Of a stretch of 20,822 nucleotides of DNA, positions 1 to 20,822 are shown piece by piece; within the stretch, counting starts at the first letter, position 1; every line of letters starts with the position of its first letter. Position numbers and translations under genes: made by a program. The notes under the pieces were generated by a model that saw only the letters and a program-made list of their open reading frames with translations, searched no databases and had not been told where the DNA came from. This stretch comes from a virus. The stretch is taken from the IMG/VR virus record IMGVR_UViG_3300032073_002483, positions 1 through 20,822 of that record, one strand, 5' to 3'.

Positions 1-767
1 ATCCACTGTACAAAATAATGAAAGGCACTTTTCATGTGTGGACAGGTATACCTAATCACGGCAAATCAACCTTTCTTGATCAATGTTTGATACAGATTGC
101 CAAGGTACACGGCTGGAAGTTTGTTATGTTCTCGCCAGAGCACTCAACTAAGATGCACATTAGGCGATTGCTTCAAATGGTGATAGGCAAACCCTTTGAC
201 AAAGGACTTACGGGAAGAATGTCAGAGGAAGAGGCTGTGGCAGGGATGGCTTGGATACACAAGCATTTTTATTTTATTGAGACGCGAGAGCATATCCCTA
301 GCATTGATAAAATCTTAGAGGTTACTCAGCAAACTATTCAGAAGTTTGGATGTAACGCTTTGGTGATTGACCCATACAATGAGGTTGATGCTAGCCGCAA
401 AGGGTCTTATAGAGAAGATGAACATATTCGCGATTTTATAAGCAAGTGCAAGAGATTTTGTAAAAACTACGATATCACGACCTTTGTGGTAGCTCATCCG
501 ACTAAGCTGCCGAAAGACAACGGCCAATATCAAGCACCTTCAGCCTATGACATAAGCGGCGCTGCTCATTGGCACAACCAAGCGGATGCTGTGGTAGTGG
601 TTCATAGAGATTTTGACGCTGGAACTATACAGGTGATCACTCGCAAGATAAGGGAGCAAGGATTATACGGTCAGATTGGGGAGGCTACTTTTTGGTTTAA
701 TCCTGATACCAAGATGTTCCAAGAACCAAAAATCGCCGCATGGGGCGGCTATAGGAGTGCTAATTGA
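1..767 (+). CDS. Replicative DNA helicase, DnaB/Twinkle/T7 gp4 type, 5'-partial
   Basis: This is the C-terminal RecA-like motor of a phage replicative helicase, an ATP-driven ring translocase that unwinds DNA at the fork. Numbered from the first ATG at 18, Walker A is GIPNHGKST at residues 10-18. Walker B is near ALVIDPYNEVD, a following sensor-like segment reads FVVAHPTKLP, and ITRKIREQG resembles the arginine-finger region of gp4/Twinkle helicases. The frame is open upstream of that ATG to the window edge (codons from base 3 read PLYKI). That stretch is the usual lead-in to Walker A, so the ATG at 18 is probably internal. The N-terminal half, including any TOPRIM primase domain, lies outside the window. 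The stop overlaps the next gene's TTG start. Helicase family is confident; presence of a primase half is inference. Confidence 0.88.
   Translation, partial: PLYKIMKGTFHVWTGIPNHGKSTFLDQCLIQIAKVHGWKFVMFSPEHSTKMHIRRLLQMVIGKPFDKGLTGRMSEEEAVAGMAWIHKHFYFIETREHIPSIDKILEVTQQTIQKFGCNALVIDPYNEVDASRKGSYREDEHIRDFISKCKRFCKNYDITTFVVAHPTKLPKDNGQYQAPSAYDISGAAHWHNQADAVVVVHRDFDAGTIQVITRKIREQGLYGQIGEATFWFNPDTKMFQEPKIAAWGGYRSAN
753..757 (+). promoter_or_regulatory. RBS deciding the TTG start at 764
   Basis: AGGAG lies 6 bases before TTG at 764-766, which overlaps the helicase stop TGA at 765-767. The first in-frame ATG is about 50 codons further on, so this site supports the rare TTG start. Confidence 0.6.
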
Positions 768-1099
768 ATCACTTAAATCATCAAGACCCATTAGATCAGA
801 AAATTGAAGGCTGGGAATCTGCTATCACAAATTTTGAAGTAGCGCAACTTGCGTATGCTCAGGTAGATGCTAGTTTCAAAGCGTGGGAGGCGGCTCTTAA
901 ATTGGCGCACATGAAAAACAAAGCGTCAGGCGTAATGGCTGAAAGTTTAGTAAAAGGTCATCCGGATTGGGAGGGCCGTTATTTAGAGGTTCAACAATTA
1001 AGCATTAAAGCAGAAACCTCAAAACGTATACTCTCAGTTGCTCAAGCAAAGTGGGAGACGGAGAGGTCTAAGCAAGTTAGTTTGAGGAATGTAAGATAA
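764..1099 (+). CDS. Hypothetical helical protein, 111 aa, TTG start
   Basis: I do not recognise this 111-residue protein. It is soluble, mainly helical and highly charged, with long runs compatible with coiled coil (residues about 20-55, rich in Ala, Gln, Lys and Trp, and again about 70-105). It has no cysteines, no signal peptide and no visible catalytic motif. It begins at TTG overlapping the helicase stop, with AGGAG 6 bases upstream, so it is probably translationally coupled to the helicase. Position suggests a small replication or recombination accessory protein, but that is inference from context only. Its stop TAA shares a base with the next ATG. Confidence 0.7.
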   Translation: MNHLNHQDPLDQKIEGWESAITNFEVAQLAYAQVDASFKAWEAALKLAHMKNKASGVMAESLVKGHPDWEGRYLEVQQLSIKAETSKRILSVAQAKWETERSKQVSLRNVR

Positions 1100-1266
1100 T
1101 GTGCTGGATAATCTTTGGGGTATCATGCGCCATTGTGCGCGACTACGGGCTGCTGGGCTACTTTATAGTTGCTGCCTTAATGCTGGCATGGGTTTATGTC
1201 TACATCGCTTACAGCTTAAAACAAGCGCCCCTCAGGGCGCATTCTGTTAGGCGGTTTCGCGAGTAA
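1099..1266 (+). CDS. Small putative membrane protein, 55 aa
   Basis: The start at 1099 overlaps the preceding stop as TAATG, with GAGGA at 1084-1088 ten bases upstream. The product has 55 residues: a short hydrophobic N-terminus (CWIIFGVSCAIV), then RDYG, then a convincing transmembrane helix at about residues 18-40, and a basic tail. I cannot assign a function. Short single-pass phage proteins of this kind include lysis and superinfection proteins, but nothing here identifies one. Its last codons run through the 1225-1240 hairpin and 20 bases into the end of the opposing cyclotransferase gene. A transcript terminated rightward at that hairpin would therefore lack the stop codon. Coding status is plausible but not certain. 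Confidence 0.5.
   Translation: MCWIIFGVSCAIVRDYGLLGYFIVAALMLAWVYVYIAYSLKQAPLRAHSVRRFRE
1218..1240 (-). terminator. Rho-independent terminator of the leftward cassette
   Basis: GCGCCC (1225-1230), loop CTCA, and GGGCGC (1235-1240) form a perfect 6-bp GC stem. Read leftward, the stem is followed at once by TTGTTTT (1224-1218), a standard U-tract. It sits 6 bases past the cyclotransferase stop. Rightward the tail is ATTCTGTT, a weaker U-tract, so it may also slow transcription converging from the helicase side. Confidence 0.78.
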
Positions 1267-1693
1267 AACTGTCTTGTACTGCATTTTTTAGATATTCAGG
1301 ATCAAAACCAAAGTCTTTGTATCCTTGTATTAATGAATCTAGATACCACGATGATGGTGGATATATAGTGTCTTGATCTACCATTCGATAAACCATAACT
1401 TGAGATCCTCCATTAAAATCCGGCAAATCTATAATTTCCTTGTCGTACAAGTTTGGAAATCCTTCATAGCGATCTAGCGCTTTCTCGCATATGTCAGTTA
1501 TCCGCCACAAGCCAATAGGCACTTCTGATCCTTTGCACGGCTCAATGTCAGCTACTCCGCGAAAAACAAGTCTATAATCTTTTAGGGCTATGCTATCCCT
1601 TGTGCATGACCATGGGCATCTGGCTAGCATTTGCTTCATGTGCAAGTTAGACCCATAGGCTCCGTAGTATACGTTTTGATATTTGGGTTCCAT
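1247..1693 (-). CDS. Gamma-glutamylcyclotransferase (AIG2/GGCT-like)
   Basis: Enzymes of this fold cleave gamma-glutamyl amides, releasing 5-oxoproline and the free amine or amino acid. The 148-residue product has the signature YGSNL at residues 13-17, the glycine-rich loop that binds the gamma-glutamyl group. The acidic catalytic residue is probably E77 in LDRYEGFP. Length is normal for the family. The frame is open upstream to 1744, but that longer start would overlap the amidoligase by 38 bases. The start at 1693 has AGAGGA 7 bases upstream and lies just past the amidoligase stop, so I prefer it. It is the second gene of a leftward pair with the amidoligase. Fold assignment is strong; the actual substrate is unknown. 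Confidence 0.87.
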   Translation of the reverse strand: MEPKYQNVYYGAYGSNLHMKQMLARCPWSCTRDSIALKDYRLVFRGVADIEPCKGSEVPIGLWRITDICEKALDRYEGFPNLYDKEIIDLPDFNGGSQVMVYRMVDQDTIYPPSSWYLDSLIQGYKDFGFDPEYLKNAVQDSFTRETA

Positions 1694-1700
1694 GTCAGTT

Positions 1701-1706
1701 TCCTCT
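1701..1706 (-). promoter_or_regulatory. RBS choosing the 1693 start of the cyclotransferase
   Basis: On the minus strand AGAGGA lies 7 bases before the ATG at 1693-1691 and directly after the amidoligase stop (1709-1707). It favours the 148-residue form over an alternative beginning at 1744. Confidence 0.7.
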
Positions 1707-2702
1707 TTAGTTAAGCTCTGCAGCTCGTCGCTGCAACCAATCAACAGTCTCTGGCTCTAAGCCAGCTTCTAATGAATCTTCTTCGTGTAACTGTCGGACA
1801 TTGTTCATTGGGGCAAAGCCGCCAAAGTCTTGCACTTGAGGTATCCAGTCTTCTCTCAGTCCGACATTCTTCATGCTAGACCCTTGTTGGTACAAGCGTT
1901 CAATTTGATAGTTGTTCAGCATAAAGGAGTTCCCATTTTGCTCGAATGCCCAAGCCATGTATCTCCTGCTCCAAGTCACACTGCCTCCGACCTCCTCGTA
2001 TGCGGTTCGCAGTTGGTTGTACCATCGTTGTTTGGTTCTGATACGTCGAACTGTTCGGGTAATTCCTGTCAGCGCTATGGATCTTTCAACAAATTGCTGC
2101 AAAAAGGTTAGCCAGTTTAATATTTTGATGTACTCAGTGGTTCCGCTATGCTGTCTGAACTCTATGCTTCCGCGGCTTGCTATGTTGGTAAGGTTAACTT
2201 TGTGGTATCTGCCCATGGCAGACGCTAGCGTGTCTTTGGTATTGAAATCTCTTTGCTTCACAGTTTCAGTCTGATTACTGTTTAAGGTTCCGCACCACCT
2301 TGGGTTCCCTCTTCGGCTTCGTGGCATCAATCGGTCAATTTGACTTTCGTAGTCAGCGTATCGCTTAAACACTGTCTGTATTTCGGCTGGGGCCATGTCA
2401 CGGCTATCTAGGTGAATGTGTAGGCCACACTGTCGGTTAACTGTGGCTCCTGCTTGGTCTAAAGCTTGGCAAACTAGCTCTAACTCTCTAAGACCTTGCT
2501 CTCCGGTTAAGATAGGGCTCACCACTTCACCGGCATTGTTGTAGCCAAGACTAGCGTCAGTAACTATCTTCCAGTGGGTTCGTGTGTTGTGGTTGTAATG
2601 CTCTACTTCGCAAGGAACGCCAAGCTCGCGTATGCACTGAGCTACCAGTCTGCGGCTTCCTATAAACTCAATCTCAATCCCAAATGCTCTGTTGTTAACC
2701 AT
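1707..2702 (-). CDS. Putative amidoligase (carboxylate-amine ligase, glutamine synthetase-like fold)
   Basis: The 331-residue protein matches the phage and bacterial 'putative amidoligase' family, predicted from fold comparison to use ATP to join a carboxylate to an amine. It has FGIEIEF at residues 7-13 (first acidic metal/ATP strand), GEVVSPIL around 58-65, CGLHIHLD at 92-99 with the H-x-H pair H95/H97, and SIEFRQHSGT at 179-188 carrying the conserved Glu, Arg and His. The C-terminal 130 residues are helical, with many Arg and Trp. An in-frame TAA lies directly before the ATG, so no longer start is possible; GGG about 10 bases upstream may serve as RBS. It is first in the leftward transcript and 13 bases from the cyclotransferase. 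The substrate is unknown: peptide, amino acid, cell wall and protein tag are all possible. Confidence 0.87.
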   Translation of the reverse strand: MVNNRAFGIEIEFIGSRRLVAQCIRELGVPCEVEHYNHNTRTHWKIVTDASLGYNNAGEVVSPILTGEQGLRELELVCQALDQAGATVNRQCGLHIHLDSRDMAPAEIQTVFKRYADYESQIDRLMPRSRRGNPRWCGTLNSNQTETVKQRDFNTKDTLASAMGRYHKVNLTNIASRGSIEFRQHSGTTEYIKILNWLTFLQQFVERSIALTGITRTVRRIRTKQRWYNQLRTAYEEVGGSVTWSRRYMAWAFEQNGNSFMLNNYQIERLYQQGSSMKNVGLREDWIPQVQDFGGFAPMNNVRQLHEEDSLEAGLEPETVDWLQRRAAELN

Positions 2703-2735
2703 TTATCATGCACCCTTTATTAACTTACAAAATAA

Positions 2736-2764
2736 AGAATACCCTAGCTTGTATACTATGTCAA
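2736..2764 (-). promoter_or_regulatory. Leftward sigma-70-type promoter for amidoligase-cyclotransferase
   Basis: On the minus strand the -35 is a perfect TTGACA (2764-2759), the spacer is exactly 17 bases, and the -10 is TATTCT (2741-2736). It lies 34 bases upstream of the amidoligase start. It is the best promoter-like sequence I saw and would be recognised by an unmodified host polymerase. Confidence 0.72.
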
Positions 2765-2783
2765 ACATTATTTTGGTTTTTTT

Positions 2784-2812
2784 TTGCACTTTTTGGGCTG
2801 TTGAGGGATAAT
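2784..2812 (+). promoter_or_regulatory. Rightward sigma-70-type promoter for the modification/head operon
   Basis: TTGCAC (2784-2789), a 17-base spacer and GATAAT (2807-2812) form a good host-type promoter, 22 bases before the first ParB start. A T-rich run (2771-2785) lies just upstream and separates it from the divergent leftward promoter. It probably drives the overlapping genes from 2835 onward, possibly through to the capsid genes, since no convincing terminator intervenes. Confidence 0.65.
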
Positions 2813-2822
2813 AAGGTGAAAC

Positions 2823-2830
2823 GGAGGTGA
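2823..2830 (+). promoter_or_regulatory. Near-perfect Shine-Dalgarno before the first ParB gene
   Basis: GGAGGTGA pairs along its full length with the 16S rRNA tail and sits well placed before ATG 2835. It is the strongest RBS in the window and marks the first gene of the rightward transcript. Confidence 0.72.
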
Positions 2831-2834
2831 TTAA

Positions 2835-3416
2835 ATGTCAGATTGGGCCGCAGACAGCGTCATTAGAAAAAAAGTTGACGAGCTTATACCTTATGAAAGA
2901 AATCCTCGGATACACCCTCAAGCTCAAATAGATCAGCTAGCTCAAAGTATCAGGGAGTGGGGTTGGACAATGCCGATACTCATTGACGAGGGCGGTAACG
3001 TAATTGCGGGTCATGGTAGATTATTCGCAGCCAAGCAGATGAATATTGATGAAGTTCCTTGCGTTACAGCGACGGGATGGAGTCAAGAAAAGAAAAAAGC
3101 GTACGTCATAGCGGACAACAAGCTGTCAGAAAGCGGACGCTGGGATGATGCTTTATATTTCTCTGAGTTGCGCAGCTTGTCAGATACAGGGTTTGATTTG
3201 ACTTTGGTAGGAATGGAAGAAGGGTTTGCTTTCGATGATTTTGAGCCAAACCTCGAGCCTACCGCGAATTTTAGAGATGTATCAAGCAACGATCTTGATA
3301 GGGCATCAAGCAGAATGGCTGATCAAATATCAGGGCTGCAGTCAAATGAGCGCAAGCTAGAAACAGAGGTTATGTGTCCATATTGCGCTGAAACTTTTAC
3401 GTTTACAGGAAACTGA
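2835..3416 (+). CDS. ParB/sulfiredoxin-fold (ParBc) protein with C-terminal CPYC
   Basis: The N-terminal half is a ParB-like domain: VDELIPYERNPRIHP at about residues 14-28, then a helix, then VIAGHGRLFAAKQM with GHGR at 59-62. GHGR is the nucleotide-binding/catalytic loop of the family, which includes CTPase clamps and phage nucleases. The linker is acidic. The C-terminus ends with CPYC at 181-184, half of a zinc-ribbon knuckle; no second CxxC is present, so metal binding would need dimerisation. In phages this ParB type often sits next to DNA methyltransferases, as here. The stop TGATG overlaps the next ATG. Domain call is strong. The role, whether nuclease, DNA-binding guide for methylation or packaging-site marker, is inference. 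Confidence 0.85.
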   Translation: MSDWAADSVIRKKVDELIPYERNPRIHPQAQIDQLAQSIREWGWTMPILIDEGGNVIAGHGRLFAAKQMNIDEVPCVTATGWSQEKKKAYVIADNKLSESGRWDDALYFSELRSLSDTGFDLTLVGMEEGFAFDDFEPNLEPTANFRDVSSNDLDRASSRMADQISGLQSNERKLETEVMCPYCAETFTFTGN

Positions 3417-3682
3417 TGAACAAAAATGAAGCCGTCCGCTGTTTAGAAGCAATGCGCTGGCATTTCGCCAAGAGTATGCCAACAATACCTCATGCGTATG
3501 CCCGTAGGCGTGAGTGGAGCGGAGACAATTTTGATGATGTTGTTGAGTTCATTAGGAGTGCTGGGGTCGCGGAAGCCTTCTACAGCAAGTCATATATTTA
3601 TTTTTATCATGGCGAATATAAGTATTGGACAATGGGATCCCCAGTTCATGAAACAATTTTGATAAACAGGGCTAATTCGTAA
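3416..3682 (+). CDS. Conserved-looking small protein of unknown function, 88 aa
   Basis: This 88-residue protein is coupled to the ParB gene (TGATG overlap, AGGA 5 bases upstream). It has a distinctive pattern rich in aromatic residues and proline: MRWHFAKSMPTIPHAY near the N-terminus, several Arg and Trp, then SKSYIYFYHGEYKYWTMG and ending ETILINRANS. The repeated alternation of aromatic and charged residues suggests a compact beta/alpha nucleic-acid- or nucleotide-binding fold. I recall similar W-H-F-A-K-(S/T)-M-P...P-H proteins as unnamed phage genes, but I cannot name the family. Its place between ParB and two methyltransferases, with overlapping ends, implies it works with them; that is inference. 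Confidence 0.72.
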   Translation: MNKNEAVRCLEAMRWHFAKSMPTIPHAYARRREWSGDNFDDVVEFIRSAGVAEAFYSKSYIYFYHGEYKYWTMGSPVHETILINRANS

Positions 3683-4311
3683 TGATTACAAGTATAGGCA
3701 AGCATAGAGTGCAAATGTCTGATGTCATGGAAGGCATAGATGATTTAATGCAAGGTGAGCAAGCTGACTTTCTTTACAGTGACCCTCCTTGGGGTCAAGG
3801 GAACCTTAGATACTGGCAGACAATAAACAAAAGGCATACAGGCAGGGATAAGTCAGATATTGATTATGCTGAATTTTTGCCGTTTTATTTCAATATGGCC
3901 TATCAGTATGTCAAAGATATTTGCGTCATTGAGTACGGTCAGAAATGGAGAGATGACGTAATAAAGGTTGCTTTTGATGCGGGTTTTAAGCACTCAGGAG
4001 TATGCATTTCAATGTACCAAGCTGGAAAACTTTTGCCTCTTGATGTACACGTTTTCAGCAAGTCTGGGTCAGCAGTAATGACCGATGACTTTAGGAGAGG
4101 TTGCTTGGAGTTTAAAGGTTTGAATTTAGTAAGGTTTGTCTTTAATCAAATGCTTCCTGAAAACTCCAAAATTGTTTTAGATCCTATGTGCGGGATGGGG
4201 TACACAGCGCAAGCCACTGTAGATAAGGGATTGGCTTTTCGCGGAAACGAGCTTAATGAGAAACGCTTAGATAAAACTATAGCTAGACTTAAAAAGGATA
4301 TTGAGTGGTGA
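3682..4311 (+). CDS. DNA methyltransferase, amino-MTase with DPPW motif
   Basis: The protein (209 aa) is a small SAM-dependent methyltransferase of the type that methylates exocyclic amino groups (N6-adenine or N4-cytosine). Catalytic motif IV is DPPW at residues 34-37, within FLYSDPPWG. The SAM-binding motif I comes later: LDPMCGMG at 166-173, followed by an acidic GNELN at 188-192. This permuted order (IV before I) is that of beta-type and MT-A70-like enzymes. There is no separate target-recognition domain, so specificity probably comes from a partner, perhaps the next gene product or the ParB protein. It begins in a TAATG overlap with the 88-residue gene and ends overlapping the next start. 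The enzyme class is clear; base and sequence target are unknown. Confidence 0.83.
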   Translation: MITSIGKHRVQMSDVMEGIDDLMQGEQADFLYSDPPWGQGNLRYWQTINKRHTGRDKSDIDYAEFLPFYFNMAYQYVKDICVIEYGQKWRDDVIKVAFDAGFKHSGVCISMYQAGKLLPLDVHVFSKSGSAVMTDDFRRGCLEFKGLNLVRFVFNQMLPENSKIVLDPMCGMGYTAQATVDKGLAFRGNELNEKRLDKTIARLKKDIEW

Positions 4312-4892
4312 TATATCACACCGCTTTAAAAAACAGGTCTGCTAATTATGGTGGCATAAAAGAGACTGTCAGATCAGATCATCCTAGAGGGGTTATGTTA
4401 AAGCATGATTTTATATCTAACGGGCTAGCTCCTGAGTTTGATGAATGCAATGTGCTATACGCAGAGCCTCCTTATGCCCATAGCGGCCTAAAAATATTTG
4501 ATGCTAGAGCCGGCGTTAATAATAGATCGTACAGTGATTTAATTAAGGCTATGGGCAGTATAATTGAATGCGGATCAATCCCAGTTTATCTGGTTCTAAG
4601 CAGGGCAACTTTAAATAAACTTCCTAAGCCTGATGTAATTTATGAAACTAGATTAAACGGAGACCTTGTATGCTTGGGTGTCTGGAATGATAAAAACCCT
4701 ACCCTGCTATCATCAGTAGAACTAATCTGCAAAACACTTGGGTCTAGGTATAAATGCCTAGGTGATTTTGCTTGCGGATATGGCGCTTCAGTAAAAAACT
4801 TTATTCAAGGCGGGGGTTATAGATTTGTAGCATCAGATTATGACGGGAAGTGCATAACTGTAATGTCGGCGCAGCTAAAGGGCGTTCAGTGA
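4305..4892 (+). CDS. Divergent methyltransferase-fold protein with EPPY motif (possible non-catalytic partner)
   Basis: The 195-residue protein has the same layout as its upstream neighbour: a motif IV equivalent, LYAEPPYAHSG, with EPPY at residues 54-57, and a motif I equivalent, GDFACGYGAS, at 153-162, followed by ASDYD. The key first residue of (D/N/S)PP(Y/W) is Glu instead. In the eukaryotic METTL3-METTL14 pair the active subunit has DPPW and the inactive scaffold has EPPL, so this may be a degenerate partner. Motif I is intact, so SAM binding may be kept. It begins at GTG 4305 or 4308, the latter overlapping the previous stop as GTGA, with AAGGA at 4294-4298. It may instead be an active enzyme of unusual type. 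Confidence 0.68.
   Translation: MVIYHTALKNRSANYGGIKETVRSDHPRGVMLKHDFISNGLAPEFDECNVLYAEPPYAHSGLKIFDARAGVNNRSYSDLIKAMGSIIECGSIPVYLVLSRATLNKLPKPDVIYETRLNGDLVCLGVWNDKNPTLLSSVELICKTLGSRYKCLGDFACGYGASVKNFIQGGGYRFVASDYDGKCITVMSAQLKGVQ
4877..4882 (+). promoter_or_regulatory. RBS supporting the GTG start at 4889
   Basis: AAAGGG lies 6 bases before GTG 4889, which overlaps the preceding stop as GTGA (4889-4892). The open frame continues up to another GTG at 4850, but that start would overlap the neighbour by 43 bases and has no comparable site. Confidence 0.55.
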
Positions 4893-6052
4893 AAATATTC
4901 TTAAAGCAAAACGTATGGGATGCCGCTTTAGAGCGTATCAATAGGATTTTTGATGATTTTGATAATGTGGTAATTAGCAGCAGCGGGGGCAAAGATAGCA
5001 CTGTCACTATGCAATTAGCCCTCAAGGTAGCGGAGGAGAGAGGCAAGCTACCCTTAAAAATGATGTTTTTGGACCAAGAAGCTGAATATCGTATGACGAT
5101 TGAGTATATGCGCAAGGCCATGACAGACCCTAGAGTTGAGCCTATCTGGATTCAGTGTCCGATACGCCTGTTTAACGCAACATCAATGGACGAGCCTTGG
5201 TTGCAGTGTTGGGAAGAGGGGGGTGATTGGATGCGCCCGAAAGAGGATATAAGCATCAAAGAAAATGTGTTTGGCACTGATAGGTTCCATGATATTTTCC
5301 CGAAAATTTTAGACCATTACTTCCCTAATGAGTCAGCTTGTTATTTGGCTGGAGTGCGAGCAGAAGAAAGCCCTACAAGGCTGGCGGGCTTGACTACTTT
5401 TCAAACATATAAAGAGATTACGTGGGGCAAACGCCTCAATGTGAAAAAGAACCATTATACTTTTTATCCAATATGGGATTGGAAATTAGGTGATGTGTGG
5501 AAAGCAATACATCATAACCAATGGGACTATTGCCAGATATATGATGAGCTTTATAGATACGGCATTGCGCCTCACAAAATGAGGGTGTCAAATTTGCACC
5601 ATGAGACGGCTGTGCATAGTCTTTTTTTCTTGCATGAAATAGAAGGCGACACTTGGGACGCTTTAACCAAAAGACTTGGAGGCATCAATCAAGCAAAACA
5701 TATGGAAAAACATGAGATGTTCGCGGTGCAAGAGTTGCCGTATATGTTTGATAGCTGGAAAGAATACAGAGATTATTTGACTGAGAACCTCATTACGATA
5801 CCCGAGAATAGAGCTAAATTTGTCAAGAAATGGGAAAAGATGGATGATTTGTATAGCCTAATGAACAAGCCTCAAGATTTGATTAAGAAACAAATAGGGT
5901 CTCTATTGGTTAATGATTGGGAGTTCGTAAAATTAGATGGGTTTTTAAATAGCCCAGCCATGATTACTTATCGGGACTGGCGCAAAGGCAAGTTAGGAGC
6001 AAGGGCTAGAGCAGACTCTCATATGATTTACATTCAGGAGCAGTATAGATGA
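4889..6052 (+). CDS. PP-loop ATPase, PAPS reductase-like (IbrA-like)
   Basis: This protein of 387 aa belongs to the adenine-nucleotide alpha-hydrolase/PAPS reductase superfamily. Its PP-loop SGGKDST is at residues 32-38, FLDQEAEY (60-67) and GVRAEES (155-161) are typical downstream motifs, and YPIWDW (193-198) lies before a long helical C-terminal region. Length and architecture resemble IbrA, known from E. coli with its ParB-like partner IbrB, which follows here. The family also includes DndC of phosphorothioation systems. However, I see neither the C-terminal ECGLH-type cysteine motif of true reductases nor a CxxC cluster like that expected for a 4Fe-4S centre. The likely chemistry is ATP pyrophosphate cleavage or adenylation of an unknown substrate, not sulfate reduction. 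GTG 4889 is preferred over 4850. Confidence 0.8.
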   Translation: MKIFLKQNVWDAALERINRIFDDFDNVVISSSGGKDSTVTMQLALKVAEERGKLPLKMMFLDQEAEYRMTIEYMRKAMTDPRVEPIWIQCPIRLFNATSMDEPWLQCWEEGGDWMRPKEDISIKENVFGTDRFHDIFPKILDHYFPNESACYLAGVRAEESPTRLAGLTTFQTYKEITWGKRLNVKKNHYTFYPIWDWKLGDVWKAIHHNQWDYCQIYDELYRYGIAPHKMRVSNLHHETAVHSLFFLHEIEGDTWDALTKRLGGINQAKHMEKHEMFAVQELPYMFDSWKEYRDYLTENLITIPENRAKFVKKWEKMDDLYSLMNKPQDLIKKQIGSLLVNDWEFVKLDGFLNSPAMITYRDWRKGKLGARARADSHMIYIQEQYR

Positions 6053-6747
6053 CTTCAACCAGTGACATCAAAAGATGCTTGCTATCAGGAATAACTGATT
6101 TAGACCCAATTGAGGCTATACATTTCTTGGAAGAAGTTAGACAGCTTACGTTTGAGATGAGCCCTCTAAAAGAGCAGCCAGTAGATAGAGTGCGTTGGGT
6201 TGATATTGATTTGGTGCAGGCTAATGACTACAACCCTAACTCAGTGGCAGGGCAAGAGATGGCGTTACTTTATACGTCAATACTTCATGATGGATACACG
6301 CAGCCTGTAGTGACTATATGGGATGAAGATGTTGGCAAGTACGTTATTGTTGATGGATTTCATAGATACTTCACTTGTAAGTCAAATCAAGACATCAAAG
6401 ACCGAAATCACGGCAAATTGCCTATCGTAGTATTACAGAAAAACATAAACGAGAGGATGGCCGCTACGGTGAGGCATAACAGAGCTAGAGGTAAGCATTC
6501 AGTAGGTGGCATGTCTAGTATGGTGTTCTCTATGCTAGAAAACGGTTGGAGTGACGCAGATATATGCAATCACCTAGGAATGAGCGCCGATGAGTTATTG
6601 CGATTAAAGCATATAACAGGGTTCAGCAAGCTTTTTGAGGACACTGAGTATAGCCAGACATGGACTACAAAGCATCAAATAATGCTCAAAAAGAAGCAAC
6701 AAGAATTAGATAATGCTGGATCAAACGATAACGGACAGGCCATATGA
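6049..6747 (+). CDS. ParB-like protein (IbrB-like) with HTH-like segment
   Basis: The protein has 232 residues. After a helical N-terminus, RVRWVDIDLVQANDYNPN (about residues 47-64) begins a ParB-like domain whose signature loop is VDGFHRY, DGFHR at 102-106. A basic segment, RHNRARGKH, follows at 142-150. Residues about 164-191 (NGWSDADICNHLGMSADELL) form a helix-turn-helix-like unit, so DNA binding is likely. It starts in an ATGA overlap with the PP-loop gene, with AGGAG 8 bases upstream. The pair therefore reproduces the IbrA-IbrB gene order. DndB of phosphorothioation systems has a comparable DGQHR motif. It is immediately followed by the small terminase (ATGA overlap), which links the island to packaging. 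Biochemical role unknown. Confidence 0.83.
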   Translation: MTSTSDIKRCLLSGITDLDPIEAIHFLEEVRQLTFEMSPLKEQPVDRVRWVDIDLVQANDYNPNSVAGQEMALLYTSILHDGYTQPVVTIWDEDVGKYVIVDGFHRYFTCKSNQDIKDRNHGKLPIVVLQKNINERMAATVRHNRARGKHSVGGMSSMVFSMLENGWSDADICNHLGMSADELLRLKHITGFSKLFEDTEYSQTWTTKHQIMLKKKQQELDNAGSNDNGQAI

Positions 6748-7304
6748 GCCAAAAATTAACAGATGAATTAAAGCTAACCATCAGAGATGAGTTTGTTCAT
6801 GGTTACACGGATGAAAATGGAGTTAGGCGCTACCCTACTATTGACGGCTTGGTTAAAAGGCACTCAGTGGCCAGAGCTACGTTGTACAAGGCCGCAAGCG
6901 ATGATGACTGGCAAAGCCAAAAAGACAGGTATCAAACAGAGCTAACACTACGTCAGGATGCAGAGCGAATGGAGCGTATGGTGTCAGACTCTAAGCGTCT
7001 TGATGATTCAGCCGTTCAAATAGCCCAAGCAATGATGAGCAAGGTAGGTAGGCGGTTGCAGCGGTCAATGGAAGCAGAGCAGGAGGGTGCATATTTATCC
7101 GCTTTGAGTAATAGCGACTTGCATCAATTGTCATCAGTATTAGCAAATGCGCAAAAGATAGGGAAACTGGCTTTAGGTCAGGCTCAAGAAATTTCTAAGG
7201 TATCAGCAGATGTCAGCAATCCAGAAGCCTTCCAATCAATTATGGAGCAACTTGATGGCCTTGCAGCAGCAAGGTCACAGAGCGACATCAAGTCTGTACA
7301 TTGA
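6744..7304 (+). CDS. Probable terminase small subunit
   Basis: This 186-residue protein carries an N-terminal helix-turn-helix-like region at about residues 30-56 (TIDGLVKRHSVARATLYKA, followed by DDDWQSQ). Long helices follow, probably for oligomerisation, with a Gln- and Ala-rich C-terminus. Small terminases recognise the packaging site and regulate the large subunit. The call rests mainly on the HTH plus helical layout and on its position directly before the large terminase, since small terminases are too diverse for sequence alone. Its start overlaps the upstream stop as ATGA. Its last 50 bases overlap the preferred large-terminase start at 7255, which implies coupled translation. It could instead be a transposase-like HTH regulator, but context argues against that. 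Confidence 0.72.
   Translation: MSQKLTDELKLTIRDEFVHGYTDENGVRRYPTIDGLVKRHSVARATLYKAASDDDWQSQKDRYQTELTLRQDAERMERMVSDSKRLDDSAVQIAQAMMSKVGRRLQRSMEAEQEGAYLSALSNSDLHQLSSVLANAQKIGKLALGQAQEISKVSADVSNPEAFQSIMEQLDGLAAARSQSDIKSVH
7244..7247 (+). promoter_or_regulatory. RBS supporting the large-terminase start at 7255
   Basis: GGAG is placed 7 bases before ATG 7255. An upstream in-frame start at 7210 would add 15 residues and a deeper overlap with the small terminase, without a clear RBS. Confidence 0.55.
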
Positions 7305-8514
7305 CTGGTTAAACACGGCTAGACCTACGCAGATAACTCCGCCAGACGATAACTGGAATATATGGCTTATATTGGCGGGCAGGGGTTGGGGTAAAACGCG
7401 CACAGGCGCAGCAGACGCGCTGCTCTACGCTTTACGGAATCCGGAGGTGCAAGTGGCTGTGGTTACGCCAACTTTTGGAGACCTTAAGAGAACGGCGTTT
7501 GAAGGGCCATCAGGGATATTAAAGTCTTTGCCGAAAGAGTGTGTTATGAGCGGAAGAGGTAGAGGTTATAATTCATCAGGAGCTTCCATCCGATTGTATA
7601 ATGGCTCTCAAATAATGGGTTTCTCTGCTACGGAGCCGGATCGCTTGCGAGGCCCTCAGTTTCATAGGGCTTGGTGCGACGAGTTAGCGGCTTGGCGATA
7701 TCCTGATACTTTTGATCAGCTTATGTTTGCGTTGCGACTAGGGCAGTCCCCGAAGTGCGTAATAACCACTACTCCTAGGCCGACCCCTATCATACGAACT
7801 TTAATGGCGAGGGATGATGTAAGAGTTACGACTGGTAACACTTTTGAGAACTCAGAGAATTTAGCTGCAAGCACATTAAGGATGCTTAAAGACAAGTATG
7901 AAGGCACTACCCTAGGAAGGCAGGAGCTTTATGCTGAGGTCATTGATGCCATGGAGGGCGCATTATGGAAGCCTTCTATAATTGAGGAGACTAGGATCAA
8001 TGCCGATGAAGAGCGTGAGCTAACTAGAATTATTGTTGCGGTAGATCCGGCGGTAACAAACAACAGCGACTCTGATGAAACAGGTATTGTAGTTGTAGGA
8101 AAAGATGCTCAGAATCAGTACTACGTCTTAGAAGATTTATCAGGACAGTATTCTGCTGACGGTTGGGGTAGAATGGCTATTCGCGCCTTTTATGAGTGGG
8201 AGGCAGATCAAATTGTCGCTGAGGTAAACAACGGCGGAGATTTGGTCGAAAGATTAATACGGAGCATAGATGATAGCGTTAATTACAGGGCAGTCCATGC
8301 TACAAGAGGGAAGATCGTAAGAGCCGAACCTGTAGCGGCTCTTTATGAACAACGGCGAGTTCACCACATGGGTATATTCCCAGAGCTAGAATCTCAAATG
8401 TGTACATACACAGGTGAAAGATTAAAGCCAAGCCCTGACAGACTTGATGCCCTTGTATGGGGGCTAGCTGAGCTAAGCAAGTCAAAGGGCGACATAACGT
8501 GGAGAATTAGCTAA
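7255..8514 (+). CDS. terL: Terminase large subunit (packaging ATPase/nuclease)
   Basis: The protein (419 aa) pumps DNA into the prohead and cuts it. The ATPase domain shows Walker A GRGWGKTR (residues 42-49), Walker B HRAWCDELA with D142/E143, and the coupling motif TTTP (171-174). The RNase H-like nuclease domain begins with IIVAVDPAVTNN (D264), continues through VAEVNNGGDLVERLI with its acidic residue, and ends with PDRLDALVWGLAEL, whose Asp completes the metal site. Length and motifs are complete, so an active enzyme is expected. It resembles the family annotated as Terminase_6 ATPase and nuclease. ATG 7255 is chosen because of its RBS; the frame is open to 7210. Its stop overlaps the portal start (TAATG). 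Confidence 0.95.
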   Translation: MALQQQGHRATSSLYIDWLNTARPTQITPPDDNWNIWLILAGRGWGKTRTGAADALLYALRNPEVQVAVVTPTFGDLKRTAFEGPSGILKSLPKECVMSGRGRGYNSSGASIRLYNGSQIMGFSATEPDRLRGPQFHRAWCDELAAWRYPDTFDQLMFALRLGQSPKCVITTTPRPTPIIRTLMARDDVRVTTGNTFENSENLAASTLRMLKDKYEGTTLGRQELYAEVIDAMEGALWKPSIIEETRINADEERELTRIIVAVDPAVTNNSDSDETGIVVVGKDAQNQYYVLEDLSGQYSADGWGRMAIRAFYEWEADQIVAEVNNGGDLVERLIRSIDDSVNYRAVHATRGKIVRAEPVAALYEQRRVHHMGIFPELESQMCTYTGERLKPSPDRLDALVWGLAELSKSKGDITWRIS

Positions 8515-10544
8515 TGGCATCAGTGTTTAACAATATCAAAGGTATATTCAGCCGACAACCTGTCGTGGATCAAGTTAAAAGCGGAGCTATGGTCGGTTAT
8601 TTTGGGATCGGCAGCGGAGAAAGCAAGCAATACTCCTACGATGATCTAGCGAGGGAAGGGTATCTTAAGAACGCAATTGTATACCGATGCGTTAATGAGA
8701 TATCTAAAGGCGCATCTTCTGTGCCTTATATCCTCAAAAACGGCGATACCGTGCTTGATCAGCACCCTTTGATAGATTTACTAGATCGCCCAAATCCCTT
8801 GCAATCTTATAGCGAATTCTTCAACAGCTATTTCGGATATTTAATGTTGAGCGGCAACACCTATTGCTTAAAGGTAGGGGGTATATCAGGGAAGCCTAGA
8901 GAGCTTCATTTACTACGCCCTGATCGTATCCAGATTAAGGGCGGAACTGGAGCGATGCCTTCTAGATACGAATATATGATTAATGGCAGGGTAGAAGCTA
9001 GCTATGAGGTGGATCAAGAGACTGGATTCAGCGATCTAAAACAGACAAAGCTTTGGAATCCAATGGATGATTTCTATGGTTGCTCGCCTTTAAGTGCGGC
9101 GGCGGTAGAGGTAGATCAACATAATCTATCAAGCAAGCACAACATCAACCTCTTGAACAACGGGGCTAGACCTAGCGGAGCGGTGGTATTTAAGCCAAAG
9201 GATGATAGCGGCTTCTCTGTAAACTTATCTGACTCTCAACGACAGCAACTTCTTACAGACTTAAACAATAGGTTCGGCGGCACAAACAACGCGGGCCGAC
9301 CCTTGCTGTTAGAGGGGGATTTTGATTGGAAAGAAATGGGTTTAAGTCCTCGCGATATGGACTTTATAAACCTCAAGCATATGAGCGCCACAGATATAGC
9401 GATGTGCTTTGGCGTTCCTTCGCAATTGGTTGGCGTTCCTGACTCCCAGACATATAGCAATGTAGCAGAAGCTAGGCTCGCTTTGTATGAAGAAACAATT
9501 ATCCCGCACTTGCGGAAGGTTGAAAGCGACCTTAATGAGTGGTTAGTTGCGCAGTTTGATGACCGTTTACAATTAAGTTTTGATGTTGATCAAATACCTG
9601 CACTATCAGAGCGCCGTCGCAGAATTTATGAAAACGTGGTTAGCGCTGTGAATGCTGGTGTCATGACCCGCAATGAAGCGCGTGAGGCGGTTGGCCTTTC
9701 TCCTATTGACGGAGCTGACGATCTTATGGTCCCAGCTAACTTATTCCCTTTGGGTCAAGCTAGCGCTCCACCCCCAGCGGCATCAAATGACGATGACGCG
9801 GAGCAGCTAGAAGATCCCGATGAAGGCGAAGAAGAGCAAGAAGACGAAAAGGCTTTATCTGATATAAACCTAATCCCTACAGACAGTATGGCATCAGAAG
9901 CTAGGCGTGGCTTAGACTGGAGAAAAGAACACAATCGAGGCGGCACGGCCATAGGAGTAGCTAGAGCTAACCAATTGGTAGCTAAAGAGCGGTTATCTAT
10001 AAGCACCGTGAAACGAATGCACAGCTTCTTCAGTAGGCATGAAGTAGACAAGCAAGGGCAGGGCTTTAAGGTAGGGGAAGACGGCTACCCAAGCGCGGGA
10101 CGAATTGCGTGGGCGCTTTGGGGCGGTGATAGCGGTCAATCATGGGCCAAGAAAAAGCGTGATCAGGTAGAGAGAGAGCAAGAAAAGTTAGAAGAGAGCG
10201 ACGTTCACGTAGAAGTGGTTGACCCAGAAGAAACTAAAGCCCCGTCAGTATCAGCGGCAGTTCGCAAGGGATTGCAGAACAAGGTAGATAAGCATAATGA
10301 GAAGTACGGAGATACTTCTACAAAACGAGCAACTTTGAGAATGTTGATAAGCTGCTTCAAGCGAGGTGTGGGGGCTTATCGAACCAATCCGCAGAGCGTC
10401 CGTCCTAGCGTAAACTCAGAAGATCAGTGGGCTTATGCTAGGGTTAATGCATTTCTTTACGCACTACGCACGGGGAAATTTCGGAGTGGAAAGTTTGATC
10501 AAGATTTGTTTCCCAAAGGGCATCCTCTTAGCTCTAAAAAGTAA
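8514..10544 (+). CDS. HK97-family portal protein with two extra C-terminal domains
   Basis: The portal forms the dodecameric ring through which DNA enters the head. Residues 1 to about 415 make a normal HK97-type portal: NAIVYRCVNEISKGASSVPY, HPLIDLLDRPNP, GNTYCLKVGG, and the FGVPSQLVGVPDSQTYSN region. It continues after an acidic, low-complexity linker (about 418-450). The domain at about 459-552 begins MASEARRGLDWRKEHNRGGT and includes HSFFSRHEVDKQG and GYPSAGRIAWALWGG. The last, at about 579-676, includes AVRKGLQNKVDKHNEKYGD and SEDQWAYARVNAFLYALRTG and ends KGHPLSSKK. I recall such modules in other marine phage structural proteins but know no function. At 676 residues it is far longer than the usual 400-500. 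No frameshift is visible. Confidence 0.92.
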   Translation: MASVFNNIKGIFSRQPVVDQVKSGAMVGYFGIGSGESKQYSYDDLAREGYLKNAIVYRCVNEISKGASSVPYILKNGDTVLDQHPLIDLLDRPNPLQSYSEFFNSYFGYLMLSGNTYCLKVGGISGKPRELHLLRPDRIQIKGGTGAMPSRYEYMINGRVEASYEVDQETGFSDLKQTKLWNPMDDFYGCSPLSAAAVEVDQHNLSSKHNINLLNNGARPSGAVVFKPKDDSGFSVNLSDSQRQQLLTDLNNRFGGTNNAGRPLLLEGDFDWKEMGLSPRDMDFINLKHMSATDIAMCFGVPSQLVGVPDSQTYSNVAEARLALYEETIIPHLRKVESDLNEWLVAQFDDRLQLSFDVDQIPALSERRRRIYENVVSAVNAGVMTRNEAREAVGLSPIDGADDLMVPANLFPLGQASAPPPAASNDDDAEQLEDPDEGEEEQEDEKALSDINLIPTDSMASEARRGLDWRKEHNRGGTAIGVARANQLVAKERLSISTVKRMHSFFSRHEVDKQGQGFKVGEDGYPSAGRIAWALWGGDSGQSWAKKKRDQVEREQEKLEESDVHVEVVDPEETKAPSVSAAVRKGLQNKVDKHNEKYGDTSTKRATLRMLISCFKRGVGAYRTNPQSVRPSVNSEDQWAYARVNAFLYALRTGKFRSGKFDQDLFPKGHPLSSKK

Positions 10545-11383
10545 TGCGCAGTCACAATTATCTTATCAAAGAGTTTCGTGATGCCAGAAGAGGTAGGATT
10601 AACGCGTTAACTGAGCACGCAAGACACAACAGGCTTCGCGTTAATTTAGAGAGATCAATATTTAGCAAGGTTCAAACTTTAATTAGAAAGCTAGGCAATA
10701 CTCAGGCGTTTTTATATAGAGAATTTGGAGTGTTTGAGCCTGCGGCTGCTGCAAGAAACATGACAGAAGAGCTATTTCCCGTAGTAAATGCTCATTATAG
10801 AAGGGTATTTTTAGCCGTTTTTGATCTTAATAATAGTTTTTATGATAATCGTAAGCAGGAAGCGCTTTTATTTGGCATGTCGGTTGATATTGAAAGACTA
10901 ATCGCTGAATTCTTTGCGACCAGGCAATTACTCTTAACTAATATATCATTGCGTTTAGCTTCTCAAATAGACCGAGTCATACAAAGAGGTCGAGAAGAAG
11001 GGCTGACACTGCCTCAAATAGCAAAACAGGTTTCAGATACATTTACTGCTGTTTCTGTGAGTAGGGCCGCGCTTATATCTAGGACTGAAACACACAATGC
11101 GGCTAGCTATGCTAATCACCTGTATCATGGGTCAGTAGCTCAAGATTTAGATATTAAGATGATGAAAACGTGGGTCAGTACATCTGATGCGCGTACAAGA
11201 CCAGAGCACAACAAGGCAAATGGTCAAACAGTAGAGATGAGCGAGCCATTTATTCTTGCTCATCCAAAATTGGGTTCTGTTGAGATGCAATACGTTTCAG
11301 ACCCAGCGGGGGGCGCATACCATTCGGTAAACTGCAGATGTGTGGTTGTCTATGCCGATGAAAGGGATGTTGTCACAAAGTAA
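10544..11383 (+). CDS. Head morphogenesis protein, SPP1 gp7/Mu gpF-like
   Basis: The 279-residue protein has an alpha-helical N-terminal half and a C-terminal MuF domain. The latter contains ALISRTETHNAASYAN, then STSDARTRPEHNKANGQTV, and finishes with NCRCVVVY, the conserved Cys pair. MuF proteins sit inside or at the portal of the prohead and are needed for head assembly; a few copies are sometimes injected with the DNA. It is coupled to the portal through a TAATG overlap without its own RBS, in keeping with portal-MuF co-assembly. It carries no C-terminal toxin or enzymatic extension, unlike some MuF proteins. The order portal-MuF-protease-capsid is standard for HK97-type heads. Confidence 0.88.
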   Translation: MRSHNYLIKEFRDARRGRINALTEHARHNRLRVNLERSIFSKVQTLIRKLGNTQAFLYREFGVFEPAAAARNMTEELFPVVNAHYRRVFLAVFDLNNSFYDNRKQEALLFGMSVDIERLIAEFFATRQLLLTNISLRLASQIDRVIQRGREEGLTLPQIAKQVSDTFTAVSVSRAALISRTETHNAASYANHLYHGSVAQDLDIKMMKTWVSTSDARTRPEHNKANGQTVEMSEPFILAHPKLGSVEMQYVSDPAGGAYHSVNCRCVVVYADERDVVTK

Positions 11384-11416
11384 ACTATAGTCTAGGATTG
11401 CAATTGCATCAGACGA

Positions 11417-12367
11417 TTGCCGTGCTGGTTTCAGCAGAGACTAGACTCATATTCAGGATGGGCGGGTATTATGGCTGAGATGTTAGCAGAAGATTACTCT
11501 ATAGATGACGGAAAATCGAAAGTTCGTCGCGATGTATTCACTACAGAAGAAGAGGCTGTTGCGCGAGCTAAAGAAATTGGATGTGTTGGAACGCACTCTC
11601 ATGACGAAGACGGCGAGGTAGTTTATATGCCTTGCAAGACGCATGAAGATTACACCGATGCTACCGGCGATGATCTAAAGTTTGATGGATCATATGAAAC
11701 AGATTTTATTGAAGTTGCGTCTGAGCTTAAAGCTATAGACGATGACGAAGATGATCGCGAAGAGTACGGACGCTTTGAAGGTTATGGCTCAGTGTTCAAT
11801 AACACAGACTTGGGCAATGATGTAATTAAGAATGGCGCTTTCCGAAAAAGTTTAAGGCAGCGCGGAGCTAAGTCTATAAAACTGCTCTATCAGCACAAAT
11901 CAGATATGCCAATCGGTGTTTTTGACTCTATGAAAGAGGACGAGCACGGATTATATGTAAAAGGGCGTTTAGCATTAAAAACTCAAGCAGGCGCAGAAGC
12001 CTATGAGTTGCTAAAAATGGGCGCACTAGACGGATTGTCTATTGGGTTCCGCTTAACGCCAAAAGGATACCAAACCGATAAACGAACGCGACGGCGTGTT
12101 ATCGAAGAGGTAGATTTGATGGAAGTATCTTTGGTTACTTTCCCGATGAATCCTAAAGCTACGGTGCAATCGGTTAAAGGCCAAGATATATCTATCAGGG
12201 AATGGGAAAATGGACTGCGTGATGCTTTTTCAATTTCTCGTTCAGAAGCGAAGGCAGCAGCCAAGGCGATACTAAATAGCTTCACAGAGCGAGATGCTGT
12301 TGTAGAAGATGACGTAGTTGATGCCATAAAAAAACTAACCACCACCTTAAAAACCGTAAGGACTTAA
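11417..12367 (+). CDS. Prohead maturation protease (HK97/S78 family) with N-terminal module
   Basis: This serine protease cleaves the capsid delta domain during prohead maturation. The protease domain covers about residues 110-255: FEGYGSVFNNTDLGNDVIKNGAF, then LLYQHKSDMPIG with the presumed catalytic H160, GLSIGFR with presumed catalytic S208, and MEVSLVTFPMNP. Before it lies a 105-residue extension with IGCVGTHSHDEDGEVVYMPC (residues 54-73), whose C56, H60, H62, C73 and H76 could bind metal. The TTG at 11417 has no clear RBS. ATG 11471, giving 298 residues and still keeping the Cys/His module, is an alternative also lacking a good RBS. An in-frame TAG at 11393 limits extension. The C-terminus is helical and charged. 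It stands directly before the capsid gene. Confidence 0.87.
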   Translation: MPCWFQQRLDSYSGWAGIMAEMLAEDYSIDDGKSKVRRDVFTTEEEAVARAKEIGCVGTHSHDEDGEVVYMPCKTHEDYTDATGDDLKFDGSYETDFIEVASELKAIDDDEDDREEYGRFEGYGSVFNNTDLGNDVIKNGAFRKSLRQRGAKSIKLLYQHKSDMPIGVFDSMKEDEHGLYVKGRLALKTQAGAEAYELLKMGALDGLSIGFRLTPKGYQTDKRTRRRVIEEVDLMEVSLVTFPMNPKATVQSVKGQDISIREWENGLRDAFSISRSEAKAAAKAILNSFTERDAVVEDDVVDAIKKLTTTLKTVRT

Positions 12368-12368
12368 C

Positions 12369-13583
12369 ATGACAGACGAAGTGAAGTCAGTTGTTTCCGA
12401 TATGGCCGTGGCTTTTGAAGAGTTCAAAAAAAGCTATGATGCCAAATTGGAGAATGTAGAAGCGGGGAAGAGTGATCCACTTCTGGATGAGAAGCTATCA
12501 AAGTTAGAAGCTAAGTTAGATTCTTTAGAGGATGTGAATCAATCTTTAAACGCACAAAAGCAGGCGCAAGAAGGTCTTCGTGACCAGCTTGACAACTTGC
12601 ATACTGTTATCACCCGCCCAAACAGCGGATTTGATAGCAAGCAAGTAGATGAAACCTTATCAGCCTTTGACAGTTATTGTCGAAAAGGTTTGGAAGGGAT
12701 TTCCCCAGACGAGAAAAAAGCATTGACTGTCAGCAACGACAGCACCGGCGGTTATCTCGCGCCTCCTGAGTATGTTCGTGAGTTGATCAAAACGATCACT
12801 GAAATCTCACCGATCCGTAGCATTGCCCGTATTCGTGGCACGGCACAGAGAAGCATCCAAGTGCCAAAGCGCACCGGACAATTCTCAGCGGCATGGGTTG
12901 CAGAGAGCGGTACTCGTTCTGAAACAACCGGCTACCAAGTGGGCTTGGAAGAGATTCCCGCTCATGAGCATTATGCTTTGGTAGATATCTCAGAGCAGGA
13001 TCTTGAGGACACTGTATTTAACCTAGAAGCAGAGATGCAGTCGGAGTTTGCGGAGCAGTTTGCAAAAGCCGAAGGCACGGCGTTCGTTACAGGTGACGCA
13101 GTAGGCAAGCCAGAAGGGTTTATGACTAACGGAAGCGTTGGTGAATCTGTATCAGGCCACGCCTCTACAATCTTGGCTGACGGCCTTATCACCTTGGTAC
13201 ACTCTATCAAGTCTGATTACAGTCGTAACGGTACTTTTGTATTCAACCGAACCACTCTAGGCGCTATACGCAAACTGAAAGACACTGCTGGTCAGTACGT
13301 TTTTCAAGCGGGAATGACCTTGCAGGGCGGTGTTACAAGCACCGTGCTAGGGCACCCGTATGTGGAAGCAACAGATATGGCGAGTGAGGGTAGCAATACT
13401 TATCCCGTTGCATTTGGTGACTTCCGTCGTGCATACATGATCGTTGATCGTGTGCAGATGGCTGTGTTGCGTGACCCGTTCACTCAAGCGACCACTGGTA
13501 ATGTGCGGTATGTTGCTCGCAGGCGCGTTGGCGGTCAGGTGATTCTTCCTGAGGCCATCGTTAAACTCAAGTGTTCTACTTAG
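12369..13583 (+). CDS. Major capsid protein, HK97 fold, with N-terminal delta domain
   Basis: The protein of 404 aa begins with about 115 residues of heptad-like coiled coil (LDEKLSKLEAKLDSLEDVNQ and flanks), the delta or scaffold-like domain expected to be removed by the upstream protease. The mature HK97 fold follows: TGGYLAPPEYVRELIKTITE (from about 126), VPKRTGQFSAAWVAESG (E-loop region), ALVDISEQDLEDT, and C-terminal beta strands ending VILPEAIVKLKCS. Cleavage is likely somewhere between about residues 90 and 118, but the exact site cannot be read. The start has AAGGA 6 bases upstream. The single-peptide delta domain plus adjacent protease means no separate scaffold gene is needed. Codon choice shifts toward more C- and G-ending codons compared with the modification genes, as expected for a highly expressed gene. 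Confidence 0.95.
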   Translation: MTDEVKSVVSDMAVAFEEFKKSYDAKLENVEAGKSDPLLDEKLSKLEAKLDSLEDVNQSLNAQKQAQEGLRDQLDNLHTVITRPNSGFDSKQVDETLSAFDSYCRKGLEGISPDEKKALTVSNDSTGGYLAPPEYVRELIKTITEISPIRSIARIRGTAQRSIQVPKRTGQFSAAWVAESGTRSETTGYQVGLEEIPAHEHYALVDISEQDLEDTVFNLEAEMQSEFAEQFAKAEGTAFVTGDAVGKPEGFMTNGSVGESVSGHASTILADGLITLVHSIKSDYSRNGTFVFNRTTLGAIRKLKDTAGQYVFQAGMTLQGGVTSTVLGHPYVEATDMASEGSNTYPVAFGDFRRAYMIVDRVQMAVLRDPFTQATTGNVRYVARRRVGGQVILPEAIVKLKCST

Positions 13584-13592
13584 GAGACAGCA

Positions 13593-14057
13593 ATGAGAGA
13601 CTTATCTAATAACATTAGTCCCGCAGTCAGCCTCGCGGCTGCTGTCAGAACCGCTGCCGCTAACGGCACAGGCGTTGACCTTCAAGGCTACGAAAGCGCA
13701 ACCGTGCTTGTTGATGTAGGCGCTGAAGGCGATACCTTGTCAAGCTCTGTGCATTTTGAGGTTTCATTAGAGGAATCTGATGACAACTCTACGTTCACTG
13801 ATGTTGCGCAAGCAGGCATCGTTGATGGAACTATCGCTGCTGGCGGTATTTTCCTGAAAATGGACGGCACAGCAGGCGGCAACCCTGACACAGCAGGCGG
13901 AATTTTCCGCGTTGGCTATGTCGGTGGTAAGCGTTATATTCGTGTAGTCCTAGCTAAGACGGGCACTCACAGCAACGGAACGCCAATCGGCGCTATGGTT
14001 GTTCGTGGACACGCTCGACATAGCGAAGACAATGCGATAACAGCGCATAATGCTTAA
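13593..14057 (+). CDS. Probable head decoration/structural protein
   Basis: The 154-residue protein follows the capsid gene after 9 bases, with a strong RBS (AGGAG, 6 bases before ATG). It is small, beta-rich, and full of Ala, Gly, Thr and Val. It opens with MRDLSNNISPAVSL and contains DLQGYESATVLVDVGA, FEVSLEESDDNSTFTDV and RVGYVGGKRYIRVVLA, ending HARHSEDN. Proteins with this pattern often stand directly after the major capsid gene in tailed phages, and I take it as a capsid decoration or stabilising protein by position and composition. No transmembrane or catalytic features are present. It could instead be a head-tail joining or minor tail component. Confidence 0.68.
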   Translation: MRDLSNNISPAVSLAAAVRTAAANGTGVDLQGYESATVLVDVGAEGDTLSSSVHFEVSLEESDDNSTFTDVAQAGIVDGTIAAGGIFLKMDGTAGGNPDTAGGIFRVGYVGGKRYIRVVLAKTGTHSNGTPIGAMVVRGHARHSEDNAITAHNA

Positions 14058-14071
14058 AAGCTGAATGGATA

Positions 14072-14092
14072 GGGGGTGCGTAAGCGCCCCCC
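14072..14092 (+). terminator. GC-rich hairpin after the capsid/decoration genes
   Basis: GGGGG-T-GCG pairs with CGC-CCCCC (8 bp with one bulged T) around the loop TAAG. It lies 15 bases after the decoration stop. The downstream AATCTATAAGG has no real U-tract, so it may be a partial terminator, a 3' stabilising structure for capsid mRNA, or an RNase processing site. The next gene's RBS (AAGGA, 14100-14104) follows almost directly, so the hairpin could also affect its translation. Confidence 0.5.
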
Positions 14093-14110
14093 AATCTATA
14101 AGGATAAAAA

Positions 14111-14434
14111 ATGGCTGATAAACATTACAAAATCATTGTTCCCAAGGCTGGGGCCGCTGATGATAAAGGGCTGACTGTTAAGTTGTACCAGCTTGATGAG
14201 ATTATTAAGGCCGATAGCGAATGGTTATCAGATCTTATGGCCGTGTTCGTTAATAATGGCTGGGCTATAGAAGTTAAGATAGATGCACCAGAAGAAGTTG
14301 AGCTTGTGAGAGCAAGAAACGATAATGGTTCTTTCAAACCGGATGATCCGAAAACGCCAGAGAATGAGGCGTGGGTGGAAAAGCCTAAAAAGACAACTAA
14401 AAAGCGCGGCAGACCTAAGAAAGAGGTAGAATAA
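14111..14434 (+). CDS. Small structural-region protein with AT-hook-like tail, 107 aa
   Basis: I cannot name this 107-residue protein. Residues 1-60 form a compact alpha/beta domain (HYKIIVPKAGAADD, then LYQLDEIIKADSEWLSDLM and NGWAIEVKI). Then come an acidic Pro-rich linker (SFKPDDPKTPENEAW) and a lysine-rich end with KKRGRPKK, a match to the AT-hook core GRPKK that binds the minor groove of AT-rich DNA. AAGGA lies 6 bases before the ATG. Its place between decoration protein and tail genes suggests a virion component such as a head-closure or DNA-contacting protein, but this is inference. The AT-hook match is short and could be just a basic tail. Confidence 0.65.
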   Translation: MADKHYKIIVPKAGAADDKGLTVKLYQLDEIIKADSEWLSDLMAVFVNNGWAIEVKIDAPEEVELVRARNDNGSFKPDDPKTPENEAWVEKPKKTTKKRGRPKKEVE

Positions 14435-14456
14435 GCGCTTAAGATGGGGACAAACC

Positions 14457-14810
14457 ATGAGCGCAGGCTACCATCATTTCATAATAGAGCAGGGTGCTAC
14501 TTTCCAAAAAGTCCTTACCCTAAAGGACTCTAGCGGCTCCGTTGTAAATCTCACGGGCTATACAGCCGCTCAAATGGATTTGCGCACTGACGCAGATCAA
14601 TCTACAGCAGCTATATCTCTTACCATAGCGAACAATCGTATCGCTTTAGGGGCCTCAGCAGGCACCGTGACTCTAACCATTTCAGCTAGCGATACTGGAG
14701 GCTTGATTGCCACAGATGGCGTTTATGATCTTGAGATTACTGACGCGCAAAGTAATATCTTCAGAATAGTTGAAGGAACTTACACTGTTCGCAGAGGAAT
14801 TAGCCGATGA
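14457..14810 (+). CDS. Beta-rich tail/baseplate-type protein, 117 aa
   Basis: The protein (117 aa) is almost wholly beta-strand. The pattern is IIEQGATFQKVLTLKDSSG, VVNLTGYTAAQMDLR, GTVTLTISASDTGGL, DGVYDLEITDAQSN, FRIVEGTYTVRRGISR. This arrangement (an opening strand, then V-x-L-T-G-Y, then Y-D-L-E-I) recurs in small phage proteins encoded just before tail fibres, and resembles the N-terminal fold of some receptor-binding or baseplate proteins such as BppU. It is coupled to the fibre through an ATGA overlap, so it may be the adaptor that attaches the fibre to the tail. GGGGA lies 6 bases before the ATG. Family resemblance is from memory and moderate. Confidence 0.62.
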   Translation: MSAGYHHFIIEQGATFQKVLTLKDSSGSVVNLTGYTAAQMDLRTDADQSTAAISLTIANNRIALGASAGTVTLTISASDTGGLIATDGVYDLEITDAQSNIFRIVEGTYTVRRGISR

Positions 14811-17800
14811 GTAATACCATAAACACTATAACTGTAGAGGGCGAAAGCTCAGTATCAGTTTTAACTGTTGGCACGCAAGGCTTGGCTGGACCAAACACGA
14901 TTCTAGCAAGGTCGGTAGCAGATGCCACGGCAAGCACAGCAGGATCTTTGATCGTTTATGACCACGTCAATACTAGCTGGGTAGATAGCCAATCATCCGC
15001 AGCTCAAAGCATTACGGCAAAGCTATTTAATTTGCAGTTTACGGGCGGAGGGGCCGCTGTAACAGCTGTTCTTGATGAAGATAACCTAGGCAGTAACTCT
15101 AACTCCGCGTTAGCGACACAACAAAGTATTAAGGCTTATGTTGATGCTCAAATAACAGCTCAAGACTTAGATTTTCAAGGCGATACTGGTGGTGCGCTAT
15201 CAATAGACCTAGATAGCGAAACTTTAAACATGCTTGGGGGAACAGGTGTTGATACTGTAGGTAGCGGAAACACAGTAACAATCAACATTGACTCAACAGT
15301 AGTTACTTTATCAGGAACACAAACCTTAACTAATAAGACGCTAACCACTCCTGATATCAATGGTGGCGATATATCAAACGCCACAACAATCAACAAATCA
15401 CCCGTTATCACTCTCGCTGGTGATTTAAGCGGAAACGCTACCCTAACAGAGCTGGGTAATGCCACTCTTACGGCCACAATAGTCGCAAATTCTGTAGCTT
15501 TGGGAACAGATACTACGGGCAGTTATATATCCACTATCGCAGCAGGCGAGGGCATAGACGTATCTGGAAGTGGCGCTGAGTCAGCCACAGTTACGATCTC
15601 AGCCGAAGACGCAACTGACAGCAACAAAGGCGTAGCTTCTTTTAACAGTACTGATTTCACTGTTTCTAGCGGCGCAGTGACGGTTAACGCGGAGCGTGTT
15701 CAAGACATAGTTGGCGGCATGGTGACCGGCAATATTGAGTCAGGAATAGCTGTAACCTATGAAGACTCAGACGGCACCTTGGATTTTAATGTAAACGATC
15801 CGGTTATAACGCTGTCTGGAGATGTTGCTGGTTCAGCTACAATGACAAACCTTGGCGATGTAACGATATCAACCACGGTGCAGGCGAATAGCGTAGCGCT
15901 AGGCACAGATACTACAGGCAATTATCTAGCGACTTTAGCGGCATCAAACACAGGGATTGACGTAGCTAATAGCGGATCAGAGTCAGCGGGGGTTACGGTC
16001 GGGTTAAATACTGAGCACGTTCAAGATTTAGTGGGCGCTATGGTGTCCGGTAACACGGAAAGCGGCGTTGCAGTTACTTATGACGATACAAACGGCAAGC
16101 TAGACTTTAATGTGGCGGATCCTGTAATCACCTTGAGTGGTGACGTAGCAGGTAGCGCGACAATGACTAACCTAGGCGATGTCACAATCTCAACTACGAT
16201 CCAAGCGAATAGCGTGGCTCTGGGAACAGACACCACAGGAAATTACATCGCTACTGTATCGGCTGGCGAAGGGATTGACGTTTCTGGTAGTGGTTCAGAG
16301 TCAGCGACCATAACTATAAGTGCAGAAGACGCTACGGATAGCAATAAAGGTATAGCCTCTTTTGATGCGACTGATTTCTCAGTTAGCTCTGGAGATGTAA
16401 CTTTAAACGCAGAGAGGGTTCAGGACATTGTTGGTGCAATGGTTGGCTCTAATACTGAGAGCGGAATCGCTGTAGCTTATCAAGATGGTGATGGAACATT
16501 AGATTTTAATGTAGATGATTTCACTATAACTCTAGGTGGTGACTTAGGAGGCTCGGTTACAATCACTGACCTGGCATCAGCCACTCTGACGGCGACTATC
16601 CAAGCTAATAGCGTTGCGCTAGGAACGGATACCACTGGCAATTATGTTGCCACTGTAGCTGACGCGGGCAACTCAAGGATAACAGTCGCAAATAATGGCT
16701 CAGAAAACGCGGCCATCACTCTTGATATAACTGATGATGCTATTGGCAATGCTCAAATAGCTGATAACGCAGTAACTTTGGGGACTCAGTCTACGGGCAA
16801 TTATGTCGCCACTATTGCGGGAACCAATAACGAGATAGAAGTATCTGGATCTGGATCAGAAACAGCAGCGGTGACCATTGGATTGCCTGATGACGTGACT
16901 ATCAGCGGCAACTTAGTCGTAACGGGTGATTTTACTGTAAATGGCGATAATGTTGAGCTAAATACGTCATCCTTGAATGTAGAAGATGCAACTATAAGGG
17001 TTGCGAAGGGAGCCACAAGCCTAGCCAACACTAACGGCGCTGGAATTGAGTTTGGGGCATCTAGTAGCAAGCCGACCATTACTTGGGATAATGGCAACTC
17101 TAGGCTGACATCAAACAAAACATTCCACGCCGCTACATTGGTGGGCGCGCTAACTGGCAACGCTTCTACAGCTACAGCGCTAGCAACCCCTCGGGCAATA
17201 GCCCTGACAGGCGATGTAGTGGCCGCAGGGGTTAATTTTGACGGCACTGGGGCAATTACACTAAACACCACTATTCAAGCCAATAGTGTCGCTTTAGGCA
17301 CGGATACGACAGGAAACTATGTAGCTACTATAGCTCAGTCAAATACAGGTATTGATATAGCAAACAGCGGATCAGAAACCGCAGGCGTTACTTTGGGTCT
17401 TAACGCAGAGCACGTTCAAGACCTTATAGGGGCTATGTTCTCCAGTAATACTGAAACAGGAATTACAGCCACCTATCAAGACGGCGACGGAACAATTGAT
17501 CTTGTTATTGGATCTGGAGATATCACTAATGGAATGCTTGCCGGGTCAATAGCTAATGGAAAGCTAGCTAACAGCTCTATAACTGTTACTGATGGTAGCA
17601 ATAGTACTGCCGTATCTCTAGGGGGGACGATTACTTACACTGCTGGCTCTGGAATAGATATAACTGAGTCGTCCGGCGCTATTACAATTGACGCAGAAGA
17701 TGCCACCACCTCAAATAAAGGCGTAGCAAGCTTTGATGCCACGGACTTCGCAGTTTCTTCCGGCGCTGTGACCCTGCAATCTGAAAGAATACAAGATATT

Positions 17801-20800
17801 GCTGGTGCCATGTTCAGCAGCAATACCGAAACAGGTATTACGGCCACTTACCAAGATGCTGACGGAACAATTGATTTAGTCATAGGTAACGGTGATGTAA
17901 CAAATGGAATGCTCGCTAACAGCACGATAACTGTAAGCGATGGCAGCAATACCACGGCTACGGCTCTAGGGGGGACTATCACGTTCTCCGCAGGCGAGGG
18001 GATTGATGTAACTGAGTCATCTGGAACTATAACGGTTGCAGCAGAGGATGCGACAGCATCAAACAAAGGCGTGGCCTCATTTACAAATGATTTTAGCGTA
18101 TCAAGCGGTGCCGTATCACTTGGGGCTAGCGGTGTCACGGCTGGAACTTCAGGCACAAGTACGGCTATTCCAAGAATTACTGTTGACGCAAAAGGCCGTA
18201 TAACAGCAATCACCACAAATAATATCAGCACCAGTTTCACGCTTGCGGCAGACTCTGGCTCAAATGACACGTTCAATACCGGAGAAACGCTAACTTTCAC
18301 CGGCGGCAGCGGTATAGATACCACTGTAAGTGATAATGAGATAACAATTGCAGCCGAAGACGCTACCGATAGCAACAAAGGTGTAGCTAGCTTTGATAGC
18401 ACGGACTTTACGGTAAGTAGCGGAGCAGTAACGGTAAACGCTGAGAGAGTGCAGGATCTAGTCGGTGCTATGCTCAGCAGCAACACTGAGACAGGCATAA
18501 CGGTCACATACCAAGACGGCGATGGAACAATTGACTTTGTTGTTGATACTAGCTCTATATCAGAAACACTAACCAATAAAGCTATTACAAGCCCAGATAT
18601 AAACGGTGGAACTATTGATGGGGCTACAATTGCTACATCAGATGTTACCGTGGGATCCGGCAAAACCTTGGACGTATCTGGCGGCACTTTAACGCTAGCA
18701 GATAATCAGATAAGCGGTGATAAGGTTGAAGGCGGGACTGTGGCCGCTATGACCATCACGGCCATGACGGGAACCTTGCAGACCGCAGCTCAAGCTAACA
18801 TTACTAGCGTGGGAACTTTAAGTTCTCTTGGAGTTACCGGCGATCTAGCTGTAAACACTAACGTATTGAAGGTGGATACTTCAAACAATAGGGTGGGGAT
18901 ATTAGACGCAACACCTGAAGTTAGCTTGGATGTAGGCTCCGCTACTGATGCGGTTCATTTACCAGTGGGGACAACGGGTCAAAGACCTACAGGTGCCGCT
19001 GGCTACTTGAGATATAACAGCACGCTGGGTCGCTTTGAGGGCTTTACTGACGCATGGGGCGAGATCGGCGGAGGCGGATCGAATACTTTTACCGTCAACA
19101 CTTACACAGCAGACGGATCTGGAAAAGCATACACATTAAGTCAAATTCCTAGCTCAGAAGATAACTTGATTGTATTTGTTGAGGGGGTATTCATGAACCC
19201 CAACGACTTTACGTTATCAGGTAACACTTTGACCCTGGACGCGGTGCCGCCATCAGGCCGAAAAATAGTCGTTTACAGCGTCCGTGCAGCGGTTAGTGGT
19301 AGCAACCTAAACCATGATCAATTCACCTGTAACGGAGGCAGTGGCAACCTAGGCACGCAATTCACGTTAAGCATTGAGCCGGTAAGCGAGAATAACACTC
19401 AAGTCTTTTTAGATGGCGTATATCAACAAAAAACTGACTACGCAGTAAGCGGCACGACCTTAACAATGGACACCGCTCCCACCAGTGGCGCGATACTTGA
19501 AGTGATGACGTTTACTCAAACGGACATTAATGTACCGACAAATGACACCATAGATACCAGCCACCTCAAAACCGATGCTGTCACAACGGCCAAGATCACA
19601 GATGCCAACGTGACCCGCGCCAAAATTGCAGCAGATGCAATTGATGCGACAAAGCTGGCAGACGGCGCGGTTAGCGAAGAGCACCTTGACCCAACCATTA
19701 TAAGCGGACTTACAGCAGCAACGCCTGTTTCGGGTGACAGCATTATGTTCTTGGATGCTACAGATAGCGCGCTCAAGAAAGCAGACGTCAATGAGATCAT
19801 GGCTACAGCGGTGAGCATTACCTCTGCCGCAGATGCCGTGGCTATGTCATTTGATAGCAGTGAGAACGCAACGTTCACTGGTCAGGTAGTAGCTAACGCT
19901 GGTGTGGTAGTAGATAACATCACAATAGATGGGACTACGATTGGCCTAAGCTCTGGCGACCTAACGCTAGATGCTGCAGGAGACATTATCCTTGATGCGG
20001 ATGGCGCACAAGTTATATTTAAAGATGCTGGAACAACAATCGGTGGATTTAATAATAGTAGTAGCAACTTAAATATATTCTCGCATGTGCAAGATAAGGA
20101 TATCGTATTTACTGGTGACGATGGTGGTCTTACTATCACAGCCCTCACCCTTGATATGTCAGATGCTGGTAAAGCTACTTTTAATTCTGCTCTAGATGTA
20201 GGCGGAACAATAACTATTAATGGTAGTGGTAACTTAAACCTACCAACAGACTCTGGAACTATTTATTTAGGTGCTGATGCAGATTTAAGAATCTTGCATA
20301 CAGGTTCAGCAGGTCAAATTAATAATACTACTGGCGACTTAACACTAGATGTAGCTGGCGACATCATCCTTGATGCTGATGGTTCAACAATAACAATGAA
20401 AGATGGTGGCACTACTAGAATTACATTCAATTTAGATGCTACTCCAGACTTTGTTATGGCGGGAGGTAACGCAAGTATAACTGCTTCTACTTCTGATGCA
20501 GATTTGTCTTTTATAGGAAACGACGGTGGTTCAGATGTAACAGCCCTCACCCTTGATATGTCAGCGGCGGGTGCGGCTACGTTTAATGCGGGTGCTACTT
20601 TTGGCGGCAGCGTCGGGATTGGCTCCGCGCCTTTTGCACCACTTCATGTAAAAGAAACAGGATGGAGTAGTGGATCTCCCTACGGCACAGTCCAGTTAAT
20701 TGAAGGCAACGCCGTTAATGACAACAACTGGGGTCATCTTGTTATAACAGATACAGACACTGCCGTAGGTCAAGGTGGCGCGATTAGTTTTGCTACAGGC

Positions 20801-20822
20801 GCAGCTAGTTCAATGAATCCCT
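14807..20822 (+). CDS. Giant modular tail fibre/adhesin, 3'-partial (at least 2005 codons)
   Basis: ATG 14807 overlaps the preceding stop (ATGA), with AGAGGA 8 bases upstream. Translation by eye found no stop through the window end. The N-terminus has GTQGLAGPN, then VLDEDNLGSNS...LATQQSIKAYVDAQ (from about residue 90), a common phage fibre motif. TLTNKTLTTPDINGG follows at about 174. Repeats built of ANSVALGTDTTGNY, AEDATDSNKGVASF and VQDLVGAM...NTESGI fill about 199-1250. Later come GQRPTGAAGYLRYN (about 1391) and two tandem beta modules (about 1426-1573). Next are a TAKITDAN...AKIAADAI helical repeat (about 1595), FLDATDSALKKADVN, and two LDADG modules. The protein should be a long, trimeric host-binding fibre; the receptor-binding tip is off the window. 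Size and repeats suggest a recombination-prone gene. Confidence 0.9.
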   Translation, partial: MSNTINTITVEGESSVSVLTVGTQGLAGPNTILARSVADATASTAGSLIVYDHVNTSWVDSQSSAAQSITAKLFNLQFTGGGAAVTAVLDEDNLGSNSNSALATQQSIKAYVDAQITAQDLDFQGDTGGALSIDLDSETLNMLGGTGVDTVGSGNTVTINIDSTVVTLSGTQTLTNKTLTTPDINGGDISNATTINKSPVITLAGDLSGNATLTELGNATLTATIVANSVALGTDTTGSYISTIAAGEGIDVSGSGAESATVTISAEDATDSNKGVASFNSTDFTVSSGAVTVNAERVQDIVGGMVTGNIESGIAVTYEDSDGTLDFNVNDPVITLSGDVAGSATMTNLGDVTISTTVQANSVALGTDTTGNYLATLAASNTGIDVANSGSESAGVTVGLNTEHVQDLVGAMVSGNTESGVAVTYDDTNGKLDFNVADPVITLSGDVAGSATMTNLGDVTISTTIQANSVALGTDTTGNYIATVSAGEGIDVSGSGSESATITISAEDATDSNKGIASFDATDFSVSSGDVTLNAERVQDIVGAMVGSNTESGIAVAYQDGDGTLDFNVDDFTITLGGDLGGSVTITDLASATLTATIQANSVALGTDTTGNYVATVADAGNSRITVANNGSENAAITLDITDDAIGNAQIADNAVTLGTQSTGNYVATIAGTNNEIEVSGSGSETAAVTIGLPDDVTISGNLVVTGDFTVNGDNVELNTSSLNVEDATIRVAKGATSLANTNGAGIEFGASSSKPTITWDNGNSRLTSNKTFHAATLVGALTGNASTATALATPRAIALTGDVVAAGVNFDGTGAITLNTTIQANSVALGTDTTGNYVATIAQSNTGIDIANSGSETAGVTLGLNAEHVQDLIGAMFSSNTETGITATYQDGDGTIDLVIGSGDITNGMLAGSIANGKLANSSITVTDGSNSTAVSLGGTITYTAGSGIDITESSGAITIDAEDATTSNKGVASFDATDFAVSSGAVTLQSERIQDIAGAMFSSNTETGITATYQDADGTIDLVIGNGDVTNGMLANSTITVSDGSNTTATALGGTITFSAGEGIDVTESSGTITVAAEDATASNKGVASFTNDFSVSSGAVSLGASGVTAGTSGTSTAIPRITVDAKGRITAITTNNISTSFTLAADSGSNDTFNTGETLTFTGGSGIDTTVSDNEITIAAEDATDSNKGVASFDSTDFTVSSGAVTVNAERVQDLVGAMLSSNTETGITVTYQDGDGTIDFVVDTSSISETLTNKAITSPDINGGTIDGATIATSDVTVGSGKTLDVSGGTLTLADNQISGDKVEGGTVAAMTITAMTGTLQTAAQANITSVGTLSSLGVTGDLAVNTNVLKVDTSNNRVGILDATPEVSLDVGSATDAVHLPVGTTGQRPTGAAGYLRYNSTLGRFEGFTDAWGEIGGGGSNTFTVNTYTADGSGKAYTLSQIPSSEDNLIVFVEGVFMNPNDFTLSGNTLTLDAVPPSGRKIVVYSVRAAVSGSNLNHDQFTCNGGSGNLGTQFTLSIEPVSENNTQVFLDGVYQQKTDYAVSGTTLTMDTAPTSGAILEVMTFTQTDINVPTNDTIDTSHLKTDAVTTAKITDANVTRAKIAADAIDATKLADGAVSEEHLDPTIISGLTAATPVSGDSIMFLDATDSALKKADVNEIMATAVSITSAADAVAMSFDSSENATFTGQVVANAGVVVDNITIDGTTIGLSSGDLTLDAAGDIILDADGAQVIFKDAGTTIGGFNNSSSNLNIFSHVQDKDIVFTGDDGGLTITALTLDMSDAGKATFNSALDVGGTITINGSGNLNLPTDSGTIYLGADADLRILHTGSAGQINNTTGDLTLDVAGDIILDADGSTITMKDGGTTRITFNLDATPDFVMAGGNASITASTSDADLSFIGNDGGSDVTALTLDMSAAGAATFNAGATFGGSVGIGSAPFAPLHVKETGWSSGSPYGTVQLIEGNAVNDNNWGHLVITDTDTAVGQGGAISFATGAASSMNP
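15401..16735 (+). repeat. 720-bp (240-codon) in-phase super-repeat within the fibre
   Basis: Matched landmarks recur exactly 720 bases apart: PVITL (15401/16121), ANSVALGTDTTG (15485/16205), AEDATDSNKG (15602/16322), VQDIVG (15698/16418), a second ITL...GD strand (15812/16532), and a second ANSVALGTDTTG (15884/16604). Similarity fades after about 16735. Each unit has a long half (399 bp, with AEDAT) and a short half (321 bp). Third positions differ widely between copies, so the duplication is old, yet length is kept perfectly. Confidence 0.85.
17414..18545 (+). repeat. Second block of fibre repeats (AEDAT and VQD..GAM modules)
   Basis: Further copies of the two modules occur here. VQD-type GAM motifs stand at 17414, 17789 and 18449, and AEDAT at 17693, 18041 and 18353. 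The AEDAT-to-VQD offset is 96 bases in each copy that has both (also at 15602 and 16322). The copy at 18041 has lost its VQD half. This block shares NTETGI and GTIDL/GTIDF wording, different from NTESG and LDFNV in the first block, so the two blocks expanded separately. Confidence 0.8.
19082..19525 (+). repeat. Two tandem beta modules of the fibre
   Basis: Module 1 (about 19082-19282) reads FTVNTYTADGSGKAYTLSQ, LIVFVEGVFMNPNDFTLSG, and ends VVYSV. Module 2 (about 19310-19525) reads FTCNGGSGNLGTQFTLSI, QVFLDGVYQQKTDYAVSG, and ends EVMTF. They share the V(E/D)GV...DF/Y..SG.TLT.D..P.SG layout common in phage fibres. Confidence 0.75.
19949..20590 (+). repeat. Duplicated LDADG fibre module with a 25-bp exact direct repeat
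   Basis: Copy 1 (from about 19949) and copy 2 (from about 20327) share SGDLTLD/TGDLTLD, AGDIILDADG, a KD.GTT segment, D.GG...TALTLDMS and ATFN. An identical 25-base stretch occurs at 20138-20162 and 20540-20564. The repeated GACAT(T/C)ATCCTTGATGC segment lies at 19982 and 20360, so copy 2 has a net 24-base (8-codon) insertion relative to copy 1. Near-identity at DNA level points to a more recent event than the 720-bp repeat. Confidence 0.78.

Follow-up and report, generated by a model that had tools for sequence, protein, structure and literature searches.

A two-gene amidoligase and gamma-glutamyl cyclotransferase cassette with a recombining ligase domain in a clade of tailed phages

Introduction

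What would a tailed phage do with two coupled enzymes, one predicted to form amide bonds and the other to cleave gamma-glutamyl amides? Such a pair, an amidoligase and a gamma-glutamyl cyclotransferase (GGCT), is encoded in a complete 20.8-kb linear IMG/VR record from a tailed phage (IMGVR_UViG_3300032073_002483), of which all 20,822 nucleotides were analysed here and are referred to as the window; linear records of this kind are often fragments rather than whole genomes. The idea that enzymes of this sort form a phage cassette reportedly goes back to Iyer et al. in 2009, as relayed by citing papers.

In later papers, an amidoligase and a GGCT, often joined by an ATP-grasp enzyme and a glutamine amidotransferase, constitute a published phage "peptidoglycan modification cassette" (PMC5498523, PMC10580990), with examples in PSA-HP1, RIO-1, phiEco32 and the LUZ24/tf/PaP3 group. 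Envelope modification is the proposal in print for such cassettes (PMC5498523, PMC10580990, PMC11253131, PMC11318856). Amidoligase/GGCT cassettes are widespread in phages, and the literature, as accessible, treats their function at the level of proposals. The original prediction, made from the window's sequence, held that the pair has no settled phage function, which agrees with the accessible portion of the published record: it contains superinfection-exclusion and nitrogen-metabolism proposals with no direct assay, and its open-licence part contains no direct demonstration of changed host peptidoglycan for any cassette member.

Gene content and layout of the window

The window opens with a helicase fragment and two small genes, which are followed by the opposing pair; next in line are ParB-like, methyltransferase-like, PAPS-reductase, ParB-like, large terminase, portal, Mu-F-like, protease and capsid genes. 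The amidoligase gene (331 aa) occupies positions 1707..2702 and the GGCT gene (148 aa) positions 1247..1693, both on the minus strand. All other credible genes run in the opposite direction, and the remaining minus-strand ORFs in the ORF list of the window overlap plus-strand genes. The original description of the two genes as coupled and opposed to all others thus holds, given a 13-nt gap between the amidoligase stop and the GGCT start (the median in relatives is also 13 nt) and no other credible minus-strand gene in the window.

The GGCT most likely starts at the ATG at 1693, with a Shine-Dalgarno sequence, AGAGGA (1701..1706, minus strand), between the amidoligase stop codon (1707-1709) and this ATG. 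A longer alternative, starting at a TTG at 1744, fits the gene limits given in the original prediction.

Enzyme assignments, active sites and predicted structures

The amidoligase was assigned to the glutamine-synthetase-like COOH-NH2 ligases by its matches to PF12224 (Amidoligase_2; E=2.5e-34, 119.7 bits against a curated cut-off of 22) and phrog_2443 (E=6e-46) and by its predicted model. The GGCT was assigned from PF06094 (E=7e-7, 30.3 bits, cut-off 22.8), phrog_2520 (E=2e-29), its model and a PDB fold match. NCBIfam and defence-system models gave no match to either protein. Both enzyme names had been proposed originally, and the Pfam and PHROG matches, together with conserved active-site residues, bear them out.

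The catalytic domain of the amidoligase comprises aa 4-204 (2091..2693, minus strand), in which E10/E12, W44, D49, E59, H95/H97, R130, K168 and E181/R183 are invariant in an alignment of 27 sequences (A1). Across 16 diverse phage sequences G8, E10, W44, D49, E59, H95, H97, C137, E181 and R183 are invariant and E12 nearly so; the ExE, HxH and ExR motifs, presumed metal- and ATP-site residues, are therefore preserved even among very diverse phages. The predicted model (pLDDT 85) agrees well with other predicted viral amidoligases. Its top PDB matches are mostly GshF and glutamine synthetases and are weak (TM 0.3-0.4), and gamma-glutamylmethylamide synthetase is among these weak matches; a sequence search for a solved structure of any amidoligase relative returned none.

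The GGCT model (pLDDT 93) matches human GGCT best in the PDB (3cry, E=3.7e-9, TM 0.77; 3cry and 2i5t both at E about 4e-9) and GGACT more poorly (TM about 0.54). Among 22 GGCT sequences, Y13, G14 and N16 of the YGSN motif and E77 are invariant and S15 is at least 90% conserved. E77 aligns with the catalytic Glu of human GGCT, the residue changed to Q in 3cry and to A in 2rbh. Human GGCT (C7orf24), GGACT and Bacillus subtilis YkqA share the fold of the window's GGCT, with about 25% identity over the fold; its substrate may differ from theirs. Because active-site residues and motifs are kept and the models resemble known folds, weakly in the case of the amidoligase, both enzymes are probably active, as far as sequences and models can tell.

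Human GGCT acts on gamma-glutamyl amino acids. This activity of the closest solved relative, together with the weak fold match to gamma-glutamylmethylamide synthetase, would suit auxiliary metabolism, in which small gamma-glutamyl compounds (amines or peptides, for nitrogen or amino-acid supply) would be formed by one enzyme and cleaved by the other and no tagging takes place. A chronic phage of deep-sea Planctomycetes carries the same gene types (amidoligase, GGCT, amidotransferase and glutathione synthase) and promoted host growth on nitrate or ammonium, an effect read as nitrogen metabolism but, in the text available, not traced to these genes by deletion (PMC10945688). A constant metabolite would also leave unexplained the recombining ligase domain described below, and we regard a purely metabolic role as unlikely, though far from negligible.

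Promoter and terminator

A sigma-70-like promoter, TTGACA-N17-TATTCT (2736..2764, minus strand), matches the consensus at 10 of 12 positions, and 33 nt separate it from the amidoligase start downstream. Just 3' of the GGCT, an intrinsic terminator-like hairpin (1215..1240, minus strand) has a GC-rich stem of six G-C pairs and a tetraloop followed by the T-rich tail TTGTTTTAAG. Scans of the single region found such sites no more often than expected by chance, with three promoter-like sites against 3.5±1.8 expected and three terminator-like sites against 2.1±1.4.

Comparison with relatives separated the two elements. A promoter of at least 9/12 matches, ending 25-60 nt before the amidoligase start, is present in 21 of 27 non-redundant relatives, compared with 3.4±1.7 in dinucleotide shuffles (maximum 11 in 200). 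It is this comparison, not the single-window scan, that makes a conserved cassette promoter well supported in the clade at the sequence level, and the pair's own promoter, part of the original prediction, is upheld. The "textbook" terminator of that prediction fared less well: the hairpin exists and a terminator is plausible in the window, but such sites are at chance level there and a hairpin 3' of the GGCT occurs in 7 of 23 relatives (1.0±0.9 in shuffles), which indicates no general feature. A 55-aa hydrophobic ORF on the plus strand (1099-1266), overlaps the preceding stop (TAATG) and crosses the hairpin; it may encode a genuine membrane protein of small size.

Linkage and history of the cassette

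Relatives were found through the terminase (best segments 66-84% identical) and through alignments; no match came from searching annotated phages directly with the cassette DNA or from scanning viral contigs with a single sequence. The terminase relatives gave a clade set of 33 loci spanning helicase to terminase, the window included. Both genes are present in 23 loci and absent from 10, no locus has only one, and the pair lies opposite to the terminase strand in 23/23. If loci were independent, which is not fully true of them, the chance of so perfect an association would be about 1e-8 (1/C(33,10)), and chance pairing of the two genes was rejected on this pattern.

Beyond the clade, among 78 viral loci seeded with the amidoligase (clade members included), a GGCT lies downstream on the same strand within 3 kb in 62, and directly adjacent in 57. 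Conservation of the pairing, on which the original proposal hinged, is therefore found at both scales. On bacterial genome contigs only 5 of 80 amidoligase loci have a GGCT placed in this way, and next to most amidoligases on contigs of Bacteroidota genomes no GGCT was detected. Counts of absent GGCTs are upper bounds because divergent members can escape the profile, and those of L007, L008, L010 and L013 did (relatives are given L numbers where they must be told apart).

The cassette takes one of two alternative sites, either between helicase and ParB or immediately ahead of the gene for the small terminase, and is always inverted. Group-1 relatives carry it beside ParB-like and methyltransferase genes, and group-2 relatives beside terminase genes. 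L039 lacks the cassette between orf764 and ParB1. In that locus, about 650 bp (5190-5846) without an ATG-started ORF of at least 50 aa lie exactly at the cassette site of its relatives.

Distances of the amidoligase and the GGCT are correlated (r=0.92), and both track those of the terminase (Mantel r 0.87 and 0.82, respectively). Since cassette distances follow the terminase, the sequences indicate that the cassette is a long-standing resident of the clade with losses or gains, and a recent jump-in was rejected. The original picture of a self-contained moron is accordingly retained for the all-or-none presence between the same flanks, the two positions and the own promoter, but not for a recent arrival. 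Both genes are under purifying selection, with dN/dS of 0.07-0.14 for the GGCT and mostly 0.14-0.42 for the amidoligase, apart from pairs that include a swapped domain.

The phage is probably lytic; no tyrosine integrase was found in the 16 relatives searched, which may be fragments. The clade appears to be marine, judging by the apparent sampling contexts of relatives and the nearest phages rather than by a stated habitat. L094, a contig from a Flavobacteriales MAG (NHFY01000003.1), encodes an amidoligase 51% identical to that of the window with an adjacent GGCT; it is perhaps a phage contig, which would hint at a Flavobacteriales host.

A recombining domain in the amidoligase

In the amidoligase the catalytic domain is followed by a variable domain at about aa 200-312 (1767..2105, minus strand; limits approximate, from jumps in identity and synonymous divergence among relatives) and then by a short conserved tail. 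The window's copy of the variable domain has no Pfam match. Pairs that are 95-98% identical in the catalytic domain can fall as low as 19-24% in the variable domain and are similar again in the tail and GGCT. Among 99 overlapping pairs at least 70% identical in the catalytic domain, whose counts are not independent events, 56 drop below 45% in the variable domain; the tail is nevertheless at least 60% identical in 45 of these 56.

Individual comparisons place the change sharply. For L017 and L259, identity is mostly 92-100% across some 6 kb that include the cassette, but 30-60% at about nt 600-930 of the amidoligase. L071 is 97-100% identical to L074 or L076 for up to 5.5 kb upstream and 42-47% inside the variable domain, and similarity returns in the tail and GGCT; against L074 it reaches 100% upstream of the domain and 77-98% again through the tail and GGCT. 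The mirror case is L040 and L262, which are 45-88% identical around the variable domain and 92-97% only inside it. Synonymous divergence between L017 and L021 is 0.14 in the N domain, 1.49 in the C domain and 0.21 in the tail. Fast evolution alone was rejected as a cause of low C-domain identity, as synonymous divergence jumps as well and L040/L262 show the opposite pattern.

All four combinations of two C-allele families with two N backbones are present, from which we conclude that the variable domain recombines as a unit among relatives. The closest N-domain relative of the window's amidoligase is 61% identical there and 20% in the C domain; as the window's copy has no near relative, exchange in this copy is extrapolated from the clade. 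The GGCT is not exchanged along with the domain (it is 97% identical between L040 and L041, whose backbones are similar and whose variable domains differ), and window-type variable domains have a GGCT within 3 kb in 58 of 58 cases where the contig allowed this to be seen. Single-linkage clustering at 50% of 76 sequences, which include amidoligases with unrelated C-terminal regions, gave 50 classes for the variable region and 8 for the catalytic part.

The domain could be no recognition module at all but a weakly constrained region of an enzyme with an ordinary substrate, tolerating homologous exchange. Its dN/dS within one C-allele family (about 0.1-0.4, usually 0.2-0.4) does exceed that of the N domain (0.05-0.2), and phage genomes are generally mosaic, with a neighbouring gene slot in this clade swapping too. 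The same values, however, indicate a functional, maintained domain, and the families are old and distinct (19-25% identical to one another), are shuffled among nearly identical backbones and are each constrained internally. Mere relaxation, moreover, would not give tenfold higher synonymous divergence. We therefore consider weak constraint quite unlikely to be the explanation.

In other lineages a DUF3489 helix-turn-helix (HTH) occupies the position of the variable domain. DUF3489-like HTHs follow the catalytic domain in amidoligases of genome contigs and other phages (L097, L100, L102, L103, L113, L126, L131, L209, L217, L223, L231, L304, L307, L312 and L316); L102 and L126 match the Pfam model, and the others were recognised by a custom-built profile. 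Such an arrangement, and the location of the group-1 cassette beside ParB-like and methyltransferase genes with the other hypervariable spot in the neighbouring slot, would fit a ligase that adds an amino acid to a nucleic-acid base or a DNA-bound protein under the guidance of its C-terminal domain. The window's C domain is nevertheless unrelated to the HTH type (profile comparison probability 1.3%, which led us to reject a hidden DUF3489 HTH), the group-2 cassette lies elsewhere, beside terminase genes, and GGCT would have no clear role, making nucleic-acid modification improbable.

Comparison with known systems

The pair shares with the peptidoglycan cassette an amidoligase and a GGCT in one phage gene cluster, with predicted amide chemistry on glutamyl peptides. 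It differs from PSA-HP1-type cassettes in its opposite-strand location with a conserved promoter and in having two genes; the PSA-HP1 cassette adds an ATP-grasp enzyme, a second amidoligase and a glutamine amidotransferase (PMC5498523). Neither an ATP-grasp nor a glutamine amidotransferase partner was identified in the window, and nine cassette-bearing relatives, which may be fragments, gave no match to GATase_6 (PF13522), one phage ATP-grasp protein or R2K_3. The published kind of cassette, the absence of these partners and the recombining domain had escaped the original prediction, which overall is partly supported.

Clostridia-type gut phages and prophages likewise have the amidoligase upstream of the GGCT, close by and on the same strand (PMC11253131, PMC11318856). 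Their members include Terrisporobacter TPDSL_ph1, C. clostridioforme LM41 and Faecalimonas, Dorea and Anaeroplasmataceae phages, with amidoligases about 20-28% identical to that of the window. In three annotated regions the Clostridia-type pair runs with the neighbouring late genes, whereas the window's pair runs against its neighbours. The closest viral structural match to the window's catalytic domain is A0A0U4IXQ9 of Arthrobacter phage Salgado. In annotated regions of Arthrobacter phages (Salgado/Shrooms, Ottawa), the partner adjoining the amidoligase is a glutamine amidotransferase, not a GGCT.

In butirosin synthesis, an ATP-dependent ligase (BtrJ) adds a gamma-glutamyl group that a cyclotransferase (BtrG) later removes; BtrJ is an ATP-grasp ligase and not a member of PF12224. 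By analogy with this working principle of gamma-glutamyl attachment and subsequent removal, the amidoligase might cap an amine intermediate with glutamate and the GGCT uncap it. No biosynthetic cluster is seen here: neither in the window nor in its relatives could further biosynthetic genes be recognised next to the pair, which travels as two genes only. Protection and deprotection of an intermediate is thus very unlikely.

Pairing of amidoligase and GGCT in phages is already in print. The open-licence literature yielded no description of a two-gene form that lies on the opposite strand under a conserved promoter, as in this apparently marine clade, and none of the recombining amidoligase domain, whose exchange may provisionally be considered new.

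Proposed function

We tentatively propose, with appreciable doubt, that one enzyme of the pair writes a gamma-glutamyl-type amide and the other erases it, with a variable domain that chooses an exchanged target. A probably lytic marine phage would express both genes in the infected cell, using the cassette's own promoter. The amidoligase would activate a carboxylate at the expense of ATP and join it to a target amine; the most likely carboxylate is the gamma-carboxyl of glutamate or a glutamyl peptide. The coupled GGCT would cyclise gamma-glutamyl groups to 5-oxoproline and free the amine, so that the tag may be removed, proof-read or recycled. We infer the glutamyl donor, the target and a single bond common to both enzymes. 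Since no neighbouring GGCT was detected for most amidoligases on Bacteroidota genome contigs, an eraser may not always be needed.

The variable domain (about aa 200-312) would pick a macromolecular target, a role suggested by its recombination, and could be exchanged between phages because hosts would differ in this target or phages would compete over it. A variable target is favoured because a fixed small-molecule substrate does not explain an exchanged ligase domain, and an unswapped GGCT is what would be expected if the bond stays constant while the target changes. Counting against target recognition, no binding protein is known among relatives of the variable domain, and the DUF3489 HTH at the same position elsewhere points towards a regulatory role or contact with nucleic acid and away from recognition of the envelope.

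The most likely target would be the host envelope, either the peptidoglycan peptide or a surface polymer, whose modification may block superinfecting phages or host countermeasures; the second choice would be a host protein. The envelope is favoured because of the variable-domain exchange and the published proposal for phage amidoligase cassettes. A cytoplasmic ligase acting on the envelope would need to modify a precursor.

A bolder and rather doubtful extension is that marine phages possess a retargetable tagging system, in which a constant glutamyl-ligase and a matched eraser are combined with an exchangeable target domain whose diversity is maintained by frequency-dependent selection. If true, phages would have a system for tagging proteins or envelopes in which the target can be changed, and its evolutionary logic would be comparable to that of the specificity domains of restriction-modification systems. 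Recombination of the variable domain is, to our knowledge, the first handle on the possible site of target choice and makes the function testable.

Other features of the window

A second hypervariable slot lies between the ParB and PAPS-reductase genes, at about 3682-4892 in the window and at 6717-7779 in L017, 177-1216 in L259 and 6710-7778 in L041. With near-identical flanks, it holds the window's methyltransferase-like pair in some relatives and different genes in others. The PAPS-reductase/DUF3440 protein (4850-6052, plus strand) overlaps the following ParB-like protein (6049-6747, plus strand), and the two are kept in many terminase relatives. Their DndC-like matches are weak, and we take them to be an IbrA/IbrB-like pair. 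An ORF of more than 2000 aa (14807-20821, plus strand) runs off the contig end.

Follow-up and report, generated by a model that had tools for sequence, protein, structure and literature searches.

A terminase-linked phage locus that is probably one version of a modular DNA-modification system

Phage DNA hypermodification pathways include oxidation of a base followed by its glycosylation, and Mom-type GNAT enzymes. Phages also encode fusions of a ParB domain to a methyltransferase (PHROG 498; MTase_II, PDLC03229, in PADLOC), one example of which (L032) lies directly upstream of terminase genes. In the DNA-modification locus DndBCDE, a PP-loop ATPase (DndC) stands beside a ParB-superfamily protein (DndB), and DndC carries 4Fe-4S cysteines and a cysteine dyad (PMC10853773). 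The tandem pair IbrA and IbrB has been described, in a table of one paper (PMC4490671), as co-activators of prophage gene expression; known pairs are annotated in this way or as PAPS reductase. Phage cysH genes are read as auxiliary metabolic genes for sulfur assimilation in surveys such as PMC9301287.

The window, meaning the whole stretch of 20,822 nucleotides analyzed here, comes from a marine phage. An earlier note on this DNA placed six genes at 2835-6747, and all six open reading frames are present on the plus strand at those coordinates, running tightly coupled from 2835 into the terminase genes. The overlaps, taken in order from g1 to g6 and then between g6 and the putative small terminase gene (TerS), are 1, 1, 4, 4, 4 and 4 bases. 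The note had given a range of 1-8 bases; the coupling is as tight as it said, but the 8-base overlap disappears. GTG starts at 4308 (g4) and 4889 (g5), absent from its reading-frame edges, are used here. It had also placed a promoter at 2784-2812. A match to 9 of 12 consensus positions does lie at 2783-2812, and a promoter there is plausible, but the match is no evidence for one, with 11 promoter-like matches in the region vs 11.3 expected in shuffled DNA. The neighbors of the island are terminase and amidoligase genes. Putative TerS (6744..7304, plus strand) has a weak profile match (phrog_2538, 0.095), is conserved in relatives, and precedes a clear TerL (7210..8514, plus strand, at its maximum ORF extent; Terminase_6N 1.1e-19, Terminase_6C 2.6e-17). 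Both lie outside the proposed system.

The first gene, g1 (ParB1, 193 aa, 2835..3416), encodes a ParB/Srx-type domain with a GHGR motif and a conserved C-terminal CxxC; a C..C pair falls inside the final 60 residues of 180 of 184 homologues. Besides ParB_N (Pfam, 4.6e-5) and phrog_620 (4.6e-48), g1 matches the fusion models PHROG 498 (4.8e-43) and PDLC03229 (4.3e-34). It is 53% identical to the N-terminus of UOF79262.1, an "adenine specific DNA methyltransferase" whose gene is directly upstream of a terminase, and in MW202613 ParB1 is fused to a DNA methyltransferase that adjoins the terminase. By these matches g1 is equivalent to the N-terminal half of the phage ParB-methyltransferase fusions. 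The gene g3 resembles the methyltransferase half, and each matches its own part of the PHROG 498 model. The window differs from that single-polypeptide arrangement in that the halves are separate genes, accompanied by g2, an IbrAB pair and interchangeable enzymes. In phiFN37 a ParB1 homologue adjoins a queuine tRNA-ribosyltransferase and a preQ0 transporter.

The last two genes of the island, g5 and g6, are homologous to IbrA and IbrB and keep the same tandem order, but here ParB1 and g2 join the pair in a larger core, into which a variable slot for enzymes is set. The PP-loop ATP pyrophosphatase encoded by g5 (387 aa, GTG start, 4889..6052) matches PAPS_reduct (4.8e-16) and DUF3440 (8.5e-7), both past the Pfam cut-off. 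Its partner g6 (ParB2, 232 aa, 6049..6747) is a ParB/Srx protein with a ParB_N match, a phrog_2159 match (4e-71), a DGFHR motif retained in 194 of 199 homologues, and a C-terminal helical region; the homologue in phage CHPC877 is annotated IbrB. Among the matches listed, 194 non-redundant loci, ParB2 is the gene right after the PP-loop gene in 163, and in 94% of these 163 the two genes overlap. ParABS partition takes a ParA partner and a full-length ParB with a region that binds the centromere. Plain plasmid-type partition was ruled out here, as the ORFs examined near the island include none resembling ParA and the NCBIfam parB_part match is far under its cut-off.

The ATP-binding SGGKDS motif of the PP-loop protein is kept in 98-100% of 167 sequences among the matches listed, mostly from metagenomic viral contigs. 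Cysteines show a different pattern: no column exceeds 74% in the same set, and none is invariant across 13 diverse sequences. The PP-loop protein is therefore not a thiol PAPS reductase, and it is not DndC-like either. Its nearest solved relatives are adenylyltransferases, namely FAD synthase (8.7e-8) and CysD (9.6e-8), with PAPS reductase behind at 2.3e-4. The earlier note had compared the locus with DndC and DndB, a comparison that fails on the cysteines and the FeS cluster. Similarity to DndC is weak and local, the island lacks both the 4Fe-4S and the cysteine dyad, and none of its six proteins matches DndD or DndE; Dnd-like phosphorothioation was ruled out on these points.

Between ParB1 and the IbrAB pair lie g2 and two methyltransferase-fold genes. 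The product of g3 (MT1, 209 aa, 3682..4311) is N6_N4_Mtase-like, and its motif IV, of the form (D/N/S)PP(Y/W/F), precedes motif I (DPPWGQG ... DPMCGMGYTA), the order of a beta-class amino-methyltransferase; DPPW is present in 73 of 73 homologues. That of g4 (MT2, 194 aa, GTG start, 4308..4892) has no family match in profile searches. Its AF2 model (pLDDT 85, pTM 0.85) is predicted to fold like DNA N6A/N4C methyltransferases, which supply its best 36 fold matches; M1.HpyAVI, CcrM, M.BceJIV and rotifer N4CMT lead in Foldseek (2.5e-4 to 1e-3). MT2 has motif I DFACGYG and a non-canonical motif IV, EPPY, outside the (D/N/S)PP(Y/W/F) pattern. Homologues carry EPP[WFY] in 25 of 45 cases and DPP[WY] in 4, and 15 show no motif of this kind. 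Judged by this motif, MT2 may be inactive. The DPPW and EPPY motifs raised the possibility of an obligate METTL3/METTL14-like pair, which is unlikely because many loci have MT2 but lack MT1 (e.g. L012, L013, L018, L020) and MT1 is also seen without MT2.

The small protein g2 (88 aa, 3416..3682) is an unnamed alpha+beta domain with the motifs W.FAKTM..PH.Y ... KYWTM ... INRA. It has no match in Pfam, NCBIfam or PADLOC, and its sole PHROG match is at chance level (0.054). Its AF2 model (pLDDT 89.6, pTM 0.79) matches one viral model (6.6e-7) and no PDB entry (best E 0.23). In phages the domain is fused to methyltransferase, SpeD, SET or GNAT domains. Some bacterial genomes carry it fused to GmrSD/McrBC restriction genes, including McrC, or next to them. 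The domain is a candidate adaptor or reader. A reader is just one reading, since in cells g2 also occurs as a fusion to NUDIX, nuclease or unclassified domains.

The earlier note proposed a search for co-occurrence as a check, and it was run on non-redundant viral loci in IMG/VR with at least 3 kb on each side of the anchor. Loci anchored on g2 carry the PP-loop gene, ParB2 and ParB1 in 29 of 30 cases each. The PP-loop gene accompanies MT1 in 33/36 loci, MT2 in 19/19 and an HxD...H protein found in other islands in 21/21. Such reciprocal searches rule out chance neighbors. The note had named rare co-occurrence elsewhere as a refutation of its reading; the outcome is the opposite, a strong co-occurrence. 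ParB1, g2, the PP-loop gene and ParB2 occur together in 112 non-redundant loci among the matches listed, 81 of which lack the terminase type of the window. Judged by co-occurrence, these four genes are the constant core, g2 belongs to it rather than to the exchangeable part, and the methyltransferases fall outside it. The note had treated the six genes as a whole set. A compound locus it is, but the six are one of many combinations of a four-gene core and a slot. The note knew of no described system with the whole set; the limited literature we searched likewise gave no paper on the six genes, or on an IbrAB-ParB1-g2 core with an exchangeable slot. By tblastn, named phages hold no close homologues of g2, g3 or g4.

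Elsewhere the slot holds a glycosyltransferase (GT) with the HxD...H protein, a GNAT acetyltransferase, an AdoMet decarboxylase (SpeD) with a SET protein, several other methyltransferase families, or a sugar-nucleotide epimerase. The HxD...H protein, which its motif alone would make a dioxygenase, has no match in a PDB profile search. It is accompanied by a GT in 31 of 36 loci, and in this the slot enzymes are of the same classes as those of phage DNA hypermodification, and paired alike; the constant core with an exchangeable slot sets the island apart. Near-identical phages differ by a clean exchange of exactly the slot. Up to and including ParB1, loci L050 and L236 share 94.8% identity, and from the start codon of the PP-loop gene onward they share 96.8%; between these points GNAT plus MT1 is replaced by GT plus the HxD protein. 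L221/L353 and L002/L040 are clean swaps of the same kind. A PP-loop tree with 136 labelled tips requires a minimum of 77 changes of slot type, against at least 91 in shuffles. As read from these comparisons, the core-plus-slot architecture recurs beside unrelated terminases and its slot is exchanged precisely.

We think the island is probably one form of a modular system for phage DNA modification, in which the IbrAB-ParB1-g2 core brackets a slot of decorating enzymes, here the DPPW amino-methyltransferase MT1 and the related EPPY protein MT2. The earlier note's compound DNA-modification locus, physically tied to packaging genes, gains support, as do its ParB-methyltransferase theme and its IbrA/IbrB pair. 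Phage DNA would be the target, and ParB1 and ParB2 would place the machinery on it. The PP-loop enzyme might then adenylate a base to activate it, and possibly install a primary group, after which slot enzymes would decorate the base with methyl groups here and glycosyl, acetyl or aminopropyl-type groups elsewhere. The g2 domain might recognize or present the modified nucleotide, and host restriction that reads modifications could drive slot exchange. We are most confident of the target and of the placement by ParB proteins, and least so of the adenylation, the role of g2 and the driver of exchange. DNA as the target is suggested by the ParB1-methyltransferase fusion beside the terminase in MW202613, the DPPW motif of MT1, the fold of MT2, the queuine and preQ0 neighbors in phiFN37, and the company g2 keeps with bacterial modification-dependent restriction genes. 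The retained ATP motif and the adenylyltransferase relatives are consistent with the PP-loop step.

If this model is correct, IbrA and IbrB, long annotated without a known chemistry, gain a concrete function in DNA modification. Common phage "PAPS reductase" genes would act there too, correcting the sulfur-metabolism reading in virome surveys, and a single gene slot would dictate the chemical group put on DNA. The small, unannotated g2 domain, which occurs both in modification loci of phages and in some bacterial loci for modification-dependent restriction, would allow direct tests of the arms race that sets modified phage DNA against type IV restriction. A bolder version, which we offer tentatively and which may well prove too broad, is an undescribed class of DNA-modification system that many kinds of phage would share. 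Its IbrAB-ParB1-g2 core, the same throughout, would install a common chemical handle on DNA or activate one, and an exchangeable cassette would add the cap, which could be a methyl, glycosyl, acyl or aminopropyl-type group. Each slot swap would create a new DNA "serotype", g2 would be a new modified-nucleotide reader that type IV restriction enzymes of bacteria also have, and many of the auxiliary metabolic genes called "cysH" in phages would encode DNA-modification enzymes.

Other functions could be imagined for the same genes. The target of the island might instead be a small molecule, a glycan, tRNA, or a protein of the capsid or tail, in which case the ParB-fold proteins would be NTPases and nothing more. 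GT, GNAT, SET, SpeD and sugar-nucleotide epimerase do serve glycan, protein and small-molecule chemistry, and an amidoligase and GGACT pair lies beside the island in 31 of 194 loci among the matches listed. This is nonetheless unlikely given the DNA methyltransferase fusions of ParB1, the DNA amino-methyltransferase motifs or fold of MT1 and MT2, the restriction partners of g2, and the position of the locus, which adjoins terminase and not genes for tail or lysis. A regulatory reading, with IbrAB and the ParB proteins controlling transcription or replication and the slot enzymes being ordinary orphan methyltransferases or accumulated morons, is more improbable still. The co-activator description of IbrA/IbrB fits it, and IbrAB is solitary on many plasmids, including an E. 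coli plasmid; no slot enzyme was recognized in 31 of 166 viral IbrAB loci among the matches listed, so the function of IbrAB might be regulatory. Orphan morons should occur elsewhere too, however, whereas the link between slot enzymes and core is near-complete both ways, swap boundaries match core gene ends, and the catalytic motif of the PP-loop protein shows next to no variation.

The adjacent terminase might also recognize phage DNA by a tag that the system places on the pac or cos region, as the earlier note suggested in proposing a marked packaging site. The overlap of g6 with TerS in the window would suit this, as would terminase large-subunit matches for at least 37 of the 54 genes sampled downstream and the retention of the pair next to terminase in Mycobacterium phage Athena, Arthrobacter phage Salgado and Microbacterium phages Rasputia and Hendrix. 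Nothing was found specifically in its favor, though, and we consider it very improbable: a neighboring terminase is common, though not present at every locus, many IbrAB loci lying away from terminase (Gaia, Streptococcus 94, phiFN37, plasmids), and a conserved terminase reading a mark would not predict rapid slot exchange. Hardly credible is a PAPS reductase (cysH) serving sulfur assimilation amid chance neighbors. Automatic annotation does say PAPS reductase or cysH, and surveys interpret phage cysH so, but a conserved catalytic cysteine is lacking across the 167 sequences among the matches listed, the closest solved relatives lie elsewhere, and ParB2 is at most two genes away in 181 of 194 loci among the matches listed.

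The amidoligase and GGACT pair was also considered as a part of the modification system. Present in just 31 of the 194 loci among the matches listed, and seen moved or inverted, it is treated as separate.

The island is better described as a constant core with an exchangeable slot than as a fixed six-gene set. In this 20,822-base virus record from IMG/VR, six plus-strand genes (g1-g6, 2835-6747) overlap by 1, 1, 4, 4, 4 and 4 bases, the last overlap running into a putative small terminase gene (TerS) that is followed by a clear large terminase gene (TerL). They encode ParB1 (g1), a DPPW amino-methyltransferase (g3, MT1), an IbrA-like PP-loop protein (g5, PP) and the IbrB-like ParB2 (g6); family searches returned no credible match for g2 (88 residues) and no match for g4 (MT2). 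The promoter proposed for the island scored no higher than background. On the minus strand at 1247-2702, mutually overlapping GGACT/AIG2 (gamma-glutamyl-cyclotransferase-like) and Amidoligase_2 genes flank the island. This pair is inverted in loci L012, L013 and L023 and sits between ParB2 and TerS in L027, L046 and L050, and therefore looks like a separate mobile module. At 14807-20821, a reading frame of more than 2000 residues with repeated segments, open at the contig end, looks like a phage tail-fibre-type gene.

Searches based on g4 and g5 recovered loci in which the order (amidoligase/GGACT)-ParB1-g2-[variable]-PP-ParB2-TerS-TerL-portal recurs. The earlier note had proposed checking whether the six genes co-occur elsewhere. 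After merging loci at a 95% DNA identity threshold and requiring at least 3 kb on both sides, we found PP in 29/30 loci anchored on g2, 33/36 on MT1, 19/19 on MT2 and 21/21 on a slot protein with an HxD...H motif (the HxD protein), which rules out chance neighbourhood. ParB1, g2, PP and ParB2 are constant, all four being present in at least 112 non-redundant loci, and to this extent the proposed set holds as a unit; the two methyltransferases are not constant. A terminase like that of the window is absent from 81 of those 112 loci, and at least 37 of 54 sampled genes downstream of the island match terminase large-subunit families, distributed among many PHROGs. PP and ParB2 match nearly identical sets of named phages (215 versus 218 records). 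Among the PP matches listed, ParB2 directly follows PP in 163 of 194 loci, with the two genes overlapping in 94% of the 163.

Slot content, between ParB1/g2 and PP, differs from phage to phage. MT2 is found with MT1, with a glycosyltransferase-like protein that matches PHROG 854 (up to 1.4e-10), or alone. In other phages this glycosyltransferase accompanies the HxD protein, MT1 accompanies a GNAT, or AdoMet decarboxylase stands beside a SET-g2 fusion; g2-methyltransferase fusions and a further glycosyltransferase or GNAT also occur. Among 76 otherwise unlabelled slot proteins, Pfam recognised 19 GNATs, about a dozen class I methyltransferases, 6 AdoMet decarboxylases and 2 sugar-nucleotide epimerases. 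The HxD protein, a putative dioxygenase by its motif (kept in 41/46 sequences), is accompanied by this glycosyltransferase in 31/36 loci, as expected if hydroxylation comes before glycosylation. In Mycobacterium phage Gaia (L036) and Pseudoalteromonas phage XCL1123 (L037), an ectoine-synthase-like cupin, another variant partner of PP and ParB2, is fused to or precedes ParB2 beside the PP-loop gene.

Slot turnover is fast while the core is retained. Between loci L050 and L236, identity is 94.8% as far as position 1299, just past the end of ParB1 (1297); GNAT and MT1 in one cannot be aligned with glycosyltransferase and HxD protein in the other, and identity returns, at 96.8%, from 2370 (PP starts at 2371). 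A stretch of about 5 kb ending with ParB1 aligns at 92.7% between L221 and L353, and similarity restarts precisely where PP begins; a like swap separates L002 from L040 (83% identity), its left edge lying where g2 ends. On a PP tree with 136 labelled tips, a minimum of 77 changes in slot type is required, versus at least 91 (mean 97) with shuffled labels.

Among solved structures, PP is closest to two adenylyl-transferring enzymes, FAD synthase and CysD, with PAPS reductase behind both, which suggests that PP may adenylate a substrate. PAPS reductase depends on a conserved thiol, and DndC has been described with 4Fe-4S and a cysteine dyad (PMC10853773). Among the 167 PP sequences listed, SGGKDS is conserved at 98-100% and cysteine reaches at most 74% in any column; across 13 distant members aligned together, no cysteine is invariant. 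PP therefore cannot rely on either arrangement, and we reject both a thiol-dependent PAPS reductase and a DndC-like enzyme on this ground. Virome surveys (e.g. PMC9301287) assign phage cysH to sulfur cycling, a doubtful reading for the IbrA-like PP family.

Several lines of evidence make DNA the probable substrate. Phage ParB-methyltransferase fusions resemble ParB1 in their N-terminal half, and one of them (MW202613; 53% identity to ParB1 over 124 residues) lies immediately upstream of terminase genes. DPPW, a motif of enzymes methylating exocyclic amino groups, is kept in 73/73 MT1 homologues. Despite its EPPY motif, the AF2 model of g4 (pLDDT 85) has DNA N6-adenine or N4-cytosine methylases as all of its best 36 PDB matches. 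In Fusobacterium phage phiFN37, a ParB1 homologue adjoins a queuine tRNA-ribosyltransferase-type gene with a preQ0 transporter nearby, genes known from 7-deazaguanine DNA modification. The fusion partners and restriction-gene neighbours of g2, listed below, also point to DNA.

Drawing on the observed architecture, recurrence, exchange, motifs and folds, we propose that ParB1 and ParB2 would provide placement on DNA, PP would spend ATP activating or installing a group, slot enzymes would finish the modification, and g2 would bind or present the modified site. This order of steps is quite possible, if a little short of even. A slot swap would alter the end product and thereby which host nucleases can attack; we are evenly divided on whether restriction is the selective force. 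Phage DNA hypermodification is a known phenomenon, and the island's components are known or partly known. The earlier note knew of no described system with the whole set. In the literature searched, of incomplete coverage, we found no description of a constant IbrAB (PP plus ParB2)-ParB1-g2 core with an exchangeable slot.

That g2 reads the modified site is a tentative suggestion, on the doubtful side. Pfam, PHROGs, NCBIfam and PADLOC contain no family for the domain. Phage g2 is fused to methyltransferase, AdoMet decarboxylase, SET and GNAT domains. In some bacterial genomes it is fused to GmrSD (L214) or lies beside GmrSD (L212, L215) or McrC (L217); GmrSD and McrBC are modification-dependent restriction enzymes. 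Where not fused in these four loci, g2 is directly downstream of the restriction gene. All three GmrSD cases are Bacteroidales and so may represent a single lineage. In other cellular g2 proteins the additional domain is a NUDIX, a nuclease or unclassified. An unclassified domain (no Pfam match where tested) is N-terminal to g2 in L310, L312, L316, L201, L203, L204 and L208-L210, a layout similar in phage contigs and bacterial genomes, several of them Flavobacteriaceae.

IbrAB also occurs in other phages and plasmids without recognised slot enzymes, which fits a core able to act alone and fits a regulatory role as well. Of 599 plasmid records with IbrA-like genes, most come from Klebsiella and E. 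coli; in the one such region read, on an E. coli plasmid (L365), the PP-loop and ParB genes have no slot enzymes beside them. On a haloarchaeal plasmid (L366), a ParB gene and two members of the PAPS-reductase family lie within 5 kb, and thus the PP-loop/ParB association extends to archaea.
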